From Roridomyces roridus (lineage: Eukaryota; Basidiomycota; Agaricomycetes; Agaricales; Mycenaceae), in NCBI GenBank assembly GCA_029378245.1, contig JARKIF010000168.1, positions 1 through 64,000 on the forward strand: 64,000 nucleotides of DNA. Reading direction: 5' to 3'. The notes beneath the pieces are model-generated. The model did not search any database. It was not told where the DNA came from and saw only the letters and a program-made list of their open reading frames with translations. This document shows positions 1 through 64,000 of this stretch, piece by piece; position 1 is the first letter of the stretch; every line of letters begins with the position of its first letter. Made by a program: the position numbers and the translations under genes.

Positions 1-832
1 CTCATTCTCTCCTGCCTCCTGCCACGACAATCCCCGCTGATAAGAACACGTCAACTACCCTGCTCAATTTCCAAGATATCAATCCTCGCAACCTCTTCAC
101 CGAGTCTCGATGGACGTTACTTATTCGATGCCCGCCATGTACAAAATTGCCGCATATCTCGCCTACGACCACATCGCATGCTCCCGCCCATCCTCTCAGC
201 TCACCCATGGCGAGTTTCCCGAACGTTCGTGAGCGTCACCCACTAAACTCAAGCCGTCGCTCCGCGTCGCCATTCTTGCAGCAAGAGCTTCAAGGCTTTC
301 CAGGACCTCCGGCGTTGGACCTGGTGCAATATATTCTCTGTTTTTTTTTTGGCAACGGCGAGTTCTCTAAAAGTCTTCCATCGGGTACGCTTCCTGCAAG
401 GCAATGATCGCCATCAATCTCGCCCGTCAATGTCTCCGCAAGTCTCCGTTGAAAACCGGGCCTCCAAGTCAAGCACGCTCAAGACCACTTTGCCACAAAA
501 GACTCTCCGCTTGATACAACATACGCACCGCCAACACTAGCGAAGACACGACTGCAGACGGCTGAAGACGAACCTGGAAGCGTTCTCCAAGACCTGAACC
601 CTGATCATCCACGCTACCGCGCAAACTCCGTCAACGTCGGGAGACCAAGACATCGTGCAAGACTCGATGTGACACAATGGCAAGCTCCTGGAAAGATTCC
701 ATCGTGTGTTCCTAACTAGTGAGTCTTCGACGCAAGACCTTCCAGACCTCGAAAGCCGCAAACACTGCCGAAGATCCCACAAAAATGAAGACGAACCTAC
801 ATATCAAGGGCAAGGCTGGGTTCGTCCAGATT
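1..832. other. No recognisable gene
   Basis: Short open frames occur on both strands, but none shows a family resemblance, a coherent set of splice sites or a conserved motif. Phrases such as tccatcg followed by tgt or ggt and a cttcc or ttcct run recur near 377-400 and 690-715, hinting at old internal duplication. I see no RNA gene or clear promoter here. Confidence 0.5.
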
Positions 833-885
833 TATCGAACTGAACTGTGGGATATTGTTGGTTCGCCCGGTTTCATTTTTTCTTG
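833..885 (+). repeat. Dispersed repeat A, copy 1
   Basis: The sequence around ctgtgggatattgttggttcg matches three further copies at about 3101-3145, 4921-4970 and 5403-5452. Copies share the order: (atcgaa)ctgaac, a gtggga/gtgaga core, gttcgc and a ttcatttttctt tail. It marks the left edge of the 2.2-kb unit that was tandemly duplicated with the hemerythrin-like genes. No coding capacity is evident and its origin is unknown. Confidence 0.6.
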
Positions 886-1027
886 GGTACTACTTACAAG
901 CCGCCCAGGTTTTTAAACGACCTCCGGGATGGCTGGCGCCCATCTAGGCGGCCAGCGATTCAGAATAATTCATTACCGACGCGCAAAAGGCTGGGACTCA
1001 CCGAAGATTCAGAGGACCGAGTCGTAA

Positions 1028-1335
1028 GCAGTTGTTGCGCTGCGAGTTGGTCCCGCTCCTGGTGACCGTGTACGAGTCATTGGAGCCAGGTTTGCTGTCG
1101 ATCGAGGTCGACACGGCGGTAAAGAACAAAGGCGGCTTCGATCAATTTCCAGACGTGACCGCGACCATTCAGGCCTTGCAGCCGGCCGCGAAAAATGAAG
1201 CAGATCCGACGACATCCGTTTCTTCCGAGTCCCTGGCCGCCGTCTAATTGAAGACGCTAATACTCGGACCCACTGCAAAATCTGGTTGATGCATTGGCCC
1301 TGATATCTACAGCGAAACCTGGAATTGTTGTGTCA
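1028..1335 (-). pseudogene. Pseudogene fragment 1 of small S/Y/N/G-rich gene
   Basis: Read on the minus strand, this stretch aligns with the promoter and first exon of the intact gene at 5979. Shared blocks include a ccaggt...catc/tcaaccagattt upstream block, aattgatcgaagcc, and a coding segment for DSYTVT, SGTNSQ and NN. The start codon position reads GTG in a corrupted context, there is no second exon, and the match ends near the exon 1 boundary used by the paralog at 11737. I infer a dead copy carried along when the neighbouring hemerythrin-like gene duplicated. Confidence 0.6.
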
Positions 1336-1983
1336 CTCTTGTTCAACCGTGACGAATGCATAACATCAACACGAGCAAGAAAACCGACCACAAGAGCCCT
1401 ACGTTCGCGGACTACGGCGGCCTGTACCGCGCGGCTCGCTGACAACGTACGGGGACTGGACGGAGTTTTTCCCAGCCAAAGATTGGCATTTTTTGACATT
1501 CAATTAGCTTGCAACAAGTTCAATGCAACAAGTGCCAAGTAAATTGTCGAAGGGTGATGCGGGTTGGATGCGGGAGATGACATTCAAGACAGGCATTATT
1601 GAGCCCCTTGTTTGGTTTGGACACTTCTGCTTACGCTCTGCCGCACATCTTCAAGCCACCGACTTGCGTATTTGCCGAGCAACTCCCGATGTCCAAATAC
1701 TTAGGGCGGCCTCTTAGGCTTCCCCACGATCCCCCAGGGCTCACTCTCATAGATTGCAACAATTTTGAGCAGCATCGAAGGACGTCGGGCTGAAAAAATT
1801 GTAGCGGGTAGCTGTGATGGTTACCCGTACCCGTAAACGCAGGGGTAACTGCCAACCCGCGCGGGTATGTACCGCCCGTGCCATTGCCCCTCTCAATCGG
1901 GTTAGACAATCACCGCCCTGGCGTGCACCTCTTTAAAATGAGAATGCTTCAGCTTTGTTCTCCTGCCTCGTCTTCAAGCTGAA
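1336..1983. other. Intergenic region upstream of hemerythrin-like gene 1
   Basis: No gene is recognised. The segment from about 1600 to 1715 matches 3600-3725, including a block around atcttcaagccaccgacttg, so it belongs to the duplicated unit. The last 100 bases before 1984 probably hold the promoter, but no TATA-like element can be assigned with confidence. Confidence 0.5.
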
Positions 1984-2888
1984 ATGCCTTTCCCGTGGTC
2001 GTTGATTGGTATGCTTTCTTTGCGACTCGGACGATTCAAACACTTATTGCGGCTCATGTAGTAATGCCTCCCGGCGATTTCGACGAACCGCACGAGCGTC
2101 AGGCTATGTAAGTACTGCGCCCCTTCACGTTGGATGCGCAGTCCTAGTCAACTTTGAACCCCAGCGAAATGGCTGCAGTACATAACATGTTCATCCGCGC
2201 CCTGAACGCCATCCACGCTCAAGCAGACACCATCCGCGATGACCAGGCGAAAGATTTCGCCTTTTTCTGTCTTTCTTTCGTGTGTACTTGGCTCCCGTTG
2301 GCTGCGCCCTCACTTATTTCATACCAGTGTGAAATGCTACACCACCACCATGACATCGAAGAGTCCATGGCATTCCCGTTTTTCGAAACGAAACTGGGCG
2401 CTGGGGCAATGTCCGACAACGTCTCCCAGCACCGCGCGTTTGACGCCAGCTTCTCATCCTTCCAATCTTGGTTCCAAGACGTCTACGATGGCAAAGCAAC
2501 ATACTCGGCCTCGGTCGTGCTAGAAAAGGTGGATGCGCTAGGCGACATTCTCGTCTTACACCTCACGGATGAAATTCCTACCCTCGACGCCAACAAACTG
2601 CGTGCGGCAGGGTTCACGGCGGAGGATTTCAAAGACTTCGAAAAGCGGTGCTTGTCCGCCATCCTCAAGAACGTATCGTTCTCCATCTCTATGCCGATGA
2701 CCCTTCTCTGCCACGACAAGGAGTCGTTACCCGTGTTTCCACCCTTCCCAAAACCGTTGTTGTGGGCGGTGAGGTATGGGTTTTCATGGAAGTTTAGTAA
2801 GAGTTGGGAGTTTGCGCCGTGTGATTGGGACGGGAAGGTGAAGCCTGGGTTGGGGAATGTGCCATTGGGGTCGAGGGTGGCGGCTTAG
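1984..2888 (+). CDS. Hemerythrin-like (HHE) domain protein, copy 1
   Basis: Spliced model: exons 1984-2008, 2062-2107, 2165-2279 and 2328-2888, giving 248 residues. The product starts MPFPWSLIV and continues into a helical segment with VHNMFIRALNAIH, then a histidine cluster HHHHDIEE, then SQHRAF and LHLTDEIP, the spaced His/Glu pattern expected for a four-helix hemerythrin fold that binds a di-iron centre. The family is linked to oxygen, nitric oxide or iron sensing; the substrate is not evident here. The 48-nt third intron has no stop and could be read through, but the paralog at 3897 shows it is spliced out, because its equivalent is 47 nt and would break the frame. No signal peptide is visible, so a cytosolic protein is likely. 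It is one of a tandem pair with near-identical exon lengths. Confidence 0.8.
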
Positions 2889-3100
2889 AAGGTGCTCCAT
2901 TCTACATCTTGTTCCACGAAATTCTATTGCTTCCAACTTAACTTCGCTCCATCCACCCCAAATCAATCTTGATGCAGTGCCAGCGCCCCAGTGTCAATCA
3001 AGCCAGCGCCGATGACATTATTTTCCTTGATTCGGGCACGTCGCGTGAAGAGGAGGCCTCAAACTTGTCTACAGGTCGTTGAGATTTCATGGTACCTTTG

Positions 3101-3145
3101 ATGAACCGTGGGATATTGATGATTCGCACGGTTTCATTTTTCTTG
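3101..3145 (+). repeat. Dispersed repeat A, copy 2
   Basis: Contains gaaccgtgggatattgatg and gcacggtttcatttttctt, matching the copies at 833, 4921 and 5403. It begins the second duplicated unit, immediately before pseudogene fragment 2. Confidence 0.6.
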
Positions 3146-3265
3146 AGTAAGTTGTTGCCCTGCGAGTTGGTCCTGCTGCTGGTGACCGTGTACGAGTCCT
3201 TGGAGCCAGGTGTTGCTGTTGGTCGACGTCGACATTGTGGTAAAGATTCAGAAGAAGGGCGGCTT
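3146..3265 (-). pseudogene. Pseudogene fragment 2 of small S/Y/N/G-rich gene
   Basis: On the minus strand a start codon (MSTSTNSN) is kept, but the following segment, which should read SKDSYTVTS, is shifted by one base relative to the intact gene at 5979, so the frame becomes unrelated. The match stops shortly after the SQGNN position and runs into repeat A. It is the partner of fragment 1 in the duplicated unit: both lie upstream of, and opposite to, a hemerythrin-like gene. The original arrangement was therefore probably a divergent gene pair. Confidence 0.6.
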
Positions 3266-3896
3266 CGGTTGGCAGTTATAAATGGGCTGGACCTGGACCG
3301 TGACTATGGAAGCAACTGAAATTCAGCCTGCCGCGAAGAATCAGGCAGGATCCGAGGCAATCCGTCTCTTTCGAGTCCCTGACCGCCGTCTACTTGTAGG
3401 ACATTCATACTCGAGCCCATTCCTATGAATCTCGTCGCTTACTACAGCTCATTCTCGCTGGAAGAAAGCCTGGACGCTGGTATTCATGGCTTTGGACGGT
3501 GCTTCCTTGAGCGCTGTAAAAAGTGCCAAGTTTAAATTGTCGAAGGCCAGACTTGGGTCAGACAGAGATGAAGGGTAAAGACAAGCACTTAGCACTGTTG
3601 AGCACTGTTGTTGAAGCCTTTGTTTGGACAGTCCGACACGAATCTGCTTGCGCTCTGCCACACACATCTTCAAGCCACCGACTTGCGTATTCGACGAGAA
3701 GCTTCCATGTATACCCAACTCTTAGGCCACGCACGGGTGCCACGGCTACATGGTCATTAAGCGCGGGCGGTGATGGGTAATCGGTTTCGAAAATCACAGC
3801 CACACCGCCCTAGCGCGCGCCTCTTTAAATTTGCAATGAGGATGCCTCACCTTTGTTCTCCTCCCCCGTCCACCTCCCCTTCCACTGCCAGCTGAA

Positions 3897-4797
3897 ATGC
3901 CGTTCCCATGGCCGTTGATTGGTGCGCCCTTTGCGCCGTTGACTCGGACGATTCAAACGCTTATCGCGACTCGTAGCAATCCCTGCCGGCGATTGGGACG
4001 ACTCGCTTGAACGTCAGGCCATGTAAGCGCTGCGCTCCCGCCCTCTGGATGCGTAGCCAACCTTCAACCCATAGAGAAATGGCTGCAGCGCATAATGCGT
4101 TCATTCGCTCTCTGAACGCCATCCATGCTCAGGCAGACACCATCCGCGATGACCAGGCGAAAGATTTCGCCTTTTTCTGTGTTTCCTTCGTGTGTGCTCC
4201 GCTCCCTCAGCTGCGCGTTTGCTTATTTCATACCAGTGTGAAATGCTGCACCACCACCACGACATCGAAGAGTCTATGGTATTCCCGTTTTTCGAAACAA
4301 AACTGGGCGCAGGGGCAATGTCGGACAACGTCTCCCAGCACCGCGCGTTTGACGCCAGCTTCTCGTCCTTCCAGTCCTGGTTCCAAGAGGTCTACGATGG
4401 CAAAGCAACATACTCGGCCCCCGTCGCGCTAGAAAAGGTCGATGCATTGGGCGACATCCTCGTCTCGCACCTCGCGGCCGAAATCCCCACTATCCACGCC
4501 GACAAACTGCGTGCGGCAGGGTTCAAGGCGCAGGATTTCAAAGACCTGGAAAAGCGTATGATGTCCGTCATCCTCAAGGACATATCGTTCTTCACCTCTA
4601 TGCCGATGGGCATCCTCTCTCACGACAGGGAGTCGTTACCCGAGTTTCCGCCCTTGCCGAAACCGTTGCTGTGGGCGGTTAGGTATGGGTTTTCGTGGAA
4701 GTTTGCTAAGAGTTGGGAGTTTGCGCCGTGTGATTGGGAGGGGAAGGTTAAGGCTGGGTTGGGGAATGTGCCATTGGGGTCGAGGGTGGCGGCTTAG
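3897..4797 (+). CDS. Hemerythrin-like (HHE) domain protein, copy 2
   Basis: Spliced model: exons 3897-3921, 3977-4022, 4075-4189 and 4237-4797, again 248 residues with the same four exon lengths (25, 46, 115, 561) as copy 1. The start MPFPWPLIA and the histidine cluster HHHHDIEE are conserved, as are SQHRAF and the C-terminal block ending GSRVAA. The two copies differ by scattered substitutions, while the introns have drifted in length (55, 52 and 47 nt against 53, 57 and 48). This is the signature of selection on the protein, so both copies are probably functional. The role is inferred from the family: di-iron binding of O2, NO or redox-active iron in the cytosol. Confidence 0.8.
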
Positions 4798-4920
4798 AGG
4801 GTGTCTTCAAGTTCTACATTTATTCCACGAAACTATCTTGACAATCAATTATTTCTTAATCTTTCCGCAAAGCACGGGTTCAAGACACTCTACGCATGTC
4901 CAGCCCTTACTAGCCTATTC

Positions 4921-4970
4921 ATCGAACTGAACCGTGGGACATTGTTGGTTCGCACGGTTTCATTTTTCTT
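4921..4970 (+). repeat. Dispersed repeat A, copy 3
   Basis: Contains gaactgaaccgtgggacatt and cgcacggtttcatttttctt, following a ctacgcatgtcc motif that is also shared with copy 4. It lies just after hemerythrin-like gene 2. Confidence 0.6.
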
Positions 4971-4980
4971 GCTTTTCACG

Positions 4981-5340
4981 AGTATTACTGGAGTGGTGGC
5001 CGCCATAAAAGCTGCCCAGACAGTGTTGCTTGGGTGGGTGGGGCCCGTCGTTCCACTCGCCGTCGAGATTGTAATTGGTGAGTATCGGTGCGGCTGATTC
5101 CAAGGTGGTAAGTGATGTTTACAGTTCGAACATTGAACGTTGAACTCCGAGTCGGTTTCTTCTAAGTTTGGCAGGAGCTTGAGTGTGCCAGAACGCGGGC
5201 AGGATATTAGAAGGATCTTGCTGTCGGGATTCGAGTTGGTCGGTCCAGTAGGAGACAGAGCATCTTTAAAAGGCAGCGCTGTCCCTGAAGCGAAGGTCTT
5301 GTGGAGTACTCAATAGCGCGGCAATGGTGCTTTTTTTTTT
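4981..5340. repeat. Left unit of a ~480-bp tandem duplication
   Basis: Blocks here recur about 480 bp to the right (5400-5760). They include a gtgggtggggcccgtcgt phrase, ggtgcggctgattccaaggt, an actccgagt motif, and gtcgggattcgagttg followed by gagacagagca. Together with repeat A copies 3 and 4 this defines two imperfect tandem units. No open frame is convincing in either. Confidence 0.6.
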
Positions 5341-5402
5341 GGCCCGTCGCGTGAAGGACGAGGCATTCTCTACGCATGTCCTTCAGAGTTTAAGGTCGAG
5401 AT

Positions 5403-5760
5403 TCATCGAACTGAACCGTGAGATATTGTTACTTCGCACGGGTTCGTTTTTTGTGGGGAGTAGTGTAAGGTAGTCGCCTGGGTGGGGCCTGTCGTCCCAT
5501 TCACCGTCGAGATTGCAAGTAATTTGTATCGGTGCGGCTGATTCCAAGGTGGTAAGTGATGTTTGAGCGGTATAACAAACTCCGAGTGGGTCTATGCCAG
5601 AGCACGGCCAGATTCCAGAACTGCAGACAGATGAATAGGAATTGATCATATCTTCCTGTCGGGAGTCGAGTTGTTCCTGGTCCAGAAGAGACAGAGCACC
5701 TTTAGAAAAGGCCGGGCGGTCCAGCCTGTTGTAGTCCGCGAACTGTGGTCGATTTTCTTG
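5403..5760. repeat. Right unit of a ~480-bp tandem duplication (with repeat A copy 4)
   Basis: Starts with repeat A copy 4 (ctgaaccgtgagatattg), then repeats the blocks of the left unit, with ggtgcggctgattccaaggt as the best-conserved part. The right end runs into the promoter of the small gene at 5979, so part of this repeat may be old promoter sequence. Confidence 0.6.
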
Positions 5761-5978
5761 CTCCCGTTACAGTGGTAATATTATGCGTTCGTCGAACAAG
5801 GCTGCAACAAGATTCCAGGTGTTGCTGTGGATAGCATCGACCAGATTTTACAGTGAGCAGCCCGGGTCGGAAGAGACGGGTGCCGTCGGACCGTCACGGC
5901 CGGCAATTCCCAATTTCAGTTGCCTCGAGCCCATTTGCAATTGATCGAAGCCTTGGTTCTTTGTCTCTTACCACCACC

Positions 5979-6296
5979 ATGTCCTCCAACAACAACAACG
6001 CGAACGCGTCCTCTGGTTCCAAGGACTCGTACACGGTCACCAGCAGCGGGACCAACTCGCAGGGAAACAACTACGACCACCGCGAGTACTCTTCGGGCGG
6101 CTCTGGTTACCATTATTCCAACAGGTTGGTTGTGACTTTTTTCTTTGGCCAGCTAGGGTTGCATGGATTCACTTTAAATTCGGTCCACAGTGATGGAAGT
6201 TATTATTATTCGAACCAGAATGGGTCTACGTACTACAACGATGGGAAGGGGTCGTCGACGTATACGACCTCCTCGGGTCATCAGGTGAAGAAGTAA
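5979..6296 (+). CDS. Small S/Y/N/G-rich conserved protein, copy 1
   Basis: Two exons (5979-6124, 6191-6296) encode 83 residues. After an Asn/Ser-rich start (MSSNNNNANASSGSK) the product reads DSYTVTSSGTNSQGNNY, then SGYHYSNSDGSYYYSN, NGSTYYNDGKGSSTYT and a lysine end. Low-complexity tyrosine/glycine/serine proteins of this type occur in fungi; I know no function for them. There is no signal peptide or membrane segment. The intact paralog at 11737 and the fragments at 1028 and 3146 show it is duplication-prone. It lacks an intron after the SQ position that the 11737 paralog has. The stop overlaps a gtaagt-like sequence, so an alternative spliced 3' end is possible. Confidence 0.65.
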   Translation: MSSNNNNANASSGSKDSYTVTSSGTNSQGNNYDHREYSSGGSGYHYSNRLVVTFFFGQLGLHGFTLNSVHSDGSYYYSNQNGSTYYNDGKGSSTYTTSSGHQVKK

Positions 6297-6378
6297 GTGA
6301 GATAATAGCGAACGAGCAGGTGAGTTGTCGATGAGGTACTTATCGGAGGGAGGTGAGACTAGTACTGACGCTGAGGCA

Positions 6379-6720
6379 GTTCCCATGTTTCTTGTACGGT
6401 TGTTGAATGCATCCCCTCTCTGTCTGACACGATAAGGTCTTCGATATTGTCGTCGTTCCGCGACGCCGATGAGGTATCGGACGGCGGCAAGACCAACGGC
6501 TGTTGCAGTTCCCAGTGTCTCTTTGCATCCCCTCTCTGTCTGACACGATAAGGCTTCGATATTGTCTTCGCTACGCGACGCCTTCGGCGAGTTGCCGATG
6601 AGGAATCGGATGGCGGCCAGACCGACGGCTTCCCAGTATTTCTTTTACAAGTGCCCCTCTCTCGACACAATAAGGCTTCGATATTGTCCTCGTTCCTTGC
6701 GGCTGATAGCGGCAAACTTG
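6379..6720. repeat. Three imperfect tandem repeats, period ~115-145 bp
   Basis: The phrase cccctctctgtctgacacga, followed by taagg(t)cttcgatattgtc, occurs at about 6412, 6530 and (shortened, ctctcgacac) 6656. Each unit also holds cagttccc or cttcccagt upstream and a gatgaggtatcgga or gatgaggaatcgga block with ggcggc downstream. The array sits between the small gene and the GATA gene and may be decayed mobile or regulatory sequence. Confidence 0.65.
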
Positions 6721-6915
6721 ACACTCGCCGACGGAAACACATCTGACCGCTCGACCTTCCTTCCGGTGTTTGAAAGGCGCGGATGGATCTCAGTGGTACT
6801 TTGCGTAGAGTAGACAGGAAGAAAGAGAGAGCATGTGTGTGTATCGCGAAAAAACGTAAAGATGCAAAAGCATTGAGATTGATGAATAGATTTTGAGCTG
6901 CTGGTCCGTCCTTTC

Positions 6916-9900
6916 ATGGCCAGCTCTTCGCGGTACCTCCCTCCGCCACCGCAAGAGTCCTTCCGCCTCCCGAGCCTCAAGGACCTCAACTTCCAGTATC
7001 GTTCTGCGCGGCCTCCATCCGATGACCCGCAGGACGTGCCCCCTACTCGCCATGTCCATCAATGGGCACGAAACTCGCCGGTCCAGCAGCAACATCCTCA
7101 CCAACAGCAGCAGCAACAGCAGCAGCCGTCCCCGCCATTGTCTGCCAACGAGCAGTATGCCTCCAAGCATGACCCGGGCGGGTACTTGACGCCGGGTGTC
7201 CCCATGTCGCTGCAGCAGGCTCAGCAGCAACAACAACACCACCAGCAACAACAACAACAGCGGACGGAAGTCAAGCGTGCTAGATCCTCATCGCGGCAGT
7301 CCCAGGCGAGTTTTTTCAGTCGTTACATTCCTGTTCCTCCGTGCAACGTTTTTCAGACGCCGTACAACGCACCAGCACCTCCACCGTACACCCCGACAGC
7401 TTACTCGCAGCCCCAACCCACGCCGTATCAGTACAGTGCGACGACGCCGACCTATCCCGAGTATCAGCAGAACCCGTATCCGTCGCCGGGGCCACAAGAG
7501 GCTTGGGATCGGCAGCAGCAGCAGCAGTTTCAATTGCAGCAACAGCAGCAACAACAACAGCAGCAGCAGCAAAGATATACTGTCCAGCCGTCCCAGACGC
7601 AGTATACTCCCCAGCCTCCTCAGCCACAACCCCAACCGGCGGCGCTTCAGCAGCAGCAGGCGCAACAACAACAATATGCGCCCCCGCCTCCAATGCATAT
7701 GTTGCCGCCCCAACAGCAGCAAATTGCTTCTCCACAAGAGCAGCAACAGCAGCAGCATCTTGCACGGCAGCATTCGCGCTCGCAGTCACAGCAGTCGACG
7801 CATCAGCCGACTCATGGTCACGCATCGCAGCAGTCGGCAGCGCATGGACACGGACATGGTCATTCTCAGATGCAGCAGCAGCAGTCTTCGCATCTGTCAC
7901 CTCAGGCTTCGCATTCTCAACAGTCGGCCCATTCTCAACAGTCGACCCATTCGCAACAACCGACGCCGCATTCTCAGCCAACCCACCATGCTCCTCCTCC
8001 TCAGTCCATCGCTCAGCACCATCCACACCCACATTCACTCGCGCCTCAGCTACATGCCCAGCCCGCTGCCGTCACGCCCTCGCAACTGCAGCATCCACCA
8101 CCGCCGCAACACCACCAACACCACCAACACCACCCTTCGCAGCTTCAACAGCCTGCTCCTGCCCATGCACAATCGCAGCCTCCGCCCTCGCACCAGCATC
8201 ATCAGCCGCCAGCACCGTTGTTTAATCCGCGGGCCGTTTCCGTGCCCAGTTCGCTTGATCGTAGCGGGCATTCGCAGCACCACCCAACACCGCAGCACCA
8301 TTCACCCGCTGCACACCAGCATCACTTGCCCGCTGCACACCAGCAGCAGCCACCACCCCATCCCCATTCTCAAGACGATCGACGCGAGTTGTATGTCAAT
8401 GTGAATGTTAGCGTTGGGGAGGGCGGAGCAAAGGACTTGCGGCATCCCCATCAACCACATCAGCCGCAAGGCCAGCCTCAGGTCATTCCTGCTCCGCACT
8501 CTTCGCATCCCCCGCCGATTCATGCACATCCGCATCAATCGGCGCATCAACCGCCGCATCAACAGCCACCGCAGCCTGCTATCACGCACCCGCATTCTCA
8601 TTCACCGGCGATCACGCACCCGCCGCACCCGCATTCTCATCCGCACTCTCATTCGCAGCCGCAGCCGCCACCACAACATCAGCTGCATCATCAGCACCAT
8701 CAGCAGCAGCAGATTACCCACCATCCCCAACAGACGCACCCGCAACAAGTGCCGACCCCACAGGAGGATCCGCCGGACTTTGGTCCCCGAACAACCGCGA
8801 TGATCGGGGTATGCTGTGGACTATTGATGGATATACATTTGATACTGATAGTTTCCACAGATTCTCGAGCATTGTACAGTGTTGTATTCATTTGCAACGC
8901 GGTATGCGCAACTACAGGTATCGTTGCCGCACGTGCAGCCTGGGCCGGAAGAAGTTGCGGAGATGGCGAGGAGGGCGAATGAAGTTGTGAGGTTGTTGGA
9001 GGAGCTGAGGAGGATGAACAGTTTCCCGGCTCCGGTGGAGGTGGTGGAGAGTGTGGCTGCTGCTCCGTCGATGGAGATGGATGTGGATGTTGTGAGGGAG
9101 CAGGAGCAGGAGCATGATGCTGCGAGGCCGCCCAAGAGGCCTTGGGAGGATATGGATGGCGGGGAAGAGATTGATGAGCTTGAGGAGGGCGATGGGGAAC
9201 CTGCGGCTGCGCCGTATCCGACGCCGACCGAGACCAAGGGGTCGTCGCCGGCGAGGACCACGGCGGAGGCGGATATGGAGCTTATACGCACCAAGCGGGC
9301 TGCGACCGCTGTTAATGCCGGTGCAGGTGGGCCGCCAAAGAGCAAGTATCGGAAGCGGAGTGTGAGTGTTTTTTCATTCGTTTTATGCCTTTCTGACGTT
9401 GGTTCGCGGGATTGGTCTGGCCAGCGGGCGACACCTCCAGGCAAGTGTCACTCGTGTAATATCAGGGAGACGCCGGAATGGAGGCGCGGACCTGACGGGG
9501 CGAGGACTTTGTGCAATGCGTGTGGGCTGCGTGAGTGCTTTTTTTTTTTTCGAGTGATTTCAAGTTATTTAATGCGAGTAGATTATGCGAAGCTCATGCG
9601 CAAACGGGAGAAGGAGCAGGGTCAAGCTGGGGCGCCGATTGACATGGACACGCTGCGTGCGTCGGCGCGGGCGGATATGGCCGCCAAACTTGCAGCCAAG
9701 GCTGGAAATCGTGCTGCGAAGAATGGGACAACGGCCGCGCTTCCTACGCCTTCTGACGATATTCCACCGCCGCCGGCTCCTCCAGCGACGCACCAGGGTT
9801 CGTTCCAGGTCACGTTTGCGCCTCCTCCTCCCCCGCCGCCTCCATCTTCGTCTTCTTCTTCGGCGCCAACCGGACCTGCGTTATCGCCATCCGAGGTGCA

Positions 9901-10054
9901 GGCGCAGATGCACAACCCCGTGCCACCACCGACGCTGCCCCCGCCGCCTGTGAGCGCAGCAGCGTGGTCTGCTAGCGGGCAGCGGACGTATGCTCCGGAG
10001 CAACTACAGCACCAGTCGTTTGTGCGCACGGCTGGGCAGACTTCATCTGCGTGA
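6916..10054 (+). CDS. GATA-type zinc-finger transcription factor, polyQ/H-rich (NsdD/SUB-1-like)
   Basis: Best model: exons 6916-7305, 7357-8808, 8861-9361, 9425-9530 and 9582-10054, about 973 residues. The first half is extremely rich in Gln, His and Pro (CAG/CAA and CAC/CAT runs between about 7080 and 8720), typical of activation or condensate-forming regions. A conserved helix around residues 615-665 (ILEHCTVLYSFATRYAQLQ) precedes an acidic segment with KRPWEDMDGGEEIDELEEGD. The single zinc finger near residues 789-814 reads CHSCNIRETPEWRRGPDG and continues to CNACGLHYAKLMRKR, i.e. CX2CX18CX2C. This finger is closest to the NsdD/SUB-1 group that controls sexual development and light responses in fungi; assignment to that group is inference. 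The first intron (7306-7356) would be GC-AG and is also readable as 17 codons, so it may be retained. Confidence 0.8.
7083..8719 (+). repeat. Gln/His codon repeat tract inside the GATA gene
   Basis: Mixed CAG/CAA runs (for example near 7092-7124, 7515-7572 and 8697-8714) and CAC/CAT/TCG-rich stretches encode long polyglutamine and His-Ser-Gln repeats. All three forward frames stay open for long distances as a by-product, giving spurious Ser/Ala/Asn-rich open frames. Such tracts are prone to length change by slippage. Confidence 0.85.
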
Positions 10055-10335
10055 AAATCTTTGCTGTTTGCTGTCGCATTGCTTTCCTTTTTGTTATATG
10101 CTTTTCTGCGCCGATTTTATGGGCAACTTTATTGTTTTCCCCGAGCATCTGTGTATCCGCCATTCATCTCGCCCAAAACCACACCACATCGTACCGCTAT
10201 GCACACACGGACTGGGGAATCCGTTAATACGGTTTAATAACTTGATTTTTGTACTACCTGCGGAGGGAGGATGGAGGAGGAACTACTACATATTGTATGC
10301 GGAGAATGTAATCCCGAGTTTTGATCTGGACTTTC

Positions 10336-11675
10336 ATGTCAAAACGCGCTCTTTCGGAAGTCGACGACACTGTTGCCAGTCCAGCCAAGAGACTTCGCCA
10401 CGACACTCAGCAACTTGCGTATCCATCCCCGACGTCTGCTCCTCGTGGTCCGACCCCGCCCTTCCAACAACCAACGCAACTCATCTCGTTCTCCTACACC
10501 CCGGAACGGGTACTCGAATTCGACGACTCGGCGCTGCGGTATCTCGTGCAGCCACCAAACGGTGCACAGCTGGGCCATGCGTATGAGAGGTGGAACCGTC
10601 GGCCTGAAAGTCGACCTCGCATTGACGGGTTGCTGCGCGCGTTTTCTACTGTGCGGGCAAAATCACATCCGGCGCTTGCTTCTGGGCCGGTTGGTGTGGT
10701 TTCGTGGCGGGGGGTCATGACGCGCATTCTGACGGCGGCCTATGCGGAGGAGAGGGATGGGTGGGAGTTGAATGTCATGTCTGTGGGAGGGGTGTTGTAT
10801 TTCGAGGAGTTTCTGTCGGAGGCGAGGTTGGAGGACAAGTAAGTGCTGGTTCAATGGTTCAGAGTTTTCTTATATAAAAAACCATCTAGGAATAATCTGG
10901 AACCGAGGCAGAGGCGGCAGACGTATTTTGGCTATGCGTTCGAGTCGTATTGTACGGCGGACAAACCGGGTGTGCCGAATGTGCCTCAGCACCCAGGCGA
11001 TCCTCCCGGGTGGGGCGGTGACGTGGACACTAATGTCCAATGGTGTAGCGTCGTGCGGACCAAACTGGGCGATACGCGCATGGTCATCGGCGGTGAGGTG
11101 GACTGCGTTCGAGACAAGTACACTGGCACAACGGATACTTTCGTCGAGCTCAAGACGTCCCTCGTTATTCGCGGTCCTCAAGACTCGGTCAAATTTGAAA
11201 AGTACAGTGAATGTATTGCACGACTTCTGTTGTTGATGATAGGTTACAGAAAGCTGCTCAAGTTTTACATGCAGTCGTTCTTGCTCGGCGTGCCTGTAGG
11301 TCTTGACCTCCTATGAGTAATCCCTGTTGAATTTCTTTTTAGGAGATCTTGGTGGGATTTCGGACACCCTCAGGGCAGGTAACCACCACGCAGACGTTCA
11401 AGACGGTCGAGATTCCGCGACTAGTACGCGGGAAAGGTCCGCACGCATGGGACCCATCGGTGTGTTTTGCATGGGGAGACGCGTTCCTCGAGTTCCTCAA
11501 GACGCAAATTCGAGACAAGGAAGAACGTACGGTTTGGCGCGTGGCTTTTCGGCCAAAGGTAGGCGTGGAGCTGCGCGTGCTGGATGACAAGGAGGTGGAG
11601 GGTGTCGTGGCTGGAGAGGAACGTGTTGGGTTTTTACCGCAATGGTATTGGGATGAGGTGGTTACAGAAAAATGA
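10336..11675 (+). CDS. RAI1/DXO-family decapping nuclease
   Basis: Exons 10336-10838, 10890-11201, 11250-11295 and 11343-11675 encode 397 residues. The N-terminus has a basic stretch (SPAKRLRH), then FSYTPERVLEFDDSALRYL, then VVSWRGVMTRIL, where the Arg fits the conserved RNA-binding motif. The catalytic centre is visible as GGEVDCV near residue 236 and VELKTS near 254, the acidic ExD...ExK set that holds the metal ions. The family removes incomplete or NAD-type caps from RNA and, as Rai1, partners the nuclear 5'-3' exonuclease Rat1. A nuclear role in RNA quality control is inferred from the family. The start at MSKRALSEVDD is the only ATG in frame; all introns are 47-51 nt. Confidence 0.88.
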
Positions 11676-11736
11676 TACAATCGTTCTCAATCCTGAAAGG
11701 TCGTCAGCTGAGATCCAGCCACTGACTTGCGACCTA

Positions 11737-12063
11737 CTACTGGGTGCTCTTCTTCACCTTGTGCCCAGACGGCGTCGTATAAGTCGATTTTCCCTTTCCA
11801 TCGTTGTGATACGTCGACCCATTGGGGTTCTGGTAGTAGTAACTCCCGTCGCTGGATGCAAAAATTCACGCAGAAACTCGGGACAATGAGAAAACAGGCA
11901 CCTGTTCGAATAGTGGTACCCAGATCCAGAGCTATATTGACGGTTATCCCATTTGTTGCCCTGCAGCACTTTCAGGGACTCGCGTCGGATGGAGAGAGAG
12001 AGAACGTACCTGCGAGTTTGTCCCGCGTCCGGTTACGGTGTAATCTTCCGACTTGGAGGACAT
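11737..12063 (-). CDS. Small S/Y/N/G-rich conserved protein, copy 2
   Basis: Three minus-strand exons (12063-12010, 11960-11902, 11851-11737) encode 75 residues: MSSKSEDYTVTGRGTNSQ, GNKWDNRQYSSGSGYHYSN, then SDGSYYYQNPNGSTYHNDGK and a STYTTPSGHKVKK tail ending STQ. It is clearly homologous to the gene at 5979 but has one more intron, right after the SQ position. Function is unknown. The stop is only 62 bases from the end of the convergent RAI1-like gene at 11675, so transcripts of the two genes may overlap at their 3' ends. Confidence 0.65.
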
Positions 12064-12117
12064 GGAAGACAAAGAGCGTACGCGAATTGACGCGCTCTTG
12101 GTCCGATCAAAGTCGCG

Positions 12118-13340
12118 ATGCCCATTTCCGAGACAGGTTCTGCCGCTTCAACTAGTCTCTTCCACGACCTCTATGTTCCTGCAACCCGCGGGAAACCTCC
12201 GCCCTCCGGACTCTCCGCTACCTCTACTTTCTCCGGACGGTCGAGTGGCTATATTTCATCCTTTCCAGAGAGCCCACAAGACTCGCCATTGCTCAAGTTT
12301 GCTGCGTTGCCCATGAACCCGTCACCTGGTGTACCACTCGGCCTGGTACTCGACGCTTGTTCTATAGTTGCCAAGAATAGGCGCGGAGTCTTGCAGCTGC
12401 CACCAGACCATCGCCGACGACGCCTCCGATCTCGATGCACGGTAACTACCTATATGTTGTTCTAGCCGAGGGAGGCGAGCTACTCCACGAACACAAAATA
12501 TGCTCCTCGTTCGATGACTGGATACCGCCGCCAGAGATCCCGACCCGCTGGAAGACCGTGCCACTGAAGAAGACGGAGCGGTGCCACTTTGTGTCTGATG
12601 GAGAGCCATATTGACATCCGACTGGGTATGTTCCCAAACCTTTTTTGTCCTCGATCCCCGCTCAAGAGTCCTCAGTGTCGCAACCACTGGGTCTTGCTTG
12701 CAGCATATGGAGGTGATCCCGACGAGGACATTGACTCTTCCCACAACCTTGTCACTCTGCGCAGCGATCTGGATCCAAGTCCGATCGGTTTGTTTTTGCT
12801 CCGTTGGGTTTGTGGATTCCATTGTTGGAGATCTGGCGTACGAATTTCATATCAAGGAAATCGGATTTCACCTCATCCAAATCTCGCTCCTTCGACGCAG
12901 ACTGCGCATGAAGAGCGACCACAAAACTCTGCAAAACTATCTGCATGCCCGTCCACGCCCACAAGTCGCTCGAGAACGAGTTCTACCGGGTCGTCGTCGA
13001 CAGGGGTCAGGTCTCACATCGTCTCGGTCCTGCCCCCCGTCCAGAGGTCATCCTTTCGACGCCTACTGCGATATTGTCCCCGGAGATTGGCCATCTCCTC
13101 AGCACTTCACCCGACTCTCGGCGCAGACAGCGCCTGAAGAGCAGCGGCAACGCTTCTACCACGGTCGTCGTCGATGGGATGTCTCACCCGTGTCTCACCG
13201 AGGCTTTCCACCATTCTGCGGAATGCGCCTACAGCACCTGGCCCTGAACATCTCGCAGTCGACTGGCCACATTGAAGTCCGACTTCGCCGTCGACTCGCA
13301 CGCTCCATTCGATGGTTCCCCGAGGCGAAAGTCTATGCGC
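12118..13340 (+). pseudogene. Degenerate HNH-domain gene of the basidiomycete type
   Basis: Three forward frames carry successive pieces of what looks like one protein. These are PLGLVLDACSIVAKNRRG (near 12330), DLDA then GNYLYVVLAEGG (12425-12470), DDWIPPPEIP, RCHFVSDGEPY (12580), and after an intron-like gap EDIDSSHNLVTLRSDLDP (12730) with RFVFAPLG and GDLAYEFH. From memory of the family, mushroom genomes hold many proteins with this order around an HNH motif (...CVVTG...AHLVP...N...L..D). Here the C-x-VTG part is missing and the pieces need at least two frameshifts, so I call it a pseudogene. An unusual gene structure or sequencing errors remain possible. Confidence 0.4.
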
Positions 13341-15264
13341 TCAACAACGAGGCACACGGGACGATGCGACGCCTCCACTGAAGACCGGCCGCCATCGCGA
13401 TCCCGCATGTATAACAACGCATATGCGGTAGAGCCCCCAGACGGGCCCGCAGCGATACAGGGCCGATGAGAATGGATAAATACCGGCAGTGGCATATATA
13501 ATGGCGCTCCACCCACCTCGCTCGCGCCGACTGGGTCTGTCTGAGCCTCCACCTTGTCGGTGGCGCCTCTATTTACTGAACCAAGTTTTTACACATATCT
13601 GCGCAGCACATAACACTGACTCTGCCCATTTACCAGGAAAGCAGCCATCACTCTGCGAGGGAACGAGCGCAATATACGTTTGCCAACAGACTCCACACTG
13701 CGCGTGGGATGTCGACTGTTCCTTCGCGGCCCGATCAAGTTTTGCACCGATATCTACGAGGTCCACCGTCTACACGACCGTGTCACCGATGTCCTCTCTG
13801 CCCTGGACCCCTATATACCGACACGACTCCCTCCAGCTTCACCATCATGGAACGACAACTTTCAAATATTCGATATGTTGTCGTCGTCCATCGCGCGCTC
13901 GCGCCATCGCCGCTCCCTCACATGCTCATCGGAGCTCAAGCACTCACGTCAGGCTGCAGCCTTTACGCTGGTTATCGAGCCGTGCAATACGATGATGGAT
14001 AGGTTGGTTGATGGTCGGTCGTTTCGGACCCGTTTACTAGCTAGCTTCGCGAGACGGATGCCCTGGCAGTACTCCGATCACAACGTTGGGATCTAGTAGA
14101 TGACTGTAGGCGTACATCGGAGGCAATTGTACGTAGGCTACAGTCGGCTGTTGTTCCTCAATGGGACCACTCGGCCGTTAAATTCACTCTCTCTCTCTCT
14201 CTCTCTGACCGTATCCGTCGCGGCTACCTTTTTATACGGTTCATCCTGCGGTTTCATGTGACCGAATTGGCCGATGTCGCAGAGACGCGATGGCTTGAGC
14301 ACTCGAATGACATGGCTCCGGCGTGGGTGGTAACCGGATTCGTTTGAGTAACTTGCAAACCCCGCTGAGTGTGGACGCAACTCGAGTATCAAATCTCTTG
14401 ACCTACTTTCAGTGGGATGTCGACGATGAATGTGTTTCCCGCTTTTATGGCCTATAAATTGTACGATACAAACTTTATAGTATCACTGCGGTGAAAAATC
14501 AACACGTTCCAGCCGCGGCCCGCGACTTTGTCTCTCTCTCTCTCTCTTTCGCAAACGAAACCAAGATCATCCACTTGGACTTGGCTCTTCCCGACTTTCC
14601 GGCGACCCTCGATTGAGGCGGTCAATGAAGAGGAATATGGCGCGTACGACCTTGGGGTATTCTGACTCTCAGACTGCGAAAATTCACGAGATGAGACTGC
14701 TCACTGGTGCGTTTTCGCCACCAGTCGATCGGGCCAGGCCGCCTTTGGCTTCGAAAGGAGGTGTCAACGGAGTGAGAGGAGGTTTTGCGTGTTCGCGTTG
14801 CTAAATTCTATCCAATGTATTCCAGAGTAACACAAGGACTTGAATGCTCGCGATACAGAATCTTAGTAGCTGGTCTAATTGGAGGATTCGGAACGTCAGT
14901 CAAGTCGTAGTAGTGCGAACACACCTTGGTAGCTTGAGAAGGCCCGTTGCTGCCGTCCCGCATGGAAGGAGGGGAAAGATGTGAAGCCGAATATAGTGTC
15001 TAGACGTCGACGGTGTACCCGAGTGACTTGGAAGCCACGGCTTAGAGGTAGAGATATTTTAACGAGCGCCGACGGCCATCCGAATGCTGTGGTGGGTATG
15101 GACTCTCGAGTCGGGCCACACGTCGTCCAGAGCGTGGTATACATGCAGGCCATCGGATTCTTGCCCGGATTGAACGGACGACTAGAGAGGGCGACGAACG
15201 CGACATTCATCTAAAACTCGCGAATCCTCCGTCAATCCTCCGTTCCGAATGCTGAGGAAAGGGC
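13341..15264. other. Gene-poor stretch
   Basis: No convincing gene. Both strands hold only short open frames with no recognised motif. A (CT)n microsatellite of about 10 units lies near 14187-14206 and a shorter one near 14530-14548. A minus-strand open frame at 14896-15210 is open but featureless. Confidence 0.5.
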
Positions 15265-15269
15265 AAAAA
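15265..15269 (-). terminator. RNA polymerase III terminator of the tRNA
   Basis: Five A residues on the plus strand are a T5 run on the minus strand, 3 bases after the discriminator base of the tRNA. This is the expected Pol III stop signal. Confidence 0.7.
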
Positions 15270-15272
15270 GAC

Positions 15273-15356
15273 TGACCCTGATCCGAGTTGAACGGATGAC
15301 CTCCTGGAATTTCCTTTTCTGGAATCAGGCGTTATAGACCACTAAACTACAGGGCC
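15273..15356 (-). tRNA. tRNA-Trp (anticodon CCA), intron-containing
   Basis: The minus strand folds as a tRNA. The acceptor stem is GGCCCTG paired with CAGGGTC (one G-T wobble), with discriminator A. The D arm follows TA with GTT paired to AAC. The anticodon stem is CCTGA with loop TTCCAG, and the T arm is a perfect ATCCG/CGGAT stem around TTCAACT. At 84 nt it is longer than a plain tRNA, consistent with a ~12-nt intron after the base 3' of the anticodon. The last anticodon-stem pair is an A-C mismatch in my fold, so the exact intron boundaries and identity need a covariance-model check. Confidence 0.65.
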
Positions 15357-15399
15357 CCCAGAGTGGGGAGGACCATATTGAGGTCAGGGGAAGTCGGGC

Positions 15400-15620
15400 G
15401 AAGCAGAAAATACCAGTGATCACAATGTTGTGGTCTGTTGTGACCGCGGCCGGCAAGGGTCGCCCAGTAGTGGGGGGATGCTCCAGGAGGGTAAGAAATG
15501 AGGAGGGGAAGGTCCCTGGTCGAGAGGAAGCGCAGAAACCAAAAAGTCCAAATGATCACAATGAAAGTTGTTGGCTGTTGTGGGGGCGGTGTTCAGCAAG
15601 AGTGGGGGATTCTCTGGCGC
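15400..15620 (+). repeat. Repeat pair B, left location (two units)
   Basis: Unit 1 has ccagtgatcacaatgttgtg at 15413; unit 2 has a diverged ccaaatgatcacaatg near 15548, about 133 bases later. Both continue with a ttgttg(t)g(a) block, a gcggtgttcagcaag or gcggccggcaag block and a ggggg run. The same pair is found at 19346-19600. Confidence 0.65.
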
Positions 15621-15692
15621 AGCGAAGAGAAAGCCAGCATGAAGGGAGAGGCTGCCCATGAAGGGAGGATCGCAGAATGATCTCGGTTTTGT

Positions 15693-16427
15693 TTGGTGGC
15701 CACACTTTATTTACTTATTTTCGTCAGGAGACGGCGGCGGAGTCCAATATTGAAGATGGAAGGGAAGGCGTGGAAAAGAGCTAGGATAGGTCTAGAGAGG
15801 AGGGTGCAAGGAGGGAGAGGGACAGGAGCTTGCGAACGTACGAATGATGGCGAGACTGTTCTGTGTTCACGAAGTTCATACGCTTTCCAAATTCCAGCCG
15901 AGGTGGAATATTCCGCGCGAGACGTGCAAAGAGCGTCAAGAACGCGCGAAAGCAAGTAAACTGTAAGCGGGCTTGATTTGTTTTCCTTGTGATTGATGTG
16001 AGATTCTCCGTTCCTACGCCCATCTTCGTCTGGCCGTCCTGTATGTGCCACTCAAAATGGAAGGCTGGGACCTGGCCGTCTCTGCATGTGCCACTCCAGC
16101 ATCGACAACTCCCTCGCTACCACTAGTCGACAGACACTGGGGAGCGCATGGGGCTATTGGCACATCTTGCCTGTTTGCTGAGCTAGCCTCATATTCGACT
16201 TGCCAAGTACCAGTTATGCAAAGAACGTGGAGAGGACACCAAGAAGTCCCACTTGAAGAACAGAGGCGGAAAAAAAACGGCAAGACTCGCATCAAATTCA
16301 GAATCAGGTCTTGTTGTTCCCACATGCATGTGACTGACTACTTTCTCGTTCCACTCATGCCCTGCGAGTAGCCTGCTGCGTTCCTCAGTTTCCAGGTGTT
16401 TTCATACCATCCCTGGCATCGTCATGG
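15693..16427. other. Region between repeat pair B and the large unrecognised gene
   Basis: Open frames of about 90-110 codons occur on both strands but none is recognisable. The region probably includes the promoter of the gene starting at or after 16428. Confidence 0.4.
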
Positions 16428-18847
16428 ATGCCTCGACTTTGTGTTGGACGGCCTTCGGGTTTTTCCCGGCCGGTCCCCTTTTTTTGTACTGTCTGTGCGT
16501 CCATTGCAAGGTCATCCCTTCTCAACCGTCGCATGCAGATAGACGACCCTAGAGTACTGGTTCTTGGGAGAAAAAAGGATCCCGAAATTCCCATGACAGA
16601 CGATCTTCCCCTCGCTACCCTGGCTCAGTATGTGGGCCCGTATGTCGATTTTTGGAGGGTCGTACTCGATCACTGGGAATATTGGCTCAATGCCATATTC
16701 TTGTCGCGCCTCCTTATCCAAATGTCGCCCCTGGTAATCACCAGCCAATCGAGCCCTGTTGCATGCTTGCTTGAGCTTGGCCATCTCGTTGAAGCGTGGA
16801 AGTTTCTGTCCGATGAAGATCGCACCGCCTTTGTTGATGGTGTATCTCCCGCCAACTTTCACGACCGCTTCCCTCAAGGCCGTGGGCCGTCCCTGAAAGA
16901 AGCACAGTTCAATGGGAGGGTAGGTGTTATCTGCATTGTGCGCTTCGGCCCCAACCCGGAGGATCTGGCTATTCTCGTCGTCAGTCCTCATTATGGATGT
17001 CTGAAGTACGATCCGGCGTTGGCTCCTCTACGTTTCAGGGTCTTCGTCCTCGTGCGCATAATCCAGGAGTGGGTTCAGCGTGTGGTCTCCGCGGAAGTCA
17101 AGAAGCCCCACCCTGACCTCAAGAACGCTCCAAAGCGCGAGGCCTGGCTTCGGGAACGCATGGAGCAAGCCCGCATCCAGCTTACCAAGAAAGGCATTCT
17201 GCAGGCACTGGACGAGGCAAAGCAGCAGCTGCGCGACGCTGAGTTGTGCTATTCCTTCCTTCGCAGCATGGTATCGGGCAAGGCGCTCCACGACGAGTGG
17301 CTGAGAAGGGAGGATACGCCAGGCCCGGAGAGGAAACGGGGAGAGGTGACGGCACCCCAGGGTGAAGCGCGGGAGCGTCAACTCGAGAAGATCATGGCCG
17401 AATATGAGGAACGCGTCGAATTCAATCTGCTCCCCGACCCCGGCCACTACGGCAACCACCAGCATCCGTTGGGCTCGCTGTCGTGGCAGAACCGGTTCCG
17501 CTCTCGAAAAGCCAACATCGAGATCATGCGTTCCGCTAATAGTGGTGGGCGGAACGAAGACGCCAGCGAACGAGTGACAGTCAACATCGAGCGCTTCGTT
17601 GACTGGCGGCGAAACACGGAGCAGACCACTCACACCTTGGAACACATCGCTGAACTTATCCGCAAACTTTCCCAACTCGGCGAATTCGTTTGTGGGAATT
17701 CCTTGCAATCCCCCCGCATCGCGACATGCGAAGAGTGCGGGTGTACGATCTTTACCCAACACAATAAAGGTAGTCACAAATGCCGCGGTGGGGTCGAGGC
17801 CTGGCCATTGACTCGGGCGAACTTTCCGGGTCTCCAGCGCCCGCTGTACCCTCACGATTTCCTTCACCGACCGGATGTTATCGCCCATTTCGGCCTCGAC
17901 ACGTTTCAGCTGATAGAAGTCCACGTCCAGGATATCATCGACCGACCCTGGTACGCCGAAGCACTCAAGAAAGCCCTCCAGGCTTATCCCCTCGACTGGG
18001 CTGCCATTGCGGCTGTGAAGAAGGTTGACGGCACGGTGTTTGTGCAGGCCGAGCGCCGTCATAACAAGAAGGATTTGCTGACCTTGGCGGTCGATCAGAT
18101 TCTACTAGAGAAGAATGAATGTCATCCCGACTTTCTGGCCGAGCATGAGGGTGTTTGGACCGAATCGATCTCGGCCAATCTAAAGGAGGCTCTCAGTGCA
18201 TCGAACGGTATGCTCCTTGCTTTGTTTAACTGGCGAATTCTCAGCGTATTCGCAGACCGTCGAAAAGTCTTTATGGCCATTTGTCGAGGTGCTCCCGGCA
18301 CCGAACGCGACCCCCCGCATTTCTTTGTTGCCCGTCACGTCAAGAAGGTCGGTGACGGGCGTGGCAATGCCGCCCATATTGTGGTCAAGGCGAGGAGTTG
18401 CACAGTGTGTGCACCGTATAACGGCACACGGGACGCTAAGTGCAAGCATCGGCTGTTTCAGAAAGTCGACCACCTCCTTCATCTGCCGCCGCAATATTCG
18501 CGCCATTTCTGGCTTGACTTACGCCGGGGAGTCGAGTGGAAAAAGAAAAAGGGCAAAGCCGAGCAGGACGAGCCCGAGACTGGTGATGAGGATACGGCGA
18601 ACGTGAAAGTGAACACTACGAAGGGTGATGGTATTTATCGACCCAGCAACAGCCTTACTCCCAGGTGCGTACAACCCAACTACTCTTTTACTATCTCACG
18701 CGTTTCGTCAGAAATCTCTGCGGAAAGGTCTGGAGCGTCCAGTACCCCAAGGGCAGGACGTCGCAGTACGCTCACTACTGGGACAATCTCGGGGAGACAG
18801 AGAAGAAGGTTTTCTTCACTTCGGTCCCTCGCTATACCATTCGCTGA
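16428..18847 (+). CDS. Large protein of unknown function with C2HC-like motif
   Basis: A long open frame (16428-18664) joined through a 47-nt intron (18665-18711) to 18712-18847 encodes about 790 residues. I do not recognise the family. Visible features are a charged coiled-coil-like stretch (KEAWLRER-type helices near residues 230-300, KQQLRDAELCYSFLR), and a putative zinc-binding CEECGCTIFTQHNKGSHKC near residue 430 (CX2C...HXC). A second Cys/His cluster near 665 reads CTVCAPYNG...CKHRLFQKVDH. The C-terminus is RYTIR. The start may instead be the ATG at 16533 (MQIDDPRVLVLGRK). It is flanked on both sides by repeat pair B and lies next to a tRNA, so a mobile-element or domesticated-element origin is possible, but no transposase or reverse transcriptase motif is seen. 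A 344-codon minus-strand open frame inside it is a shadow. Confidence 0.55.
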
Positions 18848-19345
18848 TGCCTTTTTGTCAGGTTTGGCAAGCCAAATCGGATGCCGCCAATAAAATGAAG
18901 AACAATAACAAGTCGGCGTAGACGGGTGGGTTTCGTCCGTTTCGCGCTCTCTTAGCAGGACTGCATCGACGGAGATGGAGATGATTATTGGAAGAGGACA
19001 CGTTTGGAATGATCAGTCGAGTACACATGTGAAGAATTTTAATCCTCTCTAATAATCGACCCGCTCGTGCACGCTCGATCCCCCGAGCCCGAACCTGATC
19101 CGTTCCGGGTCTCGGGCCTGCTTGGACAGTTTGACAGGTGGCGGTCCACCGATCAAGAGCTTGCCTCCGCCCACACGCTACACAATGCGACAATCGCGCT
19201 CTCTTGTTTGACCAGGCTACGCAAGCCTACCTCTTGTCGGGCCCTCGAGAACGATGGGCTATTATTCTCGCCTGGGCCGCTCCGAGGCTCTTACTTATAC
19301 CTCGTTGAAGTGGAGGGTGGGGAGGAGGGCAAGGTCAAGAGGAAG

Positions 19346-19600
19346 CGGGGAAGCCAGTGATCACAATGTTGTGGTTTGTTGTGACGGCGGCGGTCAGCAA
19401 GGGTCGCCGAGTAGGAGCTTGGGCTGCTGAAGATGTCGTCGAGTGTGAAGGGGACGGTATGGGGAGAAGGGGAGGGAAGCGGGGAAGCCAGTGATCACAA
19501 TGTTGTGCTTTGTTGTGGCCCCGGTGTTTAGCAAGGGTGAATCGCCGAGTAGCAGCTGGGGGTGCTCAGGATGTCGTCGAGCATGGAGGAAATGAAGGGA
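19346..19600 (+). repeat. Repeat pair B, right location (two units)
   Basis: Units start with ccagtgatcacaatgttgtg at 19354 and again at 19489, 135 bases apart. Each is followed by tttgttgtg, a cggcggtcagcaaggg or cggtgtttagcaaggg block, gccgagtag(g/c)agct and a gatgtcgtcgag motif. This pair lies 3.94 kb to the right of the left pair, in the same orientation, with the large unrecognised gene in between. Confidence 0.7.
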
Positions 19601-19867
19601 GACCCAGGATTGAGGTGTGGTACTTGCAATTGAAGTTGGGACGAAATGCAACGCATTGATGGGTGCCTGTGCATCGCCCAGGAACTGGAGGGGCTTCAAG
19701 GGACGAGCGCAGGAGTATGCAGAGTATGTCTCTCAGAGAAACGCTAACTGAGGCAAGAGCTCCCGTGACTGTGTGCTCTCATCTTAAAAGGAGCCGACCG
19801 AGAGATGGGAGTGGTTCAGAGGAGAATCACGCAGTGTATGGGCAAGTAAGGCTGCTTGAGGAGCTGT

Positions 19868-20260
19868 AATGAGTCGTTATGAAATCTGGATGAAAGAAGA
19901 CGTGTGAAAGAACGCGAATTTTGCGCGTCTGGAAAGTGCCTTTGCCGCACGCGTTGTGCAGCATCAAATTTGGTTACACAAACCACTGCAGATCCTGAGA
20001 TTAGGCGAGCGGGTGGTTTGGCGTGTTCCGGGTAGCAGGGATATGGGAGACAAAGACAAGGTGGCTGGCATGGAAAGCTGCCACTGTGATTGAGACCAAG
20101 TCGAGTTCCCTAATCGGGAATCTCAGTTCGGAGTCTTTGCTTTCAAAAACCCAATGTACAAGGTAAAAGCACATTCAGACAGTACTAGTACATTGTAATT
20201 GGAGTCGATAACAAGACAATGCTCGTACTTCCCTGCAACCTGGATTAATCGTTTGCGCTG
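19868..20260. repeat. Duplicated segment C, copy 1
   Basis: Matches 22175-22560 in patches. Examples are (g)aatctggatga, gaagac..cgtgaaagaacgcg, a cacgcgttg followed by gcatcaa(a)ttttgg(t/c)(t/c)ac block, and g(c)gtgttccggg or gcgttccgggctgcag. It carries what follows the 3' end of an oligopeptide transporter gene, so it arose by duplication of that gene's tail. Confidence 0.55.
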
Positions 20261-20320
20261 ACTTGATTGAAATCTTTGAAAGAGCTCCGAGTCCTCCAAT
20301 AGAATTCTCACAAATAGATC
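20130..20320 (-). pseudogene. 3'-terminal shard of an oligopeptide transporter gene
   Basis: On the minus strand, an intron-like sequence ends in gcag and is followed by codons GKYEHCLVID. This mirrors the last exon of the complete transporter at 22507, which reads GNYDRCLVVD after its last intron. The surrounding DNA also matches (segment C). No other transporter exons are present to the left or right, so this is a broken tandem copy. Confidence 0.55.
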
Positions 20321-20438
20321 GTTTCCAAGCCGAGCAAAGAAGAAACTAGCACTTGGAAGAACGCGTACGACCAGATGAGGAATGGTGGGAGACATTGAAC
20401 TCTCTGGATTGAATAGCTGTGGAAAACTGTCAGTGTAA

Positions 20439-22115
20439 TCAATCAAACCCTGTGAGCAACTGACGAAAGTCACCAGCGTAACGACGGCGAGCATCCGACG
20501 GCGACTTGCGACATTGTGCCTGCTTCAACATGAGAGCGGCATGCTTCTCCCGTTTCTGCTTCTTCTCCTCCGCCACCGCTGCCTTCTTCTCCTCCGCAGC
20601 TGCCTCTGCTATGAGACGATGCATTCGTCGACTCTGTGCACCCTTGTCACCCAAAAACTGCTCCGCTGCCGCTGCCAGGATCCACGGGGACAGCATATCG
20701 TTAGCCCAGCCCAGGAAGTCATCCCAGCCTGAAACAAATGAGATTGCAGCATCAAAACCCATCGCATTGCGTACCGGCATGAAGATAGGTCACACCGGCC
20801 AATGCGCAAAACGCGGCAGCCGACTCGCCAATCGCTATCCAGCAGGTATCGTCAGCAGCCCCGCGGACAGTGCGTAGATGGCGATGAACATTCAACGTGA
20901 GCCCGAGAAGCGCAAACAAAGGGCGACATGTGCATGCCGCCCGAATCTCCTGAAGAACGTGTCAAATGGGCCAGCCATACCGAGGAGATAACTCACATCT
21001 CGTTCGGAGGACGAAGATCGAGGCGACAGGCGAACGACCAGCACGGTTGCTGCGAGATGTAGAAAATGTTGCCCCAATGATCGGAAGCCTTCATTGAATG
21101 CCACGTCCTCTCCAAAGTGAAGATAATAGGTGGAGTCCGTCAGAGCAGCCGTGAGAAATACAGGATCCACCGCCTCCAATGGGGGGAGCCGGGGGTACAC
21201 CTCTGAAAGGTGCACACGAGAGACGTCTAGCTTCTCCCAACAATTGTCGCCAATTGCCGCTGAGATGTCTCCACCGCGGAGGGCGGTTCGCAGCGTGCCA
21301 TCCACAACGAGACAGTCCAAACTGAGCAGTCGATCATCGCGGGGCGCCAAGGGCACATCGCTCAGGACACGCATGCGATGTTCATACAGGCTCTGGTCCA
21401 TGCCACAGACGAAAGGGGTTCCTTCTCGCTGCTCACGGGCGCGAGACACCCAAGGATCAAACAGGGACTGGAGCCAACCGAGCGTCACCGAATACCCTGA
21501 ATCGGTGTTTCAATCGGACTTGCCCCAGGACGTGAATCACGTACCACGACGCTGCAGACATACCCCAACAATAGCCTCGAATTATCCCCCATACGCTTCA
21601 TGTTGGGGAAAGCGGGCCGTCCTCGAGCTGTCTGAGGATCGTGTAGCTGGAGACCGTACAACAAGGTGAGATGACAGAGAAAGATATTGCTCGCCAGCGA
21701 GGAGCAAAGGTCCTAAAAATGCATGAGTGGAAAGTATGAACCAGTTTATACAACATACACTCATCGGTGGCGCGATTGGTTGCATGCATGCGGATAGCGT
21801 TGGATACATGGCCAAGGAAAGGACCGCCTCGATGACTGCGTCTCCGAGCCAGTCGAGGACCTTGTATTCGCTTCTCATGTAAGCCTTGTACAGGGAGTCA
21901 CCGTCCAATGCTGGAAATTCCGGCGGATATTTGGTCGGGAACTTGGGGGGATAGTCGACTGGAATTTTTCGCCACCTGGTATAGGGTAGATCGTCCAGCT
22001 GCTTCATTAGGACCTCGGGGGAAGAGTCAAGAGGGACGAGGTCTCTTTCAGGAATGGGGTCTCGCAAAAGAGCGTTCGGTAAATGTGTCATGGTCTCCAA
22101 GGGTGTCCGACGCAT
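20439..22115 (-). CDS. RNase III-like domain protein, probably non-catalytic
   Basis: Five exons (22115-21759, 21712-21541, 21496-20997, 20949-20775, 20728-20439) give 497 residues in one consistent frame. The N-terminal half carries an RNase III signature, YKVLDWLGDAVIEAVLS, followed by a helix SSLASNIFLCHLTLLYGL and then MGDNSRLLLGYV. Aligned with bacterial RNase III (LEFLGD and DTVEALIG), the first Glu is Asp and the second metal-binding Glu is Arg. A second RNase III-like region may follow (GEDVAFNEGFRSLGQHF). The C-terminus is a charged Lys/Glu/Ala coil (AEEKKAAVAEEKKQKREKH). By analogy with mitochondrial ribosomal L44-type proteins it may be a structural RNA-binding protein; this is inference. 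The first-exon start could also be the ATG at 22091. Confidence 0.6.
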
Positions 22116-22174
22116 CGGGTGTGAATCAAGAAGGGTCTGTGGACTGTATATCCAATCAGGCTGTTTGGGCAGCT

Positions 22175-22560
22175 GCAATGGAATCTGGATGAACGAAGAC
22201 GCGTGAAAGAACGCGACGGTGGTGCGTCGGCGTGGCTGAAAAGTGCGCTGCTGGTTGCTTGCTGCACGCGTTGCGGGGCATCAATTTGGCCACAGAAGCA
22301 CTCGCGAGCGACGGGGCTGGAACTTCGCGCGCGTTCCGGGCTGCAGGGTGGACGCGGTGGCTTCAAAGCTGGCACGGATCAGTGTACTGATGGCGATCCC
22401 GATATGGCGTGACAGTTACTCAATCTGGACTCTCTGATTCTCCCAAGTCTTCCCTCAAGCGAATGTACAAGACTTATATTCAGAAATTCACATTCAGAGA
22501 GTACATTTAATCGACAACAAGGCAACGGTCGTAGTTCCCTGTAAGATGAGTCAATTGTTT
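22175..22560. repeat. Duplicated segment C, copy 2
   Basis: Partner of 19868-20260. It spans the region between the start of the RNase III-like gene and the 3' end of the disrupted oligopeptide transporter, so it contains that gene's last exon and 3' flank plus the promoter side of the RNase III-like gene. Confidence 0.55.
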
Positions 22561-25500
22561 GATCTTTGCACAAACTCCAAAGTCACTCACCGCCCTGATT
22601 CGCACCCCACCATTGCGGGAAGAGGTGGGCTTTGCCCGAAGCGCCCTGGACAGCAAAACTGAGTAGAAACACCATTACCTGGGTTCCTCCGTCGAGGGCT
22701 AAAGCAAAATATGAATACAAGTTAGCTAAAGAGTAAAGAAAACGCACCAGCAGCAAGGACATAGTTGTACTTTGTGAACCACCTCGGGTACCGCGTGCGC
22801 AACCACCACTGCGAGAGGTAGGCGATGGAGAAGTACATAAAGATGGACGAGTTGATTCCGACGCAGAGCCAGCCGATGTAGTAGCAGATGACGGGCGTGT
22901 AGAGGTAGTCCGCACGCAGTTTGGGGAAGTAGCGGTGTACAAGCCAGAATGGAAGGGGTACAAAGAGGCCGACGACGTAGGCCCATGCGACCCATTGGTA
23001 GCGCTTGTTGACCGCAAAGAGCTGGTGACTGCCAGAGCGTTGAGATTGGATTCAAACAGAGTGCGGTAATCTTACCTCAGACCACCCCATGCAATCGCTT
23101 GGGAATTGTACTGCTGGGGTTGTTGTCCACTCCCTAAGATGGATCAGTAAGGTCGGATAAAAGCCGCTGTGCTTACAGATATTAGTCCCTTCGATCGACA
23201 ACAAAATGTGACGTTGGTTATCAATGATGGAATTCATGAGCACTGTGTGCGGGTTTAGTACGATGGCTAAATGAAAACTCCAAACAAACCGAAATTCAGC
23301 ACGGCCCCGAACAGAGTCCCAACCACCTGAGCAAAGAACGCAGCTCGCGGCGGCAGTTTGGTGTCTGGAAAAGATTAGCCAGAGTCATTCAAAACAGTTG
23401 GCTTACACTGAGCAATTTTCAAGTCTCTGAGTAGCAGTTGTGCCTGAGTGACCGAATCTACAAACAGACTTTAGTCGATTTCTTGGACCGAGTTCAAGAC
23501 GTACTGTAACTGAAGAGGACGAAGAACATGTTTGCCACGGGCTTCCCGGGATGGATGAACCCTCCGATCATCTGCACGAACGGCTGGATGATAAATCCAA
23601 GCCCGGTGATGGCGTAGAGCGCCCCAAAGAACACGATGGAAATTGTTGCGAGGCAGGAGCGAGATAAGTAGACCCCACCAAGGCAGTGTCGAATCCGTCT
23701 TGTAGATGATAACGAGAGAGATGATGATACTTATGATCAGCGTCAAGATGTACCTGCCAAAAAAGTGAATTCTATAATGGCGAACATCACGAAGAAACTT
23801 GCCAGCTATTTGGGGCATCCGGATACTAACAATAATCCCATCAGACGATACCGTCGTAGCAGGAATAGCTACAGACCTTGAGCATCTCCCGATAATGCGG
23901 GTCCAAGTCCTCGTCGTCCCCGGGCGCCTCTCGGACACCATCGTCTTGCCAGAATCGCCAGTTGAACGACACCCACGCCCCTTTGAGTTTAGCGGGCGTT
24001 GCCCAAGACCATGCAGCCCGGAGGTCTTCGCGGTTCCACAAGAGGAGGTGGGTAAAGGTGGCGGCCATACCCTTTGCGATGTCTAGTAGGGCACAATGAA
24101 CAGGAAGAGATTCTTACCAAGTTCGTGGTGAGGAGCTGAACGACCCATGTCGATGCGTAGAATGGCTTGAATGGAGGAGTTAGTTGGTTCAATCGACCTG
24201 GCAAGACTCACAAGCCCTTGCTGTTCGAGCAACACAGGGTCGACCTGCAGATTTTCATTCAGGATCAAAAGCTGATCATACTGGGTCCCGTTTTCGTAGA
24301 ACAAGAGTTGCGACAAGCTGCAAGAAAGCATGAGTGTCAGTTGACAGTCGGAAGACAGACGTACGAAGGGGAAGTTCTTCGCTTGCCAGATGTTGTTATA
24401 ATACACTGCGCAGAAGACGATCCTACAGAGGATGGTGAGGTGGTTCATCGCAAAATTCGATTCACATACATGCAAAGGATATATCCAATAAAGTTGCTAA
24501 ACTGCGCCTTGAGCGGGATGGTCATCGGGTTGATACCTCCCGAGATGTACTGCCAGTCAAAGCAGAGGGACAATAGTCCCAAACCTTGGAAAGCTCAGAT
24601 TTTGCTGAAAACACGGATGCATGCAACCGACCTTCATTTCCGTTACTTCCGCCAAAGACCTTGAACAATTTGAGGAGAGGCCGACTATTATTCGCAACAA
24701 ATGACGCACCCGGGTAAAGTCAGCCGAGCGCGGATTCGCCAGACAGAATACTGAGAAACCCGTGAGGAGGGGGAACATCCACTCTGGAAGTATTTCCCAG
24801 AAGAAGATCCTGTAAGACAGATTCAGTATTGTAAAATAATTGGGCGTTGACATACACAAAGAAGGCGATCCAGAATAGTCGCAGTTTCTTCCTAGCACCA
24901 TCGGCGTCTTTGTATAGTGCATCAAACATGGAGACTAGTGGTAGTACTCCAGGGTACAGCATTTTAGACGGGTAGAGCAGGACCGCTGAGAATCATGAGA
25001 CGTCGTCATGGCCGAGATGGGGGGACCTACGTCGAAACAAACCGCCAATTCCGTACCCCCCAAGCTGGGAAGCGAAGAGAAGGAAAATAGCGGCTCCGGC
25101 GTTGGGCGTGAAGTCATAATAGAGACGTTGGACTGCCAAAACCTCGGTGGCGAGGGCGGAGTTTGCGGCAGCGCTGGCCATGATGACGATAAAAGCATTT
25201 TCTTTCTTGTTAAAGGGGTGCTGCAAAATGAAACGAGTTGGCTGTCAGACAGGCGGAAGAAAGGGGGCATGTACTGACGGGGTTGAGGTACCGGAAGAAA
25301 CCCGAGGTGGGGATGATGCTCTCCAGGGCTTTGCCGAGGATGAACGCGATAATGGCCAGAACATGGTGCTAACCGAGCACCGTTTGGGGCTTGAAGTAGT
25401 ATATTTCGGCTGGCAGTAAGCTCAGCCTCAAGGACCCGAACAGAAGCGTGGAGCGCACCCAATACACCACCGAAGGCGCTTAATCCCAGACCGAGGACCA

Positions 25501-25697
25501 TGGCGCGGATTGTCCAATGGGTTCAGAGTTTCGTCGTCCACGACAGTGATGACATGGGTCGCAATGTCTCTTTCGTCCCGGAGAACTGCAAACTCGGTGG
25601 AAGATTCGTTGGCGGTTTCGACATCGCCCTTCTTCTCGTCGATCTTTTCGTCGATGGAGGCAGTTGAGGGCTCTTTCTCGTTGGCCACCTCAGCCAT
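22507..25697 (-). pseudogene. Oligopeptide transporter (OPT family), disrupted copy
   Basis: A many-exon minus-strand gene runs from MAEVANEKEPSTASIDEK to a last exon ending CLVVD. OPT landmarks are clear: RDERDIATHVIT, EIYYFKPQTV, HPFNKKENAF, SALATEVLAVQRLYY, LLYPSKMLYPGVLPL, FSVFCLANPRSADFTR, FGGSNGNEGLGLL, CFDWQYISGGINP and FPQWWGANQ. The family imports small peptides or related substrates with protons across the plasma membrane through 12-16 helices. Compared with the paralog at 57809, an extra base near 25518 shifts the first exon (LNPWTIRAM is lost). A compensating pair of indels also leaves an in-frame TAG at 25369-25371 in the first membrane region. Either it is a recent pseudogene or these are sequencing errors; all other exons and splice sites look intact. 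Confidence 0.75.
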
Positions 25698-26894
25698 TGG
25701 AGCAGCTGCGTGGGTGAGAATAGAAGGGTGGACTGAAGGCTGCCTTATATAATGGTCAGTTGACGGCTGGCCGCCCGAAATACCAGGAAGATAACACATT
25801 ACCATGCATCCATTCACCGGGCAGAGGCATCCCGTCATTGTTGACAGATGTTGCCGCCTAACCGAAAGACGAGCATACGCACACACACCACCCCGCGTTT
25901 TTTTTGGTATCGTCGTATATATATATACCTGGAGGAACGACTGGGTGAAAACTTATTGAGATAGGCAAAAGCACCCGTTGAACGCTTCCACAGTTCAGCT
26001 GGCGTGAGAGCCAGCTGTCCTCCTCGGCGGGATGCTGATAAGTGTAGCACATGGACGCTCCCGTTGCATTAGGCCGGCCTAAATGCTCCTCTAGAAGTGG
26101 CCATTGATGGGATGATTAGGGTTGACAAGTTGTAGCAATGCGAAGAAAGAAATGAATCGGTTCTTGAGCGATATATACCGCGTCGCCAAGCTCCAGGTGC
26201 CTCGAAGATCGGCCGGGCCATAAGTATGTTGTGGACCAAGGTCAGCACGAACATGCAGGCTCAAGGGTCTTCAGAATGATCCACAAGGCGTAACCCGCAC
26301 ACTTTGACGACCCGACTCGAGGATTTATCAATGCCCATAGTGAGTACTAGTGCAGCAGTTCAAGCAAGTCGGAACTGGTTGGAGGCAAGTTGGAGGCAAT
26401 TGACAAAACAATTGGCGTGGGAACGACTTTCCCGATTCGTTTTCCATCAGGCCATCAGCTCTCTCTTTTGTACTCGTCGATCATAATTGGAGGCCTTAAC
26501 AATAAGAGAATGCAAGACCATGCCGACCTGCCAAGCACCGTCCGGGACACTTTTTCTTCTCCTCCATCCACTGCGCTACCCCTCCCCGCCCTGTCCTCCT
26601 TTTCCTCGCCAATTTCCGGCCTCTCCTCGTCGAGCTTTGCTCAGCATATCCGGAAATAACTGCTCGACTCGTCTCCCTCTCGTCTATTGTTAAAAATGCT
26701 GCCAAATGTGTGTCCGAACGAGCCAGAAACACGTATACGCCTCTTAATTCTCTCCCAGAACATTCTTGGACAAGAGGACGGCCCTGCCGCCGCTGATGTA
26801 CGTGCATTGCAAATTAACAATTATTTTATTCATCCATGTGTAGTACTGGAAGAGAGCAGTCTATCGGCCTGCCCCATCCCGATTCACCGTCGAG
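25698..26894. other. Intergenic region with (TA)n tract
   Basis: No gene recognised. A short (TA)n run lies near 25916-25927 upstream of the transporter start. A plus-strand open frame at 26687-26950 overlaps the start of the next gene and is featureless. The promoters of the divergent transporter and PX-PB1 genes probably lie here. Confidence 0.5.
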
Positions 26895-29034
26895 ATGCTT
26901 CCCCCAGTCAAGCTGGGTATGTGCGCCTCTCTCTTCCATCCCACCTCTAACTTTTTCCTCCAGGAGGTAACTACAACTTCTGCATGCGGGTATGCCCTGC
27001 CTCTCGAGGAGACCGTGTGTCGGTGTCATCTCGAGGTTCTCACACAGAATACGAGATCCTCCGTCGGTGGGAAGACTGCCTCATCTTCCAAGACACCCTC
27101 GAGCGTGAATATAACCGCCTTGCCTTCTCCAAACGTTCACGTCTCGTCGCCGGCAAGGGTGTCCGCAAGAACGGCGTCTACCTGAACAGCGATCGCGCCT
27201 CCTCCTGGGAATCCCTACCTCCAGGCCCCGAGCCTGATTCTGTCGCCCAGGACATCCACGACCTGATTCCCCGGCTCACGAAACGCGGCACGATGTTCCG
27301 TGCCAGCCAAGCCACGACGGACCAGCGGCAGGCTGAACTCACCGCGTTCATCACCGCTCTCCTTGCGGACGATGTCCCCACGTTGCTTCATGACTTTAGG
27401 AGGGAACGTGAAGTGACCGATTTTTTCGGGTTCTGGCGCAGGGATCACGATATCCAACAGAAGAAGTCGCCTAGCAAAAGTCCCTCGTCGGGCAAGTCCC
27501 GGAGCTCGGTCACCAGCAGCGTCTTCTCGTCGTATTTCTCGACCGCGGCAAGCGACACCGCCGTCGACTCTCCATCTCGCCGCGAGCGTGCTCTGTCGTC
27601 GGCATCGTCCGACTCTTCTTCCATACCCTCCACTGGGAGCGCACGGAGCTCTATCAGTGTGCAAATTACACTGGACGATGAGCCTGTGCCTTTCGGTCAC
27701 AACCCTTTGCACGGTGGCAATCTCGAGCCTCAGCAACGCCCTGAGCAGTTGGAACGCAAACCAAGCTTCCGGGGTGGCAAGTTCTTGGCAGCCGTCGCTA
27801 GGAGGGCACGCAAGAACACAGTTGAAGATTCTCAAGGTCCTCCTCGCCCTGATTCTAGAGCATCCAACGCTACAACTGGTTTGTCTATTTCTCGCCACAT
27901 TTGATACATCAATTAACTCTTTGCCAGTGAACCAGCAACATCCCTGCCGTGAATCGTGGCAGACTACCGCCTCGGGGATGACCTTCCTTCAAGATCTCCA
28001 CCTGACTCTTCCCAACGAGTCGAACGAGGACGACACCCACTCTTCGCGGATGTCCATGGCCAGCATAGCGACGTTCCGGACTGAGGTCTCGGCCGAAGGC
28101 GTCATGCCGCGCTACTACCTTCCCGAGTCCAACCCCGCACGGCTGTCGACCGCGAGCTTCATGACCGATATGTCCGCCGATGCCATCATCCCGTCAGCAT
28201 CCCGCCGCGCGACTCTCACGAGGGCCCCGCGGAGGGACAGCGTAGCGTCGTCAGTTATTTCCGAGGGAGATGCAATCGACGAATATTTCTTCGGTAAGCA
28301 GTGCCTTTTAATCTGATTTCGGGTTTTTCAAATTTTATATAGATGCGTTCCCGCGGCCCTGTTCCTTCATTCCCCAGGTTCCCGTACAAACTCGGCCAGA
28401 GACGCCGAGAATATCGATTCCGTCGCCGCCGTCCCCTACGGCCTCTGAATTCGACTCGCCATCACCAACAACCCCTGAATCCCCCATCAGCCCGACGTTC
28501 TTGCGGCGCAAGCAGGCGTTGAGAGCGCGGTCCCCCTCGCCTTCCGCCTCCATAGCAGCCTCCGTCCTCTCAGACTCCACCATGCAGTCTGCATTCTCCG
28601 ACTCCACCGGGTCCACGATAACCCCTTCGGTGTATTCGTTCTATTCTGCACGCTCCGATTTTAGTTCGACGACAGCAGCGTCAGCTTCCACCACCTCCTC
28701 ATCCGGCCCGCTAGTGATCAAAGCGGCGCACAACAACTCGATCATCCTGCTTCGCGCGGAAGAAGATCTGTCACTTACTGCTGTCCGTCAAAAGCTTCAA
28801 GACAAGTTCCTCGGGCAGGAGGGTATCACGCTCCCCGACAAGTTTGCTCTCGCGTATATGATCCCTGCGTCGCCCGTCAAAGCGACTATGCGGGCGAGAG
28901 GCAACTCGGTATCGTCTTCGTCCAAGGACACGGCGTTGATGGAGATGCTTTCGACTGAGGAGGAATGGATGAGACTGAGGGCGTCTCTGGACGGGGCGAA
29001 GCTCACTCTGCGAGTGGTTGCCCCTGTTGCGTGA
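26895..29034 (+). CDS. PX and PB1 domain protein
   Basis: Exons 26895-26916, 26964-27878, 27928-28293 and 28343-29034 encode 664 residues. The first ~160 residues look like a PX phosphoinositide-binding domain: NYNFCMRVCPAS, then EYEILRRWEDCLIFQDTL (the RRY/W-x-D-F-type core), then ELTAFITALLADD and LHDFRRE as its closing helices. The middle is Ser-rich and probably disordered and phosphorylated. The last ~105 residues (from about 558, IKAAHNNSIILLRAEEDLSL, then QKLQDKFLGQEGI and LAYMIPA) resemble a PB1 domain, which pairs with other PB1 or acidic partners. PX plus PB1 recalls the polarity scaffold Bem1/Scd2, but no SH3 domains are visible. A membrane-associated scaffold is inferred. Confidence 0.7.
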
Positions 29035-29334
29035 AGAGCAAAGGAACCACACAGTCTTTCTTTATACCTATTTCATCATCCCACCCACTCATCTTCGACT
29101 TACGATTTTTCACTGACTGACTCCACCCTTTTCTTTCGAGGTAGCTGGATGGAAATGATTCCTTTACGTCTTTTCACGTCCACCCCCTTATTTATCCGTT
29201 CGGATATTCACTCTTATAATGTAGCTCAAGACTCCCGTACTCAAGTTACGAACGATTTTAAATGGATTCAATAGGATTCAAATGATTTGCCATGAAAGAG
29301 GCTTGAGTGGCCGTACCCCGCGTGGGACCTAGGC

Positions 29335-29359
29335 CTTATTATTATTATTATTATTATTA
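29335..29359. repeat. (TTA)n microsatellite
   Basis: About eight TTA units between the convergent PX-PB1 gene and the Arp10-like gene, probably in the 3' untranslated region of the latter. Confidence 0.85.
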
Positions 29360-29405
29360 CACGTTGGATGCATGAGACGAAGACGAAAACAAAACATGGT
29401 AAGTG

Positions 29406-31325
29406 CTAAGCCCCAACTGGAACCGGTGACGGCTGGGGAACCGGATTCGCGGACGGTGCCCCAGCTGGAAGTGGCGACCTCGTCCAATCCGGTAAAACAA
29501 TCTGCTGCTCCACCTCCATCGAAACGTCCAAATTCCCATCCCCATCGTGGTTCGCAGCATCCACCGAATCCCACTGCTCGCGATTCACCTCCACTCCGCC
29601 TGTTTTGAGAGCCCCAGCCAACGACCCGCCAACCCAAGCCATCGTCGCAGGCGAAAATGCAGGCGCCTTGCCACCATTGGCATTCGCCCTTGCCTTGGTT
29701 GCAACCGGCGGATTGGGGTTGTTCAAAATCGAAAAGTAGGGCAACATCGGCCTCAGACACGCGTATCTATCGTACTGCGGCAGAGGCGGCCTGTCGGGTC
29801 GATCCGTTCTTGAAGGTTGGCGAAGTGGTGCCTGTGGCGGTGCGACTGCTCGGACGAGTTCGTGCTGCAGTCGGGGAATGAACCCAGGGAGCATGGATGT
29901 CCCGCCAGCTACTAATATTGAGGATGCCATCGTTTTGCGAAGGTCCACGGGTACCTGAAATTTTTTAGTTGATGCACTTTTGAAGCAGAAAGTATTCACC
30001 TTGACGAGGGCATCCAATATGACTTCAGCTATACTGCTCTCATCGACATCCCCACCTTCAAACAACACTTCCGCAGTCCGCTCCCGTATCCACCCAGGTA
30101 TGATCAACGTTCCCCTCCCAGTCCCCGTCTGCTGCGCAACCGGAGGCACAACTCGCATCTGCAGCTCCGTCGCAGTTGAATTTCGCGTGTACAGCATCGC
30201 CAGCACCTCCAAGTGACTTTCACCGCGGTGATTATCCGCAGCAGGTATCCTCGGGTTCGATATGATCGAAAATTCGGAAGAGGCACGGTGGGACGAGCGC
30301 CCTGCAAAGGAAAAATCGGATTCCGACTGTGTAGATTCGCTCGGGGGCAAATCTGGCTCGGAGGATTCGTCCGCGCCGGGAGTGGCGTCTCGTGTGTCGA
30401 CACGCGAGTCGTCGTTGAGTCCGTCTCCGACGAAACAACAACGCGCCTTTATCTCTTCTACCACAGCGTCTGTTAGGACCTCTTGCGGTACACGTGTTGA
30501 TCGATTGGCGGCGGGTATACTGCTAGCACTGAGAGAGGTCGGCGGGGGTAAGTAGGTTCCAAAGAGGAGGAGCAGGGCGCGGAGATGGGATGTTAATCGC
30601 GCTCCGGCAAGTGGGGTCGTCCGGAGTTGGGGAAATAGTGGTCGAGCAGCGAATATCTGCAATAAAAAATGAGTGTTGTTGGAAGAAAGAGCAGCTGGCA
30701 TGCGTACGGGGAGTGCCACTGATTCGAGGTGCCCGCAATCTACTACCAGCCCAGTTATTCGCCCGACAGCAAGTAACGACAATAGATGACTCGGCGCAAA
30801 CGAGACAGAAGGAACCTGCAGATTGTCGAAGAGAATACGCGCCATTATGTCTTTGATATACAGCGGCAGCAGCGCATGCTCAACGAGAATGACCTTGCGC
30901 GCCTTCGGGTCGGTCAGCAGCGAGCTTTACTGAAAGTAAGTCGTAGACCGAGAAAAGCGAGAGTGAAAACTCACTCACTCGTGAAACACGGAGCGCAGAC
31001 ACCGCTCGAGCCTGAACTCCAATATCCGTTCCTCCTCTGCCTTTTCCAACGCATCTGCAGGTCGGCTGAGGTTCCAAAGGGGTGCCTCGTCTGCCCCGCC
31101 TGCATAAAACACGTCCCGAGGCCGTCCTTCGCCACTGAATCCCACTTTCCAAATCCGAGAGCCCGCGTCGATAATTACTCGGTCTTCGACACCGTACAAA
31201 GAGTGCCTCCGCGTCGTTGCATAGTGCGGAGAGGATTGGACTGCACTCGAGGTCGCTACACGCGCGATTGTCGGTGTTTTCGGGTCGAGCGAAGACTTGC
31301 CTTGAGGAGTGGAAGGCACGGACAT
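29406..31325 (-). CDS. Actin-related protein, Arp10/ACTR10-like
   Basis: Exons 31325-30979, 30924-30000 and 29954-29406 give 606 residues. The actin fold is visible from RVIIDAGSRIWKVGFSGEGRPR (nucleotide-binding phosphate loop 1) through LTDPKARKVILVEHALLP, VPSVSFAPSHLLSLLAVGR, TGLVVDCGHLESVALPV (phosphate loop 2) and SSILVAGGTSMLPGF near the C-terminus. Arp10 caps the pointed end of the dynactin filament, the cofactor of cytoplasmic dynein; the assignment rests on the order and wording of these motifs. The protein is about 200 residues longer than typical, owing to a Ser/Asp/Glu-rich insertion (SEPDLPPSESTQSESDFSF) and a Pro-rich C-terminus. The acceptor of intron 1 must be the aaag at 30925-30926; the nearer cag would give a stop. 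Confidence 0.75.
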
Positions 31326-31377
31326 GGGGATAAACACAGATAAATAATCCTCCGCGTCAAGTAATGTAGTCTATCAT

Positions 31378-32598
31378 CTAGTTCATCCGCGCCCATAGTA
31401 CCATCAAGGCCAGCACCCACTGCTCAAACTGCTCTTTCGACATGAAGAGCAGCGCCTGCGACAGAACGGCCTTGGTTATCTGGGCAGCCATACCCTGTCG
31501 TGGAGTGAGAAGCAGGTTTACCAGAGAACGAATAGACAAACCCTGTACCATCCTGCAGGACCCTCCTTCTTCATCACTTCGGCCAGAATGTCGAGCGCCC
31601 CGGGGTGCTTCAGCCCAGAGTGGTCGTGATGCGGTTTGTGAGCAGCAGGGGGCGGTAAATGGCCTGCTTCTGCAGCATCGTCATCCGCGGTACGGGTTTG
31701 GATACGAACCTTGGCCATGATATACGGGTAGGTCACCACTGTGGCCAATGTTTTGCTGGTGGCGCCAACCAGGAAAGACAACCCTGCGGAAAGCTTATCG
31801 CCCGACCCCGCCTTGAGCTGGGCAGCGACAAAAAGACTCTTGACGCGCTCAAACACGCCGTAGGTAATGGCCGGGTTAACGGTCAGCACCAAACCGGGCT
31901 TGATCCCCAGCCAGAGCCCGCCCACACCCTCTTCCTCGACAATTTCGCGCGCAACGCCGAGGAACGAATCATCGCCATTGCTGCTCCCTTTTCCCTTCCC
32001 GACCTGCTGCCGAGTTGCAATGACTGAAACTGGGATGGTGAATATTTGAGCAAGAGCTCCAGCGACAGCCCCGAGTAACAATTCGGCAGCGGTGGACAGG
32101 GCGGGGACCGGTGAGCCAGGGGGCAGTTTATTCGTTAACCGCGAGATGTACGAGCCCCGTACGAAGGAATAGAAGAAGAAGTAGGCGTATTCTGGCCCGT
32201 CCGTTAGTAAACGCAGCGCGCAAGACCAAGTCGCGCACGCATGGAGAATGTGTTGAGCATCGTCGCCCAGAAACCGCGGTACCACCCCATAATCCCTTCT
32301 TTTTCAAGAATGCGCATGAGGATGGGGAACATGGACATCTCTGCCTTGCTCTTGCCCTTGGAAGCCTGTATCCGTGTCTTTGCACTAGTAACAGCCCGGT
32401 AAGAGAGGGAAACACTGCAGACGGATTCCATACACATCTAGAGGGTAGACAACGCTTGAAAGATTGGTTAGACCCTCGAGTGTTCAGGCCGGAGACGATG
32501 GCGGCTCACGCAGTGCTAAAGCAGCCTCCGAGTGCACCTGCAAAGGCGGCGCCAAAGGGCGTGAGCTTGACTGGAATCGCCTTGGACTGGACCGACAT
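31378..32598 (-). CDS. Mitochondrial-carrier family (SLC25) protein, peroxisomal-type adenine nucleotide carrier-like
   Basis: Starts MSVQSKAIPVKLTPFGAAFAG at 32598 and ends VLALMVLWARMN. The three-fold carrier repeat is visible. The first signature, YPLDVAKTRIQ, is assembled across a 21-nt microexon (32454-32434). The second is IPVSVIATRQQ and the third YPYIMAKVRIQ, each followed by a GLWLG/GWYRG-type motif. The wording of the second and third repeats is closer to peroxisomal ANT1/PMP34-like carriers than to inner-membrane ADP/ATP carriers, but the substrate is inferred. The last exon is reached through a donor right after WYR. Its start is 132 bases from the divergent methyltransferase gene, suggesting a shared promoter. 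Confidence 0.8.
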
Positions 32599-32730
32599 GA
32601 AAGGGTAGCCTAGACCGGCGGCGGGGTGGGACTAAAGGAGGAGGAGTTGAGCGGGCGCAGGACTATCTAACTATACTTTTCACGTGCGATCGCTGCCAGT
32701 TCTCGTCCACCATCTTGTCCGAATCGGCAG

Positions 32731-33683
32731 ATGAATCACAACTTTCCACAGAACCTGCACATTCATCCAACCGCGCCTGCAGGCGATCAGTCAGGCAACT
32801 TTAGCGTGGAGAGCCAGGAGGAAGCTATTCGTCGGTTTGGAATCGCGGGCAAAGTCTGGTATACAACACTCTCGTCGGCGTCGTCTCTCTTCCTCTCATC
32901 CACTGGTGCTCAGGGAGGCTGCATACATCCTCAAAGACTACATAGACCCACCTCAAGACCATATCTTTGACCCCCCACTGTTTCGTGTGTCCGATGGCCG
33001 AAGAATAGTCGAACTCGGGTCTGGCTCCGGCATCGTCGCCGCTACCCTAGCCAATGCGCTCAATAGCACCGATATCATGTTCGTTACCGATCTGCCCGAA
33101 GTACTGTGTTCCCGAGTCCACGACCTCTCCAATAACAAAAGCGCAGGTCTGCCCACTTCTCCAACAAAACCTCTGTCTCAGCGAGACTATCCGCGTGCGA
33201 CCACTTTCCTGGGGCGACAAGGCCCACGCAGATTGCATCGCCTCGGAACTCTCACCCTCTCCCTTGACGCACATCATCTGCAGCGATCTGGTCTACTTTC
33301 CCGACCTCCTTGCGCCCCTACTCAGATCTCTCATCCATCTCACCTCCCATCCCTTCGTCGCAGCACCCAGCGACGTCCAACTCGTCATTTCATACAAAAT
33401 CCGCAGTCTTGCCAAAGAAACACCATTCTGGTCCATGTTTGGGGTTTGGTTTGACTTTGCGCCTGTGTTGGTACAAAAGACGAGTGGTGGCCCGTGGCAG
33501 CGGCTCGGCGTCGGACTGGAAGATCCGACATTCGTGTTTGTCGCTCGGCGGAGAGAAGAATCGTACGAGTGGGATCTCCCACCAAACGACGACGATGTGA
33601 TGCACGGCGTCGTATCGAGTGGTTCCCTCGTACCCATGAGTGATGATACATTCGAAACACTGCTACTCATGTCCTTGGAATAA
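32731..33683 (+). CDS. Family-16 (METTL21-like) methyltransferase
   Basis: Exons 32731-32858, 32914-33100 and 33147-33683 encode 283 residues. The S-adenosylmethionine site is seen as VELGSGSGIVAATLA, followed by an acidic loop VTDLPE. The substrate-side motif SDLVYF matches the D-x-x-Y/F motif of lysine methyltransferases in this group. Family members methylate translation factors, chaperones or other proteins in the cytosol; the target here is unknown. A pre-domain segment (FSVESQEEAIRRFGIAGKVW) is also typical. The gene ends 3 bases from the end of the convergent arrestin-like gene. Confidence 0.8.
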
Positions 33684-33685
33684 AA

Positions 33686-35348
33686 TTATGAAAATCCATG
33701 ATGATGATCTTTTGGGGATTCTCAGCCACAAGTCAAAGCAAGCAAGTCCCAACTCACAAAATCTCTGATTCCCATTTTCCAAATACCCAACCGCCGAGTT
33801 GTAATCATTTTCAGCGGGCTTTGCGTAGCCAGGAGGAGCATGAGATTTCGGAACGATACCAGGAACTTGCCTGATGATACTCGTCAGTGCTTCCAACGAT
33901 CCCTGTCAGAAAAACGAACTTGGTGGTAATCTTCACTGGCTCTGAGATCAACGATTTCTTGGAGTTGGTATCGATGTAACCGGCGACGTCGAATGGCAGC
34001 AATTCGAGGGTATACTGCAAAGCGTTGGACGAAATCTAACAGAGAAATGAGAGCACTCACCCGCACTGAAAACCGGGGGAACAAGAAACTCGGCCTCAAA
34101 GACTTCTTGACCTCCACCTCTCCCCTCAAAACCCTTGTACCCGACTGCGGCGCGCCCTCCAAAGAGGGCCAAAAATACGCTTGTCCAACACCCATAGTGA
34201 AAAACGTGTTGCTGCGCCTCTCGGCGCGTTCTTCCATCGCGTCAGTGCCGAGTGCGATTGAGCGCACTAAGTGCATCTTGATTGCCTGTGGATTCGCTAG
34301 CGTGTCGAGTGCTTGTGGGTCCTCGCTCTTGAGTGTTAGCAATAGCGGGATGGGTGCGCCGAGTGAGTAGGTGAGCTAGGCTAATTAGTAGGAGACGAGG
34401 AATCTTGAGTCTCGCGTACATACCGGTGTCGCGATGGCAAGCTAAAGTCAAGTAAGTTTAGTAGTCGACCCTTGGGATGAGTGCATACCGTGCATTCGAC
34501 AACGACGTCTCTGACATCAAACAGCTTTCCCTTCATCTGCACCGGCGGCAGCACTTTCCGGCCCTCAGGATCACCGTCGGGTCCAACAAGATCGCTTCCC
34601 TCCTGGTACGCAACTTGGCGCAGTGCAGAAGGTCGGTCGGATTGTGTGATTGGCAGATAGGCAAAGCTGGTGACCAGACTGAAAGAGCATTAATCAAGCT
34701 GGTAACTTGAAGGAAGAGTGGGGCAGACGTTTGGTTGGCTTTGAACGTCCCCCGTTGAACAGTGGCTATAATTTTATAGTCAATGTACGCGGGACTGGCG
34801 CGTTCCGAAAACTACTTGAGCAGTTAGCCCGTGAAGAAATGGCCGCGTAGTATCTCTCACCGAAGGCGGAAGTTGGAGCTCCATCCCCTTGGCATCGGGC
34901 GGCGACACCTTTGTCGGCAGCGTAAAGCTGAACGGCCACGACCCTTTGGCAAGCTTCCCGCCCTTCTCCTTCTCATTCGGCCACAAACCCTGCTTCAACT
35001 CGAGAAACACTTTCTCCTCTTGCCCAACAGCAGTCGCACCGCCCTGAATCTGAACAAGAGAAGTTGTCGGAGAGCGGAAAGCAGAGAATCAAATAGACAA
35101 ACAGCGATAGAAATGCCCTTCAAACCCTCAGCTTTGACGAGATCAATCTCCACTCTCCCAGAAACCGTGTCGCCTTCAAGAAAGTACGGAGAAGAAGCGG
35201 GGTTTGGCGAGCGACTCGAGACGTAGATGAAAAGCCACGCGCGTCCGTTGGTTTCCAACGACAACTTGTGCTCTGAGCGCGTGGTGCTGGGAGGTGGGGC
35301 GGCGGCGTCGCGCGAGGTGTAGGCGGGCAGTTCCTCGTCGCCAGCCAT
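33686..35348 (-). CDS. Arrestin-like protein 1, with PPxY motif
   Basis: Minus-strand gene starting MAGDEELPAYTSRD. The arrestin N-domain is recognisable from YFLEGDTVSGRVEIDLVKA and LKGISIA, then GSWPFSFTLPTKVSPP, and RASPAYIDYKIIATVQRG. The C-domain includes ALRQVAYQEG and LTYSLGAPIPLLLTL. Near the C-terminus APPGYAKP (33825-33836) is a PPxY motif, the docking site of WW domains in Rsp5/Nedd4 ubiquitin ligases. Alpha-arrestins of this kind recruit the ligase to membrane transporters for endocytosis. The last exon is short (YHHHGFS), reached through an intron after RF; without that splice the frame would run on and overlap the methyltransferase gene. About seven short introns; exact length not totalled. 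Confidence 0.7.
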
Positions 35349-35588
35349 GGTGCCTGAGAGCCAAGCAGTTTGAAGATCATGCAGTCCAGATTAGCGTGGG
35401 GCATGTGGTCCGTAATCAGACAAGATTAAAGCGTGTGATATGCAGGAGATACAAGACTGTGATGTGGATATACGCTATGCTACAAGGAGAGAGAGTAAGA
35501 AACGAGAGAGAGACCGTGGCGCCATGTCCAGACATGGTCGTAATGAAATATTAGATAGTACGATGTGGGTAGCGAGCGGATTTCTCTC

Positions 35589-37193
35589 CTAAAAGCGTCC
35601 GAAAATCGGCATGTTCGCCTGAGCGAAATAATCGTTATGTGTTCGTGGAACTGGAAGGGGTGCGTATTCGGGTGGCGCGTAAGCATGAGGACGTGGACCT
35701 AGATAGAGCGCGTGAGTCACCAGGGAGAGGAAAGGGAGGGGCAGACTGACTGTCGCGAGCATAAGTCGTTGCGATCGTAACAGGTTCGAGCAGGATGGAT
35801 TGGTGAGAGGATGAAGGGACAAAGCCGACAGTTTCAAACGAGGAGACGACAACAGTGTACTGAACACAAATGGTTAGTTTCTGGCTCGTATTAAAGGATA
35901 CTTGGAACGTACCGAGACAGTAAAAATACCGAAAGCAGAGGTCGAAGCAAGATCTTTGGAGAGTTTGATCTCTCCCTCCAAATTGCGAGAATAGGTGTCG
36001 CTACCGCTAGGCGCTGGCCAGAATACAGCGCGGGACACATCCTCGAAGGACTCTGCCCAGTCGGGCGCACGTTTGCTGGAGGTGGACAGATTCTGGTATC
36101 GGACGCAGCGTCGCAAGGTGACCATGGGAGCGGAGGGCGAAGAAAACAAGTCGAGCGCATGTTCATCCGTGCTATCCAGAGTCATCCGGCAAGGAATGAC
36201 GGTGCCCCGGGTATATGATAGCGGATTCGCAAGGTGAAGCTGGAACGATGGATGGTTAGATCCATCCACAAATGAAGCACGGTAAACCTACTGTGCAGTG
36301 GACCGACGCTTCACGCCTCTGGAACATCGTTCCCCGTATAACGGCAGTCGTCGTGGATTTCCACCCGGTGGGATCGACTTCAGGACCAGGAATCAAGGAG
36401 TTTTGGCGGTACGCCAGCTGGCGCAGCGCCGAGGGTGGATCGGGGCGTATATTAGGGACATAAGCAAAGCGTGTTTTGACGCTAACAAGGCGTCAGCAAG
36501 GTCGCGGAAACGGTAAACAATATACTCACTGGCTGTCTGGGCGGAGTTTACCGCGAGAAACAAGTACAGAGATTTCGTATGCTACACTGGCGCGGGTATG
36601 GCGTTCCAGGAACGTTTCAGGGAGTCGATAGAGGACACCATCTTTGCCGCTGACGGCCTTCTGCAGGGGAATGGAGAAAGGCCAGACGGAGGCACCGAGC
36701 AGCTTGGTAGCGGCACCGGATGCACGGCTGTCGGTCTTGGACCATAGCGGAAGGGACTGGGAGAGGAAGATGTACGTGTCGTTGACACCGGCGCCGGTGA
36801 CGATGCGTCCAGTAATCTGAGATGATTTAATCAGCCATGCCTGGTGGGAGAGAAGAGACCGCTCACGTTGACGGTGACAGAGTGAATCGAGTCACCCTTC
36901 TCGGCGTGCAGTTGGAAGGAGCCGTTGATGTGTTCCTTCTCGTTGTACATCGGTGTCGATTTGCTGGACTTGGCGCTGCTCCGGAGTGTGAGGGAGGCCC
37001 AGGGACGGCCCTTGCTGTCCTCGAGCGGGAAAATGTGCTCTACGGGTTCCCGACGGACGACGGGTTGGGCAAGAGTGTTGCGCCGGGTATAAGCAGGCAG
37101 GTCGGCCGCAGACTGAGGTACCGGACCAAGTCTGCTAAACCGCCTGTAGCGGGGAGGGGACGCGTCCATGGGAGGGGGTGATGGTCCAAGCAC
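35589..37193 (-). CDS. Arrestin-like protein 2, with PPxY motif
   Basis: Starts MLGPSPPPMDASPPRYRR and shares the LPAYTRR motif with the neighbouring arrestin-like gene. Domain landmarks are SVTVN with ITGRIVTGAGVNDTYIFLS, ASVWPFSIPLQKAV, FLERHTRASVAYEISVLV, a C-domain start HLANPLSYTRGTVIPCRM, and SRNLEGEIKLSKDL. The C-terminal segment YAPPEYAPLPVPRTHNDYF (PPEY at 35663-35674) again offers a PPxY ligase-docking site. The head-to-tail arrangement with gene 1 and shared intron positions indicate a tandem duplication, now strongly diverged. A transporter-endocytosis adaptor role is inferred from the family. Confidence 0.7.
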
Positions 37194-38513
37194 ATTGTCT
37201 GCTCAGTCTTATACTTACCGCGCGTCAGAAGAACACAAAAAGGAATACAAGGATGCGTCCCAATTTGGATTTTGCCGAGCGCCATGCCGCGGGTCCGGCA
37301 TTTCCATATATGGGTTTTCCCCCTAGTAGAGACAAAAAGACTTGACGTACCAGGGACTGCCCAAGAACAATTGAACAAAAACCTCGAGAAGAGTTGGCGG
37401 CCGGCACCTTCACGTGTATTACGGGTTTCGACAATGAGCTCCGGGGCGCCCGCACGGGTAGGAATCCGACAGTCTAACAATTGGCTGAGAGAAGGTGGTA
37501 AACACGGGGGCATGAGGCGGGCAGGGAACTCACGAAAAGAGACAGGTGAAGATATCAGTTCCTTCAAGCTCAAAGAAGCAGGACTCGCGTCAAAGTATTG
37601 GAAGACTCAATGGAGTGGTCGATTTGAAACGCTGAAAGACTTCCGCGGAGGCCAGACGCGAGCTAATTGTAGCGCTTCTCCATGCTAGCTAGTAGCAGAT
37701 TTTGAAGAGAAGTCACCGCTCTTATTGTTTTCGAGCCAATCACTCTCGAAAAAGACCAGCAGCTCTGAAGCAAGCCAAACACGAATTTTTGGATCCAGGA
37801 TGACCCATGAGGACGCTCCTGCAGCCTCGGGTTCAAATGCAGTTCAAGGCCTGGAGAAAGTGGAGGAAGCGGTAACTTAAGGAAAGGGAGCACGCGCAAC
37901 ACGTGCTTCACCTTGAACTGGACCCGTCCGACCGAAGCACGTCCTCCCCCGCCTTTCATGGTCCTCGAGTCCAGACGCGAAGCTGCCTTGGCACGGGCAA
38001 GGGGCACATCATCCTTCCATCTTGAATGAAGGCCAAGATCAACATCTTCGATTCTGCTGTCGTCTGACCATCCCGCCTCATCCCGCGCACTTTCTTCTAT
38101 GGCATCGCGCTTCCTCTAACCGCTGCCTTCTTGGCGTCGAACTCTTGTAGGACGACCTGAACAAGACATCACGCGCGTTCTAGTCTCCTGCAGGCGAACA
38201 GAGGGACATTCCATTCTTGCAGTCGCTTTTCCATTTTGCCTCATTGAAACCCAAGCCTAGTCGCGCTCCAGTGCAAGATGGGCAAGATCCGTACAAACGA
38301 CCATGTACTGGCTCTAACGTTACGTCAAAACAGCGGCCTTGAGTGTGTCGGTCTCCAATCCTGGCCGACGCTTGGGACCTGAAGCTCGTACAAACTGGAA
38401 GTTCTACTTCCTCTCGTGTCCCGCCAAGGAGCGATTCCTCGAACACAGCGTTTCTTGGCCTTGGTTTAAAGGAAGGCAAGCTGTGGGCGCGACTGAGTCT
38501 CATTCGTTGCACC
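37194..38513. other. Intergenic region, no gene recognised
   Basis: Several 100-140-codon open frames exist on both strands (for example minus 37663-38007 and 38180-38587, plus 37272-37688) but none has recognisable motifs or consistent splice sites. The right end should hold the promoter of the gene at 38514. Confidence 0.5.
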
Positions 38514-39953
38514 ATGTCTCCCGTTCTCAGCACTACCTCTAATACCACCACTGAACGCTGGATTATCCCTGCTGTTGCCAGCACCAAGCCTGCCTCTACC
38601 TCCCGTTACCACAATCCGGGCCTCGACCCGCGAAACTACCTCGATGGTCCTCTCTCAAACAATCCAGCTACACGTCTTCGCCAGATGCTTGCGCGTCCCG
38701 GAATCATTGTCAGTATTGTGTATATTAAATGCACACGAGCACTAATTGGTCTTCAGGTTGCTCCGGGAATATGTGACGGTATCAGCGCTCGCTGCGCCAT
38801 CGAGGCGGGCTTTGACTGTCTGTACCAAAGGTCTGTTTTCATTTCGTCCATCCTTTCACTCGATGTTGACGACCGGACAGTGGTGCGGCTACTACTGCAT
38901 CGGCAAGTCTCTCTCTCTTGATGACAACCCTCGTTTTGACCATCCCTACCGCAGAGGCTTGGACAGCCAGACCTGGCGATTGCGACACTCAACGATTTTG
39001 TTGGCGTGCGTATTCACATTTTTTCCTTTCTCCCTCAATTAACTTTTCTTCCAGGCGGCTGAGATGGTCTGTGGTCTTGAACCAACGATGCCGGTCATTG
39101 CAGACGCGGACACAGGGTATGGACTTGTCAAGTTTGCGTCCTTCATCTATTCAACTTCATCAGCTTCGGCGGTCCCACCATGATTGCTCGCACTGTCACG
39201 AAATACGCCCGAGCAGGCGTCGCCGGCCTTCACATTGAAGACCAAGTCCAAACTAAACGTTGCGGTCACCTTCTCGGCAAGCAGGTCGTGTCGCGCGAAG
39301 AGTTTGTCACACGTATACGGGCGGCGGTGCTTGCCCGGGACTCGATGCCCGGCGGGTCTGACTTTGTTATCATCGGGCGCACGGACTCGGCGCAGGTCCT
39401 GGGGATGGATGAAGCGATCCTGAGGTTGAAGCTTGCTGCGGATGCGGGTGCGGATGTTTGCTTCATTGAGGGGGTGAAGACGAAGCAGCTGTTGGAGCAG
39501 ACGGTCGCTGCGTTGGCGCCCAAGCCGGTGAGCCCCTTTCTTCTTCGTTGCTTCCATCTTTACTGAGAGTTACCTTGAGGTGTTGGTCAACGTGATATCC
39601 GGAGGATTGACGCCATCCTTCACTTCGAAAGACGCCGAAGCTATGGGCGCCAAGATAATCAGTGAGTGCTCGATTTGTAGCTATGCCTATGTCTTCTCAA
39701 ATCCCGCAGTATTTTCGCTAGCTTCCTGCGTTCCTATGGTACACGCTGTCCGCGCAGCAATGAAGGCGCTCAAAGAGACCGGCACGGACTTTATTGCGGC
39801 TCAGGGTATGGGACCGAGGGATTTCTTTGAGGTCATGGGTGGGTCTCTCTGGTATGCGCTGGATTTGAATGCAGTTCTGACTTTTGGATAGGACTGCGCG
39901 ACGCGATCAGTCTCGATTCCAAGGCGGGAGGGAGTGCGTTTGTTTCGATTTAG
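38514..39953 (+). CDS. PEP mutase / isocitrate lyase superfamily enzyme
   Basis: Nine exons (38514-38708, 38757-38830, 38881-38902, 38955-39005, 39055-39116, 39164-39527, 39580-39661, 39710-39838, 39892-39953) give 346 residues. The barrel landmarks are clear: LARPGIIVAPGICDG, the glycine/serine loop SGAATTASRLGQPDL, VIADADTGFGGP (metal-binding Asp pair), GLHIEDQVQTKRCGH with the catalytic KRCGH loop, DFVIIGRTDS and ADVCFIEG. Members cleave or form C-C or C-P bonds in 2-oxo acids such as oxaloacetate, 2-methylisocitrate or phosphonopyruvate. Which substrate is used cannot be told from sequence, but the length suggests an oxaloacetate hydrolase or carboxyphosphonoenolpyruvate mutase-like enzyme. 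Intron 3 (38903-38954) uses a GC donor. Confidence 0.85.
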
Positions 39954-40622
39954 GTGTAATATTTGCGGTATCTTTTGGGCTGTATTGTACTTGGTGGTTC
40001 TTGAATAATATCTGGCTCCTGCATCATTCAAGCGCGGTTAGCGACGAGCGTTGCCCAAAGGAGATAATCTACCTGGCTCAAAACAGTTGCACACACAAAC
40101 ACTCTTTTTCTTCAACCTCCATGATCTCTCTCAAGCGCTTCCACCACCACCGACGATGACACCAACTGTGAGTCTCTCGACAATCTACTTCAGGATGAAT
40201 AAAATAGAAGTCAAGCCCTGAATCAACGATATTGACGAGATCTATTCTACTGACCCACCTCTTCTTGTCCTTCTCCCCGTCTTTTACCGTATGGACGTGG
40301 CTGACTGTTCTCTCAGATACCGTTGGTCTCGTTGGAGTTTCAGTTGGCCGGGCTTTTGAGAGAGGAAAGGGTGCTTGTGTTGGTGGTGCGTTTTTTTTTC
40401 GAGTATGGCTTGTCTTTTGTACTTCCCCAAATACACGTCGGACCTTTTTTCATCGACGTCGACACCAGTCGCGGCACCACCTTCCTTTCCATCTGCCATT
40501 GCAAACTGCTCGCCCTTGAAGTGTCGACGTGCCTGATGGAGCCATACATACCCTCCATGTAAATTTGGCCGTCTTCCAGCGCATAAAGCCAGGTGGCATG
40601 AGCGTAACAGCTCGCATTCGCT
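39954..40622. other. Intergenic region, no gene recognised
   Basis: Short frames on both strands only. The right part should contain the ABC transporter promoter; no element is confidently identified. Confidence 0.5.
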
Positions 40623-43600
40623 ATGGATCCTGGCTCATTGACTGTTCCCCTTTATGCCGCTTTGCTCTCTGTTCTCATTATAGCGTTGCGTTCTGCCAAG
40701 TTGGTCCGAGCAAAAGCAGCTTCAGAACCGTCGTGGAAGAACCTGTCAAAGCATGGTGGTGCTACTGCTCTGCTTTGCAGCAGCCTCCGACTCCTGGCGT
40801 GTTCGACTCTTTTGGGACTATCAATGGCGTCGTCGTTCAGTAACGACGCGTATTGGAAACTTCAACTAGCACTCGGTGTTTTCTACGTGCGTGGCTCGGC
40901 GACTCGGACATTCTTAATCTAACAGGCACCAGTTATACGCATCTCTGCTCGCTGCAGCCGCCATCTTCAGTTCGGTGGCCAAGGCGCACCTGGACTTGAT
41001 ACTGTCCGTGGCCTTTATCGTTTACTTTTACCGCGATATCCTGCCGCTCGGAACATACACGTGGCCCATTCAAGACGCAGCCGAGGGTCGTATTCTGCTC
41101 CCAAAAATCATCGTCCTCACTGTCGCCGCGGTGATGATACCGCTGGTCACGCCACGGACGTATATCCCTGTCAACCCTTTGGTGTGTGATTCCTCTTTTG
41201 CCTTTGCAGCATACTAAGTCGGGAACTCAGCAACCAATGCCCATCCCGAACCCTGAGCAGACCGCATCACCTCTCTCGCTACTATCTCTCAGCTTCCTTG
41301 ATCCTCTCGTATTGCTCGCCTACAAACTACCTCATTTGCCATTTGACCTTCTTCCTCCACTCGCCGACACGGATTATTCGCAGAATCTCAAGGCACGAGG
41401 GTTTCCGGTATGTCGGTATCTGCTTTGCACGCGCCCAATCTGACGAGAACAGAACTTGGACCCATTCTCAGGCGCGGGGAAGCGGCACATAGTTCTCGGC
41501 ATACTGAAAACATTCCGGTACTTTTCGATGCTACCTTCTGGCACCGTCAACTCATAGAAGATAGAACTGACTTTGTTATTCTCATCTTCACCGCGTTGAT
41601 CTACCTGGCCTGCACGTTTGCTGCGCCGATTGGCATCAACCGTGTACTTGCGTGAGTATTTGTTTTGTCAGAGTCTATCTGAGCTTATGCCTCATTACAT
41701 AGATATCTCGAAGATGGGCCAAGTACCTCCGAATTCCGGCCCTTTGTCTGGATCATTTGGCTCGCCCTGGGTCCTTTGGCGTCTTCGATCGCCATGCAAG
41801 CTTATTTTCGCATGACCCGACATATTAGGGTGCAGGTGGAGAGCCTCCTCACGGAACTCATCTTTGAGCATGCACTGCGCGTGCGCGTCAAAGCGCAAAA
41901 TTCGGATGCGGACAACGGACCATCCGAAGCGAGTGTCGGCGCGGATGCCAGTCGAGAAACTTTGAATCCCACCTCGAATTCCAAAAAAGCCGTTAACAGT
42001 TCTATCGACCTTGGCCGCATCAACAACCTTATTAGCACGGATCTGCGCAATTCAACGGAATTGGTGCAGTTCCCCCTGCTTTTATTCCACATGCCGGCTA
42101 GTATTGTTATATCCCTCGTCTTCTTGTATCAAATATTGGGCTGGAGGCACGTTACCGGCTTGCTCTCTTGCGATGATAAATACTCATTCTTGCAGTTCCT
42201 TTGTGGGAATGGCTGCGATGGCGGTCCTCCTACCCTTCTTTATCATGGTGTCGGGCTTCTTGCAGGCCATCCAGAAAGGCCGTATCAAAGCTGCCGACGC
42301 GCGTATTGGGACAATTACTGAAAGCGAGTTGCCTCCGTACTTTTTTTTGTGCCTCTACTTATAGTGTTCATTCAGTGATGAATGTCCTCCGTATGATCAA
42401 GCTGTTCGGATGGGAGGACAAAATGCTTGAACGCGTCAACGTAAAGCGGGAGGCGGAGCTTGGATGGATTTGGCAACGCGAATTTTTCGAAGTGGTTGCC
42501 AATAATATCAAGTAAGCCTTCTGGGTTTTGTTCGCTGCATGTCGATTGACGGTCAACAGTGGTCTCATTCCCAGTGAATCCACTTTCCACAACGGTTGCA
42601 CCACTCTGAATCCTTGCTCAAGTTGTGACCATGGTCTTGACTTATTCCACCTTTGTCAGTGTCATCCTAGCGGACATTCTAAGAAACTAAACCCTTCCTT
42701 CAGATCGTTGTGATGAAACAAGAATTACGGCCCTCCATCGTCTTTAGCTCGCTACCTGTGCTGGAAATAATCCGCACCCAATTGTTCAATGCGAACTACC
42801 AACTAATCGAGTTCATTGATGCCAAGGTCTCGATCGATCGGATCAACGACTTTTTGCACAACGTGAGCTGGTTTTCGTTCGCCGTGGGGATCTTACCTGG
42901 GTGTGCTTTAGACAGAGGTTTTGGACAGTTTTATAGAGACGGGGGCGATTACCGAAGCAACGCCCGAGTTGATTGGGTTCCGCGACGCTTCTTTCACTTG
43001 GTCCAACGAAAGCGATAGGTCCGCCACGCCGTCAAGGCGAAACTTTGTTCTTCATGTCGAAGGCGAGCTGCTGTTCAAACCCAAGTGCATCAATCTTGTT
43101 GTACGTTGCCATTTACATTTCCTGTCCTGTCTTTGACTTTGACTGCTAGTTGGGTCCGACCGGCGCTGGTGAGCAACTGCCAATGCATGTTAACGGCGAT
43201 TGACTCGTTCAGGGAAAACTTCGTGAGTCGACACTTTAGCAGGAATATCAAATGATTGATCCTTTTGTCAGGCTGCTCATGGCCTTGCTCGGTGAGTTCG
43301 AGTGGAGGTCAGCGCCCGGCAATGCTTGATACGTCTTGCAGGCGAAATGCATTTCGTCCCCTTGACGCCAAGCTCATGGTTTCACCTCCCCCGTGCCGGC
43401 GGGGTGGCCTATGCCGCGCAGGAATCATGGGTGTTGAACGAGACGATCCGCGACAATATATTGTTCGGCGCCGAGTACGATGATGAACGGTTGGTCGCAT
43501 CGGTGCTCGTCTGTAATGGCGCTAACAACGGACAGGTACAAGAAGGTTATCCACCAGTGCGCCCTTGAGCGTGATTTAGAGCTGTTTGATGCCGGTGGTC

Positions 43601-46570
43601 TGTCATTCTTCCCAATCTGCCCCAAATGGAGGCTTATTGTGAACCTAGACGCCTCGGAAGTCGGTGAGAGGGGGTTCGTGTCTCTACTTGTTTCAGTCTG
43701 TTTGGCTGATCGCTGATTTTCTTTTAGCCTGACACTGAGCATGGGGCAAAAGGCCAGAATTACGCTCGCTCGTGCCATTTATTCCACCGCGGAGCTTCTC
43801 CTTCTCGACGATGTCCTTGCCGCCTTAGGTTTGTCGAATTGATTGATCCCATCAGGCATATACTGATCCGTTTTCAAGAGTATGTCTCGGCGTGATCATC
43901 GGACTCCATATTAATCTCACATCAGTGTTCATACCTCGAAATGGATCGTTGAAAAGTGCTTTAGAGGTGATTTAGTTCGGGGTAGAACGATAATCCTAGT
44001 TGTCAGTGATGTTTTTTTTTTGGCTTGACACCACTTCTGATCTGTCCTTAGACCCATAACGTAGCACTGGCGGCGACTGTCGCGGATTTCACGGTCTCCA
44101 TTGGCGTGAATGGCCGGATTCTGAGTCAAGGATCAGTGTCAGAGGCCCTGCAGAAGGATATCACTCTCGCGGAAGAAGCAAATGCAGAGGTGGAACAAGT
44201 CGCCGGCCCAGAGTCTATCAAAAAAGAGACTGTAGACGGGAAATTAATTCTTGCCGAAGAAGTCAAAATAGGCAACCTCCGGTGGTCAGCGGGTAACTCT
44301 TTTCCCAAGTTATAGTCGTACATTGATTTTTTTCCAGTCCGTCTTTACCTCCGTGGGCTGCGTGGATGGCTGTATCCCGGCCTTCTTCTTTTCCCCACAC
44401 TATTCCAATTGGCACAGGTCCTCGAAACGTGGTATCTTGGGTATTTTGCCTCGTTGTACGAAACTGGTCCCAGCAACTCCGTTTCGGTTGCCTAGTGCGT
44501 AATCACCAGTGTTCAACTCGGGTGCTGATTTTTCCCAGTCACATGGGAATATATGGATTGATTCTTTCATTCGACATTATCACCCACTGGATCTCAGATA
44601 TGCTTTTTGCCTGGGCCTTGATGTGCGCTTCCCGGAGCATCCATCTCGAGTTGATCAAGTCCATCCTGGGCACGACTTTCCGTTGGCTCGATACAACTCC
44701 CTCGTCCAGAGTCATTGCTAGGTTTACGGGGGACTTCGCGTCCGGTGAGTGGTTATGCAGGAATTCAGACGGCTCACTCAGCTCTCCACAGTCGACGCAT
44801 TCATTCCCTTCCTTTTCGGCGGGTTGATCTACAACAGCATCGCCATTATCCTGTCTTTGGGAGCCGTGGTGCTCTTGACCCCTGTCCTTTTGATCCCTGG
44901 GTTATGCGCTGCCATCGTCGGCGGCGCCATCGGGCAACTCTTCGCCAAAGCTCAACTTTCAGTCAAGCGCGAAAGCAGTACTGCCAGAGCTCCTGTCCTA
45001 GGACATTTTAGCGCAGCCATTTCCGGCCTACCATCCATCAGAGCTTATGGATCACAGGCCGCGTTTGTTCAAGAATCTCTCCGTCGGATTAATAAATATA
45101 CTAGAACCGCCAGAACACTTGGAGACTTGGAGCGTTGGGTTGGCGTGAGGCTTGCAGTCGTTGGCAATCTTCTCGCTGCCGTCATAGCGATTTACCTTGT
45201 GTATTTTCGAAAGGCAAGTCTTTTGCTTGCCGATGTGGTATACCTTTAATTTAGTGTCTAGGACCGCGCGAATAGTGTGGGCTTTAGTCTTGCGATGTCG
45301 GGTAATCAAGTCGATCCATACATTTCCTTTCGCTCACCCGTCATTTTAGCTGCGTTCAGCGTGCGGATTCTACAGTGGGCAAGTATATGGCTTGTTGCAT
45401 TTACTGCCCAAACTGACTCTCGGCCAGGTGCGCATGTTCAACGATGCTCAAATCCAAGGCAACTGCTTGGAACGTATTCAGCAATATATCGACATTGAAC
45501 AAGAACCCAAACCTACCGAAGCGGGAAAACCGCCTGCACATTGGCCTAGCAGCGGCGAACTGATCGTCGAGAAAATGTCCGCACGATATTCACCCGATGG
45601 GCCGAAAGTATTGCACGACATTTCGTTCCGCGTCAATTCTGGTGAACGTGTTGGGATTGGTGAGCCAAGTCGGCGCCTGGCCGGTACCTTTGTATGTCTG
45701 ATCTGAGTACTCAGTGGGCCGAACTGGATCTGGGAAATCCAGTCTCACTCTCGCGCTGCTACGGTCCATATACACGGAAGGGATCGTTTACTATGACGGT
45801 ATTCCGACGTCTTCCGTGAATCTGGACGCTTTGCGCTCCAATATCACCATCATCCCTCAGATAGTGAGCTCATTCCCTTTTGTATTCTGTATCTAAAACC
45901 GCCGTTTAGCCCGAATTGCTCTCGGGATCTCTTCGACACAACTTGGACCCTTTTGATCAATACGATGACCTAACGCTCAACAACGCCCTGCGTGCAGCTT
46001 GGCTCTTCTCCCTTCAAGATGAGATGGAGGAAGGCCGCCTCGTGCTGGATACTATCATTTCGAGTGGCGGCTCGAACCTCTCTGTCGGCCAGAGGCAGAT
46101 TCTGGCGTTGGCCCGTGCAATCGTTCGTGACAGCAAAATCCTGATTTTAGGCGAGTTCATAGCCACCCCCTCTGAACGAGCCCTGATCAGATTGCAGACG
46201 AGGCCACTTCGGCGATAGACTACCAAACGGACAACGTCATCCAAGCGTCGTTGCGTAACGAGCTCAAGCCGGATGTCACCGTCCTGACTGTCGCACACCG
46301 GTTGCAAACCATCTTGGATTCTGATAAAATTGTGTGGGGCAACTATACTTGCGAACCCTGGTGCTGATTCCCTTTTAGATGGTCCTCGATGAAGGTCGTA
46401 TCGTGAGTGGTGTTTTCCTCATCTTACACTGATTTTTTATTTCTCTACAGGTCGAGTTTGATTCGCCCAATGTGCTGCTTCAAAATCCGAAGGGCAAGTT
46501 GCGCGCGTTGGTCGACGAGTCCAAGGATAGGGATCGTCTGTATGCAATGGCGCAGCAAGGAGGGCGTTAA
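40623..46570 (+). CDS. ABCC (MRP-type) full ABC transporter
   Basis: A many-exon gene from MDPGSLTVPLYAALL to YAMAQQGGR. It has an N-terminal membrane extension, membrane domain 1 (for example GMAAMAVLLPFFIMVSGFL), NBD1, membrane domain 2 and NBD2. NBD1 shows Walker A LGPTGAGKTSLLM, a degenerate-Glu Walker B LLLLDDVLAALD as usual for ABCC, and a signature LSMGQKARITLARA with Met replacing the usual Gly. NBD2 shows VGRTGSGKSSLTLALL, NLSVGQRQILALARA and DEATSAIDYQTDN, then VAHRLQTILDSDKI. The family exports glutathione conjugates, organic anions or drugs from the cytosol to vacuole or outside. NBD1 is split into tiny exons (19, 10 and 20 nt around Walker A, and a putative 1-nt exon at 43879). 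At least two introns have GC donors (42147, 46151). Confidence 0.88.
43879..43879 (+). other. Putative single-nucleotide exon in ABCC NBD1
   Basis: Upstream exon ends ...GCC TTA G at 43828, and the downstream exon resumes T GTT CAT ACC at 43926. Joining them directly breaks the frame. Splicing 43829-43878 (50 nt, gtttgt...ttttcaag) and 43880-43925 (46 nt, gtatgt...atcag) leaves the single A at 43879. This makes GAT and restores the D-loop Asp in AALDVHTSKW. Both implied introns have the normal length and good consensus ends. Confidence 0.6.
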
Positions 46571-46787
46571 TTATAAAGGATACGGGGGAGGCATGCCCAC
46601 GGCCTCTTATTCGACTTGTAGTGGACACAGTTACGCTACTTTTAACGCACCACACGCGATTTCCCAGTTTTTTTAACCTGTCCCACTGAGAATGTGTTGG
46701 TGGATGAAACCGATTATTTGGAGTCGCAGGAAAGTTTCCTGCGCATATAAATAACGCTGATTGAATAATATCTAAGCGGTTGAGACA

Positions 46788-48205
46788 CTACAGTGCATTG
46801 GGATAGTCAGAAGCAATCTCTACAGGCTCCATGATCAAAGGTTCGCCGTCGAGCGACTCGTAATCTGGTGCATCGAACGGAAAAAGAACGACCGAATACT
46901 GTGTCAAAATGTCAAATCACATCCATCCAAAGTGATCAACTCTACCTCGATGCGAAAGTGGGCCATGGCCGCAGAGGGTATGAGATCCGACCTAAGGTGT
47001 ATTTCACCCTTGAGCGTCCTCCGATGAGCGTACATTGCAATCGCATCAGAGTCCAACACTTTCTCCGCTGCCGGCCGCCACGAAGCCAACTCGGAATGAT
47101 CCAGTTCTTCCTTCCACACGAGTTTCGCCAGCTCAGTATAGTGCGCGGGATTTTTCTCTCCGGAATGAAAGCGAACGTTCCTGCGCAGGCGCAAGGCTAT
47201 CGAATCGGGGAAGGATAATAGGTCGAGTGTATGTGGATCGCTGCTCTCGATGACAATTGCGCACGGAATAGTGGTCCCCCGGGTGTAGCATAGGGGATTA
47301 GCGAGAGAAAGCTTTGAAAATTTGAGTGAACAAAACTGAGCGGCTTCGTGAGGATACGCACATTGCATCTGGCCTCGACCAAACGGGACGTGCTTGTCAA
47401 TCTCCCTTGCGTTTTAACGAAATGGGAGGTCCTCCATCCTTCGGGGTCGGAATCTGGGCCTGGAAGCGGGAAGTGTTGCTGATATGCTAGCTGTCTCAGG
47501 CCCGAAGGAGGCCCAGGACGAGAGACTGGCATGTAATTTATCACTGTGCTCAATCTAGTGGTGCAGTTAGGTCTAGTGGGAACGAAAAAAAAAGACCACA
47601 GACCTATAGTCCGGTCGCATCTTTCTCGTGAGGTGCACAGTGACATCATATTCGACCTGGGCGCGAGTATGTCGCTCGTAAAAGCTTGGCGGAAGACGAA
47701 ATTCTTCCTTTTGCCCACCGAATGAAGGCAACGATACGGATGGTGGAAGGGTCATCGAGAACGGCAGCACGTGTCGACCTTTGAGCTTTGTGGTTGGACT
47801 ACGCGTCCAAAGGGTAGACGGAATTTCGAGGAAGGTGACCATCTCACTGGGCGCTGCTCCCGTTATAATTCGGCCTCGGATCTATATAGACTGGGTAAGT
47901 GCAAACTGTATTTTCTGCCAGCGTGAATGTACCGAGAGAGATATGGCACGGATTGACCCCGCATCTCCCCGTGAATCCAAGTCTAACCGTACTTCACCCA
48001 TCACCGCCTGGCCATCGAGGATAATTGGGACGTTCTTGCTATTGTCGGCATTATTTTCGAGGCCCAGAAGCACCAGAGTGAGCCATGGTTTCAGCTGATA
48101 TGCGTATTCCTTCAAGTTCGGGGGTTGCACCTCACTCTCGTCGTCTGCGAGGAAAGGATTGCGAGTTTCTTTCGCCTGTGTCGGAAGAGTTGTGGAATAG
48201 GTCAT
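46788..48205 (-). CDS. Arrestin-like protein 3
   Basis: Starts MTYSTTLPTQAKETRNPF and ends EIASDYPNAL. The arrangement matches the other two arrestin-like genes: GEVRLDLDSRGDAGSIRAIS, IRGRIITGAAPSEMVTFLE, RHVLPFSMTLPPSVSLP, FYERHTRAQVEYDVTVHL, SGLRQLAYQQHFPLPGP, SLANPLCYTRGTTIPCAI and RTLKGEIHLRSDL. No PPxY is present; the C-terminus has only APDY, and the N-terminal LPAYT motif of the other two is missing. It may have lost direct ligase docking or rely on partners. It is convergent with the ABCC gene, with 217 bases between the stops. Confidence 0.7.
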
Positions 48206-48474
48206 GAATGAACGAGGAACCGACAGGTGGCATGGTGGGCCCTGGGGTCGATGTACTCTGGCTGGCGTGCCTGGCCACAATTGGAATTGTTGACAGCAAC
48301 CTTTACCGGAACCATCGCTCTATCTTTGGTTTTTCTTCCACGTCCCATTCAAGAATTCCTTGTCCAAGAGTGCATATGAACGCCCGGAATGCATTATACT
48401 CGTCGAATCCATCTTTCACACCAACCAAGTCTGTTAAGAAATGAACATTCTCAGCAAAAGAGGCCCCAGCATCT

Positions 48475-49817
48475 ATAAAGACGAAGAAATCGAATTCCAA
48501 GCGCCCCATCTCCATCCTCGCCGTTTCCGCCCTCGCGCTGTGGTACTCAGTGGTGTCGCCCAAGGTGGCCCAGCACCCCGTCGCCGCTGTTACTACGTCG
48601 AGTCCCCCCATCCACCAGTTCCCTGCATGCCCTCTGGGCTCGTTTGTGCCCGATTCGTTCGCTGTTTGCCCCAACACGAACTACACCGTCAACGTCGTCA
48701 ACGTCTTCGCTGGACTGGCCTTCGCCCAGCGTCGCTTCGACACCCATGGCACCATCATCGCGATCCCCGCTCGCCCCACCCATCTCGCCCGTCGCAAACC
48801 CGCCCGTATCGACATCGCCCGTGTCAATATCAACAACAGCGGCCTCGCACGCACACCGTTCGTCGACCTCGCCAACTTCAAGGTCGCCGGTCTCGACTTG
48901 GACATCATTAAGCGAGCCGAGGGCGTATTCACTATCGCGTTCGCCGCTGCACGCTTCGTCAAACGCAGACCGGGCCTCGCGTGGACCAAGCTGGCAGTCT
49001 CGCTGTTCCTTCTGAGCGGGTTGCTAGTTTGGGATGGATTGCAGCTGGGTGAGCCAGCCCTTTTGATGCTTTATTTGCCCTGTCTCGCCGCGACCGTCTG
49101 GTTCGCAACGGTGCGTTCATCTTTCCACACTCTGGTCCTGTCCTGATTTCTCTGCAGAGGTCCCGCAGACTCCAGCCTATCATTTTGAGTTTCATACACG
49201 GTCCCGTTTTGCCCATCGTGCGTCTCTGTCTTTTCCGTCACTTTCTGGCATCTGACTTCGTTGCAGCTCCTCAGTATCGTCGACGCACAACCGCTCGACT
49301 TCCTCTACGCCTTCGCTTCGGAGACCCTCCCGCTTCTCCCATGGCTTCTTCCTGCACCGTGGCGCGATATTCTATGGCCCCCGCCTATTCCACGTGTTCG
49401 AAAGAAGAGGAAACCATTGTTCAAGAGACAGCGGGCGAAGGCACGTTTGGTCATCGCGAAGAGTCCTCCATTTTACTCGTTCACTTCGCTTCGCAAATCT
49501 TTCCTTCTTTCTCTTCCTACCGTGCGTCCCTTGATCTCATGTTGTTCGTTGTCTGACTATCGTTTGCAGCTCATCTTCCTACCTGTTGACGTTCCTTTCG
49601 TCGACATCGGCTACGGGTTGCTTCTCAGCGGTACTATCGTTGACATACTAGCCCACCATGTGCGTTCCTTCTCCTCCTTCCATTCCCAATGCTCATTCTT
49701 CGTTAGTTCCTCTTCGTTCGCGTTTTCCTCTACCACGTCTTTCCACCACCGTCTGGACGTCCACGCCGCGACAAGAAGCGCTATAAGCGGGGGAGGAAGG
49801 CTCTAAAGACGATCTAG
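48475..49817 (+). CDS. Multi-span membrane protein of undescribed family, copy A
   Basis: Exons: first exon through 49110, then 49158-49217, 49267-49521, 49570-49659 and 49707-49817, all joined in phase 0 with gtgcgt donors. An N-terminal hydrophobic anchor (ISILAVSALALWYSVVSP) is followed by a Cys-containing extracytoplasmic-looking region (FPACPLGSFVPDSFAVCPN). Next comes VAGLDLDIIKRAEGVFTIAF, KRRPGLAWTKLAVSLFLL with SGLLVWDGLQLGEP, and further hydrophobic segments, ending in a very basic tail (RRDKKRYKRGRKALKTI). The core is clearly homologous to the gene at 62665. I know no family name or function. No in-frame ATG exists between the upstream stop (48442-48444) and the conserved region; an ATA at 48475 sits where a start is expected, so the 5' end is uncertain. 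Confidence 0.55.
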
Positions 49818-50393
49818 AGTCTGCACCAACACCACCACCACCATTTCTTCCACCTCTCTTCTTTCTCTACTCGATGCGTCCGCCACCCATGGAGACGAAG
49901 TATAGTCCTTGGTCCGGAGACCGGACGACGGCTTGAGCTGCTTCTCTTGCCCGAGGTCCCACCCTCTCCTCGATTCATCGGCGCCCCCGCTTCTACCCCC
50001 CATTAGCCGCGGCCTGCTTTCGAGTCTTCTTTCTTCATCGACAATTGCGACACGCACGGATCTCGAGGGCGGACGCGCCACTATCGGGAGGGTGTCTTTG
50101 GTTTCTTTCGGTTTCTTTGGGTTGGTGGTGTCGGTGTTTTATATCTTAGCTGGTTCGACAGTTGGCCCGCCTTTGCCCGCCTTTCGGCATACGTATATAC
50201 CCCCAGCTGTATTCTTGTATAATGACTACTCTTTCTGCGTCTCAGGGTGGGGTTGGTGGTCGACGTTGTGGTTCACTGCGACGGTTTCCTACTGTATTCT
50301 CCTTTGTACTTTGACCAATGAATTCAATTCTGGGGTCAAGACAAGGGATCAACCGATCACAAAGGCAACCACAACTTTCACGTCCTCACCGCC
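49818..50393. other. Intergenic region, no gene recognised
   Basis: A 162-codon plus-strand open frame (49909-50397) runs through but has no family features and overlaps the next gene's start. It may be 3' and 5' untranslated sequence of the flanking genes. Confidence 0.45.
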
Positions 50394-51899
50394 ATGAGCC
50401 GCAGATCGACTCCACGCCAGGTCCGCGTTGTCCGCTCCCACAGAAAACATGGTGTTGAAGCCGCATCCAGCGTCGCGTTCCCAAGGACGACTCGGAAGAT
50501 GAGAGTCAGTGGGAAGACATCGAGGCACATTCCGCCGATTCCGAGCTCAAGCAGGATGTTGTAGAAGAGTCCCGCAGCACGGCTCGAAAGAAGCCGTCAT
50601 CCAGTCGGGTGGTGAGCCCTCGGAAGCGTCGCTTCAAAACAGAATTCATCGCCGCCCCGACTCCACCGAGTCCAGCCCCGAGAAAACAGCCTCCTTCGCC
50701 GAATGTGAAGTTGGAATTCCCGACGGAGAAGGTGTATGAGGGGAGCTTCTTTGCTTTGGGATACATTTTCGACGTGTTGAAGCGAGCAATTCAGCTTCTC
50801 CGCACACCTCTCTCCTTCCTCGTTTTTCTGTGGCTGCTCGCCGTCATTCTGAATCGGATATCATACACCCTCAGATCCGCTTTCGCCCCGTTGTGCTTTC
50901 TCCCAGTCGTATCCAACTTTGCCGTGTGTCTTCCAATACCAGACGGTGTTGGATCGACACCCAGATGGGCAGACTTTCCTGCGCTCGTTGATGTTCAGAG
51001 CTCCACTCTGGAACAATTGTTGGGTGATTCGAGCTATTCTGGCTTGGCACTCCAGATAAAAAAGGCGGAGATGGCCACAACCGATTTGGTGACCCTTGTT
51101 CGTGTCAGTGACCTCAAAAGTCGAGACCTGCTTGGGGATTCTCTCCGCCAGTTTGTGGAGGATGCACGGACGACTGGAAGGGCGCTCAACAAACTGAATT
51201 CCAAGGTTGGCGGCGCAGTGGATGGGTCAGTCTATTATATCTACCCCGCGTCCCCTTCTCACCAATCTATGTAGGATCATGGCCGTCAATGATTACGCTC
51301 TCCACACGATTGAAGAAGCGCGCTCTGAACCCCCTCCGTCGTTACTCCGCCAACTCATCCCATGGCCGTCCGCGAGACTACCAGCGGACCTCGTACTCTC
51401 CACATTCGAAGACTCGATGAACTATCTCGCATCCACGATGAAAGGCCTCATCGTCGAGTTTGAATTCAACCTCCAAAACCTAAACGAATTGGAGGAACAG
51501 CTCTCTGTTCTGCACGAACTCGTCACCCGCGAGGGTAACTCCATTTCGTCCGCCAAGGAGGAGCTCTTGAGCGACCTATGGTCCAAAGTCGGCGGGAACA
51601 AGCGGAAACTCAGGGGATACGAAAATCACCTTGATCTTTTGAAAGGCCTCACTGGGTACCGCAAGCAGGCTTTGGTTCACGTTGTGTCGGCGCTGCAGAC
51701 GTTGACGCAGATGAGTGAGGATGTGGAGAATCTGCGTGAACGAGTTGCTGCGCCCGAACTCGCTGGGTCGAGGATTCCGGTCGAGGTGCACATGAGGAGT
51801 ATCCAGGCTGGTCTGGAGCGCTTGAAGGAGGGCCGGACGAAAGCCAAGTTGAGGGAGAGCGAGGCTGTGAAGAAGATTCTGGGATCTGACGCTGTATGA
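50394..51899 (+). CDS. Membrane-anchored coiled-coil protein of unknown function
   Basis: Exons 50394-50420, 50471-51225 and 51275-51899 encode 468 residues. The short first exon (MSRRSTPRQ) splices to RRVPKDDSEDESQWEDIEA; the alternative unspliced frame ends quickly, which supports the 50-nt intron. An acidic/basic N-terminus (SPRKRRFKTEF, PAPRKQPPSPN) leads to one or two membrane spans (TPLSFLVFLWLLAVILNRI and SAFAPLCFLPVVSNFAVC). A long helical, coiled-coil-prone region with LQNLNELEEQLSVLHELV and VSALQTLTQMSEDVENLRE follows. I recognise no catalytic motif. A nuclear-envelope or ER membrane tether would fit the layout, but this is a guess. Its stop lies 70 bases before the end of the convergent MFS gene. 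Confidence 0.65.
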
Positions 51900-51969
51900 T
51901 GCACCTTTTCTGTATTGTAAGTACATATGTATCGTAAATCTCTCTGTATTGCATGATTCGTGTACAAGG

Positions 51970-53964
51970 TCAAATCGGGTCATTACTCTCAATCGGCATC
52001 TTCTCATCAGTTGGACTCTCAGTTGAAGGCCCATCGCGTGCCTCCCGGAGCTCTTCAATGGGAACCGCGCGCCGTTGACCAAGGAACAAACGTCCCCCAG
52101 GCGCATCCTGCACCGACCGCAGAATCACATCCTTTTCAAACAACAGCCCGATATCCTCCAAGGCGTATCCGGTCGTTTCGGGCAGGCAGAACCAAGTCCA
52201 GACGACCATGATTAAGCAGCAGAAACCGAAGAATAGGAAAGTCCCGTATTTGATGTTGTTGAGCATGATTGGCGTCACTTTGGAGATGATGAAAGACCAG
52301 AGCCTGTTCCAAATGAAGTTAGGAGACAGTGCGGAATGGGCTGTAGAAAGACGGACTGACCATTGCACGGCAACCGCTCCCGAAATGGCGCTGGCGCGGA
52401 GGTGATTCGGAGCGACCTCGCCTGCGACGACCCAAGGGACAGGTCCCCATCCTACACAGTAGAACACCGCGTAGAGATACACGGCGACGATTGAGACGTA
52501 GCTCGCGGGGACGATAGAGCTGGACGGATGGATCCCAGTGTATCCACCGAGCCAAAGCATCATAGCGCCTTGGCCTAGCCCACCGATTATTAAGCACAAC
52601 TTCCTCCCCATGCTCTCTACCGCCAATGCAAGGACTAGCGCTACGGAAATCACCTAAAGAAAAAAATAACAGGGGCATCAAGGGAATAAGCGCCCGACAT
52701 ACCTTGACGACGCCGTAGACGCCTGCCTCGAGGGGTCAACACTTCGCGATCACCTGATGAAGAAGGAGGACCGCGCACCAGTTGCAAGCAATCCGGAAGT
52801 AGTCCCGCTGATTCCGAGCGAGGCGAAAATCTGAGGACTAAAGTAATTGATCGCGTTCGTGCCGGTGAGCTGCTGAAAGAGCATGACTATCGAAGGGATG
52901 GCCCAACGCAGCGCAATAGTACGGGAGCCGAGTATCTCCTTTACTTGCTCGACCACAGAGAGATCGGTACGGTTGGCAAAATTCGCTTTGATTTCCTCGA
53001 TGGTTGCGAGAACGGCCTTGTCGTCAGGACTAGTTCGGGCGACGCGTGCAAGGCTCTGCGCAGCACGCTCGTACTGCCCGCGTTCAACCAAGAATCGAGG
53101 GGATTCTGGCTGGAAGGGAATGAGCAGCAGGAAAAGCACGCCCGGGACAACCCTGCATGCATTGATTTTAATTGAACGATGAGTGCAAATCAACGCACTG
53201 AACCGCAAACGGAATCCGCCATTGGTGTTGCGACGTGGGCGAAATGTGCGCCGCGCAGCTGTAGTTGACCCAGAAAGAAATCATGATCCCGACATTATTC
53301 GCCAACTGAATCATCCCCGTGCATCTTCCACGAATCGCCCGTGGCGTCGATTCCGAGAGGTATGACGGCACTATCGTGCTCACCATCCCCACACCCAACC
53401 CCGCGAAAAACCTAATAGCGAATATTGAATAGGCGGCCACCAACTGTGGAATCGGACGCACGCACCGTGCAAAATAGAGCAGACTCAGCGCGTGCTTCTC
53501 GCTCGTCCCAAGTCCCACAACAGCCTGAATGACGCTCCCAACAAGATATATGAGACCTGCAGCGATCATACACGGCTTGCGGCCAAATCGACTGGAGAAC
53601 CAAGCCACCCCGAGCGCACCAAAGCTAAAAGAAAAATCGAATTAGTGGGCTACCCGTGAACCAAAGAAGAAGACGAATCGTACAAAGCCCCGCCCTGCAG
53701 AATCGCTACAATGTTCCCGCTAAACGAAGCTTGCGCGCCCTTGGTCATTTCGTTGATCCGGAAGTACGACTTGAATGCGGGCAGCGCGATGACGCCTCCA
53801 ATGATACCGCTGCATTAGAATGAGTGAGTGCCTTGAACGAAAAGAGGGTGTGTAAGTACTCACATATCATAGCCATAAAATATACTCCCCATCGCCGCAG
53901 ACGCAGCGAGAAAATACGCATTCCGATAGTGCGCGATTTCATCCAGCTGAGTCTTGAGGGTCAT
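51970..53964 (-). CDS. MFS sugar transporter
   Basis: Starts MTLKTQLDEIAHYRNAYF and ends PTDEKMPIESNDPI. Sugar-porter landmarks: AMGSIFYGYD, SSRFGRKPCMIAAG (motif A), FFAGLGVGMVSTIVPSYLSE, PESPRFLVERGQ (motif between helices 6 and 7), FQQLTGTNAINYFSPQIF (helix 7, sugar-binding Gln-Gln), GWGPVPWVVAGEV and LPETTGYALEDIG (C-terminal PETKG-like motif). Twelve membrane helices are expected at the plasma membrane, importing a hexose or related monosaccharide by proton symport. The precise sugar cannot be read from sequence. Several introns, including one ending at a TGG codon split by a gtcagt donor, are needed to keep the frame. Confidence 0.85.
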
Positions 53965-54726
53965 GGCGAGGACTCGAGAGTGGGGGTTTTGACTCTTTGC
54001 CGCATTTTATGCAGTGACACTAATCCCTTCAGGTCGTGGAGAAGAATGATTCTGAGGAAGGATCCGAGGACAGCTGACTCGAGCCTGAGAATTCGATTCT
54101 TTTAGCGACATTTGAGCGACATCATCGGTCGGATCCGCGCGCCCAGAAAATTCACAAGGGAAGTAGGCAGATGTTGAAGACGCGGAAGACGGAGAACAAA
54201 ACAAGATGGGACACATTTGGCGGCGTAAGCAAGCAATCGTAAAGCAACACATTCATGTTACGTGGATAGAAAAGAGGGAAAAGACGAGGTAGTATATAGT
54301 ATGTACACGATTAGTGAAAGGAGGCCTAGAATGCACAGGAAGGGAAGGGAGGAAGGTGATAATTAGACATTGAAGCAGAGAAAGGAAAAAGAAACCGTAT
54401 CGAACAACCGTCCGGCTCTCGAGGCGAAACCAGAGGTCACGCCTCGTGTAGCATGCGCGTGGAAGAAAGGGAGAGAGAGAGAGAAAGGTTTGGATGTTGA
54501 TATTGATACATTGAGGGCGCTCAACGGCGCAGTCGTTCCGGAGGAGTTACAACAGAGCAGCGTGACGAGGAGACTGAGAACCGACAAAGTGAAAGAGGAT
54601 GGATGGATAGAATGGGTCATCATCATCGACAGCCCGTGGCGAACCCGCAGCCCGCGTTCTATTGACTGCGGGCCCGCCACCAGACTCTCCGAGGAGGGCG
54701 TGTGCGCCCCTCGGACTGCGACAAAT
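53965..54726. other. Intergenic region, no gene recognised
   Basis: Upstream region of the MFS gene and 3' flank of the next gene. A short GA-rich tract lies near 54470-54485. Open frames here are short or are extensions of shadows of the gene at 54727. Confidence 0.5.
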
Positions 54727-56579
54727 TCAACTACTCTGTACGAGGTCTATCCCCGCACCCAGAGGTCGTTGCTGTTCCTCCTGAGCTGCTCTTGCCTTGC
54801 CGGGAGTCGCCTGCATTTGCATCATCATCTGAGGAACACCCAAGGCCGCCGCCGCAGCCTGCTGATGCCGCATCTGCTCCTCCTCAAACAGCTTCCGTCC
54901 AACGTCCGCACGCAGTCCATGATTCGCCTTTTGCGGCACGGGTTGTACCGGAACCTGCACCACCGCAACGGGGTTCGGACTGGCGCGGCCACCGGCACTA
55001 CTCGGCCGCGGAGACGGCGATGCACGCACAAAATCACCAAAGTTCAACTCGCCTTGCTGCGGTTGCGGATGCTCAGGCGGCAGTTGCCCATACACCGGTT
55101 TGGGGCTCAACAATTGACCCTGAGATGTCTCTGTCGGCACTGGTGTCCCTGTCCTCGACACTGATCCACGCATTTCCCCACCAATACTCGACACACTGCT
55201 CGCAAAACTGTCCCCGCCTCGTAGACTACTCCCACTGGCTTTAGGAGCGCCATCTGGCTCGGCAAGGGACCCGGCAGTAGGAAACAACACCCTCCCTCTT
55301 GGGCGTGACCCGCCACCACCGTGAAGGGCGCGATACGCGGCCTGGTCTTGTCCCTTGTTGCGGACCGGCGACGGCGATGTTGCAAGGAAAAGCATCAAAT
55401 CCGCTGCCTCGTTGTCTGTTGGTGCAGGCCGAGGCGTTGTCGATTGTCCTGGACCTTGCGTTGGTGGCGGGGTCACGCTACCTTGCCGCAGTTCAGGGGC
55501 AGGCTGTGAGGAAGACGCGGTCGGGGGTCCACCTCGCGTCGAACTCTGCGTAAACTGCCCACCATACGAGTGCACGGATCCAGTCTCCGAGTCGTCAATG
55601 CTCGAACGCGGGCTGCCCGCACTGCCGATCGAAGGGCGGTGGTGGAGCAACAAACTGGTGAGGGTCGCAGCGGCTTTCATGTCGACGTCGCCATCTGCAT
55701 CGACATCTTGACGGCGCTGCTTCTGTTTGCCCTTGTCGACCGTATGACGCGACTTTGCTTTGCGTTTCTCGGGCCGTTCATGACGCGACGAGGATTTGGC
55801 GGCACGCGTGCTCTCGGTGTTGCGGGACGACTTGGTGGTACGGGGAGACGGGGCGGGGCGTATTGGGGCAGGGACAGGAGGGTCTGCTGCATTGAGGATG
55901 GTTCGGGCAGGCTGTGAAGGAGGGGGAGCGAGGATAGACGTGAATAGACTATGGGCGGGCATGGCGCGTTGCGCGTCTGCACCGCTTCCTCCTGGGACCG
56001 CGTTGGCAGCGTTGATGGCCGGATAGTAGGTTCTGAAAGTAAGCGTCGGTGGAGGAGCCATAGAGCCATGTCTACGCATCGGATTCGCAGCGGGACTGCC
56101 ACCGCCTTGCGTCGCCGGGTTGTTGTAGTAGTTGTTGGAACCGCTGGCCCCGTAAGAGGCGGGCGTTAGATTGAAGGCGCTCATTTTGCGCTTCGCAGCA
56201 AATGTCCTCGAGTACATTTGCGCCTGACTCTGGGTCTGGGCTTCGAGGTCGCGTAGGGGCACATGAGATATATTGTGGACGGCCTTGTACGAGGCAAACG
56301 AGAGCCTGGCGCGAAGATTTCGGGTGACCTGGGGAAATGGGGTCAAAATCGGTGCGAAAAAAAGGCGGGAGGGGGGTGGCGGGCGGCGGAAGAGGGGCAT
56401 GGCGATGGACGCGTCTCAGGACATACATTGGATATTTCTGCCCGTGCCTTGAACTTTTCGACGGCGCGCTTGCGGTCATCCGGGTTGGAGGGCCTGGTGG
56501 TGCTCACTGGAAGAGGAAGGGACGGCGCAAAGGCCATGGTCGGCGACGGGGAGGTTGCTGAGGAACTGGGTGTAGGCAT
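54727..56579 (-). CDS. Low-complexity nuclear protein with possible Whi5/Nrm1 GTB motif
   Basis: The first exon (MPTPSSSATSPSPTMAFAPS ... KFKARAEISN) splices through an intron of about 100 nt to VTRNLRARLSFASYKAVHNI, followed by a long Ser/Pro/Gly/Ala-rich region to the stop at 54727. The Arg-Leu...Ala...Lys spacing in LRARLSFASYKAV resembles the GTB motif with which Whi5 and Nrm1 bind cell-cycle transcription factors. Downstream there are basic clusters (RHERPEKRKAKSRH, KGKQKQRRQD) and many S/T-P sites (SPSPVRNK, SLSP-like), suiting a nuclear CDK-regulated repressor. This is inference from one motif and composition; the rest is disordered. An upstream minus-strand frame at 56691 looks protein-like but cannot be spliced in without a stop. 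Confidence 0.45.
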
Positions 56580-57808
56580 CGACGCGTGGGTTCTGCGTGG
56601 AGTGCTGCAAAGTGTCGAGGAGAGGGCAGAGCAGCTCCTCGACGTCGAGGGCAGTGATGCGAAGGGAAGGGAGGTGGGAGTCGCGTCTCAAGCGCGTCGA
56701 TGTGACTGCCAGGTCTCGCCCGGATCAAGTTCTGCCGCAGGCAATTGTATTCTACCAACACGGCTCCTGCATGACTGGGCTCACTGACGCGGACTACTGC
56801 TACTTGCTAGGCCCTAATTCACTGCGAGCAGACCGCGCTGGACGACGACGTGACGCGAATTCAGCATCTTTGGAGCAGCTGATGCGCTGCGATGGCATGT
56901 GTGATACCCATTTGCATTGCATTCCCGAATCCAGCGAACCCACGCGCAAATGCGACAACCAGATATTCTGTTGCTCCTCAGGACTATGCCGGAACTTGTC
57001 TCATCTCGTGGGTTCCTGTCCTGTCCACATGCCAATTTCCGCATCAAATCCAATTTCCAAAACGCGACTCTTCTTGGCCCCCTCGAAAATGGTGTCCCAA
57101 TTACTTGCCCTGCCATCGCGCTCTAATACGTCCCGTCCATCTTCCTCTCGTCTCGTCGAGCAAGGCTCGGTGCCTGTTTGCTCCCGCGGCGCTCCCTCGC
57201 TCGGTGTATCACGGCACCATCAATGTCGCACAAGTATGGTATACAATATCCCCGAGTAGCAGCTTCTGCTGGTGTCCTTGCTCTATACCTCGGGACCCGG
57301 ATTCTTCACTCTCTCACTCTACGCCGACGGCCGTCCGTTGGTCGCGACGCGTCGCGGATCACATGCGCCGCTAATTAATTAAAATGCGACCATTGTGGGC
57401 GCTCATGTATGCACTCCCCCCGCCTTGTACCTCGGACGCTTGGAATGTACATACACGCGGATCCCCGACATACATACCATCCGCGATGCCCGTCAAAATG
57501 CCAACAAGGTCTTACCCCGGCTAGCCGCGATGCCGGTTTCGCTGGCAGACAACATTCACTTCTTCCGGGCTACTCGCTATATCGTCGGGCGTTTTCAAGA
57601 GAACGAACAAGCCTCGCCACAATCTAGACCCTTATCCTCATTTCACCTCCTCCGGAAATGGTGACGAAACAATGCATGAAGCCGTAACGAGAGTCCCATC
57701 GAAGATCAGCAGTCAACTCGAGGTCCGCATATATATGCAGGTCCATATGTACTCCATCTGCTCCAAGGTTGCAAAGAATAGCGCACACCTCCGCAGACCT
57801 CCGCTCAA
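56580..57808. other. Intergenic region, no gene recognised
   Basis: Open frames of 60-220 codons on both strands have no recognisable motifs. The left end should contain the promoter of the GTB-motif gene; the right end is 3' flank of the oligopeptide transporter. Confidence 0.45.
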
Positions 57809-60800
57809 TCACTCTGTAAGCACACAACGATCATAGTTCCCTGTTCCCGCATCATGCATCAGCACTGAAATATACCTGACAGACCTAATCTAAAGGCTAA
57901 ATGGCTCACCGGCCTGATTCGCGCCCCACCACTGCGGGAAGGGATGTGAATCCCCCGATGCACCCTGGCACGCGAATGACAAGATGAACACCATCACTTG
58001 TGTCCCGCCATCGAGTGCTTCAAGTTGATAGCCGTCAGTCGGGTTTTGAGGAGAGGAATCGACGAACCAGCAGCAAGGACATAGTTATACTTGTTAAACC
58101 ACCTCGGATACCTCGTGCGCAGCCACCACTGCGAGAGGTACGCGATGGCAAAGTACATTCCCGTCTGCGAGTTGATGCCAGAGCTGAGCCAGCCTATGTA
58201 GTAGCCTGCAATGCATCTCAGTTTATAAAGATTAACTGAATGTGAAGGAGTGAAACATAACTATGACCGGGGTGTACAGGTAGTCTGCACGTAACTTGGG
58301 CCAATAGCGGTGGACGACCCAGAATGGGACGGGCACGAACAGGCCGAGGACGTACGCCCATGCTACCCATTGGTACCGTTTGTTGACCTCGAAGAGTTGG
58401 TGGCTGGGTAGCACAGAATTGGATATTGTATGAACGTTCAACGCAACCATTCACCTTAGACCACCCCATGCGATCGCTTGCGAGTTATACTGCTGAGGTT
58501 GTTGACCACTCCCTAAAGACGTTCAATACTCAGATTGATTGGAAGGAGAATTGATGTACAGATATTCGTTCCCTCGATAGAGAGTAGGATCGGCCGTTGG
58601 TTATCGATGATCGAATTCATAAGGACTAGTCCACAGATTAATCCCATTTCCATACAAGAGCGCATCGACTTGCCGAAATTCAACACCGCGCCTAAGGATT
58701 TCCGTCAGCCGCGGTCTGGCAGGCAAAGGGCACTTGCCGAACAGAGTCCCAACGATTTGAGCAAAGAAAGCTGCTCTGGGCGGTAGTTTTGTGTCTAAGC
58801 AGATGTTATGGTGAACATCCTTCTCATAGTATGTAGAAGCGCTCACATTGCGCGATCTTCAAATCTCTGAGCAATAACTGCGCCTGCGTCACCGAATCTT
58901 TGTACGGAATCAGCTCACGCAGAAGAGACCAGCTGATGGAGAAGTACTATAGCTGAAAAGCACGAAAAACATATTCGCCACAGGTTTGCCGGGGTGGATG
59001 AATCCTCCGATCATCTGCGGTAAGAGCGTGCGCCAACATCAAATTTGTGGCCGTTACTTGGACAAAAGGCTGAATGACGAATTGCAACCCCGTAATAGCA
59101 TACAAAGACCCAAAGAACACGATCGAAATCGTGCCCAGGATGAGGGATATGAAGAGACCCCACCTGTGCAGTGGATTAATCTCAAATGGGAGAAGAGCGC
59201 GAAATTGAAAAAATGTACCAAGGGAGTGTCGAGTCGGTCTTGTAGATGATCACGAGGGAGACAATGATGCTTAGGATCAGAGTCAGGATGTACCTTGGGA
59301 TTCGTGAGGTCCAAGCATGTCAACAAATGAGAAAGACAAACCAGCTATCAGGGGCGTCTGGGTACTACACGACTCATCAGCGTGATACGGGGAGAAGAGA
59401 CGACGGACCTTGAGCATCTCCTTGTAATGCGGGTCCAGATCCTCGTCATCCTTGGGAGCGTCCCTAACCCCACTATCCTGCCAAAACCTCCAGTTGAAGG
59501 AAGCCCAGGACTTTTTTAGAGCGGAGGGCGTCATCCATGACCACGCCGCACGCAGGTCATCTCGATTCCATAGTAAGAGGTGTGTGAAAGTCGCTGCCAT
59601 GCCCTGAAAGACGATCAGGACTTGCTGCGAGAAGAGGTGTGAGTAATACCAAGTTCGTGGCCAGCAGGTTCACGACCCATGTGGCCGCGTAAAATGGCTA
59701 CCCAACTGCTCAGTCAAGTCAAATACGAAAGGGAGCGACGGACGAGGCCCTGCTGGGCGAGTAAATTAGGATCGACTTCAAGATTCTCGTTGAGGATCAA
59801 AAGTTGGTTATATTCGGTGCCATTCTCGTAGAACAACAGTTGCGAGAGCTGCAATTCAAAGTTTGTGATCTCGAGACGTTGAGTGATTGAGATGACATAC
59901 GAATGGAAAGTTCTTGGCCTCCCAGATGTTCCTGTAGTACACGGCGATAAAGACGATTCTTCGGAGGATAGTGAGTTGGTTCATCGAAAAAGTCGATTCA
60001 CATACATGCAGAGGACGTAGCCAACGAGATTGCTGAATTGAGCTTTGAGTGGGATCGTCATCGGGTTGATACCTGGGTGGATTTTCATTCAAAGCGTTGT
60101 TAAACGAGTTGCGGCTTGCCTCCCGAGATGTACTGCCAGTCGAAGCAGATGGATAACAGACCCAACCCTGCAGACGCGTAAGAGCCACGTTGACCCGTCA
60201 AAGAATCGCGCACCTTCATTGCCCGAAGTACCTCCAAAAATCTAATCTCGAGTGAGAAATCAGCGAGCAGAGACAAAGAACGAGACAAAGAACGCACCCG
60301 GGTAAAGTCAGCCGAGCGCGGATTCGCCAAACAGAAGACTGAGAATCCCGTCAGGAGAGGAAACATCCACTCTGGAAGGATCTCCCAAAAGAATATTCTG
60401 CACAATTCAGCGTGCGTCAGATAATCAGTCTGAATACATACACGGTGAAGGCGATCCAGAATAAACGGAGCTTCTTCTTTGCGCCTTCTGCGTCCTTGTA
60501 TAGCGCGTCGAACATGGCGACAAGAGGCAGCACTCCCGGATAGAGCATCTTGGAGGGATACAGAAGGACATCTGAGCGCGGTCAACGATGCACAAGGACA
60601 CCATAAACAGCCTACGTCGAAACAAACCGCCGATTCCGTACCCTCCAAGCTGGGAAGCAAACAGCAGGAATATAGCGGCCCCGGCGTTGGGTGTGAACTT
60701 GTAGTATAGCCGTTGGACCGCCAAAACTTCGGTTGCAAGTGCCGAGTTTGCGGCGGCACTGGACATGATAATGATGAACGCGTTCTCCTTCTTGTTGAAC

Positions 60801-61256
60801 GGATGCTGCAAAGAGGATTCAGAGGCTGAAAAGAGACGATATATATTGCTTGCCGGATTGAGATAACGAAAGATTCCTCGAGTGGGAATCAAGCTCTCCA
60901 TCGCTTTCCCTAGTACGAAAGCGATGATAGCCAAGAACATGGTGGATACGAATACAGTTTGGGGTTTGAAGTAGTATATTTCGGCTTGAAGGAGCTCAGC
61001 CTCGAGTGACCCGAACAGAAGTGGGCTCACCGAGGACACCAGCAAAAGCTGAGAGTCCCAGACCGAGGACCATGGCGCGGATGGTCCAAGGATTCAAAGT
61101 TTCATCGTCAGCGACGGTGATGATGTGTGTGGCGATATCTCTTTCGTCCCGGAGAACCGCAACCTCGGTGGTGGATTCGTGAACAGCATTTTCGACGTCG
61201 CCCTTCTTTTCGTCGGCCTCGATGGAGGGCTGTTTCTCCAGGGCTGCGTCAGCCAT
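57809..61256 (-). CDS. Oligopeptide transporter (OPT family), apparently intact copy
   Basis: A many-exon gene from MADAALEKQPSIEADEKKGD to a last exon AGNYDRCVLTE. Landmarks: RDERDIATHIITVADDETL, LNPWTIRAMVLGLGLS, AEIYYFKPQTVFVSTMFLA, HPFNKKENAFIIIMSSAAAN, ATEVLAVQRLYYKFTPNAG, GVLPLVAMFDALYKDAEG, PEWMFPLLTGFSVFCLANP, IFGGTSGNEGLGLLSICFD, WQYISGGINPMTIPLKA, FTHLLLWNRDDLRAAW, and FPQWWGANQ near the end. It should import small peptides with protons at the plasma membrane. In contrast to the copy at 22507, the first exon and first membrane region are uninterrupted. Two introns use GC donors (60853-60806 and 60119-60073); the second interrupts the GGINP codons, where the paralog has no intron. 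Confidence 0.82.
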
Positions 61257-62664
61257 TGGATTTACGAAAGTGAACACGAAGGCGAATGTTCTTTATAGCA
61301 GCTCCCCAGATTGTGGCGTCAGGTACCGGCATTTACCTTTGGAGCAAGAGTATATTAGAAAGACTTGAACGAGAATTTCACCGTCGTTTTGCTCATGCCT
61401 TGCCAGGCCTTGCGTTTACGAGGTATTCAGTTTGCGACGCCCAGGCCGAGACACAGTCTTCACTTCTCAGGCCGTTGAGCGGCGAGCCCGCATGTTGCCT
61501 GCGTGCGAATCGAAGACGCAGTCGAACGTGAAGATGAAGATATGGAGGTATTTTAAGTGCCATTCACTGCTCCGGAATGCCGCAGAAGTCGGATTGGAAC
61601 TGTTCGGAGTAAATGCGCCATTGGCCTCGCGTCTGATGATGGCAGTCGAGGAAGAGATTTGCCTTTGTTGACGCGTCGCGTCAATCAACAACACGATCAC
61701 TCGACTTGCCATGGAGGTGCCCGCCAGCGACGACGAAGAGTATCTGCCAATGTCGGCGGCGACGACATCGGCCGTCGAGAAATTCATCCATTGCGTCGTT
61801 CCCAGTCCAGTCTGCGTTGAGACGGTGCGGCTGTACTACTGGCTCAAGAGTCTCAATTCTACAGTAACACGTGAGGCAATGGGGTGGAGCCAGGCGAGAA
61901 ACAAGAACAAATAGTCGAAGATTTGATGGGAATGGGTCGCTGGCGACCCATCCCAAACTCACTCAGTTCTTACTCTTTCGCTCCAAAACTTGCGGTGCAC
62001 ACTATTGGACACTTAAGGAACAGTTATCTCGATTTCCAGCCCGAGAGAAGACTTGGAGGAGACTCAGGAGATGTCTCAGCTCATGCCACCAAAACACAGC
62101 CACGGGATATTGTCACACTGCGAAGCGAGCACCGTCGCCTCAGCGGATCCATGTTAATGGTGTGTAGATTGACTAGAGAGTCGTGAGAGAACGCGAACGC
62201 AGGTTGAAAACCAGCTTTGATCGGAACTGGCATCATCCGAAGCTCCCTCTCTTGAAAACCATCTGTCTTCTTGACCAAACGACGGAGATGCAAAACGACG
62301 TCCCAATATGCGTCCATGCACTGCCGTCCTTCCATTTCTCCTACACCCGGAAGTCGTGGACGATGTAGAAAATGCACGGCCGTAGCCGCCAAGATCATCA
62401 CATCCAGGAGGTCGCGGGAGCACCAAGACGGCTGAGGCTCAAGACACGGCACACCCTTGCGTGGAAGAACAGGATTGCTGCCCACTTTCAAGGGGCAGAC
62501 CACCACAATCTTCATTTCTAACCAGCAACTTTTCGGAAAGGGGGACTGCCTCCATTCCCGATCGCGTTTGTTGAAGACGCGCTGGCTGTGACGGAACGCG
62601 ACATTTGGTACAAAATGGAGAGCCTCCGTTTGAGCGTGTTTTCCTCATCTTACAACATACCGCC
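61257..62664. other. Intergenic region, no gene recognised
   Basis: Promoter side of the transporter and of multi-span gene B. Frames at 61711-61914 (plus) and 62081-62515 (minus) are open but featureless; I cannot support either as a gene. Confidence 0.45.
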
Positions 62665-63881
62665 ATGTTCCTTCGCAAAGCCTTCCTCGCCGCTGCATCC
62701 GCCCTCTCCATCCTCTCCTCCGTTCAGACGCCCGAGGTGGTTCACCACTCCCCCCTCATCGTGGCTGAGCTGCCTCCCGTCCCTCGGCTTCCCTTCTGCA
62801 CCATCAACGAGTACATCCCGCCGCACTTGGCTTTCACGCCAGTCAACGTTTCGTACGGCGGCGACAATGCCTCCTTCACCCGCGCCCACTTCGCTCTCAT
62901 CCCCTTGGAGGTGCCCACCAGCGATGTGCGCGCTCAGATCCCCGACCTTGCGCTCGTCAACAGCGCCCTCGCCCAGGTCCAAATCACTGGCTTGGACCTC
63001 TCCAGCCTCGACCAAGCCGAGGGCGTCCTCACCGCGGTGGTGGCTGTCACTCGTGTCGTCAAACGAAAGACGGGCGTTGCATGGTCCACCCTTTTGCTCT
63101 CGCTCCTGCTCTTGAGCGGGTTGCTCGCCATGGAGGTCCAGCTGGGCCAACCGGGTCTCCTCTTCGCCGTATCGCGTGAACCCAAGTATATGCTTTCATT
63201 CCACATTGCAAGGGCTGCCGAAGTTCAGGTGCGTCTATCCTTCCACTCATCTCAACTCCATACTAAGTCTCTTCCACTACAGCGGCGACTCTTCTTGTCT
63301 GCCAAGCTAACGGTGCGTCGCTCTCTTCTATTCCCCGCTAGCCACTGATCAGCGTTCTAGTTCCTCGTCACGTCCAATGTCGTGCTCGTCGTCGCCACCT
63401 TCAACTTTGCCAGCTTGGAGCAGGTCAAGGTCATCCTCGCTGTTGCGCCCACGGTCGCTCGTCTCATAAGGGTCAAGACGCGTCAACTCGCAATCTCGCT
63501 GCTCGTATTGAGCGGGATCCTCGTCTTCGACGGCTTCCAATTGGGCGAGTCGGGCATTCTGGTCGAGCTGTTACGGGGCGGGGTCGTAGCTCTATTTGCG
63601 CTACCTTGGACTCAAGTACGCGCAGAATCACGCCTTTTCCAACTTGATGCTCATGAACTGTTTCAGATCTTGAATCGTCTTACTCTGACCGTCAAGGCCA
63701 TCGTTCCCCATGTCGCTCCGGTGGTGCGTTATGTTCTTTCTCTTTCCTACTCTATTTCTAAGCACTATTACAGCTCTTCTCCACCTTTGACTCGTGTCAG
63801 GGCGACATCCTTTGTTGCCTCGCCTTCGATAGCACTTTTCCCCTGACACTGGAGCGCTCGTTTGCCAATCCGGTTCCGTGA
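62665..63881 (+). CDS. Multi-span membrane protein of undescribed family, copy B
   Basis: Exons 62665-63228, 63283-63312, 63361-63615, 63667-63723 and 63774-63881, each a multiple of three and joined in phase 0, give 337 residues. The N-terminus MFLRKAFLAAASALSILSSV looks like a signal peptide or anchor. A lumenal-looking region with NVSYGGDNASFTRAHF (possible N-glycosylation sites) leads to a core, GLDLSSLDQAEGVLTAVVAV, VKRKTGVAWSTLLLSLLLLS and GLLAMEVQLGQPGLLF. The core pattern occurs again in exon 3 (VKVILAVAPTVARLIRVKT, RQLAISLLVLSGILVFDG, FQLGESGIL), an internal repeat. The same core is present in copy A at 48475. No known function. Confidence 0.65.
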
Positions 63882-64000
63882 TATAGTGGCCCCTTCACCA
63901 ACCCCGTGGGTCCGACGGAAGCGGCCCAGGCCCAAGAGATGATACGGCTGCGTAATAAAGCCGCCTAGCGTCGATCCCCATCCCGGTAGGTGCTTTCGAT

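What the first reader, a model, noticed from the sequence alone, without database searches (positions are those of the whole stretch)
43829..43925. Putative single-nucleotide exon restores the D-loop aspartate of an ABCC transporter
Seen: after Walker B, the exon ends with one unpaired G (43828) and the next clearly coding exon starts with T (43926), so one intron cannot restore the frame. The 97-nt gap splits exactly into a 50-nt intron (gtttgt...ttttcaag), a lone A (43879), and a 46-nt intron (gtatgt...atcag). The result, G+A+T, is Asp in AALDVHTSKW, the D-loop residue expected from ABC transporters. Both intron lengths match this genome's norm. Known: one-nucleotide exons have been reported in plants; I know of no fungal case.
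Basis: partly seen in the sequence, partly recalled or inferred. Interest (0 to 1): 0.88.

Follow-up and report, generated by a model that had tools for sequence, protein, structure and literature searches.

The report
One-letter exon in mushroom transporter gene
A mushroom's membrane-pump gene appears to contain an exon only one DNA letter long, without which the protein's reading frame breaks; such exons are already known in plants and one other fungal gene, and here related genes suggest it formed when a new intron arose one letter away from an old one.

Summary
The 97-nt gap at 43829-43925 in an ABCC-type transporter gene splits into a 50-nt intron, a lone A (43879) and a 46-nt intron, giving GAT = Asp of the NBD1 D-loop. 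The organism is inferred to be the mushroom Roridomyces roridus. All four copies found in its assembly (two near-identical pairs) share the structure. Between the pairs synonymous sites are saturated, yet AG|A|GT and all four splice sites remain, while the codon reads GAT or GAC. The 118 other introns modelled are 41-55 nt; the only frame-keeping one-intron alternative tested needs 91-94 nt and a poor donor. Seven of 20 other own-genome ABC loci have only the second intron; 0 of 18 informative ones have the first. So the exon was probably born by intron gain beside an older intron. Four of four deposited proteins of the clade, including M. galericulata and M. maculata, are abnormal here. No RNA evidence was available. 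One-nucleotide exons are already published, also in Fusarium: a new member of a known kind.

The parts
40623..46570 (+). Whole ABCC-type transporter gene: 33 exons, 32 introns, 1468 aa, stop TAA at 46568-46570
   Evidence: Spliced alignment to the own-species protein P0001 with its D-loop residue masked, its frame-shifted segment replaced and one retained intron removed; Pfam ABC_membrane and ABC_tran, two stretches each
43728..43828 (+). Upstream coding exon (signature LSMGQ to Walker B LLLLDDVLAAL), ends with one unpaired G
43829..43878 (+). Intron 1, 50 nt, phase 1, GTTTGT...ctgat...TTTTCAAG; inferred to be the gained intron
   Evidence: Donor and acceptor score inside the range of 118 trained introns; present in 4 of 4 copies and in 0 of 18 other own-genome ABC loci with a located D; used exactly by the deposited model P0001 of the C1 copy
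43879..43879 (+). One-nucleotide exon A: second base of the NBD1 D-loop Asp codon (G|A|T)
   Evidence: A in 4 of 4 copies
43880..43925 (+). Intron 2, 46 nt, phase 2, GTATGT...attaat...CATCAG; inferred to be the older intron
   Evidence: Same GA|Y position in 7 of 20 other own-genome ABC loci
43926..44001 (+). Downstream coding exon (T + VHTSKWIVEKCFRGDLVRGRTIILV)

Best explanation
43879 is a real and probably constitutive one-nucleotide exon of an ABCC-type ABC transporter gene. It supplies the middle base of the Asp codon of the NBD1 D-loop. Shown: the sequence anatomy, its conservation in four gene copies, and an early stop in every misprocessing outcome tested except use of one weak donor. 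Inferred: the two short introns are each recognised by intron definition and removed one after the other, because the acceptor of intron 1 and the donor of intron 2 are one base apart and could hardly be occupied together. Either order should work, because the three bases before donor 2 read AGA both before intron 1 is removed (...AG|A) and after (TTAG+A). Inferred origin: an old phase-2 intron (GA|Y) was joined by a new phase-1 intron inserted one base upstream (G|A), probably once, in an ancestor of Roridomyces, Mycena galericulata and M. maculata.
For: Exact parse in the window. Chosen by an ab initio search and by spliced alignment with 4 of 4 foreign guides. Four of four copies found in the assembly keep TTAG|GTTTG[TC]...AG|A|GT[AG]TGT...AG|[TC]GTTCA, while fourfold sites between the pairs are 39-40% identical, dS is about 1.8-1.9 and introns are 55-66% identical. 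GAT in one pair and GAC in the other: the third base, which lies in another exon, changes synonymously. Both introns lie in the 41-55 nt range of 118 others, and their donors fall at percentiles 10-36. Exon skipping or keeping either or both introns gives a premature stop in 4 of 4 copies. dN/dS 0.09-0.22, the between-pair values being rough because dS is saturated. Asp at this place in 188 of 195 deposited relatives, drawn from two capped best-120 lists, and aligned to Asp in 4 of 4 alignments shown to YCF1 and ABCC2 sequences of solved structures. Intron 2 alone in 7 of 20 other own-genome ABC loci, intron 1 in 0 of the 18 where the D was located. 4 of 4 deposited proteins of the clade are abnormal at this place against 3 of 191 others; the clade has support 98/96 with the residue masked.
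Against: No RNA or cDNA was available. Most splice sites here are middling or weak: of eight acceptors and eight donors in the four copies, donors are at percentiles 10-36 and acceptors at 12-25 apart from 55 and 95 for the intron 1 acceptors of C461 and C469. With the D masked in the guide the aligner prefers the 1-nt exon by only 0.8-4.2 score units. Guided by unedited proteins it chose the 1-nt exon in 1 of 4 copies. For M. galericulata and M. maculata only proteins, no DNA, could be seen, and the M. galericulata protein does keep a D, after an extra G.
Confidence: 0.93

Rival explanations
1. A single 93-nt intron (43833-43925) with a donor four bases downstream gives ALGFVHT: the D-loop Asp is replaced by Gly-Phe and the protein gains one residue.
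For: It is the only one-intron outcome tested that keeps the frame. Deposited M. galericulata (ALGDVHT) and M. maculata (ALGYVHT) proteins have this form.
Against: Its donor (GTCGAA) scores below all 118 trained donors in the window and C1 copies (-5.52 against a minimum of -2.46), is at percentile 3 in the other two, and is GC in the C469 copy; its length, 91-94 nt, lies outside 41-55 nt. It removes a residue that 188 of 195 relatives keep and leaves the conserved AG|A|GT unexplained.
Confidence: 0.04
2. Exon skipping or intron retention is the main product, so the gene is non-functional or is switched off through premature stops.
For: The deposited model of the C1 copy removes intron 1, reads through intron 2 and shifts frame. 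Skipped and retained products carry stops in 4 of 4 copies, as a regulated poison switch would.
Against: The four copies have otherwise open frames and dN/dS of 0.09-0.22, so functional protein is being selected for. Skipping may occur as a minor product; nothing here tests that.
Confidence: 0.02
3. Sequencing or assembly error: a base is missing and there is really one ordinary intron.
For: None found.
Against: The structure recurs in four copies on four contigs, the two pairs differing at saturation.
Confidence: 0.01

Closest known systems
Fusarium CYP621A P450 one-nucleotide exon (Nelson and Syed 2026, PMC12940212; parts 1-2 of 3 read)
   Same: Fungal nuclear gene; the one-base exon is the middle base of a codon in a conserved motif; flanked by GT-AG introns; missed by nearly all deposited models
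   Different: Ascomycete P450, base G (AG|G|GT), RNA reads shown; as one possible scenario its authors suggest base loss followed by rescue through a cryptic exon. Here a mushroom ABC transporter, base A, no RNA, and paralogs that point to intron gain beside an older intron
Plant APC11 single-nucleotide exon (Guo and Liu 2015, PMC4674806; passages read)
   Same: Constitutive one-base exon, also an A; authors favour intron definition combined with recursive, stepwise removal
   Different: Plant gene, shown by protoplast reporter assays; the two rice paralogs are intronless
Plant VPS55 1-nt microexon (PMC8831610; passages read)
   Same: One-base exon conserved across species, absent from annotations
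   Different: Plants; isoforms with and without the exon in some lineages
[quoted passage not shown] passages read)
   Same: Two introns inserted at neighbouring positions leave a one-base A exon; some related genomes carry only one of the two
   Different: Mitochondrial group II introns, rRNA gene, no spliceosome

Membership tests
Single-nucleotide spliceosomal exon | One base flanked by AG and GT and by two introns of acceptable length and sites | tested here: met
   50 and 46 nt, donors and acceptors within the range of 118 introns
Single-nucleotide spliceosomal exon | Needed to keep the reading frame and a conserved residue | tested here: met
   skipping and retention give stops in 4 of 4 copies; Asp in 188 of 195 relatives
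Single-nucleotide spliceosomal exon | Conserved in related genes | tested here: met
   4 of 4 own-genome copies found, GAT and GAC; other species only through protein anomalies
Single-nucleotide spliceosomal exon | Present in mature RNA | not testable with these tools
   No RNA data or cDNA in reach
ABCC (MRP/YCF1-type) ABC transporter | Two ABC_membrane and two ABC_tran domains | tested here: met
   two stretches of each
ABCC (MRP/YCF1-type) ABC transporter | Closest solved sequences are ABCC members, with Asp at the D-loop | tested here: met
   the best 11 rows are YCF1, ABCC2 and MRP1; in the 4 alignments shown the query Asp meets Asp
ABCC (MRP/YCF1-type) ABC transporter | Transport activity | not tested
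   No assay; substrate unknown
Recursive splice site (zero-nucleotide ratchet point) | AG directly followed by GT, leaving no exonic base | tested here: not met
   one base (A) remains between AG and GT; it may work like a ratchet point but is not one

The most novel reading that the evidence does not exclude
The one-nucleotide exon arose by a single spliceosomal intron gain exactly one base upstream of an older intron, in an ancestor within the Mycena group. It then survived a gene duplication and speciation (Roridomyces, M. galericulata, M. maculata), each copy being spliced stepwise at an AG|A|GT point that acts like a ratchet leaving one base behind. The four deposited gene models of the clade that were seen are abnormal at this place because of it.
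Probability: 0.6. Interest if true: 0.62.

Novelty: new member of a known kind. Interest (0 to 1): 0.5.

Why it matters
It adds a mushroom gene to a short list of nuclear one-nucleotide exons. No basidiomycete one-nucleotide exon turned up in the full-text searches (open-licence PMC papers only; longer micro-exons in a basidiomycete, such as 8 nt in Phanerochaete chrysosporium, are on record). Unlike the scenario offered for the published fungal case (base loss plus rescue), it comes with relatives that carry only the neighbouring intron, so the direction of change can be read. It also shows an annotation failure that repeats: four of four deposited proteins of the clade are abnormal at a conserved residue of the nucleotide-binding domain. 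The four natural copies form a ready-made set for testing the order of intron removal around the smallest possible exon.

Tried and rejected
Plasmid DNA search with the region: no match. First Pfam call failed because a DNA slice held a stop codon; it was run later with the spliced protein. First DNA alignment of the four loci used the wrong slice of each locus; redone with the right slice. The ab initio model was right at this exon but merged or missed other exons, so it served only as a draft. Spliced alignment with unedited guides was misled at the D-loop by the errors in P0001 and P0002: it chose the 1-nt exon in 1 of 4 copies. It was replaced by guides with the D-loop masked. The idea of a sequencing error was dropped after four copies agreed. 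In the C461 and C469 copies a second one-base split exists two bases downstream (base T, would give Val by my reading); it was not favoured because it does not give Asp and is absent from the window pair. DNA of M. galericulata and M. maculata was not in any collection on hand: by their descriptions genome contigs is bacterial and archaeal and metagenome scans are capped at 0, and no relatives are held for this genome. Trees: the 47-row tree left out P0033 and P0042 and masked the residue only in the Roridomyces rows; the 27-row tree used 23 deposited rows of my choice plus the four copies and masked the residue in all ingroup rows. Literature searches on intron gain with microexons in Basidiomycota and on Mycena genomes gave no paper. 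No structure was predicted, as it would not bear on splicing.

Full report
WHERE THIS IS. The window is contig 77 of a 90.8 Mb, 501-contig assembly. Two deposited Roridomyces roridus proteins sit on contigs whose lengths equal contigs 1 and 469 of this assembly (4,570,463 and 2,797,855 bases), so the organism is inferred to be R. roridus, a mushroom of the Mycena group. The window is collinear with contig 1: one tested stretch on each side of the gene matches contig 1 at 100% and 98%, at the expected spacing. It is therefore taken as the other haplotype of the same locus. That C461 and C469 are likewise two haplotypes is presumed from their 98% protein identity, not tested.

THE GENE. Spliced alignment gives a 33-exon gene, 40623-46570, 1468 aa, no internal stop, with two ABC_membrane and two ABC_tran stretches. 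The nearest solved sequences are YCF1, ABCC2 and MRP1. It is an ABCC-type transporter; substrate unknown.

THE OBSERVATION. The letters and coordinates of the finding are right. The upstream exon ends TTA G at 43828, the downstream exon begins T GTT CAT at 43926, and the 97 bases between hold GT...AG (50), A, GT...AG (46). An ab initio search on codon usage and generic splice weights, with exons of one base allowed, chose this parse, though it was wrong at several other exons. Spliced alignment of NBD1 pieces of four foreign proteins (P0005, P0006, P0010, P0045) chose it each time. When one-base exons were forbidden the best model fell by about 10 units and read ALGFVHT. The guides contain the Asp, so this test leans towards it. 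With the Asp masked the preference shrinks to 0.8-4.2 units but keeps its direction in 4 of 4 copies. With unedited guides the winner was each time a deposited R. roridus model abnormal at this place, and the 1-nt exon was chosen in 1 of 4 copies. In 20 other own-genome ABC loci the same aligner called no one-base exon.

CONSERVATION. Four places in the genome match the region's DNA (such counts are lower bounds): window and C1, and C461 and C469. All four read TTAG|GTTTG[T/C]...AG|A|GT[A/G]TGT...AG|[T/C]GTTCA. Intron pairs are 50/46, 50/44, 49/47 and 50/47 nt. Each intron keeps a branch-like tract (tgatcc in intron 1 of all four; ttaat or ctgac in intron 2; read by eye). Between the two pairs fourfold sites are 39-40% identical and dS is about 1.8-1.9, that is, saturated; introns are 55-66% identical. 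The Asp codon is GAT in one pair and GAC in the other. A structure with no function would not be expected to survive this.

ALTERNATIVES. From 118 other introns of the four models, lengths are 41-55 nt (median 48; up to 130 was allowed), 108 GT and 10 GC donors. Donors at the tested exon are at percentiles 10-36, acceptors at 12-25 except 55 and 95 for intron 1 of C461 and C469. The only one-intron outcome that keeps the frame among the six tested needs 91-94 nt and a donor that scores below every trained donor in two copies and at percentile 3 in the others. Skipping the base, keeping intron 1, keeping intron 2 or keeping both gives a premature stop in 4 of 4 copies. dN/dS is 0.22 (window against C1), 0.11 (C461 against C469) and 0.09-0.10 between pairs (the last rough, dS being saturated).

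ORIGIN. Of the 28 own-genome matches to the NBD1 piece, 8 are exons of the four copies; I aligned the other 20, some of which are near-identical pairs and so fewer genes. Seven (L019-L023, L026, L030) have one phase-2 intron in the Asp codon, GA|Y, the position of intron 2. Four (L008, L009, L011, L013) have none there and one nine codons later. Among the 18 loci in which the Asp was located, none has a phase-1 intron in that codon; in L034 and L035 the Asp was not located. Intron 2 is thus taken as older and intron 1 as a gain. L030 has its own extra intron three codons upstream, leaving a 10-nt exon, so this stretch seems to have gained introns more than once.

OTHER SPECIES. Among 195 deposited relatives (the best 120 of 1954 hits, plus 75 new ones among the best 120 of 1866), 188 have a normal D-loop and 7 do not. 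Four of the seven are P0001 (ALEYVS..., frame-shifted), P0002 (ALGVHT, which no single GT-AG intron between the flanking codons gives, by my reading), P0003 from M. galericulata (ALGDVHT, the D kept after an extra G) and P0016 from M. maculata (ALGYVHT). The last two are what a shifted donor would give from a hidden structure such as TTAG|GTGAGT (inference). The other three (P0036, P0038, P0043) look like a skipped exon or a kept intron. In a 27-row tree with the residue masked, the four Roridomyces copies, P0003 and P0016 form one clade (bootstrap 98, SH-aLRT 96), so the trait needs one change on it; a 47-row quick tree agrees (SH-aLRT 96). Only protein, not DNA, was available for the two Mycena species, so their one-base exon is a prediction.

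MECHANISM. Shown: anatomy, conservation, and consequences of misprocessing. Inferred: intron definition and stepwise removal. Acceptor 1 and donor 2 are one base apart, so simultaneous occupation is unlikely. The three bases before donor 2 are AGA both before and after removal of intron 1, so the first step need not weaken the second. [quoted passage not shown]

WHAT IS KNOWN. One-nucleotide exons are published for plant APC11, plant VPS55, Fusarium CYP621A with RNA reads and, for group II introns, fungal mitochondrial rnl. No basidiomycete case came up in the searches; those cover open-licence papers only.

VERDICT. A real one-nucleotide exon with high probability, a new member of a known kind. 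Its added value is the readable origin (intron gain beside an older intron), replication in four copies, and a repeated error in deposited models.

Noticed in passing
43150-43291: The Walker A (P-loop) of NBD1, LGPTGAGKTSLLMALLG, is spread over three micro-exons of 19, 10 and 20 nt separated by introns of 44 and 49 nt.
   Followed up: partly
42324, 45214, 46151 (also 42147, 45379): The window copy uses five GC donors among 32 introns; at three of them the C1 haplotype has GT.
   Followed up: no
43598-43648: The deposited C1 protein P0001 keeps this 51-nt intron in frame (GGLSFFPICPKWRLIVNL), a second annotation error in the same domain.
   Followed up: partly
43728-43760: NBD1 signature reads LSMGQ in the window and C1 copies but LSGGQ in C461 and C469; the window pair also sits on a longer branch.
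   Followed up: no
L030 (G000:C491:1076500-1076577): Another ABC paralog has a 10-nt exon ending at the same Asp codon, from a separate upstream intron.
   Followed up: partly
50000-50242: A dispersed repeat: pieces at 74-94% identity at several places on contigs 1 and 71.
   Followed up: no
39180-39980: The gene upstream of the transporter matches five further places at 74-75% DNA identity on contigs 112 and 206; it looks like an isocitrate lyase/phosphonomutase-type enzyme (recalled motif, no family search).
   Followed up: no
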